In this document: positions 1 through 64,000 of the stretch, piece by piece
Layout of the letters: each line of letters starts with the position of its first letter
How positions within the stretch are numbered: position 1 is the stretch's first letter
Assembly (NCBI RefSeq): GCF_017745095.1
Contig: NZ_JAGHZZ010000002.1
Coordinates: forward strand, 124,001 to 188,000
Length of the DNA stretch: 64,000 nucleotides
Reading direction: 5' to 3'
Source of the DNA: Sporocytophaga sp.
GTDB taxonomy: Bacteria; Bacteroidota; Bacteroidia; Cytophagales; Cytophagaceae
Translations under genes and position numbers: made by a program
Notes under the pieces: generated by a model
Told to the model about the DNA's origin: nothing
What the model saw: only the letters and a program-made list of their open reading frames with translations
The model's database searches: none

Positions 1-728
1 TTTTTTATCAGCCAATTTGCCTTTTCACAAACCCTTGCCGTAGATGCCTGAATCTTGTTATTTCCTTTTTGGTCTCCTTTTGTTGACAACGATTTTTTTA
101 CCACACGTTTCACAGTTAGATTATCTGGAGAATAAAAATATTTGAATTTTAAAGATGATCTAACCCAAAAATCAAAATCTTCATAAGCAAGAGATTCATC
201 ATAGCCTCCAAGATACTCCAGCACGTCTCTCCTGATCATCATGGTCGGAGGACAAATAAAGCTTTTTTTCAATATTGATTCAAATACCAATCCATTATCG
301 ATCTTTACATGTTTGTCGCTCCACTTGCATAGAAAACTCCCCTCTTCATCAATAATTGTTGCATCAGAATGAACTACGCCAAAGCTTTCTCCAAGGTGTT
401 CAAATAAATTTACCTGATTTTGAATCCTACCCGGACTCAACACATCATCCAGAGCGAAATCTATAATATAACATCCTTTACTTTGAGCAAAAGCCTTGTT
501 AAATGATCGACAGTTTCCAAGATTTATTTCATTTCTGATATACTTCACTTCCCTTCCGGAAATCATTCTCTCTATTTCTTCAGATGATTTATCTTCACTC
601 GCATCATCTACAATGATCACTTCAATATTTTCATAAGTCTGGCGAAATAAAGATTCTAGCGCCTCTTTAATATATCTTTCATGATTATATGAAAGACAGA
701 TGACCGAAACCAATGGCAAGTTACTCAT
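1..728 (-). CDS. Family 2 glycosyltransferase, 3' end outside window
   Basis: About 242 residues are visible, read from an ATG at 728-726; the C-terminus lies beyond the window edge. The N-terminus (SVICLSYNHERYIKEALESL, then VIIVDDASED) is the nucleotide-sugar binding start of GT-A family 2 enzymes. FALDD near residue 90 sits where the metal-binding acidic motif is expected. It presumably transfers a sugar to a lipid-linked glycan on the cytoplasmic side of the inner membrane. Its ATG overlaps the stop of the upstream flippase (ATGA), so the two are co-transcribed and translationally coupled. The acceptor and sugar cannot be read from sequence. Confidence 0.9.
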   Translation of the reverse strand, partial: MSNLPLVSVICLSYNHERYIKEALESLFRQTYENIEVIIVDDASEDKSSEEIERMISGREVKYIRNEINLGNCRSFNKAFAQSKGCYIIDFALDDVLSPGRIQNQVNLFEHLGESFGVVHSDATIIDEEGSFLCKWSDKHVKIDNGLVFESILKKSFICPPTMMIRRDVLEYLGGYDESLAYEDFDFWVRSSLKFKYFYSPDNLTVKRVVKKSLSTKGDQKGNNKIQASTARVCEKANWLIK

Positions 729-1969
729 GAGAAAAGAAGCTTCCTTTGTATATAAACTAGAACGAGCAAATAGATCAAAAAGCGTACAGCATGTGCCATT
801 GAAAACCCTTCCAGCCCGAATACCGGTATCAGCAAATAGATCGAAACCAGATAAACCGCTGCAGATAACGCTTGAATACAAATAAACATCCAGGTTCTAG
901 CTTGAGCAGAAAGCAAAAATGCCAATACAAAAGAATATACTTTAAACAGATCACCGACAACCTGGAAATCAAATAAATAAGCCCCTGCAACAAAACTTTC
1001 ATCAAAGAAAAAATACAGGATTTCTGATTTAAAAAAATAAATGAATGCTAAAGTGATGACTGCAAAAGGAGTTACAACTATCAATACGTGCCAGACAAAC
1101 TTTTTCAGAGCTAGTTGTCTATGCATTAATTCCGAAGCTTTAGGATAAAAAGCAACTGACAAGATGCTAGTACATGCAATGGCATAATAATCTGAAAACT
1201 TAACAACAGCCTGCCATAGGCCGGTATCATATACACTGAATTCATTAAAAGCAATGATCCTCACCACAAACTCTACAACCCTTGCAAATAATACCATACT
1301 GGCTGCCATAAGTATAAAACCACTCAGGTCTTTTATAGCTCCCAGACTAAAATGAAATCTGAATTTGTAGGTTAGATCTTTTAAAGCAATGTATATGCTG
1401 AGAAAGAATAATAGTGCTGGACCTGCTCCTAAGAGCAATAATACAGCACTAAAGTTCTTGAAGAGGGAAATAACATAAAGCAAACCTACAAGCAGCAAAG
1501 TTGACAGAGTCGTCAATAATACATAGGTTTTTATTTTCTGGGCAGATAACAATATAGAAAATGAGAAATAGCTGACTAGGTTGATTACTATAACTCCGAG
1601 AAATAAAACCATCCACAGACGAGGACTAATATTCCCAGTAATAAAGAGGCTTTCCAGATAATCATATTTAATAACCAAGCCGATGGCTGCTATTATAAAT
1701 ACAATTAAATTAAGTAAGATAGCTGTACCAAGATACTTTGTATACTCATTTTCTGTCAGGCCTTTATCTGATAAATACTTTACCAACCCCTTATTGATCC
1801 CATCCGAGGGAATCATAAGAATGATATTCATCAGGTTCTGGAAATGAGATATAAGTGCAAAATCTGATGGCAAAAAAAAGCGAGCAATGATTTTATTAAC
1901 GATTACACTTCCAATCGTTTTCGCCCCCACGGAAATACCGGTCCACAAAGATGACTTAATAAATTTCAT
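725..1969 (-). CDS. Wzx-like polysaccharide flippase
   Basis: 414 residues with about 12 hydrophobic segments and few long loops. The N-terminus (MKFIKSSLWTGISVGAKTIG) and the LPSDFALISHFQNLMNI segment are typical of O-antigen/lipid III translocases of the polysaccharide-transport branch of the MATE/MVF superfamily. Inferred role: moving an undecaprenyl-linked repeat unit across the inner membrane. It lies between an acyltransferase and a glycosyltransferase, which fits a surface-polysaccharide cluster continuing to the left. The stop overlaps the next gene's start by 4 bp. Confidence 0.85.
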   Translation of the reverse strand: MKFIKSSLWTGISVGAKTIGSVIVNKIIARFFLPSDFALISHFQNLMNIILMIPSDGINKGLVKYLSDKGLTENEYTKYLGTAILLNLIVFIIAAIGLVIKYDYLESLFITGNISPRLWMVLFLGVIVINLVSYFSFSILLSAQKIKTYVLLTTLSTLLLVGLLYVISLFKNFSAVLLLLGAGPALLFFLSIYIALKDLTYKFRFHFSLGAIKDLSGFILMAASMVLFARVVEFVVRIIAFNEFSVYDTGLWQAVVKFSDYYAIACTSILSVAFYPKASELMHRQLALKKFVWHVLIVVTPFAVITLAFIYFFKSEILYFFFDESFVAGAYLFDFQVVGDLFKVYSFVLAFLLSAQARTWMFICIQALSAAVYLVSIYLLIPVFGLEGFSMAHAVRFLIYLLVLVYIQRKLLFS

Positions 1970-2024
1970 TCCTGGATTTGAAATTACATCTTTTTATAGA
2001 AACCGTCCCTCTGCGTTCTCAAAA

Positions 2025-2963
2025 TTAACACAAAAGATTTTTTTCAAAGGAAAGTTTTAATGAAACCTTCCCTCCCATATTTTGCTTAAATTTTATAAGG
2101 CCAAAGTTTGGAACGCTCTTACTTGTTGCTATCCCTAAATCAAATAGAGTGATACCAGATTCTCTGCAGTAATTATAAATATGGCCAATCATACTAATTG
2201 AAGGACTGTATCTCTTATACCCATATGAATCTGCAGGCAGATAGTAATATAATATTTGACCAGAAATCTTTACGCCAAATGCCGATCCTATGACCTTTTC
2301 TCCATCTTTCAGCAAAAAGGTCTTAAAGCTCTTCTCAAATGTCTGATAGAGATTTTTCAATCCCTCAGGAGTAATAGTTACAGGATGCCCTTTAATTTCC
2401 CGGTTTTGTTTCACCAGGCTATAGATAGAATCTATATCAGGATTATCTTCGATACAAAACTGAAATGAATCTCTGTATTTCCTATATCTCCTCCTTGCTG
2501 AAGGATTTAAGCCAGACTCAAAATCCCCCTGTGAAGAAATCTCAAGATGGAAATTCATATCGTGTTCAGAAATAACAAACCCTTTTTTCAAAAGACAATG
2601 TGTTACCAGTTCACTGTGTCTCCTATTATAACAATAGGGATACGATACAATATGAATTTTTTGTATACTTCTTTTGAGAAGCCAGAATTCAAGTTCAAAT
2701 AAAAAATGAAAAATATCTTCTGTGCCAATAGTATTATCAAATTCAAAACCACCGAAAGGAGCCTTCAAGGGGCTTGTGGCGTCTGAATCACTAATAAACA
2801 GAGTTATACGTAATCTCGCAACAGACTTTTCTTTATCAAACAGAATTAAAGAACAGAATGGATAACCTGAAGATTGAAAATGAATTTGTTCAATAGAGTT
2901 AAAAAGAAATCCCTCAAAGGAATTTTGGACAGAAAAAGTACTATCGTCTCTGAACTGCAACAA
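2025..2963 (-). CDS. FemAB/GNAT-like acyltransferase of polysaccharide cluster
   Basis: 312 residues. The C-terminal half (LKDGEKVIGSAFGVKISGQILYYYLPADSYGYKRYSPS, then GITLFDLGIATSKSVPNFGLIKFKQNMGG, each a stretch of the protein) resembles the acetyltransferase domain of FemAB/BioF2-like proteins, which end with the FKxxxGG pattern. It may acylate an amino-sugar precursor. The start overlaps the end of the cupin gene by 23 bp, so these genes form one operon. Substrate unknown; family assignment moderate. Confidence 0.65.
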   Translation of the reverse strand: MLQFRDDSTFSVQNSFEGFLFNSIEQIHFQSSGYPFCSLILFDKEKSVARLRITLFISDSDATSPLKAPFGGFEFDNTIGTEDIFHFLFELEFWLLKRSIQKIHIVSYPYCYNRRHSELVTHCLLKKGFVISEHDMNFHLEISSQGDFESGLNPSARRRYRKYRDSFQFCIEDNPDIDSIYSLVKQNREIKGHPVTITPEGLKNLYQTFEKSFKTFLLKDGEKVIGSAFGVKISGQILYYYLPADSYGYKRYSPSISMIGHIYNYCRESGITLFDLGIATSKSVPNFGLIKFKQNMGGKVSLKLSFEKNLLC

Positions 2964-3363
2964 AGGACTTAAACAATTTATAATCTCTTAGATAATCTGA
3001 TTCATCAAATTCTGAAGATGCAAGACTTAAAATAATTGCTTTTTCTGAAAGTCTTATCTGTTTCCAGTGAAGAGGCGGCACATACAATCCGGTATTGGGA
3101 TCATTCAGTTTAAAAGTGGTAATTTTCCCCTCAGGATTTTCCAGAATCACTTCGGCTTCACCGTTTACAATCACCAATACCTGCTTTCCCGTTTTGGAAG
3201 CATGGTTTCCCCTTTCAGAATTTTCAGGTGTTCCATAAACCCAATATACCCTTTTTACTGGAAATGGTAACTCTCCTTTAGGTTCTGCTACAGAGATATA
3301 TCCAATTTCCGGATTGCCTATCTTTTGAAAATCTATAATTCTGGGAATATCCATTAAATCCAC
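2941..3363 (-). CDS. WxcM/QdtA-like cupin, probable sugar 3,4-ketoisomerase
   Basis: 140 residues, the usual length for FdtA/QdtA dTDP-6-deoxy-hexulose ketoisomerases. The order of RVYWVYGTPENSERG, the cupin strands around GKQVLVIVNGEAEV, GLYVPPLHWKQI and the C-terminal ASSEFDESDYLRDYKLF matches that family, which makes dTDP-3-amino-3,6-dideoxy sugar precursors. In the active-site stretch the family's HAHK is HASK (H54, then S56), so one of the two histidines is replaced. It is the first gene of the visible minus-strand operon; the downstream acyltransferase could act on the resulting amino sugar. Confidence 0.75.
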   Translation of the reverse strand: MDLMDIPRIIDFQKIGNPEIGYISVAEPKGELPFPVKRVYWVYGTPENSERGNHASKTGKQVLVIVNGEAEVILENPEGKITTFKLNDPNTGLYVPPLHWKQIRLSEKAIILSLASSEFDESDYLRDYKLFKSFVAVQRR

Positions 3364-3810
3364 TTATCCAACTAATTCTTAAATAAAAACAATTTTTCCG
3401 CAAATAACCGCTATAAATAGGGAAATATGAAAAATTGACTAATCTTTTTTACACAGCAAATTAATAAATGTAAACTTTCTATATATACCTTTTTGAAGGA
3501 GGTAGTAAACTTTATCCCTTATTTAATTATGGCATATACATCTGTTTTTCATTAAAAGTAACAACCATTAAAAATTCAAAAACCAGACACCTACTAAGAA
3601 CCAGTCGATTATATTTTAAATATTCATTATAATTAACATTTTTTATTATATAGGGATTATATAGGATATTTTTCCGCTAAAGGGTATTATTTTTCCGTAA
3701 TAAAAAATTGAGTCCCTAAGTCATTTTCGCTAAACACCAAAGGTCATTAGAGAAAAAAAGCATATATTCCGTGCGGTTTGCAAGGAAAGGTTCAGGATAA
3801 GTTTTGACGA
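3364..3810. other. Intergenic region between divergent operons
   Basis: About 450 bp of very AT-rich DNA between the divergently read polysaccharide operon and the TPR gene. It should hold promoters in both directions. I found no convincing ORF, RNA gene, strong hairpin or repeat. Confidence 0.6.
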
Positions 3811-4947
3811 ATGAGAGTTATTTTAGTCCATATTACCGGAATAATTTTAATGGTGACTTTAAGTCTTAAAGCTTCAGGCCAATCGATGCTTAAAGATGAA
3901 AAAATCAAGGCTACCATTTTAAAGGCAATGGATTTAACCTATAATTTTGAATTTGACGAAGCCGATGAAGTTATATCGGAGGTAAAAGCTGCATATCCAA
4001 CACATCCTGCTTATAATTTCCTGAAAGGGATGAACCTTTATTGGAAAATGTATTACTTCAATACGTTTAAGGAAAATTCGGGAGAGTATCTTAAATACCT
4101 TGATGCCGCCTTGCAACAGGCACAGGCCCGAATTACCAAAAATAACAAAGATCCGGAAGGGGTATTTTTTTCCCTGGCTATTTACAGTTCACTAGCCCAT
4201 TATCATTCTCAAATGAAAGAAACAATGAAGGCTGTGAACAATGCCAAAAAAACATATGAGTATGTAAAAACCGGATTTAGCCTGAAAGACATTTTCAATG
4301 AATTTTACTTTACTACAGGTTTATATGACTTTTATGTGGAACAATTCCCTGAGACTCACCCAGTCTTTAGACCTTTTATGGTATTTTTCTCCGCAGGAGG
4401 CAAAGAGAAAGGAATAAAAGAACTTGAGATAGCTGCTGCAAATTCTTTGTTTTCAAAAGTGGAGGCCAACCATTATTTGGCAAATATATTTTTGCGCTAT
4501 CAAAATACTCCCGAAAAAGCTCTTAAGTATACAACTCTACTGTTCAATAAGTATCCCAATAACCTTTACTTTTTATCAAGACATATTGAATCCCTTCTGG
4601 GAACTGATGATTATTCGGAAGCAGAAAGACTTTCCTTGATCCTTAGAAGCAGCGGAAAAAAATACTTTGAAATGGCATCTTATGTCTTTCTGGGAATCAT
4701 CAATGAAAAAGGGAAAAAAAGACCTGAACATGCTAAAGCTTTCTACCTGAGAGCCGTTAACATGGCTCCTGAAATAAACACTCCTAATAAAGACTACGTG
4801 AGTTTTGCATACGCAGGTCTTGCCAGAATAGCAGAAAGCCGCGGAGAAAGTGATAAAGCAAAAGCCTATTACCAAAGGGCTCTGGAACTGGCAGAGTACA
4901 CTTCAGTAATTGACGAAGCTGAAAAATATCTAAAAAAAGGAAAGTAA
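3811..4947 (+). CDS. Exported tetratricopeptide-repeat protein
   Basis: 378 residues. The first 23 or so (MRVILVHITGIILMVTLSLK, ending at ASGQ) look like a signal peptide. The rest is helical with TPR-type periodicity, clearest at 330-372 (YVSFAYAGLARIAESRGESD then KAKAYYQRALELA). TPR proteins are scaffolds; no enzymatic motif is seen. Likely periplasmic. No operon partner is evident upstream; the YigZ gene follows 47 bp downstream. Confidence 0.75.
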   Translation: MRVILVHITGIILMVTLSLKASGQSMLKDEKIKATILKAMDLTYNFEFDEADEVISEVKAAYPTHPAYNFLKGMNLYWKMYYFNTFKENSGEYLKYLDAALQQAQARITKNNKDPEGVFFSLAIYSSLAHYHSQMKETMKAVNNAKKTYEYVKTGFSLKDIFNEFYFTTGLYDFYVEQFPETHPVFRPFMVFFSAGGKEKGIKELEIAAANSLFSKVEANHYLANIFLRYQNTPEKALKYTTLLFNKYPNNLYFLSRHIESLLGTDDYSEAERLSLILRSSGKKYFEMASYVFLGIINEKGKKRPEHAKAFYLRAVNMAPEINTPNKDYVSFAYAGLARIAESRGESDKAKAYYQRALELAEYTSVIDEAEKYLKKGK

Positions 4948-4994
4948 AACGATTTTTACGAAATCCTCCTTAAAATTCTGTCTCCTTTATCTTA

Positions 4995-5588
4995 ATGCAA
5001 CATATTTATTATTCAATAAAAGGTCCGTCAGAAGGATTATACAAAGAGAAAGGCAGTAAGTTCATATCATTTGCATTCCCTGTATCTACGGAGACAGAGA
5101 TAAAGGATATACTTGAGAGATTTAAAAAAGAGTACTATGATGCCCGTCATATCTGCTATGCTTATAGAATAGGATTTTCTGAGCAAAAGTTCAGAGCAAA
5201 TGATGCCGGAGAACCTGCTCATACTGCGGGAGATCCTATATTTAATCAGATAAAGTCTTTAGAATTAACGAATACCATTGTAATAGTAGTTCGCTATTTT
5301 GGAGGTACCAAGCTCGGCAAAAGCGGACTAATTCAAGCATATAAAACGGCTGCAGAGGAAGCTTTGAAAAATGCAGAGAAGATCGAAAAAACAGAACAAG
5401 TCGTGGTTACAATGGCCTTTGAATATGAAAAAATGAATGAGGTCATGAAGGTGCTGAAAAGCTTTTCTACAGACTTTTTAAGTCAGGATTTTCAGGCAAT
5501 CTGCAGTATTACTGTTCAGGTTGCAAAAGATGATAGTGAAATTTTGGTAAAACAGCTTACACCATATTTAAAATCTATTGAGTTGTAA
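4995..5588 (+). CDS. YigZ/IMPACT family protein
   Basis: 197 residues, the normal YigZ size. The N-terminal UPF0029 domain carries the hallmark stretches KEKGSKFISFAFPV, YYDARHICYAYRIG, DAGEPAHTAGDPI and VVRYFGGTKLGKSGLIQAY. The C-terminal 70 residues are the small ferredoxin-like DUF1949 domain. Cytoplasmic; biochemical role in bacteria not settled (eukaryotic IMPACT regulates the Gcn2 kinase). The family call is secure from these motifs. Confidence 0.93.
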   Translation: MQHIYYSIKGPSEGLYKEKGSKFISFAFPVSTETEIKDILERFKKEYYDARHICYAYRIGFSEQKFRANDAGEPAHTAGDPIFNQIKSLELTNTIVIVVRYFGGTKLGKSGLIQAYKTAAEEALKNAEKIEKTEQVVVTMAFEYEKMNEVMKVLKSFSTDFLSQDFQAICSITVQVAKDDSEILVKQLTPYLKSIEL

Positions 5589-5678
5589 GCTTATAGTAGA
5601 AATTGAACCTAATTTTCCACACCCTGGTTAACCTTCCGTAAAATTCTTGTAATTTCGCCTTCAAAATCATTTTCAGCC

Positions 5679-6545
5679 TTGAGTAAGAAAGTAAAAATCG
5701 GACTTGTACAGCTTTCCTGCGAAAAAGATCCGCAGGCAAACTTCAGCAAAACCATTGAAAAAATTAAAGAAGCTGCAGCTAAAGGTGCTCAGATCATCTG
5801 TCTCCAGGAGCTGTTTCGCTCTCTTTATTTCTGCGATGTGGAAGAGCATGAAAACTTTAAACTTGCAGAATCAATTCCAGGCCCATCCACTGACGCTCTT
5901 TCGCAAATAGCAAAGGAATTGGGAGTTGTGATCATAGCATCTTTATTTGAAAAGAGAGCCCAGGGTTTGTATCATAACACTACAGCCGTTCTTGATGCCG
6001 ATGGTGCCTATCTTGGTAAATACCGCAAGATGCATATCCCTGATGATCCGGGATATTATGAGAAATTTTACTTTACTCCAGGAGATACCGGATACAGGAT
6101 CTTTGAAACGAAATTTGCAAAGATCGGAGTGCTTATCTGCTGGGATCAGTGGTATCCTGAAGCAGCCCGAATCACTTCTTTAATGGGAGCTGAAATTCTA
6201 TTTTACCCCACTGCAATAGGCTGGGCTGAAACTCAGACCAAAGAAGTCAATGAAGAACAATATAATGCATGGCAGACTATTCAGAGAGGCCATGCTGTTG
6301 CAAACGGACTTCATGTAGTTGCTGTAAACAGAACAGGAGTTGAAGGACCAATGCAATTCTGGGGAGGCTCTTTTGTATCTAATCCGTTTGGAAGAGTTCT
6401 TTATCAGGCCCCACACAAGGAAGAGGAAATACACGTACAGGAAATTGATCTGGAAGGGTCAGAATATTATCGTACCCACTGGCCATTCTTGAGAGATAGA
6501 AGAATAGATTCTTATGAGCAAATTACAAGAAGATTCATTGACTAA
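5679..6545 (+). CDS. aguB: N-carbamoylputrescine amidase
   Basis: 288-residue carbon-nitrogen hydrolase. The catalytic triad of the nitrilase superfamily is visible: E44 (CLQELFRS), K117 (YRKMHIPDD) and C154 (GVLICWDQWYPEA). It converts N-carbamoylputrescine to putrescine, CO2 and ammonia in the cytoplasm. The start is TTG at 5679; no upstream ATG in frame gives a better N-terminus (SKKVKIGLVQLSCEKDP is typical). It overlaps aguA by 32 bp, so the two steps from agmatine to putrescine are encoded together. Confidence 0.95.
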   Translation: MSKKVKIGLVQLSCEKDPQANFSKTIEKIKEAAAKGAQIICLQELFRSLYFCDVEEHENFKLAESIPGPSTDALSQIAKELGVVIIASLFEKRAQGLYHNTTAVLDADGAYLGKYRKMHIPDDPGYYEKFYFTPGDTGYRIFETKFAKIGVLICWDQWYPEAARITSLMGAEILFYPTAIGWAETQTKEVNEEQYNAWQTIQRGHAVANGLHVVAVNRTGVEGPMQFWGGSFVSNPFGRVLYQAPHKEEEIHVQEIDLEGSEYYRTHWPFLRDRRIDSYEQITRRFID

Positions 6546-7605
6546 TTTATATCAGGAAATAACTCAAAAATATCCCAAAGATCTGGGATATTTTTTTCCC
6601 GCAGAATGGGCTAAACATTCAGCTACCTGGCTGAGCTGGCCTCATAAAGAAGCATCTTGGCCGGGAAAAATAGAATCTATCTATCCGGTATACTGCACCT
6701 TTATTAAAGAAGTCGCCAAGGGAGAAGTTGTAAACATCAATGTAAATGATGAAGCAATGAAGAAAAAAGCAGAAGCTTGCCTTCAGGCAGTAGGCGCTGA
6801 CTTTTCGAATATCCGCTTTTTCATACAGCCCACAAATGATGCTTGGTGCAGAGACCATGGCCCTGCTTTTCTTGTAAACCCTAAGGCTGACATAAAAAAG
6901 GTTATTGTTGATTGGGGCTATAATGCGTGGGGGGGCAAATATCCTCCATTTGACAAGGATGATGTAATTCCGACTTTAATTGGGAAACATTATAATTTAC
7001 CGGTTTTCAATCCTGGTATTGTAATGGAAGGAGGCTCTGTCGAGTTCAACGGACAAGGAACGGTACTTACAACTACGGCTTGTTTGCTTAACGAAAATAG
7101 AAACCCTCACCTTTCTCAAGCAGAAATCGAAAATTTCCTTGTTAGATACTACGGGATAGAACAAATTCTATGGCTTAATGATGGGATCGTCGGAGATGAT
7201 ACTGACGGACATATTGATGATATAACTCGCTTTGTAAATTCAGACACCGTAGTAACTGTTGTAGAAGAAAATAAACAGGATGACAATTACGAGTTATTAC
7301 AAGAGAATCTTAAAGATCTCAAAAAAATGAGATTGCTGAACGGCAAACAACTAAATATAGTTGAACTACCAATGCCTGCTCCTGTGATTTTCGAAGATCA
7401 AAGACTTCCTGCGTCGTATGCTAATTTTTACATTGCAAATGATGTTGTTACAGTGCCGGTTTTCAATGACAAAAATGATCAGAAAGCACTTGATATATTA
7501 ACAAAGGCATTCCCTGACAGAAGAGTCATAGGATTGAACAGTACAGATATCATCTGGGGACTAGGAAGCTTCCACTGTTTGAGCCAGCAGGAACCATTAG
7601 TATAA
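6514..7605 (+). CDS. aguA: Agmatine deiminase
   Basis: 363 residues, usual for the peptidyl-arginine-deiminase-like family. Diagnostic motifs are present in order: DAWCRDHGP, DWGYNAWGGKYPP, VMEGGSVEFNG, GDDTDGHIDDITRF and the nucleophile C355 in GLGSFHCLSQQ. It hydrolyses agmatine to N-carbamoylputrescine and ammonia, the substrate of the overlapping aguB product. The ATG at 6514 lies inside aguB in another frame, implying coupling. No arginine decarboxylase is seen in the window. Confidence 0.96.
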   Translation: MSKLQEDSLTNLYQEITQKYPKDLGYFFPAEWAKHSATWLSWPHKEASWPGKIESIYPVYCTFIKEVAKGEVVNINVNDEAMKKKAEACLQAVGADFSNIRFFIQPTNDAWCRDHGPAFLVNPKADIKKVIVDWGYNAWGGKYPPFDKDDVIPTLIGKHYNLPVFNPGIVMEGGSVEFNGQGTVLTTTACLLNENRNPHLSQAEIENFLVRYYGIEQILWLNDGIVGDDTDGHIDDITRFVNSDTVVTVVEENKQDDNYELLQENLKDLKKMRLLNGKQLNIVELPMPAPVIFEDQRLPASYANFYIANDVVTVPVFNDKNDQKALDILTKAFPDRRVIGLNSTDIIWGLGSFHCLSQQEPLV

Positions 7606-7659
7606 CTATTTGAACCAGTAAGTTTAATTTACGTTTCATATAAACGGAGGAATAGGAAT

Positions 7660-8463
7660 ATGAAACTTTTAATTCTCTTACTGATATTTCTGGCAGTTCT
7701 TTATCTGGTAGCTACAACAGCCGTCTGGTTTTTTCAGGAAAAATTCATCTTCTTACCTGAAAAATTATCCAGAACTTTTGAGTTTAAGTTTAAGCATCCA
7801 TATAAAGAACTGTTCATTACCACTAAAGACGCAGTACTCAACGCACTATACTTTCAACACCCTTCTAGTAAAGGAATCATATTTTACCTTCACGGGAATG
7901 CCGGATCTATGAGAACTTGGGCGGAAGTGTCCGAAATATTTCTTTCAAGAGGATTTAGCTTCTTCATATTTGATTATAGGGGATATGGGAAAAGCACAGG
8001 AAAACTTTCTAAAAAAGACCTTTACCGAGATTCTTCTCTCATGTATGAATATGCTTCAAGGTTAGAGCCTGGAAAAAAAATAATAATCTATGGAAGATCA
8101 TTAGGATCCGGATTTGCCGCAAAGCTTGCTATTCAGAAGAAACCGGAGAAACTTATACTGGAAACACCTTATTACAGTATGCAGGAAATGGCAAGATTAC
8201 AAATGCCCTTTTTCCCAGTTAAGCTTATACTCAGGTACAAGCTTCCCACTTATAAATGGCTGACCAAAATTCAATGTCCTATATTAGCCATCCATGGTAC
8301 TGAAGATGAACTTATTCCTTATGAACAAGCGTTTAGACTTAAGCAATACCTAAAAAAAACAGATTGTTTTGTAACAATTGAAAAGGGTAAGCATGGAAAT
8401 ATTTCTAAGTTTATTATGTACCATACCAGCCTAGATCAGTTCCTAACAAATGAAACTACCTAA
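7660..8463 (+). CDS. Membrane-anchored alpha/beta hydrolase (BEM46/ABHD13-like)
   Basis: 267 residues with one N-terminal transmembrane helix (residues 2-25) followed by an alpha/beta hydrolase fold. Visible elements: oxyanion region HGNAGSM, FDYRGYGKSTG, nucleophile elbow GRSLGSG with S147, acid near residue 225 (HGTEDELIP) and catalytic His in KGKHGN. Family members are uncharacterised serine hydrolases. A GGAGG lies about 9 bp before the ATG, rare for host genes here. It overlaps the next hydrolase by 14 bp. Confidence 0.85.
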   Translation: MKLLILLLIFLAVLYLVATTAVWFFQEKFIFLPEKLSRTFEFKFKHPYKELFITTKDAVLNALYFQHPSSKGIIFYLHGNAGSMRTWAEVSEIFLSRGFSFFIFDYRGYGKSTGKLSKKDLYRDSSLMYEYASRLEPGKKIIIYGRSLGSGFAAKLAIQKKPEKLILETPYYSMQEMARLQMPFFPVKLILRYKLPTYKWLTKIQCPILAIHGTEDELIPYEQAFRLKQYLKKTDCFVTIEKGKHGNISKFIMYHTSLDQFLTNETT

Positions 8464-9160
8464 AATCTATTTCATTCCCGGGATGGGGGCCAACAAAGAT
8501 CTCTTTGTAAACCAAAGAACTGCTGGATTTGAAATGGAAGTACTTGAATGGATAACTCCTTACGCACAAGAATCCATTGAGGATTATTCGGGAAGACTTT
8601 CGGAAGGTATTAATACCAATGAGGAGTTTATTCTTGCAGGTGTATCATTCGGAGGAATTATAGCTGTAGAAATTGCCAAGAAATTACCTCCTCAGAAAAC
8701 AATACTCATCAGCTCTGTACCGACATATCAGGAGTACCCATTACTTTTAAAACTCTTTTCCCGCCTTCCCTTGTACAAAATGACTCCTAAGTCTGCTCAT
8801 AGCAATGCCATTGTTCAAAAGTTTATATTATACAGTATGGGGCTCCAGACTGATCAAGGAAAGGAGATTTTTCTGGATATGCTAAAGCATTCCGATATAC
8901 AGTTTATTCAGTGGGCCATTCATGCACTGATAAAGTGGAGAAATACAGTGTTGCCCTCATCTCTGGTGCGGATCCATGGAGAAATTGATAGAGTATTTCC
9001 TATAAGAAAAATTAAAAATGCGTATTGCATTCCGGGAGGTCATTCCATAATCCTGGAAGACGCAGAAAATGTAAACAATATTTTACGTTCAGTAATTGAA
9101 AATACTCCATTAAAAGATTGCACAGAGACTTTACTTTCAAAAAATTCAATAGATTTTTAA
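8450..9160 (+). CDS. Alpha/beta hydrolase
   Basis: 236 residues, starting inside the end of the previous hydrolase. The N-terminal KIYFIPGMGANKDLF is the oxyanion-forming start, GVSFGG contains the nucleophile S66, and GEIDRVFP and GGHSIILEDAE supply the acid and His. The esterase or thioesterase substrate cannot be inferred. The pair with 7660-8463 forms a two-gene unit of hydrolases. Confidence 0.85.
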   Translation: MKLPKIYFIPGMGANKDLFVNQRTAGFEMEVLEWITPYAQESIEDYSGRLSEGINTNEEFILAGVSFGGIIAVEIAKKLPPQKTILISSVPTYQEYPLLLKLFSRLPLYKMTPKSAHSNAIVQKFILYSMGLQTDQGKEIFLDMLKHSDIQFIQWAIHALIKWRNTVLPSSLVRIHGEIDRVFPIRKIKNAYCIPGGHSIILEDAENVNNILRSVIENTPLKDCTETLLSKNSIDF

Positions 9161-9226
9161 AGCAGCTTTTTAAAATAATGCAATATTTTTATCAAATTTA
9201 CTGTACAAAATTGTATTCAGGATTGA

Positions 9227-9742
9227 ATGAAAAATCATACTATTAAAGTAACTACCACTTGCACCTATCAAACCGAAAAGGGTGAATGCGGCAAAAAGAC
9301 TACACAAACACACCCTTACTGTAATCACCATACCAAAATCACTACTGGCTTTTACGTTGCCAAGTCAGGCATAGAAGGAGCCGGGTATGGCCTTTATACA
9401 GACAGAGATCTGAAAAAAGGTACTACCTTGATGGAGTATACAGGTGAGCACATTTCCACTAAAGTATTTCAAGACAGATACGGAGATGATGGCTTTGGCT
9501 CATATGCAATGACATTGAACAAATCTACAGTAATAGATGCGAGAGAAACTTCTGCTGGAATTGCCCGTTACATCTGTGACTTTTTTAATTCAGGAAAAAC
9601 AGCCAATGTAAAATTTGAATCTACAGGAAGACGTGTAGAGATTACAGCTATCAAAGATATCAAAGCCGGTGAAGAATTACTTGTAAACTATGGCAAAGAT
9701 ATGAGAAGAGCTCTGGGTTTTTATAAAAAGAAAAAATCCTGA
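9227..9742 (+). CDS. Bacterial SET-domain protein
   Basis: 171 residues. Residues 1-40 contain a Cys/His cluster (CTYQTEKGEC and HPYCNHH), probably a small zinc knuckle. Residues 44-160 read as a SET lysine methyltransferase domain: GIEGAGYGLYTDRDLKKGT, MEYTGEHIS, ARYICDFFNS where eukaryotic enzymes have RFINHSCxPN, and GEELLVNYGKD. It would transfer methyl from SAM to a lysine of an unknown protein. The N-H-S signature is altered, so activity is uncertain. A long hairpin follows the gene. Confidence 0.85.
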   Translation: MKNHTIKVTTTCTYQTEKGECGKKTTQTHPYCNHHTKITTGFYVAKSGIEGAGYGLYTDRDLKKGTTLMEYTGEHISTKVFQDRYGDDGFGSYAMTLNKSTVIDARETSAGIARYICDFFNSGKTANVKFESTGRRVEITAIKDIKAGEELLVNYGKDMRRALGFYKKKKS

Positions 9743-9758
9743 TTTAACAAATCAATAA

Positions 9759-9793
9759 ATATGAAGGTTAACTCTTTAGATTAACCTTCATAT
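9759..9793 (+). terminator. 13-bp perfect hairpin between SET and M50 genes
   Basis: Arms 9759-9771 and 9781-9793 are perfect reverse complements with a 9-nt loop. It lies 16 bp after the SET stop and ends 3 bp before the ATG of the protease gene. There is no U-tract, so it is either a weak terminator for the SET gene or a structure that hides the protease start codon region. Confidence 0.6.
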
Positions 9794-9796
9794 ATT

Positions 9797-10873
9797 ATGC
9801 GATGGTCTTTATACATTGGTAAATTCGCCGGAACCAAAGTTTTAATACACTGGACATTTCTCCTGTTGCTTCTATGGATCGGATTCTCCGCTTATAGACA
9901 AGGAGCAACAACTCCAGAAATATTGCTGACTGTTAGTTTTATCTTAACAGTATTTATTTGTGTCTTATTGCATGAATTTGGCCATGCGCTGACAGCAAAG
10001 AAATTCGGCATAGCAACCAAAAAGATCACCCTCCTTCCTATCGGTGGTCTGGCTAGCATTGAACGTATACCTGAAGATCCCAAAAAAGAATTATGGATTA
10101 CCGTTGCAGGTCCAATGGTAAATGTAATCATAGCTCTTGTGCTTTATCTTATACTAGGAGATAAAGTAATTCCGACAGAAGATCGTACTAATATTATTTC
10201 AGCAGATACTTTTTTTCAAAGCTTGTTTTGGATAAATGTTACATTAGTAATATTTAACGTCATCCCTGCCTTTCCTATGGATGGAGGCCGGATACTAAGG
10301 GCTCTGCTTGCTATAAAAATCGGTAGGTTTAGAGCAACTAAAATCGCCTCACGCTTAGGGCAGTTTGTAGCAGTCGGCTTCTTTTTCCTTGGTTTATTCT
10401 ACAGCCCTTTATTAATGTTTATTGCTGCATTCATATTTTTTGGAGCGTATGCCGAAAATATGTCTGTACAACAGATGGAATTTCTTAGAGGACATGTTGT
10501 GAAAGAAGCTATGATGAAACACTTTATCACCATCAACCCGCAAACAACCATCAAAGAGGCCGCAGACAAGCTGCTCGAAGGATGGGACCATAATTTCATC
10601 ATTACTGACAATTCAGAAATTCAAGGCATTATAAAAAGAGAATCATTATTCAGCAGCCTTAGATCCTATAATCCTCTTGCTCCTGTAAAAGACATTATGA
10701 AAACCACTTTCAAAACTTTTAATGAGCATGACCAAATCTCTAAGATTTATCACTTTGTTCAAGAGGACCCTACAGGATATTTTCCTGTATTAAATAATGG
10801 TGTACTTACAGGGGTTATAAATCTGGACAACTTAAACGAATTCGTAATGATTCAGTCTGCTTTAAAATACTAA
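9797..10873 (+). CDS. Site-2 protease (M50) with CBS domains
   Basis: 358 residues. Six or so membrane helices lie in residues 15-220. The zinc motif is HEFGH (H59, E60, H63), and the second metal/acid motif is NVIPAFPMDGGRIL near residue 160. The C-terminal 230-350 region is a CBS pair (VKEAMMKHFITINPQTTIKE, then VKDIMKTTFKTFNEHDQISK). This is the CBS-containing SpoIVFB-like branch, an intramembrane metalloprotease whose CBS part may sense nucleotides. The substrate is unknown. A hairpin precedes the start. Confidence 0.92.
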   Translation: MRWSLYIGKFAGTKVLIHWTFLLLLLWIGFSAYRQGATTPEILLTVSFILTVFICVLLHEFGHALTAKKFGIATKKITLLPIGGLASIERIPEDPKKELWITVAGPMVNVIIALVLYLILGDKVIPTEDRTNIISADTFFQSLFWINVTLVIFNVIPAFPMDGGRILRALLAIKIGRFRATKIASRLGQFVAVGFFFLGLFYSPLLMFIAAFIFFGAYAENMSVQQMEFLRGHVVKEAMMKHFITINPQTTIKEAADKLLEGWDHNFIITDNSEIQGIIKRESLFSSLRSYNPLAPVKDIMKTTFKTFNEHDQISKIYHFVQEDPTGYFPVLNNGVLTGVINLDNLNEFVMIQSALKY

Positions 10874-11265
10874 TTTGATCGGGCATAAAATTTTATTTGT
10901 CGATTTCTAAAAGCAAAAATCAATTCGCTGTAAAAATATTACATTAAAATAGGATTATCTTAACATTTTATTATCCTATAAACTAACCCAAAAGAAAAAC
11001 GCTTCGTAAAATTCATCATGATTGAAATATATTAGTTCCTTTTTATCGATAAAAACCATATATTTGAACATAACTTTAATGCTTTTCATTAGTTATTCCG
11101 GCTCCAAATACCGCCTTATAAAGATTCACCGGAGGAAACTAGTGTTCACTACATGTGTGGACTTGGTTTTTTTATGTGAATCGGGGGATGGCGGTTCCCA
11201 GGAGCATAAAGCCCAAGCTCCACACACTTGTTTAAAATTTCCAGAACTATATTTTTAACGCCTGC
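10874..11265. other. Intergenic region before receiver-domain gene
   Basis: About 390 bp. A 78-codon ORF (11022-11258) lies here but shows no protein-like composition, so I do not call it. A more GC-rich patch near 11180-11225 (around gggggatggcggttcccagg) stands out from the AT-rich background and may be structured leader RNA; no known RNA motif was recognised. Confidence 0.4.
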
Positions 11266-11670
11266 GTGGAAAAGTTTAAATCCATTTTATTAATTGAGGA
11301 TGACGACATTTGTAATTTCATTACAACAAAATTCTTTTCCCGTTACCAGATCTCAGAACAACTACATAGTGTAAAAGATGGGGAGCAAGCTCTTGATTTT
11401 CTCCGATTACAAAATGGCAAACAATCATTTCCTCAAATTATCCTGATGGATTTGTTCATGCCTATCATGGATGGATTCGAATTTCTTGAAGAATTCAATC
11501 AGATAAAAGGCACGTTATGCCAATGCCCTGAAATTATTGTTCTTACTGTTACTACTCGAAACAAGGACATAGAAAGAGCAAAAAATCTTGGCGTTAAGAC
11601 AATTCTCCATAAACCATTCAATCATAATTATATTGATCATCTAAAGTCTCTTGCCGCAAAGGTCAATTAA
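11266..11670 (+). CDS. Single-domain response regulator (CheY-like)
   Basis: 134 residues, only a receiver domain. The start is GTG at 11266. Acidic cluster EDDD (11-14), phosphoacceptor D62 (IILMDLFMP), the T in VLTVTT and the Lys in ILHKPF are present. There is no output domain, so it likely signals by protein contact. No kinase is adjacent; a hybrid or orphan kinase elsewhere is expected. The style (ILLIEDDDICNFITTKF) is common in Cytophagales phosphorelay regulators and resembles the regulator at 43749-44156. Confidence 0.9.
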   Translation: MEKFKSILLIEDDDICNFITTKFFSRYQISEQLHSVKDGEQALDFLRLQNGKQSFPQIILMDLFMPIMDGFEFLEEFNQIKGTLCQCPEIIVLTVTTRNKDIERAKNLGVKTILHKPFNHNYIDHLKSLAAKVN

Positions 11671-12016
11671 GAGGACAATATTCTTACCACCATTTTATAG
11701 CAGCATTATAAAATTATTTTGCTCTTCCATAAAATTCATATCACTATCCTTTTCAATTGCTTTGCTTAATAATCCCAGGACGAATTCAAATTTTAAGAGA
11801 AAAACCCAATTCAATGGAAAATTTTGTAAAGATTTTGATTAAAGAAAATATTATGATGTAACGGCGAAAGTTTCTGATATTGAATAAAAAAAGAGGTAAC
11901 AACAACTATAAACTAATTAGTTGTTGAATGACTAACCTTCAATTAAGAAGATATTTAAAGTTTTGTTGGGGAGGACCTGACTGCGTAATTGATAAAAGCA
12001 ATCTTGTAATAAGAAA
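11671..12016. other. Intergenic region with one hairpin
   Basis: About 350 bp with no credible gene. It contains an 8-bp hairpin (11900-11907 with 11919-11926, caacaact/agttgttg) that could end the regulator transcript. Nothing else is evident. Confidence 0.5.
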
Positions 12017-12043
12017 AAAGAGTCCAGGTTATCCAGACTCTTT
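12017..12043 (-). terminator. Intrinsic terminator
   Basis: Arms 12017-12024 and 12036-12043 (aaagagtc/gactcttt) followed on the minus strand by a T-rich stretch. It lies 36 bp after the stop of the 69-residue minus-strand gene and would also slow plus-strand transcripts. Confidence 0.75.
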
Positions 12044-12078
12044 CTTTTAGTATTTTTAAGCCTTCAAAGCTATTAATA

Positions 12079-12288
12079 TTAATAATAGTTGCGGTCATCC
12101 ATAATTTGGACAGTCCAATTGTTAGCAAGCAATTCATTTTTCAGAAGTGTTCCCTGAGCTTTTGTCTTAGGATTTTTAACAAGAAATTTAAATCCATCAA
12201 TTTTCAACACTTCCCACTGCTCTGTATTTTCCGGATTTCTTAAAATATCCCCTACTTTAATGATTGTATCTTTCTTAATTACTTTCAT
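12079..12288 (-). CDS. Small conserved-looking protein, function unknown
   Basis: 69 residues, basic, rich in beta-type residues (DTIIKVGDILRNPENTEQWE then VLKIDGFKFLVKN), suggesting a small SH3-like or KOW-like barrel. The pattern resembles the 70-residue gene at 15219-15431 (GYEVTEIADGGDKVKIAYTK), so both may be small barrel proteins. It stands alone with its own terminator. I recognise no family. Confidence 0.7.
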   Translation of the reverse strand: MKVIKKDTIIKVGDILRNPENTEQWEVLKIDGFKFLVKNPKTKAQGTLLKNELLANNWTVQIMDDRNYY

Positions 12289-12496
12289 AAATCACTTTTA
12301 TATTTAACGAAATTAAACATTTTTTAGAAAATATCATTCCGTATATAATTTGAAATTAAGCAAAATATTTCACACCCTTAATTAACTGTATTTCAAAATC
12401 AAATTTCGCAAATACATTTTCCTGTAATGGTCCAGTCAATATCTATTAAAACTTTTTTAATAGGGAAATCTTATCTCTAATAATAACTGATACTTC

Positions 12497-13588
12497 ATGG
12501 CAATTTTAAAATTTAGAAATATAAATCGCCTCTTATTTAGTGCTTTTCTGATTATTGGTGGTTTATATTTAGCCCGTCCCTTTTTAATTCCTGTTACAAT
12601 AGCTTGTCTCTTGGCTATGCTACTGCTACCTGTTGCAAGAAAACTTGAATCACTTGGAATAAAAAGAGCAATTTCCATAATCCTCTGCATTGCTTTATTT
12701 ATGCTTGTTGTTATGGGAATTACTACATTGTTATCTATGCAAGGTTTTAACCTTGCAAATAACCTGGAAGAAATTGAACAACAATTCAAACAGGTTTTTG
12801 ATGACATACAGGAGTATGTTCAAAACAAGTTTGGAATGGAGAAAGCCAAACAAAGTAAAATAATCAGGGAAAAAACAGAATCCCTTCTTCAAAGCAGCAC
12901 TACCCTGATCACAGGATTTCTTGGAGGGCTTGCTACTTTTGGCCTTATATTGGTCTATACTTTCTTCTTTCTTTATTACCGCCATAAATTCTTCAATTTC
13001 ATTCTGATGGTAAGTCCAAAGCCCCTTCATCAACAAAACACCATCATACTGAATCAGATAAGTAAAGTAACGCAGAGATATCTGACAGGGGTATTCATTG
13101 TGATATTAATCCTTGCAGTCATGAACTCTTCAGTACTGCTGCTATTGGGTGTAAACAATGCAATCTTTTTCGGATGCTTGGCAGCACTTCTCAATGTTAT
13201 CCCTTATGTTGGAGTTATCATTGGTAGCCTCCTCCCTTTTATTATGACCTTAGTAACTAAAAATGCATTCGGACCTGCACTCATTGTACTAGGATCCCTT
13301 TGGTTTAACCAGGTAATAGAGAATAATTTGCTCACTCCTTTCATTACAGGTTCTCAGGTAAGAGTTAACGCCTTATCAACGATTATGGCTTTAATCCTGG
13401 GAGGTTTAATCTGGGGAATTTTCGGGATGATTCTTTTTATTCCATTAATAGGTATACTAAAAATTATTTTCGATCAAGTCGAAGAGTTAAAACCATTAGG
13501 ATATCTTATAGGAGATGATTCTCCTGAAGAAAGTGACAATATTCAAAAAATTAAAAAGCTATTTAAAAAAATCAAAGCCAAGTTTTAA
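12497..13588 (+). CDS. AI-2E/PerM family membrane permease
   Basis: 363 residues with about eight membrane helices in the usual PerM arrangement: paired N-terminal helices, an amphipathic central stretch (residues 85-125), then the conserved block LNVIPYVGVIIGSLLP and NNLLTPFITGSQVRVNALST, with the GGLIWGIFGMILFIPL end. Members export small molecules or ions (TqsA exports autoinducer-2); substrate here unknown. Convergent with the HtrA gene across a shared terminator. Confidence 0.9.
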   Translation: MAILKFRNINRLLFSAFLIIGGLYLARPFLIPVTIACLLAMLLLPVARKLESLGIKRAISIILCIALFMLVVMGITTLLSMQGFNLANNLEEIEQQFKQVFDDIQEYVQNKFGMEKAKQSKIIREKTESLLQSSTTLITGFLGGLATFGLILVYTFFFLYYRHKFFNFILMVSPKPLHQQNTIILNQISKVTQRYLTGVFIVILILAVMNSSVLLLLGVNNAIFFGCLAALLNVIPYVGVIIGSLLPFIMTLVTKNAFGPALIVLGSLWFNQVIENNLLTPFITGSQVRVNALSTIMALILGGLIWGIFGMILFIPLIGILKIIFDQVEELKPLGYLIGDDSPEESDNIQKIKKLFKKIKAKF

Positions 13589-13653
13589 AGCAAAAAACAC
13601 CCAGCATGCAGTGTTTTAAATTTACAAACACTCAATCTATTCTAATGAGCATA

Positions 13654-13682
13654 AAAAAGCCCCCGAATGTCGGGGGCTTTTT
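13654..13682. terminator. Bidirectional intrinsic terminator
   Basis: A perfect 13-bp stem (13654-13666 with 13670-13682) with a 3-nt loop, GC-rich core gcccccga/tcgggggc, with A- and T-runs on both sides. It sits between the convergent permease and HtrA genes and can serve both. Confidence 0.9.
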
Positions 13683-13702
13683 CGTCTTACCTTTTATCAA
13701 AC

Positions 13703-15163
13703 TTATTCAAGGCCAAAAGCATAGTAATACTTTCCGGGGCTTCCGGGATAAACACCTTCCAGCAAGACCCCACCTTGTTGTGCTGAAAGCACTTCATTGA
13801 ATTCATTCAGGTCCTTAATAGGCTTATGGTTTATACCTGTAATAATAAACCCTTCTTTCATATTTGTTTGTTCTGACAAAATACCCGAGCCTAGCGTTTT
13901 TACCTTAACCCCAGTGATACCATATTTCTTCTTTTCCTGGTCAGTAAGGTCTTCAAAATCCGCACCCAGCTTCTCCTCAACTTCATTCACTTCTTTTTTG
14001 ATCACTTCTACTTTACCCTGACTGTTTTTCAATTCTACCTTAAATTCTTTTTCCTTGCCATCTCTTAAAACTGTCAGTTTAACATTGTCACCTGGGTGAT
14101 GGATCCCAATAAGTTCCAGAAGTTTTGCAGTTGAACCGATTTCAACCCCATCAATTGCGAGGATCACATCTCCCGCCTTTATTCCTGCCTTAAATGCAGC
14201 GCTATTCTCCACTACACTTTCCACATATGTTCCTTTCAAGGATTTTAATCCAAGAGTTTTAGCAAGATCAGAATCCATATCTCTGATTACCACACCAAGA
14301 TATGCTCTGTGAACAACTCCATATTGTTTAAGATCTTCTATTACCTTAGCAACTATATTGCTGGGAACAGCAAAAGCATAACCGGCATATGCACCTGTGG
14401 GTGTAGCAATAGCAGTAGTAATGCCTATCAGATCACCTTCAAGATTTATTAAAGCTCCACCACTATTTCCTGGATTAACAGCAGCATCAGTCTGAAGAAA
14501 GGATTCAATTGCTGATTTATCTTGTAAAATACTGATGTTCCTTGCTTTTGCACTAATGATACCGGCGGTAACAGTAGAGGAAAGATTAAAGGGATTTCCT
14601 ACAGCAAGCACCCAATCACCAACTTCAACGAAATCAGAATTTGAGAAAGAAATAAAGGGAAGATCAGATTCATCAACCTTTATCAGAGCAATATCCGTTG
14701 AAGGATCTGTTCCAATGAGCTTAGCTTTAAAGCTTCTGTTGTCGTTCAAGGTTACATTGATTTCTTTTGCACCTGCTATAACGTGATCATTAGTTACTAT
14801 ATATCCGTCAGGGCTAACAATTACACCAGATCCAGTCGCCATTTCCAGCCTTTGTTTTTCTTCCCTTGGTCTTCCCCAGAAATCATCACCAAAAAAATCT
14901 CTGAAAGGCCCCATATCATTATATTGCTTGCTGGCAGGAATAGCAGAATGAATATGAACAACAGAAGGCAATGCTTTTGCTGTAGCAGGACGGAAATTTA
15001 TACCAGCACCATGCCCCTTATAGGTAGTATCGGAACTATTAGATTTTTTACTGTAAGAGACAATACTTCCACTACTACCATTACCTGTTATAAATCGAGT
15101 GGCAATAATCGTTACAGCACTTCCAAGAATAGCTGCAAGAAATAAAGTTAAAAACCTTTTCAT
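13703..15163 (-). CDS. degP: DegP/HtrA periplasmic serine protease
   Basis: 486 residues. An N-terminal hydrophobic segment (4-22) is a signal peptide or anchor. The trypsin-like domain has H128 (GYIVTNDHVIAG), D158 (DPSTDIALIKV) and S235 (AAVNPGNSGGAL). A first PDZ domain spans about 290-375 (AYLGVVIRDM, GIKAGDVILAIDG), and a shorter second PDZ about 420-480 (KEGFIITGINHKPIKDLNEF). It degrades or refolds misfolded envelope proteins. The final PDZ is divergent but ends naturally. The symbol is by family; degQ is equally possible. Confidence 0.95.
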   Translation of the reverse strand: MKRFLTLFLAAILGSAVTIIATRFITGNGSSGSIVSYSKKSNSSDTTYKGHGAGINFRPATAKALPSVVHIHSAIPASKQYNDMGPFRDFFGDDFWGRPREEKQRLEMATGSGVIVSPDGYIVTNDHVIAGAKEINVTLNDNRSFKAKLIGTDPSTDIALIKVDESDLPFISFSNSDFVEVGDWVLAVGNPFNLSSTVTAGIISAKARNISILQDKSAIESFLQTDAAVNPGNSGGALINLEGDLIGITTAIATPTGAYAGYAFAVPSNIVAKVIEDLKQYGVVHRAYLGVVIRDMDSDLAKTLGLKSLKGTYVESVVENSAAFKAGIKAGDVILAIDGVEIGSTAKLLELIGIHHPGDNVKLTVLRDGKEKEFKVELKNSQGKVEVIKKEVNEVEEKLGADFEDLTDQEKKKYGITGVKVKTLGSGILSEQTNMKEGFIITGINHKPIKDLNEFNEVLSAQQGGVLLEGVYPGSPGKYYYAFGLE

Positions 15164-15218
15164 TAATTTTTATTCATTAAAAATGAATCTACACTGAAAA
15201 AATAAAAGTAACAATTTA

Positions 15219-15431
15219 TCAGGATATCTTCACGAGATCTGCATAATATAATCCGTTCAACCATTTGACATCAATCACCTGATATTTGATATCTTCAAGA
15301 GAGGGAGAGTTGCTGAGAAAGATAAAGTCGTTAGGATGAATACCTTCTTTGGTGTAGGCAATCTTCACTTTGTCTCCTCCATCGGCAATTTCTGTAACCT
15401 CATATCCTTCTGTAAGGGTAGATAATCTCAT
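15219..15431 (-). CDS. Small protein of unknown function
   Basis: 70 residues, acidic, beta-rich (GYEVTEIADGGDKVKIAYTK, SLEDIKYQVIDVKWLNGLYY). No signal peptide or membrane segment. Possibly a small barrel like the gene at 12079-12288. It lies 55 bp upstream of the HtrA start on the same strand and may share its transcript. No family recognised. Confidence 0.7.
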   Translation of the reverse strand: MRLSTLTEGYEVTEIADGGDKVKIAYTKEGIHPNDFIFLSNSPSLEDIKYQVIDVKWLNGLYYADLVKIS

Positions 15432-15646
15432 AATATATATGTTTCTGTGGATTAAACCGGTTTGGTTTTAAATTAACCCCAGGGAAAGACAATTGTTGAC
15501 AAGCATTCCATTTAAATATTTAAAACACCTTTTGGGGAAGAAACTATTACTTTAATAATTACCATTATATTTTCATTTTCCACCACAGATAATACACGTT
15601 TAACATTTCCCCAGATCCTCTGTTTTGATTTAACAATTTAAAAAAT

Positions 15647-16273
15647 ATGCAAAAAAATCTAAGAGGAATTAAAGTTGCCTTGCTTGTTGACAACGGGTTT
15701 GAACAAGTAGAGTTGACTGAACCTGTTAAGGCCTTAAGGGAAGCCAATGCACTTGTAGAGATTATTGCTCCTGAAAAGAAGATCAAAGGATGGGATCTGA
15801 AAAATTGGGGGGACGAAATAACCGCTGATACCCTTCTGGATGAAGCTAACCCTGAAAATTACGATGCTTTAATTTTACCGGGAGGTGTAATGAATCCGGA
15901 TTTTTTAAGGATGAAGAATAACGCTATTGAATTTGTTAAAACCTTTTTGACTGCTCAAAAACCTGTAGCATCAATATGCCATGGACCATGGACCTTAATT
16001 GAAACAGGTTTAATCAAAGGTAGAAAGCTTACCTCATATCCTTCCCTAAAAACTGATCTTATCAATGCAGGAGCAACCTGGATAGATGAACCGGTAGTGA
16101 CGGATAAAAATCTTATCACCAGCAGAAGACCTTCAGATCTTCCAGCTTTTAACGATCGAATCATTAGTACTCTTGCAGCTCTGGTTTCCTCTCCAAATAA
16201 TGCATCGAACAGACCTCCAATCAAGGGAGAAAAAATGGATGAAATCAAGTCTAAGGATAAGGTGAAAAAATAA
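15647..16273 (+). CDS. PfpI/DJ-1 family glutamine-amidotransferase-like protein
   Basis: 208 residues. The nucleophile elbow VASICHGPW holds C111, and KVALLVDNGFEQVELTEP and ALILPGGVMNPDFLR match the PfpI/YhbO branch, whose members are described as proteases, glyoxalases or deglycases. The C-terminal 25 residues (PPIKGEKMDEIKSKDKVKK) are a charged tail beyond the usual end. A terminator follows. Confidence 0.9.
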   Translation: MQKNLRGIKVALLVDNGFEQVELTEPVKALREANALVEIIAPEKKIKGWDLKNWGDEITADTLLDEANPENYDALILPGGVMNPDFLRMKNNAIEFVKTFLTAQKPVASICHGPWTLIETGLIKGRKLTSYPSLKTDLINAGATWIDEPVVTDKNLITSRRPSDLPAFNDRIISTLAALVSSPNNASNRPPIKGEKMDEIKSKDKVKK

Positions 16274-16389
16274 AATGATTCTATTAAAAAATATTTATTC
16301 CTGCCGAACAAAAACCGGGATCTTTCATTTAGCAATTATACATAAAATGTAAAGAGCACCAGCTATTTACCTAACTCAACCAACATCGT

Positions 16390-16412
16390 AAACCTGCTCT
16401 CAAGGCAGGTTT
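16390..16412 (+). terminator. Intrinsic terminator after PfpI gene
   Basis: Arms 16390-16397 and 16405-16412 (aaacctgc/gcaggttt), followed by a plus-strand T-run at 16414-16420. It overlaps the stop codon of the convergent glycerate kinase gene. Confidence 0.75.
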
Positions 16413-17550
16413 ATTTTTTTCTTCCTTCTAAAAACACTCTTAGTATATTGGCACTTGTCTGGCTTATAAGACTAAATGCCTCGTTTACCGATTCAGCCAA
16501 TGTCATTGGGCCATTTTGAAATGGCATAATACATGTAACCCCATGCTTTAATAATTCCTCCGATTCTGGTGCAGCATATCCGGTAAGAAGGAATACAGGA
16601 ACTCCACACTTTTGGCCAAGTTTTCCTACGCAATAGGGCAACTTGCCTGAAAGCGTTTGTATATCAGATTTTCCTTCTGCTGTAAAAATGATATCAGCAT
16701 TTTCTAATTTATCTTCCACCTTTGCGAATTCTGCGATCAAAGGAAAGCCAGATTCAATTACCCCACCACAGAATGCAAGAATACCAGCCCCCAGGCCTCC
16801 TGCGGCCCCAGCTCCTGCAATATCAGCGATCCCCTTCCCCATTTGTTTTTTTATAACGGAAGCATAATGAGTAAGACTTTCATCCAGAATAGTAACCATT
16901 TCTTCTGTAGCACCTTTCTGAGGACCGAATATCCTAGTTGCTCCATTTGAACCTGTTAAAGGATTGGTTACGTCCGAGGCAATTTTAAACTCTGCAGTTT
17001 TCAGAGCTTCATGAATTTTCGAAATATCAATCTTGGCAAGATGAATGAGGGAAGCGCCTCCCTTTTGTAACTCTTTACCTTGTGAATCAAAAAGATTAAC
17101 TCCCAATGCCTGAGCCATACCAGCACCGCCATCATTGATTCCACTTCCCCCAAGGCCAATAATAAATTTCCGTATTCCTTTGTTCAGTGCATTTACAATC
17201 AGTTCGCCGGTACCAAAGGAGGTTGTGATCATCGGATTCCTATCGTGTTTATTGAGGAGGGCAAGCCCTGAAGCAGACGCCGTTTCTATAACTGCAGTCT
17301 GATGATCTCCCAATATGCCATATGATGCTTTTATACTTCTCATAAGAGGATCATGAACATGAACCTCCACCTTATAACCTCCAGTAGCATGAACCAAAGC
17401 ATCCATAGTCCCCTCGCCTCCATCGGCAAGCGGACAAGAGATTATTTCAGCATCAGGAAGGACTTTTCTGATACCATTAGCCATTGCTTCAGCAACTTCA
17501 AATGCACTTAAAGATTCTTTTAAGGAATCCGGTATCAATACTATTTTCAT
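16411..17550 (-). CDS. Glycerate kinase (GarK/GlxK type)
   Basis: 379 residues from the ATG at 17550, giving the standard N-terminus MKIVLIPDSLKESLSAFEVA; a 9-residue in-frame extension upstream is unlikely because the upstream gene's stop overlaps this ATG. Motifs: PLADGGEGTMDAL, GLGGSGINDGGAGMAQALG, GAAGGLGAGILAF, TAEGKSDIQTLSGK. It phosphorylates glycerate with ATP (2-phosphoglycerate in this class). Coupled (ATGA) to the small Cys-rich gene upstream. Confidence 0.93.
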   Translation of the reverse strand: MKIVLIPDSLKESLSAFEVAEAMANGIRKVLPDAEIISCPLADGGEGTMDALVHATGGYKVEVHVHDPLMRSIKASYGILGDHQTAVIETASASGLALLNKHDRNPMITTSFGTGELIVNALNKGIRKFIIGLGGSGINDGGAGMAQALGVNLFDSQGKELQKGGASLIHLAKIDISKIHEALKTAEFKIASDVTNPLTGSNGATRIFGPQKGATEEMVTILDESLTHYASVIKKQMGKGIADIAGAGAAGGLGAGILAFCGGVIESGFPLIAEFAKVEDKLENADIIFTAEGKSDIQTLSGKLPYCVGKLGQKCGVPVFLLTGYAAPESEELLKHGVTCIMPFQNGPMTLAESVNEAFSLISQTSANILRVFLEGRKK

Positions 17551-17723
17551 TCCTCTTCCTCCGGGTGACTGCAGCAAGGACCTTCATGTACCTTCCTGAC
17601 CCACTCTTCCTGCTCCTCAGTCAAAGATTTGTTTTTGGGGACCGTGCAATGATCACAATCATTTCCATGCTCATCCATCCCGCGTCCTTCGCACAAAGGA
17701 CAAACATAACCACAACCTGCCAT
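17547..17723 (-). CDS. Small Cys-rich zinc-binding-type protein, 58 residues
   Basis: ATG at 17723, stop overlapping the glycerate kinase ATG by 4 bp (ATGA), a strong sign of a real gene. Cysteines lie at 4, 8, 11, 23, 26, 50 and 51, with His at 19, 25, 46 and 53. The CVCPLC-like spacing (C8-x2-C11) and C23-x2-C26 suggest a four-Cys zinc ribbon. The tail is acidic (EEEE). It lies 2 bp downstream of the YpdA-like reductase, so the order is reductase, this gene, kinase. Function unknown. Confidence 0.8.
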   Translation of the reverse strand: MAGCGYVCPLCEGRGMDEHGNDCDHCTVPKNKSLTEEQEEWVRKVHEGPCCSHPEEEE

Positions 17724-17725
17724 AT

Positions 17726-18709
17726 CTATATAAAATTAGATTTACTCAAAATATCACGTATAATCATGGTTGCATGTACTCTGGAATTTTCTATGAACCA
17801 TTTATGAGTTTCCATACCACCACAAACAACTCCTGCGAGATAAATATTATTTACATTTGACTCCATTGTCTGTTCATTGTAATAGGGGATCTTTAAATTT
17901 CCCGAATGAAATTCAATTCCAGCCCTGGACAACAAGCTAAAATCAGGATGATAGCCTGTCATGAGCAATACAAAGTCATTTGCAATAGTAACTATCCCAT
18001 TTTCAGTTTTTACATCAACTTCATTTTCTCTGATCGAAACAAGTTCCGCATTAAAGAAAGCCTTTACAGAATTTTCCTCTATCCTGTTTTCTATATCAGG
18101 TTTTACCCAATATTTTACTCTGTGGCTTATTTCTGGTTTTCGCACAACCAATGTTACCTCTGCTCCTTTTCTATAACATTCCAAAGCTGCATCAATTGCC
18201 GAGTTTGCAGCTCCAACTACTACCACCTTACTGAATGAAAATGGATGAGGCTCCTTATAGTAGTGTAAAACCTTAGGCAGATGTTCTCCATCTATACCGC
18301 ACCCAATTGGATGATCATAAAAACCGGTAGCAATGATTATATATTTTGCATGATAGATGCCTTTTGAAGATTGGATTTCAAACAATGCATCATCACTTCT
18401 ATTAATTTTTTGTACCTCTTCGTACAGATTTATTTTAAGTTGAAAATACTCCAATACTCGGCGATAATATTCAAGAGCTTCATCCCTCATAGGTTTACCG
18501 CTAATCGAAACAAAAGGTACTGCCCCTATCTCCAATCTTTCTGAAGTAGAAAAAAACCTCATGTTTAATGGATAATTGTAGATGGAGTTTACCAAAGCCC
18601 CCTTTTCGAGAATCAAATATTTCAACCCAGACTTCTGAGCCTCGATGCCACAGGCTAATCCTATTGGGCCGCCTCCAATTACAATTATATCATAAGTACT
18701 CATATTCAC
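17726..18709 (-). CDS. ypdA: YpdA-type flavoprotein (bacillithiol disulfide reductase family)
   Basis: 327 residues. FAD-binding GGGPIG at 12-17; NAD(P)-binding VVVGAANSAIDAALEC near 165; FYDHPIGCGIDGEHLPKVLHYY and the C-terminal AGVVCGGMETHKWFIENSR are signatures of the YpdA family, which lacks the CxxC of thioredoxin reductases. In Firmicutes it reduces bacillithiol disulfide using NADPH. Whether this host makes bacillithiol cannot be seen. First gene of a three-gene minus-strand unit. Confidence 0.88.
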   Translation of the reverse strand: MNMSTYDIIVIGGGPIGLACGIEAQKSGLKYLILEKGALVNSIYNYPLNMRFFSTSERLEIGAVPFVSISGKPMRDEALEYYRRVLEYFQLKINLYEEVQKINRSDDALFEIQSSKGIYHAKYIIIATGFYDHPIGCGIDGEHLPKVLHYYKEPHPFSFSKVVVVGAANSAIDAALECYRKGAEVTLVVRKPEISHRVKYWVKPDIENRIEENSVKAFFNAELVSIRENEVDVKTENGIVTIANDFVLLMTGYHPDFSLLSRAGIEFHSGNLKIPYYNEQTMESNVNNIYLAGVVCGGMETHKWFIENSRVHATMIIRDILSKSNFI

Positions 18710-18782
18710 AACCTTATTGCATTTTACCCAAGCAACATCATACTAATTTAAAGGTTTTATTTATATTCGTAAAAACTTTTGT

Positions 18783-19340
18783 ATGGCACAAACACCCAGC
18801 AATATGCTTCCTCTCGGAACCATTGCACCGGAATTTACGCTTTTTGATACCGTCTCAGGGAAAGATTTATCACTGAACCAGATTAAATCTCAGAAAGCTA
18901 CTGTAATCATGTTCATTTGCAATCACTGTCCTTTTGTAAAACACGTGAACAATGAATTGGTACGATTGGCTAAAGATTATATTCCAAAGGGAATTTCATT
19001 TATAGCAATCAGTTCAAATGACGCCGAAAAGTATCCGGCGGACGCACCTGCAGAGATGACAAAAGCAGCAAAAGAGCTTGGCTATCCATTTCCCTATTTA
19101 TATGACGAAAGCCAAAATGTTGCAAAAGCCTATGAAGCCGCCTGTACTCCTGATTTTTATATATTTGATAAGGACCTTTTACTTGTATACAGAGGCCAAC
19201 TGGACGACTCCAGACCTTCAACCACACAACCTGTCAATGGGAAGGATATCCGTAACGCCCTTGATAATATATTAAACAATAAAGAGGTTGACAATAATCA
19301 GAGACCAAGTATAGGATGCAATATTAAATGGAAGATATAA
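18783..19340 (+). CDS. Thioredoxin-like/peroxiredoxin-fold protein
   Basis: 185 residues, AhpC/TSA-type thioredoxin fold: LGTIAPEFTLFDTVSGKDLS, VIMFICNHCPFVKHV (CNHC as the active-site CxxC), FIAISSNDAEKYPADAPAEM and CTPDFYIFDKD with the conserved cis-Pro. This branch is soluble and has no signal peptide. It may reduce thiols or peroxides. The C-terminus RPSIGCNIKWK is a family hallmark. The end overlaps the NUDIX gene start. Confidence 0.88.
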   Translation: MAQTPSNMLPLGTIAPEFTLFDTVSGKDLSLNQIKSQKATVIMFICNHCPFVKHVNNELVRLAKDYIPKGISFIAISSNDAEKYPADAPAEMTKAAKELGYPFPYLYDESQNVAKAYEAACTPDFYIFDKDLLLVYRGQLDDSRPSTTQPVNGKDIRNALDNILNNKEVDNNQRPSIGCNIKWKI

Positions 19341-19873
19341 TGTCTGAAGATAAGTTCTGTTACGATTATCCAAGAGCTGCTGTAACTACAGACTCTGTAA
19401 TTCTTCAATTTGAATCAGGGACTTTGAGTCTTTTATTAATTGAGAGGAAACACGACCCATTTAAAGACTGTTGGGCACTACCAGGTGGATTCCTTGAAAT
19501 GAATGAAAACGGCCTGGAATGTGCGAAAAGAGAACTACTTGAAGAAACAGGTCTGGCAGTAGGCGACATGGAACAGACTGGTGCATTTACAGACGTAAAC
19601 AGAGATCCAAGAGGCCGAACCATTTCTATTGCTTATACAACTTTAATTACTAGTAAAGTAACCCTGAATGCCGGAGACGATGCCCAAAACGTTAAATGGT
19701 TTTCCATTTTCAACTTGCCCTCACTCGCCTTTGATCATTTAAAAGTAATTCAGGAGACTGTTTTCTTTTTTCAAGTAAGATTACAGTCTGGCAACTTACC
19801 AGATTTTTTAAAATGTCTCGATAAACAACAACTAAAAGAGCTTCACAATATTACAGATAAATATCTGAAATAA
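19340..19873 (+). CDS. NUDIX hydrolase
   Basis: 177 residues from the ATG at 19340 (TAATG overlap with the upstream stop); an ATG at 19328 would add four residues. The Nudix box runs from GGFLEMNENG to RELLEETGL, matching GX5EX7REUXEEXGU. The beta-strand VTTDSVILQFESGTLSLLLIE and the C-terminal winged-helix-like 120-177 resemble ADP-ribose/sugar pyrophosphatases fused to NrtR-like tails, but the tail is too short to call a regulator. Hydrolyses a nucleoside-diphosphate-linked substrate. Confidence 0.9.
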   Translation: MSEDKFCYDYPRAAVTTDSVILQFESGTLSLLLIERKHDPFKDCWALPGGFLEMNENGLECAKRELLEETGLAVGDMEQTGAFTDVNRDPRGRTISIAYTTLITSKVTLNAGDDAQNVKWFSIFNLPSLAFDHLKVIQETVFFFQVRLQSGNLPDFLKCLDKQQLKELHNITDKYLK

Positions 19874-19941
19874 AGCCCAAAAACATACGTTAGCTAAATC
19901 CCGTACAATAAACATATTTTTGTAGTTGAGGGGAATTTAAT

Positions 19942-21288
19942 ATGAAGGATTCTGTAAAACTTAAAATCCTTTTTCCTATACTGGGTCTATTGTTAGTAGT
20001 TCTTGCAGCCGCATCCATTTACTCTATCATATATTCTCAAAAAATCAAGGAAGAATTCAGGTCTGTTGGCGCGTCTTATACCGTCATCAATCATCTGGAC
20101 AACCTCGTCATATTGCTTTCCGAAACAGAAGGCAATCTGAGAGGATACATCCTTTCTAAGAATATTCATTTTCTGTATGAATATGAAGACAATGCCAGAA
20201 AAACAAAAGCCGAAATAGCCATACTAAAGGCTTTGGTAAATGACAATCCTCCTGTTTACCAAAGAATAAAACTTATAGAGGAGCTTTTTGAAGAAAGAAG
20301 GAAAGAAATTGACCATCTTATAGACAAAGATGCCATCAGAAAAGGTCTCCAAAGCCTTTCCTTCGAAAAGCTTTCCTATGCTGCCGAGCTCAAGATAAAA
20401 ATTACGGAAGAAAAAAAACTGATAGAACTACGTGAGAAAAAAGCTTTATACAATAAGCAAACCGAGGCAACTTCAAACTTAAAGTTAATAAGTATTGCTA
20501 TTATATTTTCAGGCATTTCTGCCCTTATCACATCTCTGATGATTGTATATATATTTTACAGAGAATATAAGCTTCAGCAAAGACTTAAAAATGAACTGGC
20601 AACTTTAAATGAAAGCAAAAACAGATTTTTCTCAATTGTCAGTCATGATTTGCGTGGACCAATTAATTCTGCACTTGTATTATCTACATTTTTAAAGGAT
20701 CAGAATCATGTCAATGAGGATGAATCCGAAACCATATTCTTTCTTCATAAAAGTCTGGTAAAAATTCAAAATCTGTTAGATGTACTTTTAAAATGGGCCA
20801 AGCTTCAAATGAATGAGCTTGCTTACAGGCCAGAATCTTTTACAATTAAAGATATTACATGCGCTACAGCTGAATACCTTTCTCCTTTATTTTCGATAAA
20901 GAAGATTTCAGTTGACATAAAAATAAACCATAAGATAAAAGTATATGCTGATAAGAATATGGTCGAAACCATTCTGAGAAACCTTATCTCCAATGCAGTC
21001 AAATATTCTTCGGAAAATGACACTATAACTATAGATGCCTTTAGAGAAAAAGGCTTCGTGACACTTTATGTCAAAGACAATGGTGTTGGGATTTCCAAAG
21101 ATTTACTTCCAAAATTATTCAGCATTGATCAAAAGTATAGCACCAAAGGTACGGCAGGAGAAGAAGGTACAGGCCTTGGATTAAAACTATGTAAAGAGTT
21201 TGTTGAGAAAAACGGAGGTAAGATCTGGGTAGAAAAAAATGAGTCCAAAGGTACCACCTTTCTTTTTACTTTGCCAGCATCCTATTGA
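19942..21288 (+). CDS. CHASE3-type sensor histidine kinase
   Basis: 448 residues. TM1 (10-31), periplasmic helical CHASE3-like domain (35-180, with LLSETEGNLRGYILSKN), TM2 (183-206), HisKA with H235 (FFSIVSHDLRGPINS), HATPase with N box NLISNAVKYSS, G1 VKDNGVGISKDL and G2 GTGLGLKLCKEFV. It autophosphorylates in response to an unknown envelope signal. No regulator lies next to it; the orphan receivers at 11266 and 43749 are possible partners. Confidence 0.93.
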   Translation: MKDSVKLKILFPILGLLLVVLAAASIYSIIYSQKIKEEFRSVGASYTVINHLDNLVILLSETEGNLRGYILSKNIHFLYEYEDNARKTKAEIAILKALVNDNPPVYQRIKLIEELFEERRKEIDHLIDKDAIRKGLQSLSFEKLSYAAELKIKITEEKKLIELREKKALYNKQTEATSNLKLISIAIIFSGISALITSLMIVYIFYREYKLQQRLKNELATLNESKNRFFSIVSHDLRGPINSALVLSTFLKDQNHVNEDESETIFFLHKSLVKIQNLLDVLLKWAKLQMNELAYRPESFTIKDITCATAEYLSPLFSIKKISVDIKINHKIKVYADKNMVETILRNLISNAVKYSSENDTITIDAFREKGFVTLYVKDNGVGISKDLLPKLFSIDQKYSTKGTAGEEGTGLGLKLCKEFVEKNGGKIWVEKNESKGTTFLFTLPASY

Positions 21289-21379
21289 TGTTTTTCACCA
21301 GCATAATTAGCTTATTCATTCTAAAACTAAGGTTTATTGTTTACATTTCTTTTTAACTTGGGCCTCAATTAAAAACCTT

Positions 21380-21736
21380 ATGATCGACATCAAAAAGAAT
21401 TTAAAGAGTTACAATTATGCGATAAAAGGCCTGAAGCATTTACTGATGCTTGAAAATAATGCTCGCATCCATCTTGCAGCCACTCTATTTATCCTGGCTT
21501 TATCTGCATATTTCAACATCGAAGAAACAGAATGGTTGTGGATTATATTAGCTATAACTCTAGTATGGATAGCTGAACTATTGAATACTGCAATCGAAAA
21601 GATAGTTGATTTTATTTCCCCTGAATATCATCCTACAGCTGGCAAAATAAAAGACTTAGCAGCTGCAGCAGTATTAATTGCCGCCATCTTTGCAATAGTT
21701 GTCGGGGTCATAATTTTCAAAAAGTATATTTTTTAA
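21380..21736 (+). CDS. dgkA: Diacylglycerol/undecaprenol kinase
   Basis: 118 residues with three membrane helices. ARIHLAATLFILALS, WLWIILAITLVWIAELLNTAIEKIVDFI and HPTAGKIKDLAAAAVLIAA contain the E-x5-N-x3-E signature of DgkA. It phosphorylates diacylglycerol or, as in Gram-positive homologues, undecaprenol in the inner membrane. Length is standard. Confidence 0.93.
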   Translation: MIDIKKNLKSYNYAIKGLKHLLMLENNARIHLAATLFILALSAYFNIEETEWLWIILAITLVWIAELLNTAIEKIVDFISPEYHPTAGKIKDLAAAAVLIAAIFAIVVGVIIFKKYIF

Positions 21737-21756
21737 TTTCCTCTTAAAACAAAAAA

Positions 21757-21776
21757 GACCTCCTTTAAAGGAAGTC
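21757..21776 (-). terminator. Terminator between dgkA and 21802 gene
   Basis: A 20-nt near-palindrome (stem gac-tcctttaaagga-gtc with one mismatch). On the minus strand it is followed by a T-run, so it ends the 21802-22248 gene and may also stop dgkA. Confidence 0.6.
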
Positions 21777-21801
21777 TATATAATCACTAAATTATTTAGT
21801 T

Positions 21802-22248
21802 TTATCTGTTAAGCAATTTATAAGTCGCCGCAGCAGTCAGTCCTCCAGCGAGATAAATTCCCATAGAAAGTAATCTTTGTTTAAATGTAGAACCTACAAG
21901 CTCTTTACCGAAGCCTAAAATATTAGGCAAACTTAAGGTTCCAGCTCCAGCTCCCAAACCAAGAAGAGAGCCGCTCATTAAAGGCGTCTTGCCAGAAGCA
22001 GTCATGCTGTAATAAAGACTATTAAACAACAAATCACTTCCCAAACTTAAACCAAAGAGCTTTTTCTTTCCAGGACTTGCCAATCCTAACGCTTGAAGTC
22101 CCTTTTTAATAATTTTCATTCCGAAGAAATCCACCTTAGGAGCCTCCGTGGTATACTTTTGTAATCCCTGATTTGCGGCAGTAAGCGCCAATGCACCTGC
22201 CAAACCACTTATCAATGCTTTCGATCTGCTCATATTTCTTCCCTTCAA
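21802..22248 (-). CDS. Small Gly/Ala-rich membrane protein, unknown
   Basis: 148 residues; a second ATG at 22233 gives MSRSKALISGLAGALALTAA. Several weak hydrophobic helices with Gly spacing (LLGLGAGAGTLSLPNILGFG, MGIYLAGGLTAAATYKLLN). It looks like a small inner-membrane protein. No family recognised. It lies on the same strand as ilvN, 40 bp downstream, but probably is not functionally linked. Confidence 0.7.
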   Translation of the reverse strand: MKGRNMSRSKALISGLAGALALTAANQGLQKYTTEAPKVDFFGMKIIKKGLQALGLASPGKKKLFGLSLGSDLLFNSLYYSMTASGKTPLMSGSLLGLGAGAGTLSLPNILGFGKELVGSTFKQRLLSMGIYLAGGLTAAATYKLLNR

Positions 22249-22288
22249 TTCTTAAAGTTTAACAGATCAGAGAAATAAAATGTTCGAT

Positions 22289-22585
22289 TTAAACAGCCTT
22301 AAGGAGGGCTGGCTTACTTTCCAGCTCAAGTTCATTTTCAGAAGCCAGTTCACCTGAAATATATTTAGCCGTCACTACATCGATCAATTTTTCCAATTGC
22401 TTTTCAATCTGCACCACTTTTGAACTATCTCCAGTAGCTCTGATAATCATTTTGCTTAGACCATTGGAATCTTCACCTGAGATCTCCATAAAATCTATAT
22501 CAAATCCTCTTCTTTCAAAAATTAAAGCTGCCCTTATTATAATTCCGGGCTTTTGATTTATCGACAGGGAAAATATATGCTGCAT
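22289..22585 (-). CDS. ilvN: Acetolactate synthase small subunit (short form)
   Basis: 98 residues, a single ACT domain: HIFSLSINQKPGIIIRAALI, FERRGFDIDFMEISG. The usual IlvN is about 160-200 residues with a second domain; this one is close in size to E. coli IlvM. It should confer valine sensing and activation on the adjacent large subunit. 64 bp downstream of ilvB on the same strand. Confidence 0.85.
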   Translation of the reverse strand: MQHIFSLSINQKPGIIIRAALIFERRGFDIDFMEISGEDSNGLSKMIIRATGDSSKVVQIEKQLEKLIDVVTAKYISGELASENELELESKPALLKAV

Positions 22586-22649
22586 AGGTTTAATGTTTAT
22601 TTTAACTGGTCCTTTTTATTTAATAAGAAGTGATGAAAAGATTTTGTTT

Positions 22650-24365
22650 CTAGGTACTACCTTCTGGCATTTCCATCTTTACAGTGGGAGCCTCAGTAAT
22701 CATGTGTTCTACTGACATACCTGCAGGAACCATTGGATAAACATTATCGTCCTTTACCACTTCAGCATGAATCAGGCATGGCCCTTCATTATAATCAAAC
22801 GCTTCTTTTAAAACTGCGGTAACTTCAGAAGGCTTGCTTATGTGAAATCCTTTTACTCCATAAGCTTCAGCAAGCTTTACAAAATCAGGATTTACAACCA
22901 TGTCTACACCACTGTATCTTGAATCAAGGAAAAATTCCTGCCATTGACGAACCATTCCAAGGTATTTATTATCAATTACCAAAATCTTAACTGGCAACTT
23001 ATGAATAGCAGCAGTCGAAAGCTCTGCAAGTGTCATCTGAAATCCACCATCACCAACTATAGCAAGAACTTTATGATCAGGTTTACCTAACTGTGCACCT
23101 ATTGCGGCTGGAAACCCAAAACCCATTGTACCGGCTCCTCCTGAAGATAGCCATTGGTTGGGAGTGTCTGTAAGGTAATATTGAGCTGCCCACATCTGGT
23201 GCTGTCCAACATCAGTAGAAACAATAGCTTTGCCTTCGGAAACTTTATAAGCTTCTTCAATTACATATTGGGCTCTTAAAGGCTCATCTTTGGAGTAAGT
23301 GAAAGGAAAGTCCTTTTTGTATTGATTTAACTTATTCAACCATTTATCAGTATCAACCTTTTGTACCAAAGGAATAAGCATCTTTAACACTTCCTTTGCA
23401 TCGCCAATTGCATATGCATCGGGAGTAACTATTTTCCCTATTTCTGCAGGATCAATATCTATATGGATTTTCTTGGCATTCGGACAAAACTTCTTGGGAT
23501 TTCCATTTATCCTGTCATCCCATCTGCTGCCTATAGACATGATAAGATCACACTCCAGCATTGCTTTGTTGGAATATACTGTCCCATACATTCCTACCAT
23601 TCCAAGAGAAAGCTCATGCGTTTCAGGAAAAGCGCCCTTTCCTAATAAGGTTGTTGTTACAGGAGCATTAAGTTTTTCTGCTAATTGCCTGACCTCTGCA
23701 TCTGCTTTAGCAATCAAAGCACCGTGACCAACCAACAACAAAGGCTTTTTAGATTTAAGAAAAAGATCGGCAATTGCTTCTACTGAATTCTGATCAGGCT
23801 TTGAAGGCACTTTGTAACCTGGTAATTCAATGTTTTCTTTAATCTGCCCTTCAAAAACTGCAGAAGTAATATCTTTCGGAAGATCTAACAATACTGGGCC
23901 TGGTCTTCCTGAGTTTGTTATATAAAATGCTTCTTTTACTATCCTAGGAATATCAGATGTTCTTTTAACAAGGTAATTATGTTTCACTGCAGGCATTGAT
24001 AACCCGAACACATCCGCTTCCTGAAAAGCGTCCATTCCAAGTAAACTTGTTATTGTCTGCCCGGTAAGGACAATCATTGGAACCGAATCCATCTGAGCAG
24101 TCATGATACCAGTAATGGTATTAGTAGCGCCAGGACCACTTGTGACAAGCACCACACCAGGTTTGCCGGTCGCTCTTGCATAGCCATCAGCCATATGCGT
24201 TGCTCCTTGTTCATGCCTGGTTAATATGAGTTTTATTTTAGAATCATATAAAGCATCAAAGATCGGAATAGCAGCCCCGCCTGAATATCCAAAAACATAT
24301 TCCACTCCCTCTTTTTCAAGGCAATCAACTAGCATTTGGGCACCATTCTTTTTTACTTTGTCCAT
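22650..24365 (-). CDS. ilvB: Acetolactate synthase large subunit
   Basis: 571 residues. Thiamine-diphosphate enzyme: [14 protein letters not shown], catalytic Glu in [23 protein letters not shown]-type central FAD domain, and the Mg/ThDP motif from [16 protein letters not shown] to NKYLGM. Condenses pyruvate to acetolactate (or with 2-oxobutyrate) in valine, leucine and isoleucine synthesis. No ilvC or ilvD is next to it. No leader peptide is seen upstream, unlike the aminotransferase at 26220. Confidence 0.96.
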
Positions 24366-24637
24366 GTGTATGATTTTTTATCAGATAAACAATCTTATAA
24401 CTGTCACAAATATATTGTCTGTTTTTGTCCGCATTTTTTTTATTTCAATTTTAATACGTTTCCCAAAAAACACAATAATAAAATAATCAACTCATTATCA
24501 ATAAACTAAAAAAATATTTCTACGTATTTAAACTTTTAACACATAATATAGAGTTTTCACAATAACTCTACAGTAAATCCATTTTTTTAAACTAGATTTA
24601 CACTATATTTCAGAGGATTAATTAAAAAATAACTACG

Positions 24638-26206
24638 GTGGCCAGAATAAAATCTAGAAGTCTCTACGAGCTTGTAAAATCCATGAGCAAGAATGAAAAA
24701 AGATATTTCAAGCTCTTATATGGAGGATCCGGGGATGGAGAAGACAAAAAAATGCTGATCCTTTTCGACTATATGAATAAGCAGAAGGAATTTGATGAGG
24801 ACTCTATTCCGGATAAGCTACCAAGCCTCAAAACTGAGCAGCTTTCAAACATGAAAGCATACCTTTATGACAAATTGCTTCAGGCTATACGATTATTTAA
24901 CGCTCCAAAAATTCTTGATCTTCAGATAAGGGAACAAATTGATTACGCTCAGCTGCTCTTTTCAAGAAGGCTTTATACTCAAGGAATGAATTCCCTGAAA
25001 AAAGCACGAAAAATGGCCCTGGTTCACGACAACCTGGAATTGCAATTGGAGATCATTAAACTTGAGAAAAGCGTACTCATGCAGACAATTGATCACGATA
25101 CAGTGGACAAAGTTGACAGGATTATAGAAGAGGCTAGAACGATAAATAAGAGAATTAATAACATTAATACCTTCTCTAACCTTTCAATTAAACTTAATTC
25201 TTTCTATACTAAGATCGGATATATCAGAGGTGAAGCGGACTTCCTGAGGGTTAAAGAATTTTTCAATTCTAATATCCCTGATTTTACTGAAGAAGAGTTA
25301 TCCATCTCGGAAAAACTGAATCTTTATAAGCTTTATGTGGGCTATTATTTATTTATACAGGATTTCAGAAACGGTTATGAGTATGCTTTGAAACTGGTTA
25401 AGCTTTTTGACACACACGAGGAACTTAAAGAAACAAGCACAGAGCAGTACATTAAAAGTCTTAACAACCTGCTCATCGCACAGTACAAGCTAGACATGTA
25501 TAACGACTTTGTTGAAACAAATAAAATTCTTCATGCAATTGCAGCAGATTACAACCAGACACAAAATGAAAGCATAAGAATCAGGCTTCTTAAGTATTAC
25601 TACATCCATGAAATAAACAAATACTTTATCACTGGCGACTTCACTAAAGGTGTTGACGTTTTGATGAAAAGTCCGGATACCAAGATTTACGAACTTCTGG
25701 AAGTAGTAGACAAGCACTCTGAGTTGATCATCAACTACAAGTTATCTTGTCTGTATTTTGGGGCAAGTGATTTTCACGGAGCATTGAAATGGCTGAACAG
25801 AATTATTAATATTCCTGATGGCGACATAAGAGAAGACCTTCATTGTTTTGCAAGGATACTAAACCTCATCTGTCACTATGAGCTTGGGAACTATGATGTG
25901 ATCAAATATTATATCATATCCACCTATCGATTCTTACTTAAAAAAGAAGATTTACATCTCTTCCAGAAATTCATTCTCAAATTCCTAAAAGACCTGAATC
26001 AAAACACCAGAGACAAAGAACTCTACGAACGATTTGTACGCCTTAAATCCCAGTTAATTCCGTTGGTGAACAGCACGTACGAAAAGCGAGCATTCATATA
26101 CTTTGATATCATCTCCTGGCTAGAGAGTAAAATTGAAAAAAGACTTATTCAGGATGTTATTCAGGAAAAAGTTTCTTTAAAGTACAAGTCAGACAAGGCA
26201 TCATAA
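24638..26206 (+). CDS. Large helical protein of unknown function
   Basis: 522 residues; start GTG at 24638 (VARIKSRSLYELVKSMSKNE). Soluble, almost entirely helical, with TPR-like helix pairs (YAQLLFSRRLYTQGMNSLKK, SCLYFGASDFHGALKWLNRI). The N-terminal SMSKNEKRYFKLLYG is distinctive and looks conserved in character. It may be a cytoplasmic scaffold. Function not assignable. Convergent with the aminotransferase over a shared hairpin. Confidence 0.8.
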   Translation: MARIKSRSLYELVKSMSKNEKRYFKLLYGGSGDGEDKKMLILFDYMNKQKEFDEDSIPDKLPSLKTEQLSNMKAYLYDKLLQAIRLFNAPKILDLQIREQIDYAQLLFSRRLYTQGMNSLKKARKMALVHDNLELQLEIIKLEKSVLMQTIDHDTVDKVDRIIEEARTINKRINNINTFSNLSIKLNSFYTKIGYIRGEADFLRVKEFFNSNIPDFTEEELSISEKLNLYKLYVGYYLFIQDFRNGYEYALKLVKLFDTHEELKETSTEQYIKSLNNLLIAQYKLDMYNDFVETNKILHAIAADYNQTQNESIRIRLLKYYYIHEINKYFITGDFTKGVDVLMKSPDTKIYELLEVVDKHSELIINYKLSCLYFGASDFHGALKWLNRIINIPDGDIREDLHCFARILNLICHYELGNYDVIKYYIISTYRFLLKKEDLHLFQKFILKFLKDLNQNTRDKELYERFVRLKSQLIPLVNSTYEKRAFIYFDIISWLESKIEKRLIQDVIQEKVSLKYKSDKAS

Positions 26207-26210
26207 AAAG

Positions 26211-26234
26211 AAGAAAGGATCAACATCCTTTCTT
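26211..26234. terminator. Hairpin between convergent genes
   Basis: A 10-bp perfect stem (26211-26220 with 26225-26234, aagaaaggat/atcctttctt) with a 4-nt loop, located immediately after the helical protein gene and overlapping the aminotransferase stop. Probably a shared terminator. Confidence 0.7.
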
Positions 26235-27425
26235 CCTGCATTTATCAATAGCCATTCCGATTTTAACAATACCAAGAAGGATTTCTTCTTCTGAAGCATT
26301 AGAGAAATTAAGCCTCATAGCGTTTTCCTTTTTTATGCTTGTGCAGAACTCAGCCCCCGGAACAAATAATACTCCTGCTTTAATTGACTCTTCAAGTATA
26401 TCTTTAACAGGATATTCATCGGGCAATTTAACCCACATAAACATCCCTCCTTCTGGCTGAGACACTTCAGCTGTATTTGGGAAAAACTCCAGTATAAATG
26501 ATCTCATTAGATCACATCTTTTACCATACTCTTTATGAAGTAGTTCCAGATGATCTTCGATTCCATTTTTATGGAGAAATTCTGATACTATCATTTGAGA
26601 AAGCATGTTGGTATGCAAATCACTTGCCTGCTTAGCAAGCACCAGCTTGTTTATAATTTCCTTATTTGCAATGATCCAACCCAGTCTCAAACCCGGAGAA
26701 ATCATTTTTGAAAATGATCCAAGATGAATAGTTCTTCTTCTATTTAATGTCAGTAAGCCCGGAAGTGCTTTACCTTTGAATCTTATATCACCATATGGAT
26801 CATCTTCCACAAAAAGAAGCTTCTTTTCATCCAAAAGGTGGGCTAGCTTTATCCTTGTCTCTAATGAGTATGTAATCCCTGTTGGATTCTGAAAATTAGG
26901 AACCCCATAAATAAACTTACCTTTGATCTTGATAGTTTTTTCCTTAAGATCTTTAACATCTATACCTTGAGAAGTCAATGAGATCGGTACAAACTCAGGC
27001 TGATAAGCAGAGAATGACTGAATAGCGCCTAGATAACCGGGATTTTCCATAAAGATCTGATCGCCTTTATTAATAAATATTTTAGCTATAAGATCCAATC
27101 CTTGCTGAGAACCGCTTGTTATCAATATTTCATCTGTTGAAACGTCAATACCACGTTTCGTCCTATACCATTTAACTATCCACTCTTTCAATGGAAGATA
27201 CCCTTCTGTAACATTGTATTGAAGCGCTTTGGCTCCATCCTCTTTTATAACTTTATTGGAGATCTCCTGCAAAGCATTAATTGGAAAAAATCCTGCATTC
27301 GGCAAGCCACCTGCAAAAGAGATAAGGTCCTTTGAAGATGCTACTTTCAGAATCTCTCTGATAAAGGATACAGGAATGGAATTTGTCCGTTCCGAAAACT
27401 CATAAAAATCTGTTTCAGTTTTCAT
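26220..27425 (-). CDS. PLP aminotransferase, LysN/MocR-like class I, probably branched-chain amino acids
   Basis: 401 residues, fold-type I. Features: ISFAGGLPNAGFFP (substrate-binding N-terminus), ITSGSQQGLDLIAK, NFQNPTGITYS, VEDDPYGDIRF and PLP lysine K240 in HLGSFSKMISPGLRLGW; C-terminal Arg in NAMRLNFSNAS. The family (2-aminoadipate/aromatic/branched-chain transaminases) has broad specificity. What decides the role here is the context: two Val/Leu/Ala-rich leader peptides with terminators precede it, pointing to control by charged tRNAs of the valine group and thus to valine/leucine/isoleucine or alanine transamination. That inference is mine. Confidence 0.85.
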   Translation of the reverse strand: MKTETDFYEFSERTNSIPVSFIREILKVASSKDLISFAGGLPNAGFFPINALQEISNKVIKEDGAKALQYNVTEGYLPLKEWIVKWYRTKRGIDVSTDEILITSGSQQGLDLIAKIFINKGDQIFMENPGYLGAIQSFSAYQPEFVPISLTSQGIDVKDLKEKTIKIKGKFIYGVPNFQNPTGITYSLETRIKLAHLLDEKKLLFVEDDPYGDIRFKGKALPGLLTLNRRRTIHLGSFSKMISPGLRLGWIIANKEIINKLVLAKQASDLHTNMLSQMIVSEFLHKNGIEDHLELLHKEYGKRCDLMRSFILEFFPNTAEVSQPEGGMFMWVKLPDEYPVKDILEESIKAGVLFVPGAEFCTSIKKENAMRLNFSNASEEEILLGIVKIGMAIDKCRKKGC

Positions 27426-27464
27426 AATATGTAAATGTTTGATTTTCTTTTGGATTAAATAAAA

Positions 27465-27490
27465 AAGCCCCGAATGTGAGTCCGGGGCTT
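27465..27490 (-). terminator. Attenuator terminator 2 (gene-proximal)
   Basis: Stem 27465-27472 with 27483-27490 (aagccccg/cggggctt on plus), 10-nt loop; the minus-strand RNA then runs into six U. It lies 40 bp upstream of the aminotransferase ATG and 30 bp after leader peptide 2, so it would terminate before the gene by default. Confidence 0.85.
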
Positions 27491-27520
27491 CATGTATGTT
27501 AATTATATTAAATGCATGCT

Positions 27521-27613
27521 CTACCCGGGGGGATTATCCACAAGGACTGCCACTGACGCGACCACGGCCAGAACCGCTATGTATGAGCTATTACTTTTAT
27601 ATAGTGAATTCAT
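27521..27613 (-). CDS. Leader peptide 2 of tandem attenuator (30 residues)
   Basis: ATG at 27613, TAG at 27521. The core residues 13-25 are AVLAVVASVAVLV, followed by DNPPG; 12 of these 13 codons are Ala, Val or Leu. This is the composition of ilv leader peptides in enterobacteria, where ribosome stalling at uncharged tRNA-Val/Leu prevents termination. The GC-rich end (ccccccggg) can pair weakly with the 5' arm region of terminator 2, but I find no long clean antiterminator for this copy. Confidence 0.75.
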   Translation of the reverse strand: MNSLYKSNSSYIAVLAVVASVAVLVDNPPG

Positions 27614-27641
27614 TTTTTTTATAAAACGGTAAAAAACAAAA

Positions 27642-27667
27642 AAGCCCCGAACTTAGGTCCGGGGCTT
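27642..27667 (-). terminator. Attenuator terminator 1 (promoter-proximal)
   Basis: Stem 27642-27649 with 27660-27667 (aagccccg/cggggctt on plus), 10-nt loop, then UUUU-G-UUUUUU on the minus-strand RNA. The arms are identical in sequence to terminator 2. The loop plus 3' flank, aggtccgg at 27655-27662, is perfectly complementary to ccggacct at 27700-27707 inside leader 1, giving the competing antiterminator. Confidence 0.88.
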
Positions 27668-27690
27668 CATCCTTATATTGATACAATGGA

Positions 27691-27756
27691 TTACTTTCTC
27701 CGGACCTTAGGCCTGGCTGCCACGACTAGTGCAACGACAGAGAAAGTATTTTTCAT
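27691..27756 (-). CDS. Leader peptide 1 of tandem attenuator (21 residues)
   Basis: ATG at 27756, TAA at 27691-27693. Core VVALVVAA occupies residues 7-14 (codons gtc gtt gca cta gtc gtg gca gcc). A 9-bp perfect pause hairpin can form between tactttctc (27692-27700) and gagaaagta (27740-27748), that is, between codons 3-6 and the last codons. The antiterminator arm 27700-27707 lies just inside it. This is the classical 1:2, 2:3, 3:4 layout of amino-acid attenuators. Confidence 0.8.
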   Translation of the reverse strand: MKNTFSVVALVVAARPKVRRK

Positions 27757-27781
27757 TGATTGTTTCTAATAGTATATTTAG

Positions 27782-27789
27782 CAAAAATA
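27782..27789 (-). promoter_or_regulatory. Candidate -7 box for the attenuated transcript
   Basis: On the minus strand this reads TATTTTTG, a match to the Bacteroidota TAnnTTTG element, about 25 bp before the leader 1 ATG. I see no good TTG at the -33 spacing, so support is partial. Confidence 0.45.
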
Positions 27790-27860
27790 GGTTTTAAAAT
27801 CTTAAGTTTAAAATCTGAAGACAAATATTTTTACATAAGAAAGTAAACAGGCATCCAAAC

Positions 27861-28523
27861 ATGAATAAAGATCTTTTAAAGTTTTTAACCCAATTAAAGA
27901 AAAACAATAACAAAGAGTGGTTTGATAAAAACAGAGCTACCTATGATGCACTCAGGAAAGATTTTGTTGCTTTTGTGCAATTGGTAATTAATGACATTGC
28001 AGATTTTGACGATAAGATAAAAAGTATAGAGGCTAAAAATACCATTTTCAGAATTAACAGAGATATACGCTTTTCAAAAGACAAAACTCCATATAAGAAG
28101 AACTTCTCTGCTTTTATCAGTATAAAAGGGAGAAAATCATTCGGTCCGGGATACTATATCCATATTCAACCTGGAGACGAGAGCTTTATCGCTGGTGGAG
28201 TGTATATGCCTGAAAAAGATATGCTGGAAAAAATTCGTCAGGAAATAGACTATAATGGTAAAAACCTTTCAAAAATTTTAAGTAAAGCAAGTTTCAGAAA
28301 TACTTTTGGTGCGATGGAAGGAGAAAAACTTGTAAGAGCTCCTAAAGGATATGACGAGGAAAACCCACACATTGATCTTCTGAAGTATAAAAGCTTTATT
28401 GTATCTAAAGTGATTACTGATAAAGAAATTGAAGAAGGAAAGTTAAAAGGATTACTAAAAAAATATAGCAAGGAAATGCTGCCATTTATAGAGTTCTTGT
28501 ACCCTGCGGCAATTGAAGAATAA
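27861..28523 (+). CDS. DUF2461 (TIGR02453) family protein
   Basis: 220 residues, family length. FLTQLKKNNNKEWFDKNRATY, FRINRDIRFSKDKTPYKKNF and GPGYYIHIQPGDESFIAGGVYMPE (stretches of the protein) are hallmarks of DUF2461. Cytoplasmic; function not established. Divergent from the aminotransferase leader region, so its promoter lies in 27790-27860. Confidence 0.92.
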   Translation: MNKDLLKFLTQLKKNNNKEWFDKNRATYDALRKDFVAFVQLVINDIADFDDKIKSIEAKNTIFRINRDIRFSKDKTPYKKNFSAFISIKGRKSFGPGYYIHIQPGDESFIAGGVYMPEKDMLEKIRQEIDYNGKNLSKILSKASFRNTFGAMEGEKLVRAPKGYDEENPHIDLLKYKSFIVSKVITDKEIEEGKLKGLLKKYSKEMLPFIEFLYPAAIEE

Positions 28524-28524
28524 A

Positions 28525-28812
28525 TTAATTCATGGACACTGATGGCATAAATCCTGAAGCATGGAAGGCTAGTGGGAAAACAGTGTATTTAAAATAGGAA
28601 TAGAGAGGAAATGTAGACAATGTGTCTTTAATTTCTTCTTCGCTTTTCGCTTTTATGTTAACCCACAAACGTGTTCTATCAAGAGATAAAGAATAAGATA
28701 GTACAATACCTTTGCTAATGAGATTATTGATATGATCCTTTTGAACTGGAACCAGCTTCATAAAGTTCTCATCAAAATTGATGGGAAAAGATATATCAAT
28801 CAGATATTGCAT
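28525..28812 (-). CDS. Muconolactone-isomerase-like small protein
   Basis: 95 residues, ferredoxin-like pattern: MQYLIDISFPINFDENFMKL, HINNLISKGIVLSYSLS, LWVNIKAKSEEEIKDTLSTF, YFKYTVFPLAFH. This resembles the muconolactone delta-isomerase/YciI-like alpha-beta barrel dimers. No catabolic genes are nearby, so the catalytic role is open. Convergent with the DUF2461 gene, 1 bp apart. Confidence 0.65.
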   Translation of the reverse strand: MQYLIDISFPINFDENFMKLVPVQKDHINNLISKGIVLSYSLSLDRTRLWVNIKAKSEEEIKDTLSTFPLYSYFKYTVFPLAFHASGFMPSVSMN

Positions 28813-28909
28813 GTTTTACCTTTTAGTATTTAAACGGCAAAGGATATCAAAATGATAGAGTTTGTGATTTTTTTTCGGGAAATTCTGAAAAATGCTTTTT
28901 CCCAAAAAG

Positions 28910-28954
28910 AAAAACTACACAAGTACTAATAAATCAAGCCCTTGTGTAGTTTTT
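28910..28954 (-). terminator. Intrinsic terminator
   Basis: Perfect 14-bp stem (28910-28923 with 28941-28954, aaaaactacacaag/cttgtgtagttttt), 17-nt loop. Located 20 bp downstream of the beta-propeller lipoprotein stop on the minus strand. Confidence 0.85.
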
Positions 28955-28974
28955 GCTTCGTCCTGGCAAAAGGA

Positions 28975-29880
28975 CTATTTTTTCAATTTGTAACCAACCA
29001 GTTTATTTCTGAAAAAAGTAGGGACTAATAAAAGGTCTTCAGAAGGAATAAATTCGATATCAGCAGTATTTACTTTCTGCTCTTTTGAATCGATCAGCTT
29101 TTGAGATTTTCCATCAGAAATATAATAAATACCACCTTCCCAATCAGAAACAAGAAAATCATTACCGGTACCAACATACTCTACACCATCACCCATACCA
29201 ATACCTGTAGCCAGAACAGAATCTTTTTTAGTAGTCATGTTAATAGCTTTGAAATCGCTGCTTCCCATAGAGGCTAAAAATAATGTGCTATCTTTAATAA
29301 AGATACCGTTTGGCTTATTCAAATTTTGATCAGAGAATACAGTTATTTTTCCATTTTCCAGTTTGTGGATTTTATTAGTCTCACTGTCGGAGAAATACAC
29401 AACTCCCTGTGAAGTAACGAAAACATCATTTAAGAATTTAGCACCTGGCACATTATAAGTCTTCACAATTTTTCCTTTGTCTGTGTCGATTTCAACAAGT
29501 TTATTGATGTCTGTTACAAAAAGGATATTTTTATTAAGACCAAGACCCTTTGGTGCGCTCAGCCCCTTTACCCATTCTAGGTTTTCAATTTTGCCGTCTA
29601 GACTTACTTTTGAGATAAACCCATTATTATCTGTTGCAGTAGGATCACCGTTAACATTAGATACATACAATATCTTTTTACCTTCATCAAAAATCACAGA
29701 TTCAGGAGTTTTTAAAGTAGTATCAGAAGACCAAACCTCTTCTAAGGTAACTTTAGGTTTCTGCTCTTCTACAACTGTTACAGTATCTACATCATGGCTA
29801 GCCTGTTCCTGCTTCTTACTTTCACAAGAAATAAGAAGTACAACTAAAAAATTCAAAAAAAGTAAACTGATCTTTTTCAT
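28975..29880 (-). CDS. SMP-30/NHL-like beta-propeller lipoprotein
   Basis: 301 residues from the ATG at 29880 (MKKISLLFLNFLVVLLISCE, lipobox LLISC with the lipidated Cys at 19); an in-frame ATG at 29892 is possible. The mature part shows repeated blades such as TPESVIFDEGKKILYVSNVN, LGLNKNILFVTDINKLVEID and KPNGIFIKDSTLFLASMGSS, as in gluconolactonase/SMP-30 proteins. Likely outer- or inner-membrane-tethered in the periplasm. Substrate unknown. Confidence 0.82.
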   Translation of the reverse strand: MKKISLLFLNFLVVLLISCESKKQEQASHDVDTVTVVEEQKPKVTLEEVWSSDTTLKTPESVIFDEGKKILYVSNVNGDPTATDNNGFISKVSLDGKIENLEWVKGLSAPKGLGLNKNILFVTDINKLVEIDTDKGKIVKTYNVPGAKFLNDVFVTSQGVVYFSDSETNKIHKLENGKITVFSDQNLNKPNGIFIKDSTLFLASMGSSDFKAINMTTKKDSVLATGIGMGDGVEYVGTGNDFLVSDWEGGIYYISDGKSQKLIDSKEQKVNTADIEFIPSEDLLLVPTFFRNKLVGYKLKK

Positions 29881-29892
29881 AATAATTTTCAA

Positions 29893-30425
29893 ATGGTTTT
29901 ATTGATGATAAATTAAAACTTAATGGAGCTGCCACGAAGGGTTTTGCATAACCTTTCATTGGATAAATTGTTTTCACTGAAAGTTGAGATAATACTTTTT
30001 CCAAATAGACCTCGTTACAAACACAGGAAATATTGCGCTAATTTATATACAGGATAGTGACAATTGCAAGATGAGTTTTCTATGTTTAAGCTGCCTAAAG
30101 GTTTCAGGCCAAAAGTACATCGAATAAGCTTTTCCAAAGCACTGCAAAGAAATGTTTACAGCATCACTAATTCAAAAATGAGCCCTGGGAATTCCCCCTA
30201 AAAACTGAAAATTAACATCCTGATTATAAGAAAATTAAGACAAACTCAATTCTTATTTTTCCTTTACTTTATTAATTTCTTACATTTAAGGTAATTTTAT
30301 TAATTAATTGATTATTAAAATCCTATTTAAACATAACTTTTACAACAGGTGATTCTTTAAATAATTTTATTTCCAAAGTAGCCTTCTTAGATATTGATTC
30401 GTAAAAACACCAGATTAAGATTACT
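29893..30425. other. Long intergenic region upstream of halogenase-like gene
   Basis: About 530 bp, AT-rich, between divergent genes. I found no credible ORF, RNA family or strong hairpin. It presumably holds promoters for both sides. Confidence 0.5.
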
Positions 30426-31664
30426 ATGAGTTCTGAAAAAGTTGACGTACTGGTAATAGGGGCAGGACCTTCCGGAGCCGTGGCCGCTTCTATTATCCAC
30501 AAGCATGGATTAAAAGTTAAGGTAGTTGAAAAACTTAAGTTCCCCCGTTTTGTCATCGGAGAAAGTTTACTTCCGAGATGCATGGAAGCCCTTGAGGAAG
30601 CTGAATTAATTGAAGCTGTAAAGGCAAAGGGGTTTCAGCAAAAGTTTGGAGCTAAGTTCGTAAAAGACGGAAAAATTTGTGATTTTAACTTCTCCAACCA
30701 GTTTACCCAAGGCTGGTCGTGGACCTGGCAGGTACCAAGAGCTGATTTTGACAAAACCCTTACAGATGAAATGCAGCGCAAAGGTATTCCGGTTTTGTTT
30801 GAAACAGGAGTAACTGATATTAAATTTAATGGTAGCGATAGCATAACCACAATTGAAGATAAGGATGGTAACAAGAGTACCATTGAGGCCAGGTTCATTG
30901 TAGATGCAAGTGGGTATGGAAGGGTAATTCCTAAAATGTTCAATCTTGATCAACCATCTAACCTTCCGACCAGAAGAACCTTGTTTGCGCATACAGTAGA
31001 TGTAAACAGATATGTAGATGAAGAGCCTAACAGAATTACAATAGTTTCTCACGAACCAGGCGTGTGGATCTGGATCATTCCATTCTCTAATGGCAATACA
31101 TCTGTTGGTTTTGTTGGTGATACAGAATTCTTTGACAGGTTTACAGGGACGCCTGAAGAACGCTTCAGAGCGATGATCAAAACTCAACCGCATACTCAAA
31201 GAAGATTTGATGGAGTTGACCTAGTATTCGAACCGAGAACATTGGAAGGCTGGTCAGTGACTACCAATAAATTCTATGGAGATGGATTTGTGCTTACAGG
31301 TAATGTTACAGAGTTCCTTGACCCTATCTTCTCTTCGGGAGTAACGCTTGCAACAGTTTCAGGTGCTACCGCTGCAAATCTGGTAGTAAAGAAACTGAAA
31401 GGCCAGAATGTGGACTGGGAAAAGGAATTTATGGAGCCAACAATGCAGGGTGTCAATACATTCAGAAGCTATGTAATGGGTTGGTATGACGGCACACTTC
31501 AGGATATTTTCTTTGCGCCTAAGCCAGATGAAGAAATCAAAAAACAAATATGTTCAGTACTTGCTGGTTATGTATGGGATTTAAATAATCCTTTTGTGAA
31601 GAAGCACGACAGAGTTATCAAAAATCTTTCGCATCTTATCCGATTAGAAGAAGGAGCAAGTTAA
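30426..31664 (+). CDS. Flavin-dependent halogenase-like oxidoreductase
   Basis: 412 residues. FAD motif GAGPSG (12-17), FPRFVIGESLLPR (39-51) as in phenolic halogenases and geranylgeranyl-reductase-like enzymes, and WIWIIP at 214-219, matching the WxWxIP motif of flavin-dependent halogenases. FAD second motif around GDGFVLTGNVTEFLDPIFSSGV. Halogenases of this branch act on acyl-carrier- or free aromatic substrates, for example in flexirubin pathways. It needs a reduced-flavin source. A monooxygenase or reductase role remains possible. Confidence 0.75.
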   Translation: MSSEKVDVLVIGAGPSGAVAASIIHKHGLKVKVVEKLKFPRFVIGESLLPRCMEALEEAELIEAVKAKGFQQKFGAKFVKDGKICDFNFSNQFTQGWSWTWQVPRADFDKTLTDEMQRKGIPVLFETGVTDIKFNGSDSITTIEDKDGNKSTIEARFIVDASGYGRVIPKMFNLDQPSNLPTRRTLFAHTVDVNRYVDEEPNRITIVSHEPGVWIWIIPFSNGNTSVGFVGDTEFFDRFTGTPEERFRAMIKTQPHTQRRFDGVDLVFEPRTLEGWSVTTNKFYGDGFVLTGNVTEFLDPIFSSGVTLATVSGATAANLVVKKLKGQNVDWEKEFMEPTMQGVNTFRSYVMGWYDGTLQDIFFAPKPDEEIKKQICSVLAGYVWDLNNPFVKKHDRVIKNLSHLIRLEEGAS

Positions 31665-31712
31665 CCTTTGAAACAGATCATTTCATTAAATTATTTTTTT
31701 AGAAATCAGAAG

Positions 31713-34178
31713 ATGCAACTCTGTTCAAGGGTTGCATCTTTTATTTTATTCATTTCATTTTTTATAAGCCCCTCCTATTCACAGATCACAAGAGTTACAG
31801 GTAAGGTCATTGATGCTCAAAGTAAAGAACTGATTCCTTTTGCAAATATTTATTTTTCCGATAAGTCTAAAGGAACCGTTTCTGATTTTGAAGGAAATTA
31901 CATTATAGAAACATCCACCGCGCCCGACAGCCTTATTGTCACAAGCGTAGGTTACTCCATGAAGAAACTTCCGATTAAAAAAAATCAAGTGCAGCAAATC
32001 AATATATATCTGGAAGAAGAAATTGGAAGCCTCAATGAAATTACAGTTTCTGTTATAGAAAATCCTGCTTACCGAATCATAAGGAATGTTGTCTCCAACA
32101 AAGTTAACTTCAGAAGAGAGACCATTGAAAGGTATTCTTATGAATCCTATAATAAGTCAAAGATAGGATTAAGAGAACTTGATGAAGATTTGAAGAAACA
32201 ATTTTATCTCAAGCCCTTTGCATTCTTTTTTGAAAACATGGATACCACAGAAGGAAAGCCCTATCTTCCTGTAATGCTACTTGAAACAGTATCCGATAAT
32301 TTCTATCAGAAAGATGGTAACAAACAAAAAGAAGTTATAAAAGCAACAAGGCTTTCGGGGATGAAAAATGAAAGTATTGGCAAACTATTCTCCAATCTTG
32401 CCTTGAATGTTTATGTCTATGACGATTTCTTACTGATGTTTAACAAAAATTTTATCAGTCCTGTAAGTACTTCATGTTTTCGTCACTACGATTATGAGCT
32501 GCTTGACAGTGGATACATAGACAATAACTGGTGTTATAAGGTACGCTACTTCCCTTCCAGAAAGCAAGAGTTAACTTTATCTGGCATCATGTGGATAAGG
32601 GATTCTACATTTACCATTAAAGAAATAGATGCTAAAGCAGGTCAGGAAATCAATCTTAACTTCATTACCTCATTTGGCTTAAGACAAACATATACTGATG
32701 TTGAAAGTAGATCCCTTTTAGGAACGGAACAGCTTTATATTTATGGAGAAGTATTAATTCCTCATTCAGGTAAGACTCAGAAGTTTTTTGCATCTAGAAG
32801 TACTTCAAACAAAAATTTCAATTTGAATCCATCTTTTACAAATAGTTTTTTTGATGATAAAGCAATTACAACAGTAGAGAAAGATGCGGGAGAAAAAGAT
32901 AATACTTACTGGGAAACCTTCAGGCATGATACTTTATCAAATTCAGAACAAGCATTATATCAGTTGAGTGATTCTCTCAAGAATACCAAAGCTTTCAAAA
33001 GATATCTGGTCTTGTTTAAAGGATATATACCTGTAAAAAAAATTGAGTTTGGCCCTATCTATAAAGTTTATTCATATAACCCAGTTGAAGGAAATAAATT
33101 CAGGCTGGGGTTCAGAACTAATCCAAAATTTAGCAGGAGAATTTTACTGGATGGTTATGGAGCTTATGGCCTTAGGGATGAGAAAATAAAATATGGAGCT
33201 GGTATTACTTACTTCAGAAAAAAGGATCCAGATGAGATAATAAGTTTTAGAGTTAAACATGACATAGAACAGCTAGGCTTTAGCCAGGTTACTTTTATGC
33301 GGCCAGACAATCTGCTTAATGCGCTATTTAAAATCTCCGCACAAAACAGGTTAAACTTTATTGATGAATACAAATTGTATTATGAAAAATTCTGGACTCC
33401 AAACTTATCCAACAAAATACAGATAAGGAATGCTACCATAAGGCCTGTAGGAAAGCTTGAATACAGTAAAGAAATACCCGGAACTAATGATACTGCGAAT
33501 ATATCATCAATTACCACGACGGAAATTTCATTCTACACTCATTATGCATACAAAGAAAAGTTCCTAAGGGGCGATTATAGGAGGATTAGCCTCGGAACAC
33601 CCTACCCTGTGTTTGATGCAGCAGTGGTATGCGGAATAAAGGATTTATTGGGGAGCAATTATAATTATCAGAAAATAGCTTTGAGTGTCCGACAAAGATT
33701 GAGGATAAAAAATATAGGATATACTAAATACCGAGCTGAAGCAGGCAAAATTTTCGGCACCCTTCCCTACCCTTTGCTGGAGCTGCACAATGGCAACCAG
33801 ACAATCTTCTATGATGATTATATTTTTAATTCAATGCAATTTTTCGAGTTTGTAAGTGATCAATATGTAAACCTCCAGGTTTCGCATCATTTTGATGGTT
33901 ATTTCTTTAATAAAATTCCGGTGGTAAGAAAACTAAAGTGGAGAGAAGTTATATCTTTCAAAGGAGTAATGGGATCCTTGTCAAACAAGAATAAAGCACA
34001 AATGATATTGTTACCAGAAATGTATAGCCTTTCTAAAGAACCTTTTATGGAAGCTGGAGTGGGAATTGAGAATATTTTTAGGGTGATCAGACTAGATGGC
34101 ATATGGAGACTAAACTATCATGACCACCCCGGAACAGAAAAATTTTATTTAAAACTCAGTGTTCATATAGATTTCTAA
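31713..34178 (+). CDS. DUF5686/carboxypeptidase-regulatory-like outer-membrane protein
   Basis: 821 residues from the ATG at 31713 (MQLCSRVASFILFISFFISP, cleavage after SYSQ); a TTG at 31668 is less likely because it would bury the signal peptide. Residues 25-110 are a CarboxypepD_reg-like beta-sandwich (GKVIDAQSKELIPFANIYFS, GTVSDFEGNYIIET). The remainder is beta-rich with many amphipathic strands, as in DUF5686 proteins, ending LSVHIDF like an outer-membrane barrel. Function unknown; related to TonB-receptor-type proteins but with no plug. Starts right after the halogenase-like gene. Confidence 0.85.
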   Translation: MQLCSRVASFILFISFFISPSYSQITRVTGKVIDAQSKELIPFANIYFSDKSKGTVSDFEGNYIIETSTAPDSLIVTSVGYSMKKLPIKKNQVQQINIYLEEEIGSLNEITVSVIENPAYRIIRNVVSNKVNFRRETIERYSYESYNKSKIGLRELDEDLKKQFYLKPFAFFFENMDTTEGKPYLPVMLLETVSDNFYQKDGNKQKEVIKATRLSGMKNESIGKLFSNLALNVYVYDDFLLMFNKNFISPVSTSCFRHYDYELLDSGYIDNNWCYKVRYFPSRKQELTLSGIMWIRDSTFTIKEIDAKAGQEINLNFITSFGLRQTYTDVESRSLLGTEQLYIYGEVLIPHSGKTQKFFASRSTSNKNFNLNPSFTNSFFDDKAITTVEKDAGEKDNTYWETFRHDTLSNSEQALYQLSDSLKNTKAFKRYLVLFKGYIPVKKIEFGPIYKVYSYNPVEGNKFRLGFRTNPKFSRRILLDGYGAYGLRDEKIKYGAGITYFRKKDPDEIISFRVKHDIEQLGFSQVTFMRPDNLLNALFKISAQNRLNFIDEYKLYYEKFWTPNLSNKIQIRNATIRPVGKLEYSKEIPGTNDTANISSITTTEISFYTHYAYKEKFLRGDYRRISLGTPYPVFDAAVVCGIKDLLGSNYNYQKIALSVRQRLRIKNIGYTKYRAEAGKIFGTLPYPLLELHNGNQTIFYDDYIFNSMQFFEFVSDQYVNLQVSHHFDGYFFNKIPVVRKLKWREVISFKGVMGSLSNKNKAQMILLPEMYSLSKEPFMEAGVGIENIFRVIRLDGIWRLNYHDHPGTEKFYLKLSVHIDF

Positions 34179-34182
34179 AGGC

Positions 34183-34815
34183 TTACAATCCTCCTTTTTT
34201 CATTTGTTTAAATTCTTTACCACTAACCTCCATCACATTCAGAATAACTCTTGCCCAGTAGTTTTTGACACCGATGCCACCTGGTTTTCCTTCATATAGG
34301 TTTGTTGATAATACCTTTTTAGTTGCCTGATCAAAAAAGGTAACATAGATATACCCCTGCCCTTCCATTTTATTGAAGCTATCCACAATAAAAACCAGGC
34401 CAAGCCCCTTTTTCCCCTTAATATTATAACTATTTATCAATTTCTGTATTTTCGTCTTTGAAAGTCTATTTGGAGTAGAAGGATCAAAAATGACATTAAT
34501 GTCTGCATCCGCATTATTCTTCATCACCAGATCCAACTCATTCGCAAAAAATTCAAAACCGTAAAACTTTCTGATATTATACTTTCCAGGTTCATTTATG
34601 ATGAGGTCATTCCATTCAGGAAAATATAGTCTCTGAATTTCTTTATTACTTTTTGTTCCTGCATCATCAAATTGGCTAAATTCACCTACAAATTTAGCAT
34701 TTGAAAAGTCTATTCCGTACCACACGATTTCATCTGAGAGAAACAAATCATTCTGGGCGGAAACATTAAAAATTACTGAAAAAATGGCGAATAAAAATGT
34801 AAAATTTTTTTTCAT
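34183..34815 (-). CDS. Exported protein of unknown function
   Basis: 210 residues with signal peptide MKKNFTFLFAIFSVIFNVSA. Mature part acidic/basic mixed, alpha-beta (EIVWYGIDFSNAKFVGEFSQ, GLGLVFIVDSFNKMEGQGYI). No catalytic motif recognised. Its stop lies 4 bp from the end of the convergent DUF5686 gene. Confidence 0.75.
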   Translation of the reverse strand: MKKNFTFLFAIFSVIFNVSAQNDLFLSDEIVWYGIDFSNAKFVGEFSQFDDAGTKSNKEIQRLYFPEWNDLIINEPGKYNIRKFYGFEFFANELDLVMKNNADADINVIFDPSTPNRLSKTKIQKLINSYNIKGKKGLGLVFIVDSFNKMEGQGYIYVTFFDQATKKVLSTNLYEGKPGGIGVKNYWARVILNVMEVSGKEFKQMKKGGL

Positions 34816-34900
34816 GGTTTATTTAAAATCAAAATTTAAAACAAATCTGTTTATCTCATTAAATTAAATTAAAATCAAAAAAACAACCAAATCAGGATCG

Positions 34901-35935
34901 ATGAAATCGGGAAAACTAATAAGCACAATTTTGTTCGTCACATTTACAACCCTTCAATATACTTCATTTTCCCAGACATACTTTCCTTATGATAAGTATA
35001 ACGGCACTAACCTTAAATGGACCGAGGCCTTGCAGCTGAAGACTTCCGACACAACTATTATCATGGTGACAGTAAGAGATAAAGTTGCCAGCAGCCAAAA
35101 GCTTTTCTCTGATAAGTCTATTCGTCCGGATCAATATACTACTTTAATCTGCCTTTGGAAAAACCCTGATTGGTACATCATGGAAGTACCTTCATTGGAA
35201 GTAGCCTTACAAAAATCAGGCTGCACAAAAGAAGTAGTAACCTTTATTCATGGAGATGGAAAGGATTTCCCATTAGCGATCAACAGAGCCGCAGATATCA
35301 AACTTCTTTTCGATATACCTGTCATTGCCTTTGATGTACCCAGCCTGCTTCCTACAAGTAACAAGATCAAAAACTTCTATAACTCTAAACACAATTATAA
35401 AGAGTCTTCAAGTCTGTTTACAGAATATGTAAAAGCTTTGGGAAAAATAAAAGAGCACCAACCCAACCTTTCTTTAGTGCTGCACATGCACAGTCTTGGT
35501 AATTATGTTTATATGGAATCTCTTAAGAAAAATCGATTAGATAAATGTCCATTAATATTTGAAACCATACTTATGAATGCGGCGGCAGTAAAGCAAAAAC
35601 GCCATAAGGGTTGGCTTGAAAAAAGTCATATTCAGAAAAACATTTATATAACCTACAACAAAACAGATCATACACTAAACGGAGCCCATTTCATCACATT
35701 CAGGAAGCAGCTTGGAGAACGCTTGAAAAAGCCATTAGCAAGTAATGGTCATTACATAAACTTTCAAACCATTGCGCATAAGGAGCACAATTATTATCGC
35801 AATACAGAGTTATTCAGGATTCACCCGAATCTAAAGCTATTTTATATAGACATTCTTCATGGACGACACGTACCACTTGAAGATGAGTCCAGATTTTCCA
35901 AAAGGAAAGATGGTAAAGGTTTTGATATCCGTTGA
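34901..35935 (+). CDS. Exported DUF900-like alpha/beta hydrolase
   Basis: 344 residues; signal peptide in MKSGKLISTILFVTFTTLQY, cleavage near FSQ. Hydrolase features: VVTFIHGDGKDF (oxyanion strand-turn), VIAFDVPSLLP, LVLHMHSLGNYVYMESL with the nucleophile Ser in HSLGN (a DUF900-type elbow lacking the first Gly), and a terminal His in LHGRHVPLED. Probably periplasmic esterase. It faces the CoA-ligase-like gene end to end with no gap. Confidence 0.75.
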   Translation: MKSGKLISTILFVTFTTLQYTSFSQTYFPYDKYNGTNLKWTEALQLKTSDTTIIMVTVRDKVASSQKLFSDKSIRPDQYTTLICLWKNPDWYIMEVPSLEVALQKSGCTKEVVTFIHGDGKDFPLAINRAADIKLLFDIPVIAFDVPSLLPTSNKIKNFYNSKHNYKESSSLFTEYVKALGKIKEHQPNLSLVLHMHSLGNYVYMESLKKNRLDKCPLIFETILMNAAAVKQKRHKGWLEKSHIQKNIYITYNKTDHTLNGAHFITFRKQLGERLKKPLASNGHYINFQTIAHKEHNYYRNTELFRIHPNLKLFYIDILHGRHVPLEDESRFSKRKDGKGFDIR

Positions 35936-37240
35936 TCAGGATAGCACTGGATTTCTTTTGTCAAAAAATTTAATAGCCTTTCTGCTTATTTCAGGGAATT
36001 GCAAAGACTGTATCAACTTCGGATCTTCAAACCTTACCATTGGAGCAACTCTCAGCTTTGCTCTGAAATGGTCCTTTATCTCCTTTTCAAAATTCTCAAG
36101 AACATCCACACAGCCTATTCTGATTAAGATTTCATCAGTACCAATTTCGTTAGTAAAAACTTCAACAATGTAGTTTTTAATCATAGGCATTGTATCCAAT
36201 ATATCGTACAAAGCAGGAGGATAGAGACTAGTTCCCTTATATTTGATCATTTGATTTTTACGACCCAATATTGGCCCAAGACGCATGCTGGTTCGTCCGC
36301 ACTCACATTGATCATAGTTAGCGGTGCAGATATCCCCTGTCTTAAATCTAAGGAGAGGCATGCCTTCTACCCCAAGTGTTGTAATGGTTACTTCACCAGG
36401 TTCCCCTTCTTTTACAGGCACATTATTATCATCCAAAAACTCAACAATGATTAATTCAGGATGATGATGTCCTCCTTGCGACGCTCCGCACTCGGTAAAG
36501 GCAGTGACCATTTCAGTGGAAGCATAGGTAGAGTATAATTTAATCCCCCACTTGTCCTGTATTTTCTGGCCCAATGTATTCAGTGAGAAATCAGGATTTC
36601 TGACCGATTCTCCTATACAAATAGCCTTTTGTACAGAGCTGGATTTATAATCAATATTATTCGCTTCGGCATATTCAATAAGCTTGATAATAAAGGACGG
36701 TACAGCCACCAACACCGTAGGGTTTATTCTTTGTATAGTATCCCATTGAAGTTCCGGTATTCCCGAACCCACTCTCACAAGCCCTGCGCCAAGCTTTCTT
36801 GCACCGAGAAAATATGCAAGGCCAGCCATAAATCTCCGATCTATGGTAGTTGTAAGTTGAAAGATATCATCGGCACTACATTCTGCACACAAGAATGAAA
36901 TAGCTTCATTATAGCCGAGACGGTCCAGATCGCCATCGGTAAGAGCAAATGTTACTGGATCACCGAGTGTTCCCGAAGTTGTAACATAATCAACTATTTT
37001 ATTTTTGGGAACACATAAAAAGTCAAAATTTCTTGAGTAAAGATCATACTTAGAAGATACCGGTACTTTTGTAAGATCTTCCAGAGTATTGATATCAGAT
37101 CTTTGAATCTTATTTTTCTCAAACAATTCTTTATAGAAAGGAGAAAAAGCCAGAAGATAATCTAATAACTCTCCCAGCTTTTTTTCCTGAAACCTTTTAA
37201 CTTGCTCTTTATCCTTAAATTCTATTTCGGGGGCGTGCAT
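35936..37240 (-). CDS. Phenylacetate-CoA-ligase-like AMP-forming enzyme
   Basis: 434 residues, PaaK/coenzyme-F390-synthetase branch. P-loop-like VTTSGTLGDPVTFALTD, adenine motif STYASTEMVTAF, a Cys-rich insert with C and H (CTANYDQCECGRTSMRLG) typical of this branch, and the C-terminal subdomain DEILIRIG. Activates an aryl or acyl acid to its adenylate and possibly thioester. Downstream of the C45 enzyme and a 232-residue protein on the same strand, so an operon of three is likely. Confidence 0.85.
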   Translation of the reverse strand: MHAPEIEFKDKEQVKRFQEKKLGELLDYLLAFSPFYKELFEKNKIQRSDINTLEDLTKVPVSSKYDLYSRNFDFLCVPKNKIVDYVTTSGTLGDPVTFALTDGDLDRLGYNEAISFLCAECSADDIFQLTTTIDRRFMAGLAYFLGARKLGAGLVRVGSGIPELQWDTIQRINPTVLVAVPSFIIKLIEYAEANNIDYKSSSVQKAICIGESVRNPDFSLNTLGQKIQDKWGIKLYSTYASTEMVTAFTECGASQGGHHHPELIIVEFLDDNNVPVKEGEPGEVTITTLGVEGMPLLRFKTGDICTANYDQCECGRTSMRLGPILGRKNQMIKYKGTSLYPPALYDILDTMPMIKNYIVEVFTNEIGTDEILIRIGCVDVLENFEKEIKDHFRAKLRVAPMVRFEDPKLIQSLQFPEISRKAIKFFDKRNPVLS

Positions 37241-37253
37241 GCTAATCAGGTTA

Positions 37254-37952
37254 TTATTTATTTAAAAGTTGTAATTGATTGTAGCGCTCTACAGCCTTTC
37301 TGCTACTATTTTCTCTTACGACCTTCTTAAGAACTATATTTCCTACTTGGCAAATCAAGAAAGAGCCAATACCAGCAACAGCCAGAGGCGCAGCTAAAGG
37401 ATCTTGGGGAGTTCCATACGTAGCCGCATCATTAATTTCCGCGAGACCAACAAGGCCAACAGTACCCAGTGGGAATGACAATCCAAATAAAACCCAGCTT
37501 CCAATATTGGCAGCTTTTGCAGTGGTGATATGATCCCTGATTTCTCTATCGTTTGTGGAAAGCAATAAAGGACTCAATCTTTTCGAAGAATAATACCTGC
37601 CATTATAATAATACAACCCTCTACCTCTGGTCTCAATAAGCATAGGGCCAGAAGGTTCTTCTTTTTCCTCTACAGGTGCTGCCGTGACAGGCTCAGCTAT
37701 GATCGGATTATCAAAAACTATCTTTGCTCCGTTTTCAAATTTTACCATGAAAACAAGTCTTTTATCGATACTGTTGATTATAGAATCATTTACGTTGTTT
37801 TTAAAAAAGATTTTGTCTTCTTTTATTTCCAATACTTTACCATAAATTTCGTCTCCTCCTCTTTTCAAAATCAGGTCTTGAGAAAATGAAACTGTCACAG
37901 CAAAAAATAGAATGCATAAAGCAAAAAATGATTTAATAAAATTAGTTTTCAT
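37254..37952 (-). CDS. Exported membrane protein of unknown function
   Basis: 232 residues; signal peptide MKTNFIKSFFALCILFFAVT, cleavage near SFSQ. Residues 25-90 are beta-rich (LILKRGGDEIYGKVLEIKED), then a proline/acid linker, and two hydrophobic helices at about 150-175 and 190-212. Starts inside the end of the C45 gene (11-bp overlap), so it is coupled. The sequence suggests an envelope component. Family unknown. Confidence 0.72.
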   Translation of the reverse strand: MKTNFIKSFFALCILFFAVTVSFSQDLILKRGGDEIYGKVLEIKEDKIFFKNNVNDSIINSIDKRLVFMVKFENGAKIVFDNPIIAEPVTAAPVEEKEEPSGPMLIETRGRGLYYYNGRYYSSKRLSPLLLSTNDREIRDHITTAKAANIGSWVLFGLSFPLGTVGLVGLAEINDAATYGTPQDPLAAPLAVAGIGSFLICQVGNIVLKKVVRENSSRKAVERYNQLQLLNK

Positions 37953-39606
37953 ATAAAGTACTTAATAGTTTTTCAATTTTGTTCTTTTCAATTAAAGTAG
38001 GTATTTCCTTTTTGAGAGCCTCCTTATACATGGTTGAAGCTTCATCCCTTTTCCCCAAATACTTATAGCAATCACCGGCTATCCAGTGTGCTTCATAACT
38101 TTCAGGATTGCATTTTACAATTTTTACAATTGAATCCTCAGAAACAATAGCTTCCTTACTAATCTGCTTTTTCAGGAATTGCTTTAATCTCTTATACGAT
38201 TCATAATTTCTGAATTCCTGAGTAGAAATAAAAGGATCAGCTGGAATTACTAATGATTTTTCATAAATGGCAGTGTCCTTATTAAGACCTTTCAATTGGA
38301 AAATTTTATTAAGATCGTAAGCAACATAAGCCCCTAATACATATGGATTGGAAGACACCCATACCTGTCTTAATGTAGGTTTAAATATTACAGAATGATG
38401 TGCAATAAGCTGATTCATGGCTCTTTCATTGCCAAAACCCAATTCTTTATCATTTAATCCATTTTTATTTCTTAGGATCTGAGCTGTTTCCTTAACTCCA
38501 ATCTTAGGATATTTGCCGATCAACTGATTCATTCTTTCATATCTGTAAAGAGAGGAACTTTCTTTTTTATTTTGAATATTCAGAGGATCATTGGCATATA
38601 CTTCACTTTGGTAGTGATTTGAACAAACTATATAATTCTGATTTGATTCGAAAAGCCCTTGTTTATTAGGAGATTTTTCGATGATTGCAGCTTTGTTTTC
38701 ATTTGCAGAACCGACTAATATAGATTCAGAAACAAAAGTTTTTCTCTTTGAAGCAATCTTATTTGCTTCATCAATAGTAGAAGCATATTGCAATATTTCT
38801 CGTGCCACCAAGGATATGGGCGTTGCAGATCCAAGCGGAGGGTCTGACTTCGCTGCGTTAATAGTCACAGTAAGACCTTTTTCATTCATTCCGGATAGAA
38901 CCCCAGTCATACCACCCCAGGTAACCATCATAAATTTAAACCCGCTGTCAGGAGCTATAAAAGCTACAATTTTGTCCTGAGCAAATTCATCTCCTACGTA
39001 AAAGTCAAAATTTCTCCCGACCACTAACCCTCCATCTTCGCTTTTAGCATCCCAGGCAGCAAATGAAGTACATCCTACAAGGTTTTTATCCTGCAAAGCA
39101 TGCCCAATATCGTGAGCCGCGTGATAATTGAGTAATCGCTGATATGGAGTACCAATGGCACCATAGTTCTCAGAGGCAGAAAATGAGACACCGGAAATTT
39201 CCTGTTTATATTCCAATGGAATATTTTCATCCAAGTTTCTATTAAACCAACCAATGAGGTATTTTAAAAAGCCACGATAGGTTTTATTGGGAACCAGTTC
39301 TGTTATTTGGCCAACGAAAATATCTTCCTGTCTTTTAACGAGTTCACTACTTAATTTACCATTGATAATTCCTCTGTCGTATGGGGAGCCCTCGACATAC
39401 ATTTCATAGATACCAAACTCATTCTTCTTAAACCAGTTATTGCCAATTCTATAAAAGCCCTTGGAGACCTCTTCTCTTGGGAGAGATTCTGCATTAGTAT
39501 TTGGTGGTACTGGCGGGTAAGCAAGTGCAACAGAGATAAACCAGACTATCAGAAATAAAAAAATTGAAATAATACCGGTAAAAACATATCTTTTTTTGAT
39601 GCTCAT
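37942..39606 (-). CDS. C45-family autoproteolytic acyltransferase/hydrolase
   Basis: 554 residues. N-terminal anchor (7-29). The Ntn-type nucleophile is C179 in LVGCTSFAAWDAKSEDGGLVV, with GRNFDFYVG and GMNEKGLTVTINAAKSDPP following, as in acyl-CoA:6-APA acyltransferase-like (C45/phospholipase-B-like) proteins. A C-terminal TPR-like stretch (NPESYEAHWIAGDCYKYLGK) is extra. Members of this family occur in flexirubin/aryl-polyene clusters. First gene of a three-gene unit with the CoA ligase-like enzyme. Confidence 0.82.
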   Translation of the reverse strand: MSIKKRYVFTGIISIFLFLIVWFISVALAYPPVPPNTNAESLPREEVSKGFYRIGNNWFKKNEFGIYEMYVEGSPYDRGIINGKLSSELVKRQEDIFVGQITELVPNKTYRGFLKYLIGWFNRNLDENIPLEYKQEISGVSFSASENYGAIGTPYQRLLNYHAAHDIGHALQDKNLVGCTSFAAWDAKSEDGGLVVGRNFDFYVGDEFAQDKIVAFIAPDSGFKFMMVTWGGMTGVLSGMNEKGLTVTINAAKSDPPLGSATPISLVAREILQYASTIDEANKIASKRKTFVSESILVGSANENKAAIIEKSPNKQGLFESNQNYIVCSNHYQSEVYANDPLNIQNKKESSSLYRYERMNQLIGKYPKIGVKETAQILRNKNGLNDKELGFGNERAMNQLIAHHSVIFKPTLRQVWVSSNPYVLGAYVAYDLNKIFQLKGLNKDTAIYEKSLVIPADPFISTQEFRNYESYKRLKQFLKKQISKEAIVSEDSIVKIVKCNPESYEAHWIAGDCYKYLGKRDEASTMYKEALKKEIPTLIEKNKIEKLLSTLYEN

Positions 39607-39866
39607 GAATTTTCAAATTTCACCCTTGATTACAAATTTGGCAGGAATAAAATTCACTGCAAAATAAATGTTGCAGCTATTTTTTTCGTCAAGCTAAAAT
39701 TCTCTTAATTGATATAGAAGTATAACTGTTTTTATTGCAATCTTAGTATATCTGACTTAAACTAAAGCTATTAATATATCAGAGCTCAATATAAAAAATA
39801 CTAATGCTTTTCATCTATTATGTCAATTAAATTAAACTAAATAGAATAATTGAGAGGCCTTAAATA
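39607..39866. other. Intergenic region
   Basis: AT-rich DNA upstream of the C45 operon and beyond the RCC1 gene terminator. No gene or structured element seen apart from the terminator at 39867-39902. Confidence 0.4.
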
Positions 39867-39902
39867 AAAACAGCTGCCCTTAAATTAAAGAACAGCTGTT
39901 TT
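39867..39902 (-). terminator. Intrinsic terminator of RCC1 gene
   Basis: Perfect 10-bp stem 39867-39876 with 39893-39902 (aaaacagctg/cagctgtttt), 16-nt loop, T-rich on the minus side, 18 bp after the stop. Confidence 0.85.
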
Positions 39903-39920
39903 ATTCTAATTTAAGAGTAA

Positions 39921-42900
39921 CTACTCTATGATAAGTTTCTCAGTCGCGATGCTAGTCTCACCTATGATGTTTATCAAATAAACACCTGATGGTAAGTAAC
40001 TTAAATCAATTTCTTTTTCATAGGCAGAACCTTCAGAATAACCTGATATTACATACACTTCTTTACCCAATAAATCCACTACGTTGAATTGGTATTTTCC
40101 TTCGGCATTGAATACCTGTACTTTGAAAACTCCTTTATTAGGGTTAGGAACAATACTGTACTTGAAAGAAGCTTCAGACCCAATAACAGGCTCTACTTCT
40201 GTGCTTGTAATATCACCGTTAAAATCAACTTCACGGATTCTGTAATAAGAAGTGTTTTTCGAATTATTTTTATCAGTGAAATTATAATTTCTTTGTGAAT
40301 TTGAATTTCCAGCTGCTTTAAGCGTACCAACCGCAACGAAATTTATACCATCAAAAGATCTCTCAATTACGAATTCTTTAGCATTCTTTTCAGTAGCAGT
40401 AGACCATTTTAATAATACTAAAGAAGCAGATTGTCTCTCAGCACTGAAATGAATGAATTCAACAGGAAGAGGACAAGTGGAACCATCCGCGCATACTAAA
40501 ATTCTACCGCAAGAATAAGTAGGGCCTGAGGTGTATGAAATATTGTACAATCCGCCTTTATTCTTTGAATTATTTCCGACAATAGAAGCATTTCCAGTAA
40601 GCACATTATTGGTCTCTGTTGCGGGAGTTGACCAAAGGTTACTATTGTTAGTTATTGTTGTAGCGCAATTAAAAGCTCTTAATGCACCTGACGTTGCTTT
40701 AATTGCCAGCCAATAAGTTCCGGCAGGTAAATCGTAAGGTGTGGTTAACGTCCAAGTCCTTGCAGAATTTGCTTCAGGAAAGGTGGTCGTTTCTATAACA
40801 GTACCGGCGCCTCCTGGACCATTGTAATTTCCAGCAGGACTACAATCATTACAGTAAATAGTACTTGGAATAACATTAGGATGAATCCTTAATTCAAAAG
40901 CACCTGCTCCCCAGCCACTTCCCTGGAAGAAACTTACTTCAGTCAATTTAATTGGTTGAGTTGAAGTAATCATTGTATAAAGAGGACCATTAACATTTGA
41001 TGCATCAGGAGCACATGGCTGAGTTTTAATTATCGAACCACTTATACTAGATTTGTCTTCTGCATACAAAGCCCTTGCGCAACCTGTTGCTGAAGTGTTA
41101 GTAGATGTAAATGGAACAACAATTGAATCTTTCGTGTCTAAAGGATTCAATTCAGTACCAGGAAGATCGTTAAGGTTTTTATACCATTTAATCGGTAAAT
41201 TGTCTGGATCAACTATATAAAAGCTAGCTTTATTTGCAACAGCATCAACACAACCTCCTGTTATATATGGACTTGGTGGAGCGGTATAAGTAACTGTATC
41301 CATATAAACGGGACATGGACCGCAAAGAAATGCTACTGAAGCTCTATCATCTGAAATAGTAACTCTATATTGCCCAAAATCAGTTGCAGGAGTGTATGTT
41401 ACATCATCTCCCTTTGGTGTTCCAAGAGGCAACCATGCACCTGACGTTCCCGCACGATATTCCCAAGTATATTCATACGAGGTGTAAGTCTGAGGTATAT
41501 TTGAATTTAAAGTGGCAGAAAAACCTGGACAAGTCACAACATCAGGACCCAGGTTAGGCTTGCCTGGACATGGATTAGCAAAACTACAACCTGAAGGTAG
41601 GGTAAAACTTACTGCACTGCATTTGTCAACGAAATCACCAACGCCAAGCTCCCCTCTTCTGTTCCATCCCCAAGCATACGCCGCACCTCCTCCTGAAACT
41701 GCATAAAACCAAGCATCACCATCGGAAACCGAAACAATGCCTGTTAAATCTTGATTACCAGGTTTTGAACCATCTTTTACATAAACCGGAAACGGACTAA
41801 ACAATTTAGTAGACTTTCCATCACAACTAGTTAAATTACAAGCAGAATTACCATCACCTAAGGACCCTGCGCCAACCAAATCTCCGCCAGGTTTTAGACA
41901 ATCAATCGATCCCCCTGACCCTGTTGAAATTGGCTTATCATTAAACAATCCTCTTGCTCCAAATGTAACTACTTTACCATTTGCCATAACAATAGCTGAA
42001 TTGGCCTGACCTGCGGATACATAAACAGCTTTCCCATCAATACCATTTCCTAAAAACTGAGCCTCTGTAGTGGCATACGTAGTAAGACCCGGAATAACCA
42101 CCCTTCTTGCATCATTTTGATAGACACCTGTAGCTGCAGCGACGGTTCCACCTCTACCTAACTGTCCAATTCCCCAGTCACCTCCAAATGACCATACATT
42201 TCCCTTACCATCCAAAGCTAAGCAGTGAGTATCTCCACCTGAAATTTGTATAATGTTGGATAAAAATTGGGCCGGAGTTGGAGTAGCTGAATAACCACTA
42301 TTTAATGGATCACCTTGGATTACTTTTCCTGCTGTAATTGCTGCCGTACTTCCGTCTGCAGCTGGTCTTCCCAGTTGATTTCCATCATTTACCCCCCAAG
42401 ACCAAACATTTCCAGCTGCATCCAATGCATAAGTACAGGCATCACCTCCTTCAATCTGGATAATATTATCTAATGGAGTTCCATCATTTTTAATAACATA
42501 TACTGGCGTAGTACGATCTGTTGTTGTTCCATCTCCTAACTGTCCATTTTTATTCTGGCCCCAAGCCAAAACTCTTCTGGTAACTTTCTCCAAAGCAAAT
42601 GATGATGCATTACCTCCAGAAACATAAAAAATATCATGAAGGAAAACACCGTTTGGATCACTTACAGCATCTATTTTGGAAGCTTGTAATCCTCTGGAGA
42701 CTCTTGTAGGGACACCACTGTTGACTAATGATCCTCGACCTAACTGCCCTAAAGCTCCTTCTCCCCAAGCCCAAACCTGTCCTGCACAAGAAAGACCAAG
42801 AACATGTGCTCCTGATCCTGCATCCACCTGACTAATTGCAGGTAAATTCCCATAAGTTAAACCTCCTGTATTATTATCTATGTTTCCTCTCCTAACTGCT

Positions 42901-43109
42901 ACAGGTGTATTGCTAAATGTATTAAGAGGGAATGGAGCATCTGTTAATGATATTCCAAGTTGTCCTTTACTATTTTCCCCCCAAACAAATACAGTCTGGT
43001 TTTCGCAAACAGCTGCCGAGAAATCGTTTCCTCCCGAAATTTGAAGATTTTGCCCAAAGCCCCTTATTGCGGTAAGGATAATGGTTAAAAGAAGTAGGCT
43101 TTTTTTCAT
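39921..43109 (-). CDS. RCC1-repeat surface protein with type IX sorting domain
   Basis: 1062 residues. Signal peptide MKKSLLLLTIILTAIRGFGQ. Residues 20-510 carry about seven RCC1 blades (VFVWGENSKGQLG, VWAWGEGALGQLGRG, VLAWGQNKNGQLGDGTTTDR, VWSWGVNDGNQLGR, AYAWGWNRRGELGVGD). Then an Ig-like section and a discoidin-like middle. The last 75 residues are a T9SS type A C-terminal domain (SIVPNPNKGVFKVQV, YLPSGVYLINIIG, EKLIIE). Exported through the type IX machinery and retained at the surface; probably an adhesin or binding protein. Stand-alone gene. Confidence 0.9.
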   Translation of the reverse strand: MKKSLLLLTIILTAIRGFGQNLQISGGNDFSAAVCENQTVFVWGENSKGQLGISLTDAPFPLNTFSNTPVAVRRGNIDNNTGGLTYGNLPAISQVDAGSGAHVLGLSCAGQVWAWGEGALGQLGRGSLVNSGVPTRVSRGLQASKIDAVSDPNGVFLHDIFYVSGGNASSFALEKVTRRVLAWGQNKNGQLGDGTTTDRTTPVYVIKNDGTPLDNIIQIEGGDACTYALDAAGNVWSWGVNDGNQLGRPAADGSTAAITAGKVIQGDPLNSGYSATPTPAQFLSNIIQISGGDTHCLALDGKGNVWSFGGDWGIGQLGRGGTVAAATGVYQNDARRVVIPGLTTYATTEAQFLGNGIDGKAVYVSAGQANSAIVMANGKVVTFGARGLFNDKPISTGSGGSIDCLKPGGDLVGAGSLGDGNSACNLTSCDGKSTKLFSPFPVYVKDGSKPGNQDLTGIVSVSDGDAWFYAVSGGGAAYAWGWNRRGELGVGDFVDKCSAVSFTLPSGCSFANPCPGKPNLGPDVVTCPGFSATLNSNIPQTYTSYEYTWEYRAGTSGAWLPLGTPKGDDVTYTPATDFGQYRVTISDDRASVAFLCGPCPVYMDTVTYTAPPSPYITGGCVDAVANKASFYIVDPDNLPIKWYKNLNDLPGTELNPLDTKDSIVVPFTSTNTSATGCARALYAEDKSSISGSIIKTQPCAPDASNVNGPLYTMITSTQPIKLTEVSFFQGSGWGAGAFELRIHPNVIPSTIYCNDCSPAGNYNGPGGAGTVIETTTFPEANSARTWTLTTPYDLPAGTYWLAIKATSGALRAFNCATTITNNSNLWSTPATETNNVLTGNASIVGNNSKNKGGLYNISYTSGPTYSCGRILVCADGSTCPLPVEFIHFSAERQSASLVLLKWSTATEKNAKEFVIERSFDGINFVAVGTLKAAGNSNSQRNYNFTDKNNSKNTSYYRIREVDFNGDITSTEVEPVIGSEASFKYSIVPNPNKGVFKVQVFNAEGKYQFNVVDLLGKEVYVISGYSEGSAYEKEIDLSYLPSGVYLINIIGETSIATEKLIIE

Positions 43110-43515
43110 ATTATTTAATTTGTTTTCGAGTCTAATATTTTCAAAATCAGTTTTAAAGAATTATAAGAGCATTAAGTTACAAATAAATCTACAAAAAGTA
43201 TTAATTAAAGATACTGCTATTAAAGGCTGTATACAAATTCTTTTAAAAATGTAACCCCAAATTTAGATGATTTTTTTCCTTTTGAATGAGAACCACTATA
43301 AAACTATATAAAATATTAATTGACATTTATTTAATTTAATTAATAAGTAAGGGTCAGTTGCTTCTTTCCTGTCACTTTAATTACTTTTTGGAATTATTAA
43401 TATTTAAAAAAGATTTAAGTAAAACTTTTCAAATAAATTATAAAGTAAAAAGTAACTAAACAAAATATCATCACCTTTAATACAAAAAACTAAAAGTCAA
43501 AAATTTACCTATAAA
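43110..43515. other. Intergenic upstream region of RCC1 gene
   Basis: About 400 bp, extremely AT-rich, between the RCC1 start and the terminator of the small 43547 gene. No ORF or hairpin of note. The long upstream region may hold the RCC1 promoter and a leader. Confidence 0.4.
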
Positions 43516-43543
43516 AAAAGACCATTCTTTTGAATGGTCTTTT
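43516..43543 (-). terminator. Intrinsic terminator
   Basis: Perfect 12-bp stem 43516-43527 with 43532-43543 (aaaagaccattc/gaatggtctttt), 4-nt loop, T-run on the minus strand. It directly follows the stop of the 53-residue gene. Confidence 0.9.
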
Positions 43544-43546
43544 CAA

Positions 43547-43708
43547 TTATTTTTTATTTTCTTTAGTTTCAGGCTTTGTCCCATGCCTTTTAGATGGAGC
43601 ATCTTGTTCTTCCCATGGCTCCCCCAGTGGATACATCCTCTGAGGTGGCTCTGGAGTTACTATCTCATTAAATAATTTTCTATTCTCCTCGTTTTTATCT
43701 ACTCCCAT
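43547..43708 (-). CDS. Small acidic protein downstream of response regulator, 53 residues
   Basis: ATG at 43708, TAA at 43547-43549. Charged and proline-rich: MGVDKNEENRKLFNEIVTPE, then PPQRMYPLGEPWEEQD and a lysine-rich tail. 40 bp downstream of the receiver-domain gene on the same strand, with a strong terminator 4 bp after its stop, so the transcript is regulator plus this gene. Not a recognised family; likely intrinsically disordered. Confidence 0.65.
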   Translation of the reverse strand: MGVDKNEENRKLFNEIVTPEPPQRMYPLGEPWEEQDAPSKRHGTKPETKENKK

Positions 43709-43748
43709 TTTATTATATAAATAATGTTAATCCTCTTCTCTCTGACTA

Positions 43749-44156
43749 TCACTCTTCTAGTACAAAATACTTTTGTACAATATCATTAATTTTATCGGCA
43801 TTTAATGGTTTTACAAGAAATTCGGAAACTCCCGCATTGCGAAGTTCAATCTTCTCAGCATCAGGAAGTTCTGTTGCACTTAGTACAACAATAACGCTCT
43901 CCTTTTGCCTTGGTATTTTATGATACCTCTCAACAAATTCCCTTCCGTCTATTAATGGCATGTTAATATCAAGCAAAATCAGATCAGGGCATGTCCCTAA
44001 GTCGTCGGTACATTGGTACTTAATATAATCAAGACCTTTTTTCCCATCATATGCAGTAGTTACCATTGAAGTAACACCCATTCCATTCAGGACCTTTTCA
44101 GTAATGAAATTACTTACCCGATCATCATCTACTAATAAAACACAATTCATTTTCAT
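43749..44156 (-). CDS. Single-domain response regulator
   Basis: 135 residues. Acid pocket DDD (10-12), phosphoacceptor D63 (LILLDINMPLIDG), the Ser in VVLSATE and the Lys in FLVKPL. Only a receiver domain; likely acts by protein interaction. Organisation parallels the one at 11266-11670. Its transcript probably continues into the small 53-residue gene. Confidence 0.92.
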   Translation of the reverse strand: MKMNCVLLVDDDRVSNFITEKVLNGMGVTSMVTTAYDGKKGLDYIKYQCTDDLGTCPDLILLDINMPLIDGREFVERYHKIPRQKESVIVVLSATELPDAEKIELRNAGVSEFLVKPLNADKINDIVQKYFVLEE

Positions 44157-44298
44157 ATGTTACTAAAGCCTTTAAATGTCTATTATCCGAACATGATATT
44201 TGATGACTGGGTTCAGCTTTAGGAAGGGAAAAAAGCCTAAAAATAAGGGAACTTTTAAGATACTCTAATAAATCAAACTTGTTTTCCTCAGTATGCCT

Positions 44299-45129
44299 TT
44301 AAAATTTTACAACAATGGACATATTATAAGTATAAACAAATTTATTACCTGTAATCAAAGGTAAAGCATCGTAAGTAGCAACAAACTGGTTGTTTAATGA
44401 AAAGTACTTATTGATGTTTATCATCACCTGAAAATCAGTAATTACCCTGGGTTTAAAAAAATTGGTAAATCTTGCCTGATAATAAGTTACCATGAAGACA
44501 TTTACGTTTTGGGATACATCACCTCGAAAAGAAACATTGGTTGTATTTTTAAAAAAGTATGTTTCAGCCTTGGTACTATCACCTCCTGACTCAAACCTCA
44601 AAACATCACCCCTCCATATTTCATGTTCATACATCCCACCGGAATTTATGCTAAATGAAAATTTAGGTGTGGATTTTATCCTGAACCTGAGGCTTGCCCC
44701 ATATAATTCCCTTATTTGCAATCCTCTACCAAGGTCATACTGCAACTGAAGAAAAGGTTCATAAGATAACCTATGGGTTCTGAACAGGTTCACTCTCCAA
44801 TGTGTATATCCCTCACTTATAACCCTTTGCTGAGTAGTTTTAATCAACTTTCCGTAGTTAATATTGAGATACCCGTGTTTTTCCGACAAATAAACAAGAT
44901 TGGAGTTTAAATTGACGGAAGTAACCTGATTTTGTTGTTTTTTAGTTGAAAAGCCCAGGCCAATGTTTCCGGTCCAGTAATTTGACGTATCTTTCTCAAT
45001 GCGAAACCTTTCAATGTTTAGAATTTGTCCAAAAGAAGAGGGAACAAAACATGCAAACGAAATTGTTATTAATAATGGAAGAAATAAGTAAGAGGATTTC
45101 ATTAAAAGGTTAAGATAAATAATTTGCAA
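44299..45129 (-). CDS. DUF481-family outer-membrane protein
   Basis: 276 residues with a signal peptide reading through LLITISFACFVPSSFGQ. The rest is a string of amphipathic beta strands (NYWTGNIGLGFSTKKQQNQV, LVYLSEKHGYLNINYGKLIK) ending NKFVYTYNMSIVVKF, a typical C-terminal barrel strand with terminal Phe. DUF481 proteins are outer-membrane barrels with unknown function. Divergent from ssrA. Confidence 0.8.
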   Translation of the reverse strand: MQIIYLNLLMKSSYLFLPLLITISFACFVPSSFGQILNIERFRIEKDTSNYWTGNIGLGFSTKKQQNQVTSVNLNSNLVYLSEKHGYLNINYGKLIKTTQQRVISEGYTHWRVNLFRTHRLSYEPFLQLQYDLGRGLQIRELYGASLRFRIKSTPKFSFSINSGGMYEHEIWRGDVLRFESGGDSTKAETYFFKNTTNVSFRGDVSQNVNVFMVTYYQARFTNFFKPRVITDFQVMININKYFSLNNQFVATYDALPLITGNKFVYTYNMSIVVKF

Positions 45130-45197
45130 TTTTTATATTTGCAGGGCAAAAACAAAGATTTTTGTTAATTGTTCTTGATAAAAGTTCATTGACTTAT

Positions 45198-45591
45198 GGG
45201 GCCGACCGGATTTGACAGGTTGAGTAATGACGTGTATAAGCATGCAGGCTCATGGGATGAGAGCCTTGAAAGATAGTTCCGAACAATATCTGGCGAAGAA
45301 TCTTACGCCATGGCTGCTTAATCTGACTGAATGTTAGATTAGCTCATCCTGATATTAGATTATCAGGAAGCCATCACTCCTCAGTTCTTTCGTTCCGCGG
45401 GAACTGAATACGGAGTGTCGAACAGTGGAACTAGTCAGAGTGATGTTGTTAAGCTTTGGCGAAATCTAAACAACTAAGGTAAAATTTGGCTGCTGCCTGC
45501 CTGGTTTTACCCGACAATTAAAGTCAGCTAAGCATGTAGAAGGCTCGATTATTAGCTTCTCTGGACCAGGGTTCGACTCCCTGCGGCTCCA
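45198..45591 (+). ncRNA. ssrA: tmRNA (single-piece)
   Basis: The 5' ggggccgaccgg and 3' end gttcgactccctgcggctcca form the tRNA-Ala-like acceptor (ggggcc with ggctcc) and the T-arm. CCA is not encoded. The tag reading frame is 45292-45321: GGC GAA GAA TCT TAC GCC ATG GCT GCT TAA, giving GEESYAMAA, an ending in AMAA/ALAA that is typical of Bacteroidota tags. It rescues stalled ribosomes together with SmpB. An 18-kb element is integrated into the 3' end but leaves the RNA sequence complete. Confidence 0.97.
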
Positions 45592-45592
45592 C
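45577..45592 (+). repeat. Attachment site attL (16-bp direct repeat)
   Basis: The sequence ctccctgcggctccac, in the T-arm/acceptor stem of tmRNA, is identical to 63537-63552. The repeats mark the recombination core of an element inserted at the 3' end of ssrA. Confidence 0.93.
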
Positions 45593-45597
45593 TCCTT

Positions 45598-45641
45598 TTG
45601 ATGGTAATTTACTATAATTCAGCAGATTACCATCAATTTTT
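45598..45641 (+). terminator. Element-borne terminator for ssrA
   Basis: 11-bp stem 45598-45608 with 45626-45636 (ttgatggtaat/attaccatcaa), then U-run 45637-45641, beginning 7 bp after the tmRNA 3' end. It lies on the element side of attL and replaces the host terminator now displaced to 63562-63600. Confidence 0.85.
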
Positions 45642-45731
45642 CAAACCGACTTTAGTTATAAGTCGAGTTTTACTTACACGGATATTACAGGGTAAGTTTT
45701 TTCTTTCAATTAACCGATTTTTAAATACTTT

Positions 45732-46496
45732 ATGCTTCAGGAAATTCTAGTCCAGTTTAAAGAAAATTTCAATCAAAAGGTAAAAACACCATTCTTTGGT
45801 GCCTTAATTATAGTTTGGTCAGTTTGGCATTGGGAGCTCCTTTATTCACTATTCAATTTTGATGAGGATTGTACTAGGGTTGATAAAATTGTGATAATTA
45901 AAGAGCTTCTTGGCAATTATAGTTTTTGCTATGAACTTGGAACTTGTTTGTGGGTGACTTTTGCTTCCCTCATTTGCACATACATCTTAATCAATTTTTC
46001 CAGATTAATAACAATACTTTTTGAAAATCATCTTTCTCCGTTAATTTATAAGCTAGGCGATAAATCTATGGTGGTAACTAGAGCAGATTTTGAGAAAGAA
46101 AAAAGGATAAGTCTGTCTTTTAGAGATAAATACGAAGGCGAAAGAAAAGAACGCTTAGCAATTGAAAAAGAACGTGATGAAATGAAAGCCTTAATAGGAA
46201 ATGATCCTTCTTTGGAAAATCACTTCAATGAATTGTATTATAATTGGCTTTCCCAAAATAACCTTTTAGACCAATATGAATTAATCCAAACTGATGCTAA
46301 ACATGGTACACTTGAACTTGAGACAGGCATATCTAATGAAATAAATAAATATGGACTTCTTCAATTTGATATTTCATCTCGACGTTGGAAACTCAGTAAA
46401 ATAGGAAAAAAATTTGACGATTACTTTAATTCTCAAATGGCAAAATCCACAAGTCCCAAACCTGAAAAAGAAGTAGCATTGCCCATCTTGTCCTAA
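45732..46496 (+). CDS. Two-TM coiled-coil protein, candidate cargo or defence effector
   Basis: 254 residues. An amphipathic start (LQEILVQFKENFNQKVKTPF), hydrophobic segments about 22-42 and 70-95, a strongly charged coiled coil at about 116-155 (EKEKRISLSFRDKYEGERKE), and a C-terminal domain (170-240) that looks like a winged helix (GISNEINKYGLLQFDISSRR). No enzymatic motif. First gene inside the element on the tmRNA side, a usual place for accessory genes in satellites and prophages. Superinfection exclusion or anti-phage function is only a guess. Confidence 0.75.
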   Translation: MLQEILVQFKENFNQKVKTPFFGALIIVWSVWHWELLYSLFNFDEDCTRVDKIVIIKELLGNYSFCYELGTCLWVTFASLICTYILINFSRLITILFENHLSPLIYKLGDKSMVVTRADFEKEKRISLSFRDKYEGERKERLAIEKERDEMKALIGNDPSLENHFNELYYNWLSQNNLLDQYELIQTDAKHGTLELETGISNEINKYGLLQFDISSRRWKLSKIGKKFDDYFNSQMAKSTSPKPEKEVALPILS

Positions 46497-46806
46497 AGTT
46501 AAATTCAAGTTTTCCCCTGTATTTCCAACCTTTCGATATTACAATCAAACAAAAAATAACCATATCGCTTTAAAAGAAAACTGCCAGGAGCAACCGGATT
46601 TGAATCAGCACCCTTAATTAGGTTTGCTTTTGAGCTCTTTTATAACTCTAAATATAAAAGGGCTTCTTTCACGAAAATTCTGAAATAAGAATAGAATTTA
46701 AATTATTGACTTTTGAAACAAAAATGATTTTCTTTACGTAAAGATTCTACGATTAATCATTTTTAATTGCATTTATTCCTTAAACTTTTAAATTAGTATA
46801 GCAGTT
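46497..46806. other. Intergenic region with tRNA-end-like fragment
   Basis: 310 bp with no gene. At 46581-46601 lies ctgccaggagcaaccggattt, resembling a reversed tRNA T-arm/acceptor end; a 17-of-21 match is at 47647-47667. No complete cloverleaf can be drawn. Confidence 0.5.
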
Positions 46807-47010
46807 ATGTTTAAAAATTCAACTGTGAATACAATTGTCTTGATATTATCTATTTTATTAGTGCTATATTACATTATTAGCATAATAAGAAGATTATCTA
46901 AGGTCAATAAAGTAAAGAAGATTATTCTTGAAAAGGATAATAAGAAAATTGTTTTGTCAAAATCTGCAGATAAAAGTGATATGAAAAAAATATTAGAGTT
47001 ATCGCACTGA
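46807..47010 (+). CDS. Small single-TM protein
   Basis: 67 residues: an N-terminal TM helix (about 8-28, TIVLILSILLVLYYIISIIR) and a basic C-terminal part with the pattern KKIILEKDNKKIVLSKSADK then SDMKKILELS. This pattern of a short beta-beta-helix module resembles small effector-associated domains, a low-confidence analogy. 29 bp upstream of the next gene. Confidence 0.6.
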   Translation: MFKNSTVNTIVLILSILLVLYYIISIIRRLSKVNKVKKIILEKDNKKIVLSKSADKSDMKKILELSH

Positions 47011-47039
47011 GGATTTTTTTAAGGTTCTATTTTTTGTAA

Positions 47040-47450
47040 ATGCCAGGAGAAGATATACCTAAAAGGGGAAGAAATTTAGAAAGTAAAGCCGGTGGAATCG
47101 GTGTTGGTACTTTGATAGTGCATTTTGCAGAAAGGATCAAACCTGATTGTTCAAATTGTCCTAAAATATTCAATATCATTAGTACTGATTGTTTAGAAAT
47201 CAAGCATTGGTTAATAATTTTAGCTCCTTCTTTAGCATTTGTAGTCTCATTTATTTTCCAGTTAATTCGTAGAAAAGTAGATTTCTTTATCCTTGACTCT
47301 TATATAAAAAAGGGAATAGAAGAATATAGAAAACAATTAAACGATCCACATATTTCAGCTTCTAAAAAAACAAAACTTCAAAAAGAATATGACGAGTTAT
47401 GTACTGTTAAAGCAAGAACTCTTGTCAAAAATATCAAGAAGATTGATTAA
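47040..47450 (+). CDS. Small membrane protein
   Basis: 136 residues; a first weakly hydrophobic Gly-rich segment (GGIGVGTLIVHFAERI) and a clear TM helix at about 60-82 (HWLIILAPSLAFVVSFIFQL), with two CxxC-like cysteines (CSNCPKIF) between them and a charged helical C-terminus. Forms a pair with 46807-47010. No family recognised; holin-like or defence roles are both possible. Confidence 0.6.
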   Translation: MPGEDIPKRGRNLESKAGGIGVGTLIVHFAERIKPDCSNCPKIFNIISTDCLEIKHWLIILAPSLAFVVSFIFQLIRRKVDFFILDSYIKKGIEEYRKQLNDPHISASKKTKLQKEYDELCTVKARTLVKNIKKID

Positions 47451-47532
47451 TTAGAATTGCTCCAATAGCCCCTTTTTCATTACTCTGCAGTCTTAAAAAA
47501 GACTTATTTTTAATAAATACTTCTCTCACCTT

Positions 47533-47628
47533 ATGGAGAAGAGACATCAATTATTAGTAGAAGATTTCGAACAATTTTTGAAGAGTAACCAAGATTTATT
47601 TAAAACAAAAAATACATTTGCCGATTAA
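47533..47628 (+). CDS. Possible 31-residue peptide
   Basis: ATG at 47533, TAA at 47626-47628. Peptide MEKRHQLLVEDFEQFLKSNQ then DLFKTKNTFAD, hydrophilic and protein-like. Not supported by overlap or family; it could be a fragment of a lost gene. Confidence 0.3.
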   Translation: MEKRHQLLVEDFEQFLKSNQDLFKTKNTFAD

Positions 47629-47708
47629 AAGAAACCCCCCGACCAGCTGCCAGGGGTCAACGGATTTTGGGGTCCGTTAGTTCAACCAGCTATGGTGAAG
47701 AGCAAAAT

Positions 47709-47743
47709 TATCATACTATTCTGGATATCAAAATAGTATGATA
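47709..47743. terminator. Bidirectional hairpin at end of 47745 gene
   Basis: 12-bp perfect stem (47709-47720 with 47732-47743, tatcatactatt/aatagtatgata), 11-nt loop, T-rich on the plus side, directly after the stop of the minus-strand gene. Confidence 0.75.
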
Positions 47744-47744
47744 G

Positions 47745-48095
47745 TTATTTTTTCCAATCAAAGCTATCAAAAGACAACAGTATATAATCTATCTGGGAAT
47801 AATTAACAGTTAATAACAGCTTCTGCCTGTCATCCACCTTTTTCGCTTCCTTATGGGCTTTTATGTTTTTCTCCGGAAGGAGTATAATAGCCGTACTGTT
47901 GAATCTGCTTAATTCAACAACCCGACCCCGTAAGAAATGCTTATTCCTGTTTTTGTCTAATTTCAAATGGCCTGTGAATAATGGATCTGGAGTCCCTGCT
48001 TTTAGGAGGACAATTACCTCATCATATTCCCTTAGATCATAAGGATCTTTTCTCGGGTCTTGAGGTTCGTGAGAATAAGGTTTATTAAAATTCAT
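47745..48095 (-). CDS. Protein of unknown function
   Basis: 116 residues, charged, no membrane segment. The stretches YDEVIVLLKAGTPDPLFTGH and RGRVVELSRFNSTAIILLPE suggest a small beta-barrel fold. It overlaps the coiled-coil gene upstream by 11 bp, so the two form an operon. No family recognised. Confidence 0.65.
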   Translation of the reverse strand: MNFNKPYSHEPQDPRKDPYDLREYDEVIVLLKAGTPDPLFTGHLKLDKNRNKHFLRGRVVELSRFNSTAIILLPEKNIKAHKEAKKVDDRQKLLLTVNYSQIDYILLSFDSFDWKK

Positions 48096-48267
48096 CTCGT
48101 TTCTCCTTCTCCTTATTCCTAGCCCAGATGTTTCCGATTTCTTTGCTTTTTACTGGCTCAGGCGGCGGATTTATAACTTTGCCTGTAATGCTCTCAATTT
48201 GCTTGATAATGTCCTCTAGCTCCTTAATTCGCCTTTCTAAACGTGCATTTTCTTTTAGACCTTCCAT
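48085..48267 (-). CDS. Small coiled-coil protein
   Basis: 60 residues; heptads in ENARLERRIKELEDIIKQIE, then a proline-rich linker. The frame stays open upstream of the ATG up to a stop near 48316, with protein-like residues (LKTVTEWW), so an alternative non-ATG start upstream is possible. Partner of the 116-residue gene. Confidence 0.55.
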   Translation of the reverse strand: MEGLKENARLERRIKELEDIIKQIESITGKVINPPPEPVKSKEIGNIWARNKEKEKRDEF

Positions 48268-48636
48268 CCACCATTCTGTAACGGTCTTTAAATCCCTGAT
48301 TGGTAATTTTGCCCCATTCTATACTAAGTATTTTAGTTTTTATGTAAGAAGCTAAAAAAAATTGGCAAGGTTATCCACATTTTTTAGACAAAATTGCAAT
48401 TCGATAACTATTAGTTATTCAGGATGGGGGGAAAATCTTTGATTTATTATAGGAGGAGCCAGGAGCTTACTCCTCTGCGGAAAAGATAAAATAGAGGGTG
48501 ATTTTGTTTTACAATTTATTTGTAAAAATTTTACAAATTAATTGAAAATCAACAAGTTGTGAATAAATAATTGAGGTTTTTTTCTTGATTGTGGCCGGAT
48601 GGATTTTTACCTTTGATAAAATAAATAATAATATTT
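48268..48636. other. Intergenic region between divergent element genes
   Basis: About 370 bp between a minus-strand pair and a plus-strand gene. It contains the DnaA-box/palindrome cluster listed at 48371-48566 and a near-palindromic stretch at 48451-48475 (aggaggagccaggagc then ctcct). Confidence 0.6.
48371..48566. promoter_or_regulatory. Candidate replication origin: two perfect DnaA boxes and A/T palindromes
   Basis: TTATCCACA at 48371-48379 (plus) and TTATTCACA at 48558-48566 (minus) both match the DnaA box TTATNCACA without error. Between them lies an A/T-rich tract with a 19-bp perfect palindrome at 48519-48537 (tttgtaaaa-a-ttttacaaa) and a further ttttacaa copy at 48507-48514. It could be an element origin or a repressor operator for the divergent genes. 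Function inferred only. Confidence 0.45.
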
Positions 48637-48936
48637 ATGATTATTTCAAATGTAAAATTCATGCATGTTCAGTCTGATGGTAATCTGGTAAATGAGATGG
48701 GAAATCAGAAAACAATGTATGAATCAGTTTGGGAGTCACTCCCATGCAGAAGCCACAGCTTTGAGCTGTTAAATAAGATAGGTAAAATAAATGTAGAACT
48801 TAAAACATTCAGAGTAAAGGAGGCTGAGGCTTTATTGAGGAAAAGTCTTAAGTCTGATCATGGGCCTAACTTAAGCGATTATCAATTAAGTTGCTTTAAC
48901 GAGTGCCAAAGTGCGGCGCTTGAAATGTTAAGCTGA
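48637..48936 (+). CDS. Small protein of unknown function
   Basis: 99 residues, soluble, helical C-terminal half (FRVKEAEALLRKSLKSDHGP, NLSDYQLSCFNECQSAALEM). Has its own terminator 7 bp downstream. It lies immediately next to the candidate origin, so it could be a replication or regulatory factor, but no motif supports this. Confidence 0.6.
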   Translation: MIISNVKFMHVQSDGNLVNEMGNQKTMYESVWESLPCRSHSFELLNKIGKINVELKTFRVKEAEALLRKSLKSDHGPNLSDYQLSCFNECQSAALEMLS

Positions 48937-48943
48937 TTATTAG

Positions 48944-48965
48944 AGGCTGTCTTAAAGGGCAGCCT
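48944..48965 (+). terminator. Terminator of the 99-residue gene
   Basis: 8-bp stem (48944-48951 with 48958-48965) with one G-U pair, followed by a T-rich stretch. 7 bp after the stop. Confidence 0.6.
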
Positions 48966-49058
48966 TATTTATTTACTCCGGTCATCGTAAAGTAAAGTCT
49001 TCATAGCACCAATAATTTTGTCATAATATAAATTATTGTATTTCTTACACAAAAACAC

Positions 49059-49089
49059 TTGGTTAGTTAGGGTAAGTAACTTATCTTTA
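49059..49089 (+). promoter_or_regulatory. Candidate promoter of the packaging operon
   Basis: TTG at 49059-49061, 20 bp spacing, then TATCTTTA at 49082-49089, close to the Bacteroidota TTG-N19-TAnnTTTG pattern. It would drive the plus-strand operon beginning at 49153. Confidence 0.4.
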
Positions 49090-49152
49090 CATAACAATAC
49101 TCGTGCCCTTTAAAGGCAGCTACTACACGAACTCATTTTCTTATGAGACTTA

Positions 49153-49410
49153 GTGACTAACAATCTTCCGGAAACAATCTCGTTTCCTCCAATCCTCTCA
49201 ATAAAAGGATCTGCAAAGCTTCTAGACTGTTCGGATAAATTTATATTTGATCTGATAAAAGCCGGAGCGCTAAAGCCCTATTACTTCGGAGATAGAGTCT
49301 ACATCTTTACTGATCAACTACTAGAATCACTAAAAACACATGATTCTAAATGGTTACTCAAAAAAGAGCCTGGTGTTCATCCAGCTAAAGATTCATACTT
49401 AAAAATATGA
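49153..49410 (+). CDS. AlpA/Xis-like helix-turn-helix protein
   Basis: 85 residues; start GTG at 49153. SIKGSAKLLDCSDKFIFDLI then KAGALKPYYFGDRVYIFTDQ is the HTH_17 (MerR-type winged helix) pattern of excisionase and AlpA-like regulators. Closely similar in layout to the genes at 57958-58236 and 59148-59447 (LKPxYxG, PYFxIS). The stop overlaps the 746-residue gene start (ATGA). It is the first gene of the packaging operon, so a role as its activator is plausible. Confidence 0.75.
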   Translation: MTNNLPETISFPPILSIKGSAKLLDCSDKFIFDLIKAGALKPYYFGDRVYIFTDQLLESLKTHDSKWLLKKEPGVHPAKDSYLKI

Positions 49411-51647
49411 GTGGGATCGATTGGCGTTTTTACATCAATGATCAGCTCATAGACGAGCCGATAGGTTGGGATGCAGTTGAACTTTCATTGCAAAGGTCAT
49501 CTACATATTATGGTTTAGACATCATTTATGGGAAAGATCTAACCTTTACTGGAATTGGTGCGGAGCTAATAAAGGAAGCTTTCTCAATAAATGATATAGA
49601 CGCTGAATTAAACTTCTTAGTAACTTCTACATGTGACGACTGGAATACATCTTCATTATTTTTTGATGGAATAATTAATTGCACGTTCTATAAGGAATCA
49701 GAAAGCGAAGTATCTATCTTAATTGAAAGCTCAGGATTGCAGAGAGATTTTAAAAACAATCTTTCTATTCCTGTAAGCATGGATGCTTTCGAATCTCTTA
49801 ATGGTAGCACACTGACAAGCATTTATCCTTATGATATAGGACTCCATTCTAAAGACCTAATAAAACGAACCAAACTAGCTGGAGGGTATAATTATTCCGA
49901 TTCTTATACAATAATTAATCCTGATAACTTATTTTGTATTTTGCCTTTCGGAGAGATACAAGGAGATGAACTTGATGGAGCAAACCTGGCTTTATTCCCA
50001 ACTATAACAAGTGATAGACAAAATACTAATCCCGGCTATGTCTTTAAAGCTAAGGAAGCTGTTGACCTAGAAATATCCTATGATTTTGTCGGATCTATTA
50101 GAGAGAGATTTGCAGCAGATCGAAGCTATTATTTAGCTATTCATTATCGCATAGGCCCTCCTTTTGAAGGTCCTCATCCAACTTTAATTGACTTGGGATT
50201 AAAAGATTTATTTGGCAATACAACAATGAATCAGCCTATAAATTCTCAGGGCACTTTAAATATTTCATTACCTGAAGGAGGTGAATTTTATATTTTCATT
50301 CAATTCTTTCATTTTTTCTATTCAACATCGGTTGTTCTGAATTCGACCATAACTGTAAACTTTTCAAAATGTGATCTTACATTCAAGGCTGTTACTAAAG
50401 AGAAACCTTCTATAACAAAAGGAATTCAATTATATGAAGCCTTTTATAAAATATCAGAATACATCACAGGAGTTACAGATTGTTTTAGATCTAATTTCTT
50501 CGGCCGGTTAAACTCAGTTATTCCTTATTCTCAAAATGGTTGCGGGGCTTGGGTCGCTTTAACTAATGGTTTGAACATTCGGAATATGTTAGATAAGGAG
50601 GGTAATAAATTCCCTATTGTTTGCAGCTTTGAAGATTTATACAATGCATGTAATGCTATTTGGCCACTTGGCTTAAAGATTGAAAGAGAGAACGGAAAAG
50701 AATACATAAGAATTGAGCCAAGATCTTACTTCTTTAATCCACAAGCTATTATATCTCTGCCAAATGTCTCCGGGATAACGACAAGCCCAAATCCTGAAGA
50801 TTACTATAATCAATTTGAATGTGGCTATTCTAAAACTAACCTAAATACAGGAGGAATAAATGGTATTGACGAATTCAACTCAATAAGAAATTACTCTATT
50901 CCAAAGAATAAAGCTCAGAAAAAATTGAGTGCTGTTTCTGATATAGCAACGTCTGGCTATTTGATTGAACAAACTCGCAGAGCTCAATTTTCAGAATTGC
51001 CAACAACAGATTTTGAAACTGATAATGATCTTTTCTTTATCTGCTTAAACACTAGTGAAGTTACCTCTGACCTTTACACTGACCCTCCAGAAGTCACAAC
51101 ATATCAGGCCGGAGAAGTCTCTGAAAGAGATGAGAATTTCTCTTCTATTACAAATTTGATAAGCCCAGAGACGGTTTATAACCTCAGAATTTCTCCTGTA
51201 AGGATGGCTAAAAACTGGTATCCTGTAATTAGGGGGACGATAGTAAATAAAACTAATCCCGTACTTAAATTTCTTTCAGGCACATTTAACTATCAGGTTG
51301 AATCTACATTGCTTTATGCATGCAACAATTCAATAGGTACTGACAAAGAAGACCAAGACCTAAACGATTCTGTAGTTGAAGATAGTACCCCAATATATGA
51401 GCCCATCATATATGAGTTTGAATACCCGCTTTCTTTTCCTGAATTCAACTCAATTGCAAACAATTCTGAAAAAGCTATTGCATTCTCGTGTAACGGTTCA
51501 AACTATCAGATTGGTTTTATAAAGAGCTTATCATATCAACCAAATACAGAAGGTGGAATAGCTTCATTTAAGCTCATAAAAGGTTCGTGTGCAGTGGGCT
51601 CTTTTGATGAAGGGTTTGATGATGGATTTAACATTGGAAATTGCTAA
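49407..51647 (+). CDS. Large element protein of unknown function (possible virion or tail-associated)
   Basis: 746 residues, the largest in the element. Starts WRFYINDQLIDEPIGWDAVE, then YGLDIIYGKDLTFTGIGAEL, a beginning that resembles Bacteroidota phage tail/baseplate-region proteins as I remember them; this is not proof. Beta-rich, no signal peptide, no enzyme motif. Ends with a small Gly/Asp tail (FDEGFDDGFNIGNC). Co-transcribed upstream of terminase. If structural, it would be the only visible virion candidate. Function uncertain. Confidence 0.7.
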   Translation: MSGIDWRFYINDQLIDEPIGWDAVELSLQRSSTYYGLDIIYGKDLTFTGIGAELIKEAFSINDIDAELNFLVTSTCDDWNTSSLFFDGIINCTFYKESESEVSILIESSGLQRDFKNNLSIPVSMDAFESLNGSTLTSIYPYDIGLHSKDLIKRTKLAGGYNYSDSYTIINPDNLFCILPFGEIQGDELDGANLALFPTITSDRQNTNPGYVFKAKEAVDLEISYDFVGSIRERFAADRSYYLAIHYRIGPPFEGPHPTLIDLGLKDLFGNTTMNQPINSQGTLNISLPEGGEFYIFIQFFHFFYSTSVVLNSTITVNFSKCDLTFKAVTKEKPSITKGIQLYEAFYKISEYITGVTDCFRSNFFGRLNSVIPYSQNGCGAWVALTNGLNIRNMLDKEGNKFPIVCSFEDLYNACNAIWPLGLKIERENGKEYIRIEPRSYFFNPQAIISLPNVSGITTSPNPEDYYNQFECGYSKTNLNTGGINGIDEFNSIRNYSIPKNKAQKKLSAVSDIATSGYLIEQTRRAQFSELPTTDFETDNDLFFICLNTSEVTSDLYTDPPEVTTYQAGEVSERDENFSSITNLISPETVYNLRISPVRMAKNWYPVIRGTIVNKTNPVLKFLSGTFNYQVESTLLYACNNSIGTDKEDQDLNDSVVEDSTPIYEPIIYEFEYPLSFPEFNSIANNSEKAIAFSCNGSNYQIGFIKSLSYQPNTEGGIASFKLIKGSCAVGSFDEGFDDGFNIGNC

Positions 51648-51653
51648 AACAAT

Positions 51654-52004
51654 ATGAATAAATTAAAAATCAATAACAAAGAATCTGACTTCATCCAGGT
51701 GGATGATAAAGATGCAACTTTCGGCTATAGCATGAGGCCAGATAATAGCTACCTAATTTACGGACAGGATCAGGGAGGTAATGTTTCAATTGAAATCCAT
51801 GATGATTTAAACAATGGTATTGCAGCCATGAAAGGAAACTTTAAGGCAAAGCAAGAGCAATTGACAAAAAGTATCTCTGACGCTTTAAGAGCCGAAGCAG
51901 AAAGGCAAGAAAGATCAAAAGAATCTTATGCTATGAAAACATTTAGAGAACAACTAAAAAAATCTATTGAAGACCAAAATGAAAAAGCTTATTTACAAAA
52001 ATGA
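51654..52004 (+). CDS. Protein of packaging operon, unknown
   Basis: 116 residues. N-terminal beta-rich part (SDFIQVDDKDATFGYSMRPD) and a C-terminal charged helix (AEAERQERSKESYAMKTFRE), as in scaffold-like or tail-associated proteins. 6 bp after the large gene. No family recognised. Confidence 0.65.
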   Translation: MNKLKINNKESDFIQVDDKDATFGYSMRPDNSYLIYGQDQGGNVSIEIHDDLNNGIAAMKGNFKAKQEQLTKSISDALRAEAERQERSKESYAMKTFREQLKKSIEDQNEKAYLQK

Positions 52005-52620
52005 GAAAGGAGCCTCGGCTCTTCTTTCTTCTCTTAATGAAAGAGCTGCAAAATATAACGCAGCATATCAAACATTTTCAAGATTAAACCTTGGAGACAC
52101 CACTCTTGAAGAGATTCAATTTGCAATTGCAAACTTTTCTAGAATAGAGACATCTGAATTTATCAGAGAGAAAATTTATGAAAAGAATTCAACACTTAAG
52201 GCACTTCCTTTAAATAAAGTAGATATCCTTAAGATGATTGAACTGCCAGAGGGGTTTAAAAACTTTGCTACAGCTGTTGAGTCCTTGGTTCTCCCTTTCG
52301 GTTCTAAATATCCTCCTATTGCATTCTTTAAAATTGAGGATGACAAGGTTATACTAAATGAGGAGTTTTTGAATAACTACATTGATTCTAAATTCTGCTA
52401 CTACCTTGAAACAAAGGAAGAAGAGGATGCATATGAGTTAATGGTCGAAATTCAAAATCTTCTCAATAGAGCTAAGCCACATTTTGAAGATCAAATGGCA
52501 AATATCCTGATAGGAAAAGGAATCACTGCGGTCCTTAGTGATGCAGAAAAAGAGATAAAATTCCAACCAAAAGCATTCTTGTACCACATTAAGAAAATAA
52601 AAGATATACACAATGAATAA
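51979..52620 (+). CDS. Protein of packaging operon, unknown
   Basis: 213 residues from the ATG at 51979 (MKKLIYKNEKGASALLSSLN); an upstream TTG at 51967 would add four residues. Mostly alpha-helical, acidic. The start lies inside the previous gene. No family recognised. Confidence 0.65.
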   Translation: MKKLIYKNEKGASALLSSLNERAAKYNAAYQTFSRLNLGDTTLEEIQFAIANFSRIETSEFIREKIYEKNSTLKALPLNKVDILKMIELPEGFKNFATAVESLVLPFGSKYPPIAFFKIEDDKVILNEEFLNNYIDSKFCYYLETKEEEDAYELMVEIQNLLNRAKPHFEDQMANILIGKGITAVLSDAEKEIKFQPKAFLYHIKKIKDIHNE

Positions 52621-52879
52621 CGAAATGATTGTTGCAAAACCAGTTCTCGGAAAAGATAAGAGAATTGAATCGTATGTTGAAGTTTCTGTACCACGTGAAT
52701 TAGCAGAATACCAATTATCCTTGCCTATTGAAAAAAGGAACTCACATTGGCGGGAGGTTAAGACTGTTGAAGATTTGAAAGCTGAGAGAGCTAAGATAAA
52801 AGAAGAGATCATAAACAGCCTCTCTGAAGATGAGCTCCAAAGGCAATTAAACGAAATAAAAAAGCAGAAAGGTAAGTAA
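52613..52879 (+). CDS. Small protein of packaging operon, unknown
   Basis: 88 residues; N-terminal beta-like part (VLGKDKRIESYVEVSVPREL) then a charged helix (EDLKAERAKIKEEIINSLSE). Overlaps both neighbours by a few bases. No family recognised. Confidence 0.6.
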   Translation: MNNEMIVAKPVLGKDKRIESYVEVSVPRELAEYQLSLPIEKRNSHWREVKTVEDLKAERAKIKEEIINSLSEDELQRQLNEIKKQKGK

Positions 52880-53181
52880 TGGAAAGAGCTTATAAAATAG
52901 CCAACCTGGAAGTTGCCTTCGATGACACCGGAGACCTTCTAACTAAACTCGAAGAAACAAAAGCCTCAAGACTTAAAAAACTTGGGGCTAATGCTGATCT
53001 AAAAAGGTTAGATGAAAAGCTTTTGAAGTTAACTTCATTGAGAAACGAGATAGAGAAGCTTATTGAATCTTATTATAAAGGTCCCGTGCTTAATGCTAGT
53101 CCGGAACTCAAATTCCATTTAAATATGATCTATAAGCCTAATATTTATAATGGAGACAAATACTGGTATGATAAAGTATAA
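52879..53181 (+). CDS. Small coiled-coil protein of packaging operon
   Basis: 100 residues; central coiled coil (TKLEETKASRLKKLGANADL then KRLDEKLLKLTSLRNEIEKL). Directly upstream of terminase small. Start abuts the previous stop. Possibly a terminase or portal-binding factor; unproven. Confidence 0.6.
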   Translation: MERAYKIANLEVAFDDTGDLLTKLEETKASRLKKLGANADLKRLDEKLLKLTSLRNEIEKLIESYYKGPVLNASPELKFHLNMIYKPNIYNGDKYWYDKV

Positions 53182-53183
53182 CT

Positions 53184-53630
53184 ATGCCAAAGTACAAAAA
53201 GAAAACAGTCGATCAGATTTGCAGCCTATTATCAACTGGGTTATATACTATTGAATCAATTTGTAATCAGGTGGGAATACATCCGGACACCTTCTACGAT
53301 TGGCAAAGGAATAAGCCAGAGTTTGCAAATCTAGTTGAAGAAGCCAGAGCGGAAAGGATCAGCTCTCTCAGAGAGATTGCCCTTTCCAGTCTGGTTAAAG
53401 GATTAACTGGATTTAATTACGATGAGGTTACATCTAAAAATGGTAAAGTTGTTAGGACTGTGACAAAGTTTGTTGCACCTAATCCAAACCTAATTATGTT
53501 CACTTTAAAGAATACGGCTCCGGAGCAGTTTAATAAAATGGCCCCTGTTGGCGACACTCCTATACAATTACCTCCTGTGAGAGAAATAGAGGATGCGCCA
53601 GACAAGCCGGACGGAAGCAATAGAGATTAA
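53184..53630 (+). CDS. Terminase small subunit
   Basis: 148 residues. N-terminal helix-turn-helix (SLLSTGLYTIESICNQVGIH then PDTFYDWQRNKPEFANLVEE) of the phage terminase small-subunit type, followed by a helical oligomerisation region (ARAERISSLREIALSSLVKG). TerS recognises the packaging site on DNA and brings TerL. The end overlaps the TerL start by 38 bp, typical for terminase pairs. A satellite-specific TerS would redirect packaging to element DNA. Confidence 0.82.
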   Translation: MPKYKKKTVDQICSLLSTGLYTIESICNQVGIHPDTFYDWQRNKPEFANLVEEARAERISSLREIALSSLVKGLTGFNYDEVTSKNGKVVRTVTKFVAPNPNLIMFTLKNTAPEQFNKMAPVGDTPIQLPPVREIEDAPDKPDGSNRD

Positions 53631-54846
53631 GAAACCCCATGAAGGACAAAGACAAGTTCTCGATTCTCTCTCCAGGTTTAAAGTTGTCTGTTGCGGTCGG
53701 CGATTTGGTAAAACTGAACTTGCAAAACGTCGACTGATACTTCAAGGGTATCAGAATGGAAAATCTGTAGGATATTTCTGTCCAACCAATAAGATGCTAT
53801 CAAAGCAATGGAACGCCATTGTAAAAACCTTAAGTCCTGTGATACTTAAGAAAGATGAGCACTTTAGATCCCTCCTTCTAAAAACTGGAGGTATTATTGA
53901 TTTTTGGTCTCTTGAAAACTTTGATACGATTAGAGGTCAGGCTTATCACGAAGCTATTATTGATGAAGCTGCCTATGTAGAAGATCTCCTAGATATTTGG
54001 GAGAAAACAATTAGACCAACTTTAACCGATTACCGAGGTTCTGCAACATTCCTATCTACCCCAAACGGTTTTGATAACGACTTTAAAAAGCTCTTTGACT
54101 TTCAGGAAAAGTTTAATAATTGGGAATCCTTTAAAATGCCAACCTGGACAAACCCTAGAATTCCTATTGATGAGATAGAAGAAGCTAAATTACAATTACC
54201 CCTAGACGTTTTCAGACAAGAATATGAAGCTGACTTTATTCTATTTACTGGGAAGTTATTCATGGATCATTTCCGTCCTGATGTTCACATTGATGCTGAT
54301 GTTACTCTAATTCCTCATCTTGAAGTATACTTGGCTTTCGATTTTAATATTACTCCTAGTTGCCTGATAATTCAAAAGTCACAGGGCTCTTTACATGTTA
54401 TCAGAGAAATTCACGAACCTGGATGGGATCTTTTTAGGCTCTGCTCAGAGTTAAGATCTGATTATGGAAATCATAATTTAATAATTAATGGGGATGCTTC
54501 GGGTTATGCGAGAAATGCATTAACCCAAGGTAATATAAATGCCTATGATATTATCTCATCCGAACTAGGAAGAGACTTTGAAGATTTTAACGTACCGTCT
54601 CATAACCCAAGTTACATTAATAGTCGTCTTCAGTGTAATTGGGTCTTAAAGAATATATCTGTTAAAATACATCCTTCTTGTAAAAGATTGTTACATGATA
54701 TTCAAAGTTGTAAAATTGATGAAAAACAAAGTATTGAAACATGGAAGAAAAAGAATCCTGAAGATGGACATGTTTTCGACTGTTACAGGTATCATATAAA
54801 CGCCGAATGGGCAGATAGACTCCAATATGTGAGAAATGATCTATAA
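53593..54846 (+). CDS. Terminase large subunit (ATPase/nuclease)
   Basis: 417 residues, complete. Walker A CCGRRFGKT at 33-41, Walker B AIIDEAA at 121-127, coupling motif FLSTPNG at 153-159, and nuclease acids D250 (YLAFDFNI), D301 (INGDASGY) and D396 (GHVFDCYRY) in RNase H-fold order. This is the DNA-packaging motor and headful/cos nuclease. No portal gene follows, as it does in tailed phages; the operon stops here. All catalytic residues are present, so the gene is under selection or was lost from a phage recently. Confidence 0.93.
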   Translation: MRQTSRTEAIEIKKPHEGQRQVLDSLSRFKVVCCGRRFGKTELAKRRLILQGYQNGKSVGYFCPTNKMLSKQWNAIVKTLSPVILKKDEHFRSLLLKTGGIIDFWSLENFDTIRGQAYHEAIIDEAAYVEDLLDIWEKTIRPTLTDYRGSATFLSTPNGFDNDFKKLFDFQEKFNNWESFKMPTWTNPRIPIDEIEEAKLQLPLDVFRQEYEADFILFTGKLFMDHFRPDVHIDADVTLIPHLEVYLAFDFNITPSCLIIQKSQGSLHVIREIHEPGWDLFRLCSELRSDYGNHNLIINGDASGYARNALTQGNINAYDIISSELGRDFEDFNVPSHNPSYINSRLQCNWVLKNISVKIHPSCKRLLHDIQSCKIDEKQSIETWKKKNPEDGHVFDCYRYHINAEWADRLQYVRNDL

Positions 54847-55082
54847 GTGGTTGGAATAGTTTTTCGTGACTCACTCACACATGAATTATTGAACCTGTTT
54901 TAGAGCTTCCCGAATAAAAGAGTTCGATTCCTCGTGGGAATAACCATAATCCACTTAATGCACTATAAATAACCCAATTAATAAAAGATTATTTCATTTA
55001 GTTATGGAATAGGTCGAGCTATACCCAAAAATAAAGGGGCACATTAGGCCCCCATCTTAGTCTAAAAATGATTCATTTCTGC
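54847..55082. other. Intergenic region between convergent packaging and early operons
   Basis: About 240 bp. It includes a tRNA-T-loop-like stretch (agttcgattcctcg at 54928-54941) that does not fold into a full tRNA, and a GC hairpin near 55034-55055 (ggggc/gcccc). Nothing that encodes a portal or head protein. Confidence 0.5.
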
Positions 55083-55175
55083 TTATCCTCCCATCAAAAC
55101 AGCAAGGAAATAGTCCATTGCAAGCTGTTTTAGGTCTTCATCCGATGGTTCACTCCAGATCAGTGGAAGAAGCGT

Positions 55176-55385
55176 TTATAAGGCTTTATAATAGGATTCT
55201 GGACGTGATATAGTTTCTTCTATTTCTGGAGTGACTCCAAAAACCCCTACTCTTAAATCTCTTTCATTAACATATACCACTATATCAAAATCCTTGTTAG
55301 CATAAAAATCCTTAAAGGGATATATTCCACATGCATTAAGGAATGCAGGCAAATCAAAGTATTCTTCTAAATCTTCTAATCTCAT
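55176..55385 (-). CDS. Small acidic protein, possibly truncated by an in-frame stop
   Basis: 69 residues (LEDLEEYFDLPAFLNACGIY then PFKDFYANKDFDIVVYVNER). After the TAA at 55176-55178 the same frame stays open for 30 more codons, reading TLLPLIWSEPSDEDLKQLAM then DYFLAVLMGG, to a TAA at 55083. The extension is protein-like. Either the full gene is about 100 residues and interrupted, or this is chance. ATG overlaps the VRR-NUC stop by 4 bp. Confidence 0.55.
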   Translation of the reverse strand: MRLEDLEEYFDLPAFLNACGIYPFKDFYANKDFDIVVYVNERDLRVGVFGVTPEIEETISRPESYYKAL

Positions 55386-55798
55386 TGTATTTCGTTTATT
55401 ATTGTTTGTAAATCTGTTTTAAATGCTTCAAAGTCTTTAGCTATTAGATAATAGCCTCCAGACTTGATTATCTCCTCTTGACGAGCTTTTTGATGTTCAG
55501 ACTGCCTATCTTTACCTATTTTGATTTCAACCCCTATAAAGCGACCTAATAGAATAATCTGAATATCTGCTAACCCTTTCTTCATTCCGGAGTATCTCCA
55601 CTTTTTTGTTCGTGGATCATATTGCCCTTGGCTGTTTATTCTATAAGCCTGACCTCCTAATGATTGTACATACTTTATAATCTGATAAGTCAGTTCATTT
55701 GCTGGGCTCTTCTTCTTTCTGGTTGTTGGGATTCCCCACTTAGGCACAGAAGGATATTTATTAATTAAATATTCTATTTCTTCTTTAGTCTTTTTCAT
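55382..55798 (-). CDS. VRR-NUC family nuclease
   Basis: 138 residues. PD-(D/E)XK-like order: TYQIIKYVQSLGGQAYRINS, then MKKGLADIQIILLGRFIGVE (Asp, then the VEIKIGKDRQSEHQKAR catalytic ExK). VRR-NUC nucleases in phages and satellites act on branched or replicating DNA. Directly downstream of the primase-helicase, consistent with replication or packaging processing. Confidence 0.85.
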   Translation of the reverse strand: MKKTKEEIEYLINKYPSVPKWGIPTTRKKKSPANELTYQIIKYVQSLGGQAYRINSQGQYDPRTKKWRYSGMKKGLADIQIILLGRFIGVEIKIGKDRQSEHQKARQEEIIKSGGYYLIAKDFEAFKTDLQTIINEIQ

Positions 55799-55821
55799 AA
55801 TAGATAGTAATAATATATATA

Positions 55822-55926
55822 GGAAGTAATGGAAGTATAGATAGTAAAGGAAGTGAGGGAAGTGAGGGAAGTAAACTTAATATCCACTTCCCACTTCCGT
55901 TACTTCCCATATCCCCCTTTACTTCC
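55822..55926. repeat. Cluster of nine GGAAGT/ACTTCC repeats
   Basis: GGAAGT occurs at 55822, 55831, 55849, 55858 and 55867; ACTTCC at 55886, 55893, 55902 and 55921. Consensus of the forward set is about ggaagtga(g). The two sets point toward each other and could pair into a large imperfect hairpin. It spans the stop of the primase-helicase and the gap before the nuclease. Candidate iteron array, terminase recognition site or regulator site. Not coding periodicity alone, since half lies outside the gene. Confidence 0.6.
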
Positions 55927-57702
55927 CATTTTTCTATATTCGTTTACTTGAGCTACCACTTTTGGAGAAACATGGAGTAGGTCCTGTATCTCTTTGTATT
56001 TTTTACCTTGGTCTAATAGATTAATAATCTCATCTGTCTTTTCGTGCGATGGCTTAGAACCATTAATAAAGTCCTCTTCATTAATATGTTCCTCTATTAA
56101 TTGGAAGAACACTGAGCCGTCAATATCTTCATCCAGACTTATCAGCTTATTATGCCGTCCTCGCTTAAGGAATCTTGCCTTATCAATGATCAATAACCTT
56201 TCCGTTCTTTCTTGATCATAGGCATAGCGAAGAAATATCTGATAATCCATAAAGTCTCTAATAGCACTTGGGCCAAATCCTAAATCTCCAGATGTTTTCT
56301 GGTTCTTAGCGCCTTTGTTGGTATGGTTGATAGTAAGTGTTGTTACTCCGTGCTTTTCCCTCCAGGAATTCAATACATCAAAATAAAGGTCCGCATTAAG
56401 GTTATTTAATTCTCTCTGTTTTCTATCTCTCATAAGGCGGGATACACAAGCTTTAAAGCTGTCTATTATCACCAGCTTTATTTTCCTGTCTTCTATGATT
56501 TGAGATACTTCGTCAATAGTAAGGTTTCTGTTTTTGGCAAAACTGAGAATAAATAGCTCGTTAATTTTACGTGGTGATTTCTGGATAAAATTACGTTCAA
56601 TTGGTTCAACCATTTCTTTGAATAAGTCTTCAGTTATCTCATAATTCAAGTAAAGAACGTTACCTTCATGGTCCAATTTGTTTCCCAAGTATTCACTATA
56701 GCCATATTTCAGAGCCATTGCAAGACTTAGTCCTAAACGTGTTTTCCCAGTTCCTCCTTCTGCAGTTAAAAAGTTGTTTGCTCGTTGGACAATAAAATTC
56801 TCCCAGGTAAAACGCAGTTGAAAGTCTTTGTACTTTTCATAAAGTTCCTCAGTAGTTAGAGTGCAATTATTAAACTTAGAACTAGTATCATTTTTAAGTT
56901 CTTTTATTTCAGGCAAACACCCTTCAATTATTGCATCTGCCAAATCATAACTATCGGTTCTTCCCTGGAATAGGTCTACCACTGAATGATCTATTTTATA
57001 TGACTGTAATTTCTTTATGGTCGAGTTTTCTCTACCTGCCTTGTCTGCATCTTGGATATAAAAGACTTTTCTATTAAAGAGTATATGAATATTCTTATCT
57101 GTAAGTCCATTACTTCCGCCAGTTGCAAGCCAATCAAATTGAGGATAAGACTTTCTAGCAATGATTGCAGTCTTTTCACTTTCTACGAGACATATAGTTT
57201 TATTATCAGAAAGTAGATGTTCCAGGAATAAACAGCTTTGAAACTGTTCCCCTTCTTTTGGCTTAAGAGAAAATGGATTCTTAGATTTGTTCCGCTTTAT
57301 CTCATTGTATTCAATGAATTTTACATTAACATCTTTGCCGTCCTTGCTCTTATAAATGAAGGCCGTTAATGTATCTTTTGTGCCAACTCCAATTGATTCC
57401 CATTCCTTCCTATTGAAGCCAAGGTTAGATTCACAATAAAGATGGAAAGGTGAGGTAATATCATTCTTGATCCTTAAAATATCTTTTGGATCTGGATACA
57501 CTACTTTCTTATCAGGCTTTGGACTAATTATAGGAGCTTCCTGAATCTTGCCGCGTGGATCGTTATGATAACCGCAATTATTGATTCTCTCACATTTACC
57601 GTATTCATGCGAAAGACCTTTATAATAGCGAAACTCTTTATTATGGCCACACTTAGGACATTGACCTTTTGGAGAAGGGGATTCTTCAAACTCAAATCTC
57701 AT
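55900..57702 (-). CDS. Zinc-ribbon/TOPRIM primase with RecA-like helicase domain
   Basis: 600 residues from the ATG at 57702 (MRFEFEESPSPKGQCPKCGH), overlapping the upstream gene end; a further 7-residue extension is possible. Positions below count from the longer form. Zinc ribbon C22-x2-C25 and C43-x5-C49; TOPRIM motifs LVESEKTA (179-186) and QDADKAG (224-230); RepA/RecA-like ATPase with GGTGKT (323-328), LVIIDS (417-422) and LTINHTNKG (463-471); C-terminal HTH. It should prime and unwind element DNA for autonomous replication. Confidence 0.9.
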   Translation of the reverse strand: MRFEFEESPSPKGQCPKCGHNKEFRYYKGLSHEYGKCERINNCGYHNDPRGKIQEAPIISPKPDKKVVYPDPKDILRIKNDITSPFHLYCESNLGFNRKEWESIGVGTKDTLTAFIYKSKDGKDVNVKFIEYNEIKRNKSKNPFSLKPKEGEQFQSCLFLEHLLSDNKTICLVESEKTAIIARKSYPQFDWLATGGSNGLTDKNIHILFNRKVFYIQDADKAGRENSTIKKLQSYKIDHSVVDLFQGRTDSYDLADAIIEGCLPEIKELKNDTSSKFNNCTLTTEELYEKYKDFQLRFTWENFIVQRANNFLTAEGGTGKTRLGLSLAMALKYGYSEYLGNKLDHEGNVLYLNYEITEDLFKEMVEPIERNFIQKSPRKINELFILSFAKNRNLTIDEVSQIIEDRKIKLVIIDSFKACVSRLMRDRKQRELNNLNADLYFDVLNSWREKHGVTTLTINHTNKGAKNQKTSGDLGFGPSAIRDFMDYQIFLRYAYDQERTERLLIIDKARFLKRGRHNKLISLDEDIDGSVFFQLIEEHINEEDFINGSKPSHEKTDEIINLLDQGKKYKEIQDLLHVSPKVVAQVNEYRKMGSKGGYGK

Positions 57703-57940
57703 TTGTCTGCCCCTCCTCAGCAATGATTAAGTTAATATCATTGTTAGTGCAATATTCAGCAATCATTGAATAAAGCACTTTCGGACTGACCTCAAGTTGA
57801 GAACAGATATCGAGCAAATCAGGAAGAGAAAATGAATAGTCTTTGCCTTTAGTTATAGCCGTTAACCATTGGCAAATAGCATGGAATTTTGTATCTTGCC
57901 CTTGCTTAGGAGACAAGAATACTACAGGGGTAATATCCAT
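57692..57940 (-). CDS. Small protein upstream of primase-helicase
   Basis: 82 residues, mostly helical (FHAICQWLTAITKGKDYSFS, LEVSPKVLYSMIAEYCTNND). The stop overlaps the primase-helicase start, and a GGAGT lies upstream of its ATG. It may be a loader or accessory factor for the primase-helicase; no family recognised. Confidence 0.65.
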   Translation of the reverse strand: MDITPVVFLSPKQGQDTKFHAICQWLTAITKGKDYSFSLPDLLDICSQLEVSPKVLYSMIAEYCTNNDINLIIAEEGQTNEI

Positions 57941-57957
57941 AAGGTGTTACTCCTTTT

Positions 57958-58236
57958 TTATTTATAAGGGTCTTTGGGAGATTCTGAAAGTGCGGCTATC
58001 ACATCAGAAATTAGAAAATAGGGCTTACGAAATCCGGGGAAGTATCTAGGTTTTAATACTCCAGTTTCGATTAAACCATAAACTGCCCTGCGGCTCATTA
58101 GAACCGTTAAGTCTTCGACATTAACAATGGGAAGGGCTCTGTTTGAAAAAGGATTGTTGTTTGATTGGGTTAAATCCAGCTCTTTTGCAGAATTTAATTG
58201 GACTGAGAAAGTCCCTGAATTAATACTCTTAGACAT
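57958..58236 (-). CDS. AlpA/Xis-like helix-turn-helix protein
   Basis: 92 residues. VEDLTVLMSRRAVYGLIETG then VLKPRYFPGFRKPYFLISDV is the HTH_17 pattern shared with 49153-49410 and 59148-59447. Likely a transcription regulator or excisionase-like factor. 17 bp upstream of the 82-residue gene, so it may begin the replication operon. Confidence 0.72.
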   Translation of the reverse strand: MSKSINSGTFSVQLNSAKELDLTQSNNNPFSNRALPIVNVEDLTVLMSRRAVYGLIETGVLKPRYFPGFRKPYFLISDVIAALSESPKDPYK

Positions 58237-58543
58237 TGATTGTTCATATGCTAAAAGGTTTGGTCGAGTGTCGCTCGTACTTCAATCCTGAAGAAGTCGT
58301 TATGCCAAGCTAATCTAAAAAAGTTGTCACTTTTCACAGTGGGTTATTACTAGTTCTTATCAGCTAGAAAGTACATACTATTAATATAGTTCAGGCATAT
58401 ACTTCCTTACACAATTATACAAGTTTGTGCCGAGCTTTCATAATATTTGTAATAGTTTTTAACCTCATTATTGAAAGAAAATTATTTAAAAGTGCCTTTA
58501 AGGCTTTCGGAAGGTTTTTCCGAAGTGGTTAGAACCTTTTCCA
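58237..58543. other. Intergenic region upstream of replication genes
   Basis: About 307 bp. It contains a hairpin at 58506-58524 (ttcggaa/ttccgaa), possibly the terminator of the 58544 gene, and otherwise an AT-rich tract likely to hold the promoter for the HTH-to-nuclease operon. No gene. Confidence 0.5.
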
Positions 58544-59011
58544 TTACTTATAAGCCAATTTACTTTCTTTGCAACTCGCTTCTAAATCAGATATAATCTT
58601 TTTTAACTGCTGATTTGTAACACTTGTATAGCCGCTAGAGTATTTTTCAATTGAGTCCAAAATTAAATATTTACTTCCCCCTGCCTGCGCTGTCGTTATT
58701 GTTAAACCGTCAAAAGTAATGCTTACTCCTTTGGGTTCTGTATTTAGAACTTCCAGGCACTTGGTTAATAACAAATGAATATCTTTTAGACCTCCATACT
58801 TTAAGGTAACTGATTCATAAATCTGAGTATATCTGCTATCTCGTCCAAACATATAGTATGTTGTATCGACCGGCTTATTTGAATTATCATATTGAATAGC
58901 CCCGTGAACTGTTATACATCGCCCCTCCACTAAATCAAATCGAGCTACTTTTTGGCTTTGTGCTTTAAATGACAAACCTGTAATAAAAATAATAAAAAGG
59001 ACTAGTCTCAT
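58544..59011 (-). CDS. Exported protein carried by the element
   Basis: 155 residues from the ATG at 59011 (MRLVLFIIFITGLSFKAQSQ, a clear signal peptide); an upstream ATG at 59050 would hide it. Mature part beta-rich (RFDLVEGRCITVHGAIQYDN, GVSITFDGLTITTAQAGGSK). A host-like secreted protein amid phage-type genes suggests lysogenic-conversion cargo. No family recognised. It has its own spacing from the operons on both sides. Confidence 0.7.
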   Translation of the reverse strand: MRLVLFIIFITGLSFKAQSQKVARFDLVEGRCITVHGAIQYDNSNKPVDTTYYMFGRDSRYTQIYESVTLKYGGLKDIHLLLTKCLEVLNTEPKGVSITFDGLTITTAQAGGSKYLILDSIEKYSSGYTSVTNQQLKKIISDLEASCKESKLAYK

Positions 59012-59147
59012 AATATCAATGCATTTAGTATTAAACAATTTAATGGTCAATATAAACGATTGGTTATTAATTACATGAAGAACTTTAAAAAAATCTTTGT
59101 TTTGTAATATAACTCTTTAAAAAGTGATATTAGAATAGCTAAGTATT

Positions 59148-59447
59148 TTATTTTTCACTTTCCTTTTCCGTCATAACCTCCAAAATATTACTGATCATAA
59201 AGTAAGGCTTCCTGCCAAGATACTTAGGTTTTAACTTCCCTTCCCGAATAAGATCATAAAGAAATGTCTTGGAACAATCTAACATTTCGATTGTCTTATT
59301 AATTGACCAAAAAGGGACTGTATGATTATCTAGCCCCATAAGTGATGAAGGCTTATTTTCAAGTCGGCTTACAAAAGCCTCTACAAGCTCACCGACTGTT
59401 ACGTCGATGAGCCTTTTAGATTTTATTTCTTCGTACATAGTTTTCAT
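59148..59447 (-). CDS. AlpA/Xis-like helix-turn-helix protein
   Basis: 99 residues. INKTIEMLDCSKTFLYDLIR then EGKLKPKYLGRKPYFMISNI matches the HTH_17 fold and the two relatives listed at 49153 and 57958. N-terminal 50 residues are an extra helical part. Overlaps the 87-residue gene by 4 bp. Likely DNA-binding regulator. Confidence 0.72.
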   Translation of the reverse strand: MKTMYEEIKSKRLIDVTVGELVEAFVSRLENKPSSLMGLDNHTVPFWSINKTIEMLDCSKTFLYDLIREGKLKPKYLGRKPYFMISNILEVMTEKESEK

Positions 59448-59707
59448 CTGGAAGCAGTAAAGAAGCTTAATTTACCATTTTGTTTCTTAAGTGCCCTTTT
59501 TTCTTCCTTAAGCTTAATCGTTTTAGCTCTATATTTCGATAGTTCGTCCAGCGCATCATTTCTTTCTTTTATCAAGTACCTCTGATTATCTTTTAGTTTT
59601 ACTATCTCCTTTTCTAGAAAGAATACCTTATTTACTAGAAGGTCAAAATCCTCTGTTCCACTCTCTACATTTGGAGTATTATGGGTATTGGTTCTCAGAT
59701 TTTTCAT
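59444..59707 (-). CDS. Small coiled-coil protein
   Basis: 87 residues; a long coiled coil in 25-78 (LEKEIVKLKDNQRYLIKERN, TIKLKEEKRALKKQN). Overlaps both neighbours by 4 bp (ATGA). No family recognised. Confidence 0.6.
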   Translation of the reverse strand: MKNLRTNTHNTPNVESGTEDFDLLVNKVFFLEKEIVKLKDNQRYLIKERNDALDELSKYRAKTIKLKEEKRALKKQNGKLSFFTASR

Positions 59708-60009
59708 TTTCGTTTGATTCTTGAGTCTTTTACAACACGCAAATGATTTATACTCGGATCTAATCCCCGTGCAGCTAATCGCCGTTGCAAGTCAATTACA
59801 ACATTCATATAAAAAATAAGCTCCCGTTGAGTTTCTAGCAACTTGTCTATTGAATACTCTTCGTTTTCAGATTGAATGTTAATTTTATTTACACTCATTT
59901 TTGATTTGATAGCCTTAGTCATAAATTCAAAATTTAAGTATGAGTTAAATTCCCCCGAAATCGAGGGAATTAATTTAATTAATGCGGAATGATACCTTAC
60001 AGAAGCCAA
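59704..60009 (-). CDS. Small element protein, unknown
   Basis: 101 residues, basic and helical, with EEYSIDKLLETQRELIFYMN and a basic end (VVKDSRIKRK). No family recognised. Overlaps its downstream neighbour, part of the early operon. Confidence 0.55.
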   Translation of the reverse strand: MASVRYHSALIKLIPSISGEFNSYLNFEFMTKAIKSKMSVNKINIQSENEEYSIDKLLETQRELIFYMNVVIDLQRRLAARGLDPSINHLRVVKDSRIKRK

Positions 60010-60062
60010 GTTTAACCTAGAGTATATCTCTATAATTGGCCCTCTCAGCCTTTGATTACTTT

Positions 60063-60356
60063 TTAGGCGTAATTATATTTGCCCCATGTTTGTCGCCACT
60101 TTGCGAAGGCTTCTTTTGTTATCCTTCTTTTCTTTGGCGTCCCCTCCATAGGTAAAGGGTTGATAGGGCTTTGCAGGAGTTTATAAAATGTTGTGTTGCA
60201 TACTCCCAATTCTTTCTTCACCTCTTCTGAAGTCAAATATTCCTCTTGGACAGGCTTCACATTGAGCTTCTTTAATGTTGAGGTAATTAAATCTTCTCCA
60301 AATTGACGAAGTTCATCCATTGTCATTATGATTGTTTCTCCTGATTTGACTGGCAT
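60063..60356 (-). CDS. Helix-turn-helix protein
   Basis: 97 residues. YLTSEEVKKELGVCNTTFYK then LLQSPINPLPMEGTPKKRRI with ITKEAFAKWRQ is a helix-turn-helix/wing of the HTH_17 type, more distant from the other three. Probable regulator or excisionase-like. Confidence 0.7.
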   Translation of the reverse strand: MPVKSGETIIMTMDELRQFGEDLITSTLKKLNVKPVQEEYLTSEEVKKELGVCNTTFYKLLQSPINPLPMEGTPKKRRITKEAFAKWRQTWGKYNYA

Positions 60357-60377
60357 AATTTTTTTATAATTATAGGA

Positions 60378-60602
60378 TTATCTAGTAATCTTTAAAGGGG
60401 TTATTGGTATATTATTTAACCTTTGATATAATTGTATAACTTGATCTTTAAGCTCATTAATTTCCTCTAAATCTTGTATTCTCTGTCTTCTCAATCTTAC
60501 TGTTTCACTAATTAGATCTAATACCTCAGGATTTTGGTATACCACCAAATGGTTACCATTTGGACGGTTTTCCTTCATAAATTCCTTTCTTCCCTCAATC
60601 AT
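60378..60602 (-). CDS. Small helical protein
   Basis: 74 residues; heptad-like middle (LRRQRIQDLEEINELKDQVI). A GGAGT Shine-Dalgarno-like site lies upstream of the ATG at 60602. An internal ATG after 8 residues is an alternative start. Overlaps the upstream gene by 8 bp. No family recognised. Confidence 0.55.
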   Translation of the reverse strand: MIEGRKEFMKENRPNGNHLVVYQNPEVLDLISETVRLRRQRIQDLEEINELKDQVIQLYQRLNNIPITPLKITR

Positions 60603-61062
60603 TTTGTACTCCTTCCTTTGTTTGATTACGGATATCGTATAATACCTCTCCTTTAATTGAAAATAAATGAGCTATATCAATGAGACATTTTAGTGCAGCA
60701 ACTTCATTATCTTCTGAGAACATTGTTTCTGCTAAAAAGTATTTTACAATATTTTTTGTGTTATACTTTACTGTCAGATTACAAAAATTAGTATGGTCGA
60801 ATTCGTCACAACGCACATATCCTCCCGAATAAATGCTGGCCAAGTCCTCTTTGAATAGTATAATTCCTATAAGAAGAGATTTTAAGTCTGTCGACTCTGA
60901 ATTGCCATATGCTAATTTTTGTAAAACATCATCAATTACTTTATGCAGACAGTCTTGTGAATACAGGGAGAGTATTTTATCAAACGTAATTCTAATTGCT
61001 TTGCCTTCGTCTGTTATATCTTCAGGCCAATTCTGTAGTGCAATTGCGTTATTTGATTTCAT
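60595..61062 (-). CDS. Element protein, unknown
   Basis: 155 residues, helical, acidic, soluble (ITFDKILSLYSQDCLHKVID, KNIVKYFLAETMFSEDNEVA). GGAGG is at 6-10 bp before its ATG, unusual in Bacteroidota. It resembles the style of the 134-residue protein at 61261, suggesting distant paralogy, but this is not shown. No family recognised. Confidence 0.6.
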   Translation of the reverse strand: MKSNNAIALQNWPEDITDEGKAIRITFDKILSLYSQDCLHKVIDDVLQKLAYGNSESTDLKSLLIGIILFKEDLASIYSGGYVRCDEFDHTNFCNLTVKYNTKNIVKYFLAETMFSEDNEVAALKCLIDIAHLFSIKGEVLYDIRNQTKEGVQND

Positions 61063-61261
61063 TAGCTCCTCCTTTCTGTTTATCTAATGATCTCAGTAGT
61101 TTGGTATAAAAATAAAGATCTTGGTTATGGATTGTTAAGCCGTCAGCAGAACAGGCAAGACTCAAAATTTCATAAATGGATTCTTTAATTTTATCAAACT
61201 CTTCTTCACAGCCATCAATTTGAATTGTGATTAAATCGTTTTTTTTATCGAACATTACCAT
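61049..61261 (-). CDS. Small element protein, unknown
   Basis: 70 residues (DLITIQIDGCEEEFDKIKES, SADGLTIHNQDLYFYTKLLR), acidic. Its ATG overlaps the preceding gene's end by 1 bp, so translation is coupled. No family recognised. Confidence 0.55.
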   Translation of the reverse strand: MVMFDKKNDLITIQIDGCEEEFDKIKESIYEILSLACSADGLTIHNQDLYFYTKLLRSLDKQKGGANEIK

Positions 61262-61665
61262 TACTCGACTCCTCCTTTCTTCACTCTGGTGGATTCAAAA
61301 ATTTCAAGAAGATCTAAAAAGAAAGGAATACAGTCTTTGTCATAATTTTCAATTAACCCTTTTAATAATGCTTTAATGGCCTTACATAAGGATTGATTTT
61401 CGTCAAAGTCATAATCTACTCCGTAACTTTCTTTAATTTTATAATCGTTGAGAATCTCCCACATCATCCAGGAGTAACAATTAGTTTCGTGTGAATCTGC
61501 ACTGCCGTCAGTTACTAAAGAGGTAAAATATCCATTAATAAATAAGGCGGGAGGATCGGGGTATTTAGAGAAGAACGTAGCAAGTTTTTGTTCTACTTCC
61601 TCTTTATAGGAAATATTTTTTGGTTTTTCTTTGGCAATAACGTTGCCTTTCGCTAATTTTACCAT
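61261..61665 (-). CDS. Element protein, unknown
   Basis: 134 residues; soluble, mixed alpha-beta (ALFINGYFTSLVTDGSADSH, ETNCYSWMMWEILNDYKIKE). First of a run of overlapping early genes. A GGAGG stands before the next ATG inside its end. No family recognised. Confidence 0.6.
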   Translation of the reverse strand: MVKLAKGNVIAKEKPKNISYKEEVEQKLATFFSKYPDPPALFINGYFTSLVTDGSADSHETNCYSWMMWEILNDYKIKESYGVDYDFDENQSLCKAIKALLKGLIENYDKDCIPFFLDLLEIFESTRVKKGGVE

Positions 61666-61696
61666 TAGTTAGATTTGTTTAGTGACAGTTTAACAG

Positions 61697-61726
61697 AACC
61701 CCTAAAAGTTGCCGCTTGTAGGGGTT
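61697..61726 (+). terminator. Plus-oriented terminator-like hairpin inside early region
   Basis: Stem 61697-61703 with 61720-61726 (aacccct/aggggtt), then a U-run on the plus strand only (61728-61734). The adjacent genes are all on the minus strand, so it would stop antisense or leftward-entering transcription rather than the operon. Confidence 0.5.
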
Positions 61727-61758
61727 ATTTTTTTATGTATAAATAAGATTACATATTC

Positions 61759-62031
61759 TTATCTGCAAAAAAGATATTTTTCTATTTCACTCAATTTTAC
61801 ATGATACTTATTGTCTCTCCCTTTCATCCCTACTTTTCCATTGTATGCCCATTCTTTTAATCGCCGTGGTGTTAAATCAGGGAAAGCCTCAAAAATCTTC
61901 GCATCATTAATAAGGTACGACCTTTCACGAACTGAAATTTTAGACTTTAAGACTTTTGCAATTGCTCTTTCAGCTACCAATTCCGCAAACTGCATTATTT
62001 CAGGGGTTACAATAAATTCCTTCGTTTCCAT
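61759..62031 (-). CDS. Xis-like winged helix protein
   Basis: 90 residues. The region LINDAKIFEAFPDLTPRRLK then EWAYNGKVGMKGRDNKYHVK has the excisionase/HTH_17 arrangement, and the C-terminus ends SEIEKYLFCR. Lies 22 bp downstream of the integrase stop, the usual place for an excisionase. Likely directs excision with the integrase. Confidence 0.65.
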   Translation of the reverse strand: METKEFIVTPEIMQFAELVAERAIAKVLKSKISVRERSYLINDAKIFEAFPDLTPRRLKEWAYNGKVGMKGRDNKYHVKLSEIEKYLFCR

Positions 62032-62053
62032 AATTGTTTATTTTACCACCAAA

Positions 62054-63388
62054 CTATACCGCTTTTAACTGAGATTCAACAGCCCCGAAAGCACGCTGCA
62101 TTTCCATTTCAATAACTTTGTTAGTGGTACCGTAATAATGATCTAAAAGGACCTTTACAGTCTTTCCGGTTATTTCAGCCGCTACTTTAGGGCTAATTCC
62201 TCTTTCAGCGCAATGGGTGATAAATGTTTTAACTGCAACGTGTGTTGTTACAAGTTCAAACTTGAAATACTTTTTATATTCTTTCTTTCCTCCCTGATAA
62301 AAAGGCACTTCAACTTTAGAAGTTAGGCCAGCATCAGAACATAACTCTTTTAAATACTGATTTTGGAGTTGCTCAGAAATTACCGGGAGTTCATAATTGT
62401 ACTTATCTAAAATTGCCAAAGATCGCGGCGTTAAAGGCACCTGAATATCCTTCTTTGTTTTGTGTGCTTTCAGCCTGATCACGTTATCTGAAATATGTTC
62501 AGAACCCACCCTTTTAATATCGGAATACCTCAAGCCTGTTGAGCATTGAAAAACAAATAGGTCTCTTACCCGATCCAGCCTCTCACAGTTTGACAAATCC
62601 ATATTGCATAGAATCTCTAGCTCCTCCTGAGTAAGATAAATGACAGTCCCCTTTTCTTTGTTAGCTTTAAATTTCTTGTATGAGTCATTCACTTTGAAAC
62701 CCATTGTTTCCATATAACCCAGGAAGGTTTTTAGATTCTTTATGAGGTTACCAACACTATTATTCTGTAAACCTGCTCTTTTAACCAGCTTTCCGGATCC
62801 ATCCTTTCTTTGAATATCTTTATACATGAACTGTATGAAGTTTTCATAGAATTTATGATCAATGTTTTCCAGGGTTATTTTAAACCTGTGCATCTCGCTA
62901 TAATCTTTAAGATGTCCCCTTAGGGTTTTATAGTGCTTATAGGTAGAAAGTGCCTTCAGATTCTTTGTTACACCTAAATATTCATCATAGTGAGTAAAAA
63001 AGTCCTTTTCAACAATCCTTTCCTGCCTATATTGCTTTTCAAACTCCTCCTTTACTACGTGGATGGTTGGATCCTTCTCTTCATACTGTATCTTCCTCAC
63101 TATTCCCTCAACTTTTGCACGTAATGATTTTAAAAGTGCATTGGTAAAAGTATCAGTTCGCCCCAGGTCCATTAATAAATCCTCGTTTGCTCTAGTATTC
63201 TTAATCCCCCTTTTAGAATCAACTATTTGTTTCTTTTCATTCCAGTACTCAGGATTAATTTTTACACCTGTTGAAATCAATGTTGTTTTAGCATGATGAC
63301 CATATTGTATATATATAATAGTTTCCCCATGCTCATTAACTAAAGGCTTTCCTTCCCTTCTTCTAATTATTGTTCTAAGCGTTGCCAT
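62054..63388 (-). CDS. Tyrosine integrase (divergent active site)
   Basis: 444 residues. N-terminal Arm-type and SAM-like domain (about 100-240), catalytic domain 255-430. R287 (CSTGLRYSDIKRV) and the beta-hairpin Lys region (KAHKTKKDIQVPL) fit. Then H383 in THVAVKTFI aligns with HxxR, but the Arg position is V386; the GH position is K409 (ITGKTVKVLL); Y418 or Y419 (DHYYG) supplies the nucleophile. Two of the conserved catalytic residues are therefore replaced. It lies 148 bp from attR and should catalyse recombination at ssrA. Confidence 0.9.
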   Translation of the reverse strand: MATLRTIIRRREGKPLVNEHGETIIYIQYGHHAKTTLISTGVKINPEYWNEKKQIVDSKRGIKNTRANEDLLMDLGRTDTFTNALLKSLRAKVEGIVRKIQYEEKDPTIHVVKEEFEKQYRQERIVEKDFFTHYDEYLGVTKNLKALSTYKHYKTLRGHLKDYSEMHRFKITLENIDHKFYENFIQFMYKDIQRKDGSGKLVKRAGLQNNSVGNLIKNLKTFLGYMETMGFKVNDSYKKFKANKEKGTVIYLTQEELEILCNMDLSNCERLDRVRDLFVFQCSTGLRYSDIKRVGSEHISDNVIRLKAHKTKKDIQVPLTPRSLAILDKYNYELPVISEQLQNQYLKELCSDAGLTSKVEVPFYQGGKKEYKKYFKFELVTTHVAVKTFITHCAERGISPKVAAEITGKTVKVLLDHYYGTTNKVIEMEMQRAFGAVESQLKAV

Positions 63389-63536
63389 ATCTGATGTTCC
63401 TAATTTTCATCTAAATTACGGCAGGTAATATATTAGGTCAAGCGCACCGCTGCGCAAGTATGTAACACGGGAGACTTTTATTTAATATAAACCTTTAATA
63501 TTGTGCATGTTCGAGCATGCCCGTAACGCTTTTTTC

Positions 63537-63552
63537 CTCCCTGCGGCTCCAC
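63537..63552 (+). repeat. Attachment site attR (16-bp direct repeat)
   Basis: Identical to 45577-45592 (ctccctgcggctccac). To its left is the element end, containing a small inverted repeat gcatg/catgc near 63505-63520; to its right the displaced host ssrA terminator. Confidence 0.93.
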
Positions 63553-63561
63553 AATACATTT

Positions 63562-63600
63562 GTAACAGTAAACAGTAAGACACTAACTGTTTACTGTTAC
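63562..63600 (+). terminator. Displaced original terminator of ssrA
   Basis: Perfect 15-bp stem 63562-63576 with 63586-63600, 9-nt loop, then tgttttt. It lies 10 bp after attR, exactly where the tmRNA terminator would be before insertion. Now separated from ssrA by the element. Confidence 0.85.
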
Positions 63601-64000
63601 TGTTTTTGCAATTCAACCTATTTCATTTTTTTTTTACAACCTAAGCCATTTTCCCATTTGAAAAACTTTTAGTTTATTAAAAAGCCTCCCAATTAAATAC
63701 ATCCATATTTAAATACATAAAAGATTCCCCTCAATTGCCCGGCTGTTTAAAAATCAGTTAAAAAGCAAGTCTAAGTATAATGCTGAACGTTTGCTGAAGG
63801 CATTGGATAAAGAACTCCTAAAGATCTGGAGAATTTCTGATTTTTTTTACAAAGAATCAGCCTTTAAAAGCTGTTGGTCTAGTGCAATTCATAGGTGTAT
63901 CAAGGAATATAAACAGTGAAGGTTAAGAATACACTTGATAACAGTTTCTTTTCACTGTTAATGTTAACGGATTACTCTATTTCAACTCTCTCACTCTACC
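63601..64000. other. Host DNA beyond the element
   Basis: 400 bp of AT-rich sequence after the ssrA terminator, up to the window edge. No ORF or RNA recognised. Confidence 0.4.

Follow-up and report, generated by a model that had tools for sequence, protein, structure and literature searches.

An aminotransferase gene of Sporocytophaga sp. is preceded by two short open reading frames (ORFs), each of which is followed by an intrinsic terminator. The question raised by this locus is whether its leader works as two attenuators in series and, if it does, to which amino acids it responds. The locus was explored in a 64,000-nucleotide stretch of DNA (the window), which is part of a genome of 6.6 Mb, and in the genomes of relatives. 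The ilv operons of enterobacteria, with the details of their leaders, are the familiar case of leader-peptide attenuation, and an earlier note on this DNA had applied the same logic to the present gene. We propose that the leader very probably comprises two ribosome-mediated attenuators in series, both of which would read the charging of tRNA-Val and, secondarily, that of tRNA-Ala; the proposal is drawn from sequence comparison and modelled folding.

Layout of the leader

The leader lies on the minus strand between a promoter motif and the ATG of the aminotransferase gene, with ORF1, T1, ORF2 and T2 in this order. Its features are as follows.

27782..27789, minus strand: predicted -7 promoter motif TATTTTTG (TAnnTTTG, Bacteroidota-type), an exact match 25 nt 5' of ORF1
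27691..27756, minus strand: leader ORF1, peptide MKNTFSVVALVVAARPKVRRK and stop codon, with a Val/Ala core; 62 of 66 positions invariant among four congeners
27740..27748, minus strand: strand 1 of the 1:2 (pause) hairpin of gate 1, TACTTTCTC, exact complement of 27692-27700 over 9 bp
27692..27700, minus strand: strand 2 of the same hairpin, GAGAAAGTA, at the stop codon, exact complement of 27740-27748
27700..27707, minus strand: antiterminator strand of gate 1, AGGTCCGG, perfect 8-bp pairing with 27655-27662
27655..27662, minus strand: CCGGACCT, the 5' arm of T1, common to antiterminator and terminator, pairing exact
27631..27668, minus strand: intrinsic terminator T1 (hairpin and U-run), hairpin -19.0 kcal/mol
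27521..27613, minus strand: leader ORF2, peptide MNSLYKSNSSYIAVLAVVASVAVLVDNPPG and stop codon; congener indels (6 and 3 nt) keep the frame
27524..27528, minus strand: candidate antiterminator strand of gate 2, CCGGG, weak, 5 bp; best pairing in congener G002
27457..27491, minus strand: intrinsic terminator T2, hairpin -16.1 kcal/mol
26220..27425, minus strand: the presumably regulated gene, a class I aminotransferase of 401 aa related to LysN and to the archaeal PH0207-type enzyme

The two minus-strand ORFs and the terminators behind them are present as the earlier note had read them, including the identity of the T1 and T2 arms (AAGCCCCGGA/TTCGGGGCTT). The arms are alike in the window's genus but not in other genera, so identical arms are no general feature of these leaders. 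In gate 1 (ORF1 with T1), the pause hairpin of 9 bp and the antiterminator of 8 bp that had been described both pair exactly. For gate 2 of the window (ORF2 with T2), no antiterminator longer than 5 bp was found. Elsewhere in the window, at 45198-45594 on the plus strand, lies a tmRNA gene (Rfam RF00023).

The elements of the window were compared with chance expectation. An ATG-initiated ORF of 10-45 codons with eight Val, Ala or Leu in eight residues is present in the real region and was found in none of 2,000 dinucleotide-preserving shuffles of 27461-27789. A terminator scan over 3.5 kb returned 7 sites against 2.2 expected in shuffles, T1 and T2 being the richest in G-C pairs. Viewed in isolation, the antiterminator of gate 1 does not exceed chance expectation: when the 75 nt upstream were shuffled, 32 of 500 sequences paired as well, and the corresponding figure for the gate 2 antiterminator of the window was 233 of 500. 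When all gates were compared with shuffles of their upstream 75 nt, 8 of 21 reached 25 or fewer of 500, neither window gate among them. The finding stands above chance because it is conserved in 11 further genomes.

The leader in related genomes

Orthologues of the aminotransferase (E <= 1e-60) were found in 13 of 19 genomes of the family. Two gates precede the gene in nine of them, from four genera (g1 with four genomes, g3 with one, g10 with one and g8 with three), and a single gate precedes it in three genomes of one genus (g5), which gives 21 gates in 12 genomes in total. The g5 gate occupies the position of gate 2 and resembles gate 2 by eye. No leader was seen upstream of the remaining orthologue (G009/L020, genus g7). 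In a Sporocytophaga MAG (G003; Cytophagaceae, Bacteroidota) the enzyme is 91% identical to that of the window; records L006 and L011 are the same G003 record and were counted once. A strict terminator scan recovered 17 of the 21 gates, and the other four (gate 1 of G005, both gates of G014 and gate 2 of G017), which have an irregular stem or a longer loop, were added by reading and folding. The terminators of all gates have U-runs and range from -9.5 to -20.2 kcal/mol.

Among the four congeners, ORF2 is invariant at 61 of 93 positions, compared with 62 of 66 in ORF1. The congener indels in ORF2 (6 and 3 nt) preserve the frame, and those in spacers and loops measure 8, 10, 4, 3, 2 and 1 nt. In the draft genome G005, the Val/Ala frame of gate 1 (VLVCAVATAHKVRYI) is without an in-frame ATG, GTG or TTG. 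This gate (L012) retains its antiterminator and terminator despite the missing start codon, which may reflect decay or an error in the draft.

Outside the family, 48 of 395 genomes were matched by the search, the window's own included, and 16 of the 29 listed loci were read by eye, three of them also being scanned for terminators. No such leader was seen in these 16 loci, which comprise three relatives at 46-48% identity and 13 more distant ones. The earlier note had taken relatives that lack the leader as evidence against its reading; the leader is present before 12 of the 13 family orthologues and is missing before L020 and the three outside relatives. In the tree, whose inner forks are weak, genera with two gates are interspersed with rows of one gate or none, and the tree neither establishes nor rules out a single origin. 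A further terminator-like hairpin and a short ORF (MTTILFYVASAKHAVLFKSRM) were observed in G018 (L019) about 342-307 nt before the aminotransferase gene, 5' of its single gate; the hairpin is perhaps merely the end of the upstream gene.

We take TAnnTTTG to be the -7 promoter consensus of Bacteroidota. In 8 of 12 genomes (g1, g10 and g8), this motif was found no more than 60 nt 5' of gate 1 or of a lone gate, at 4 to 25 nt before ORF1; the same distance of 60 nt did not contain it in G005 or the three g5 genomes. Given the short spacing, gate 1 of g8 would be nearly leaderless; most translation in Bacteroidota starts without Shine-Dalgarno pairing. None of the nine gaps between T1 and ORF2 (18-38 nt) contains the motif. 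Its place before gate 1 and its absence between the gates support the reading of the earlier note, leader-peptide attenuation with two gates in series. A TATACC-ATTT-like (TATACC/ACCATTT) stretch recurs 3' of T1 in several genera. It may be a weak promoter, an initiation context or a trace of duplication, and, since near-matches of this kind lie in the gaps, a weak second promoter may exist there.

Arm pairing, ribosome position and leader codons

The pairing between cognate arms was examined by permuting arms among 15 representatives of the 21 gates, in which gates of one genus are not independent. The antiterminator energies of the 15 gates sum to -209.1 with their own arms against -173.2 (sd 9.3) with permuted arms, and only 3 of 20,000 permutations were as low. 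With nine gates, one per genus and gate, 53 of 20,000 permutations were as good. Gate 1 alone (six gates) gave 62 of 20,000, and gate 2 alone (nine gates) gave 2,591 of 20,000, which is not significant. For the 1:2 stem, none of 20,000 permutations was as good in the pooled set, 509 were for gate 1 alone and 35 for gate 2 alone. The arms thus diverge between genera, yet within the pooled set cognate arms pair. The gate 1 1:2 stems of three g8 genomes illustrate such covariation, as their sequences differ and the pairing holds in each.

Individual gates were also compared with foreign arms. The gate 1 antiterminator of the window is better with its own arm than with any of 17 arms of other classes, and in its 1:2 stem 2 of 17 foreign partners were as good. 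For the gate 2 antiterminator of the window, 6 of 17 foreign arms were as good, and for the three g8 gate 2 antiterminators it was 11 to 15 of 18. The gate 1 antiterminator of G017 (g8) is no better with its own arm than with foreign arms, and in both gates of G005 the 1:2 stem performs poorly, 18 and 19 of 20 foreign partners being as good. Together, the permutations and shuffles make the evidence for pairing good for the set, moderate for gate 1 of the window and absent for its gate 2. In gate 1 of the window, the 1:2 stem and the antiterminator strand overlap by one base only, and the two structures are therefore hardly exclusive.

The effect of ribosome position was modelled by placing a ribosome with a 13-nt footprint at each codon and folding the RNA 3' of it up to the terminator loop. 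While the modelled ribosome stands on or before the core, the 5' arm of the terminator is captured upstream. With the ribosome at the stop codon, arm capture is at least 0.3 below its maximum in 19 of 21 gates; it is still 0.49 in gate 1 of the window and 0.05 in gate 2, and in gate 1 of G012 a ribosome at the stop codon changes nothing. Folding of the untranslated RNA predicts termination in 4 of 21 gates only. As a boundary we took the last codon at which, by prediction, stalling of the ribosome would still permit antitermination; it could be set in 20 of 21 gates, with gate 1 of G012 left out. In the ten codons up to this boundary, Val accounts for 76 of 197 codons against 23 of 290 elsewhere (p=2e-16) and Ala for 50 of 197 against 17 of 290 (p=1e-9), although this test is not independent of the similar distance of the cores from the stop codon. 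In a reduced set of eight gates, one per genus and class, the values are 29/77 against 11/112 for Val (p=8e-6) and 21/77 against 9/112 for Ala (p=5e-4). Changing the footprint to 11 or 15 nt leaves the total of Val, Ala and Leu enriched. Leu by itself is not enriched up to the boundary (24/197 against 26/290, p=0.29). Depletion of Ile is confined to the full set (2/197 against 22/290, p=9e-4; 1/77 against 7/112, p=0.14, in the eight gates). Of the three tRNAs named in the earlier note as the signal, those for Val and Ala are thus upheld by their enrichment at the predicted stall sites, and that for Leu is not.

The leader codons are biased as well. In 17 gates from three genera, GTC makes up 45 of 86 Val codons against 6.3 expected, and GTC and GTG together 71 against 19.9; GCA and GCG make up 44 of 57 Ala codons against 31.2 expected. 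The background for these expectations was the long ORFs in the stretches of the three genera rather than whole genomes. One tRNA-Val(GAC) gene and two tRNA-Val(TAC) genes were found in the window's genome. This list is incomplete, since tRNA-Ala(TGC), the reader of GCA and GCG, is absent from it. Codon bias in leaders is known; the available part of one study attributes it to the selective charging of isoacceptors and not to rarity alone (PMC1183508). In the present leader, GTC would be the more starvation-sensitive Val codon.

We propose the following mechanism. One promoter would start the transcript just 5' of ORF1. With Val (or Ala) in ample supply, the ribosome translating the leader would reach its stop codon and cover the antiterminator strand, allowing the terminator to form. 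When the charged tRNA is scarce, it would stall within the core, where the rare codons GTC and GTG prevail, and leave the antiterminator strand free to capture the 5' arm of the terminator, so that RNA polymerase could read through. The polymerase would then face the same test at ORF2 and T2 before entering the aminotransferase gene. As both gates must be passed, read-through would be approximately the product of two probabilities, with low leak and a steeper response.

Signal, enzyme and relation to known systems

The enzyme is a PF00155 aminotransferase whose closest PDB matches are the PH0207-type enzyme and T. thermophilus LysN: residues 10-393 align with 1x0m (E 3e-95), 3aov (E 4e-95) and LysN 2egy (E 1e-82). 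The earlier description as LysN/MocR-like is apt in its first half, the relation to LysN extending over the full length, and in its second half for the aminotransferase domain only. The PdxR match covers positions 91-444 at 249 bits against a cut-off of 320 and is without the N-terminal DNA-binding part. A MocR transcription factor was rejected on these grounds, as there is no N-terminal winged-helix DNA-binding domain and the PdxR match is below cut-off. The enzyme was likewise rejected as IlvE, because it belongs to PF00155 and not to Aminotran_4 (PF01063). A separate gene of the window's genome passes the IlvE model TIGR01123 with 369 bits against a cut-off of 250, and PF01063 genes occur in all 19 family genomes, two of them in 18. 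Alanine dehydrogenase over cut-off and other class I aminotransferases are also encoded in the window's genome. The enzyme therefore need not be the sole source of Val or Ala.

As Val and Ala codons stand together in the leader, the gene may encode a transaminase that connects these two amino acids, such as the one that catalyses the valine-pyruvate transaminase reaction. Our inference is that the enzyme produces Val and Ala or converts them into each other, a valine-pyruvate type transaminase being one example, and the leader codons would then point to Val and Ala as its substrate pair. More tentatively, and with somewhat more doubt than belief, we suggest the fuller picture of homotypic tandem attenuation as a conserved steep, low-leak device that reads Val and Ala, interconverted by a valine-pyruvate type transaminase, through the rare GTC codon matched by the single-copy tRNA-Val(GAC) of the window's genome.

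It is unlikely, though still worth weighing, that the leader senses Val, Leu and Ile generally, as that of enterobacterial ilvGMEDA does, and that the enzyme is a branched-chain aminotransferase. The cores are Val-rich with some Leu, LysN-type enzymes can be broad, and an acetolactate synthase is encoded 1.9 kb away from the aminotransferase gene. However, the predicted stall sites are enriched in Ala but not in Leu and hold few Ile codons; a gene above the IlvE cut-off exists elsewhere in the genome; and no leader was seen by eye before the neighbouring acetolactate synthase gene (24340-24700). The branched-chain role that the earlier note had drawn from the leader is thus supported only in part: the lack of Leu enrichment, the rarity of Ile and the separate IlvE mean that a general, ilv-like role is not implied. 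The acetolactate synthase gene (large subunit; 22650-24365 of the window, minus strand) is a second one, the other copy being in the leu/ilv operon, and no small-subunit gene was evident beside it in the ORF lists.

On another reading, regulation would fall to the downstream gate alone, gate 1 being a leaky or decaying terminator that a duplication left behind. The three g5 genomes manage with one gate, gate 2-like and at the gate 2 position, and gate 1 of G005 is without a start codon. In the window's genus, however, gate 1 is more conserved than gate 2 and its antiterminator is the stronger of the two, and gate 1 arms pair cognately in the permutations given above, which makes regulation by gate 2 alone quite improbable. 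A metabolite or protein that binds the leader directly in the manner of a riboswitch, with the ORFs incidental, would account for the alternative RNA pairings. Against this, no cis-regulatory Rfam family was found in the leader at gathering score (the best amino-acid leader was Thr_leader, 22.5 bits against 55), and both codons and frame are under selection; we regard such binding as very improbable. Scarcely credible is a role of the ORFs as self-acting hydrophobic peptides (a small toxin or membrane peptide) between ordinary gene ends, for while short hydrophobic peptides between terminators can look similar, the same gene lies downstream in five genera, cognate arms pair in the pooled set, rare codons are favoured and the core fits the predicted stall site.

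The proposed pair of Val/Ala attenuators resembles several known systems. Classical attenuators, of which Vitreschak and co-workers reportedly made the classical comparative survey, come singly to our knowledge. The enterobacterial attenuators (ilvBN, ilvGMEDA, leu, his and trp) share with the present leader, as far as the available part of the source describes them, an ORF with regulatory codons, the 1:2, 2:3 and 3:4 pairings, an intrinsic terminator and leader codon bias (PMC1183508). In contrast to them, the leader described here has two complete gates before one gene, combines Val and Ala codons, follows a Bacteroidota promoter motif and has a single transaminase gene as its target. The mgtCBR leader of Salmonella likewise has two tandem ORFs, mgtM and mgtP, each affecting transcription into the coding region; in the part of the paper available, their gates are described as sensing different signals (ATP and proline) independently and additively through stem-loops unlike intrinsic terminators, and the authors call the system a singular example (PMC3641672). 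The present gates share one codon signature, both being Val/Ala-rich, and have intrinsic terminators, and a tandem of the mgtCBR type was therefore rejected. In tandem homologous riboswitches, two like switches also stand in series and, according to the accessible text, a steeper, 'digital' response is expected (PMC9481103), although the sensor in the present case would be a translating ribosome and not an aptamer. The rimP leader of some Gammaproteobacteria is reported to carry tandem terminators, the added one lying 5' of the other and accompanied by a potential antiterminator; unlike here, a leader peptide is not described in the portion of that report available (PMC2965389).

Within Bacteroidota, partial texts mention clues for leader-peptide attenuation before amino-acid operons of Flavobacterium psychrophilum (PMC9723704) and a long 5' UTR at BT_4401 of Bacteroides thetaiotaomicron that contains several putative short ORFs (PMC7366714). 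In those same texts, neither description contains tandem gates with terminators or a transaminase leader (PMC9723704, PMC7366714). Among the matches listed in the open-licence literature, the titles and abstract beginnings contain no description of tandem amino-acid leader attenuators in Bacteroidota. Leader-peptide clues in this phylum, the tandem rimP terminator and mgtCBR were already known; what is new is that two like gates stand in series and that this pair is conserved in four genera. If our reading is correct, bacteria stack ribosome sensors as they stack riboswitches. Two gates should give these soil bacteria a sharper starvation response than one, and the pair would be a simple system for asking whether gating in series sharpens that response. 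The locus also adds a worked example of attenuation in Bacteroidota.

A leuA...leuB-ilvD-ilvB operon in the same genome (ilvD identified by family search, the other names by eye) has its own leader with Leu codons. The leader codons therefore differ with the gene controlled, codon-specific attenuation is used elsewhere in the genus, and richness in Val and Ala, as seen in the transaminase leader, is not a general habit. The Leu leader peptide, MFKSFNILFKTLLLLKVKFSVG and stop codon, occurs in G000 and G002, with one Leu fewer in G001 and a different leader in G005. It was not seen by eye before leuA in G014 or G013, and the stretch taken from G003 missed the gene; a Leu leader as a family-wide habit was rejected accordingly. 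On contig C11 of G000 (L100, 6574-6694), the ORF lies at 6574-6642 and a terminator hairpin of -19.5 kcal/mol at 6659-6694, with further cases in L102, L148 and L104. The number of Leu codons in the leu/ilv leader differs in frame between congeners.
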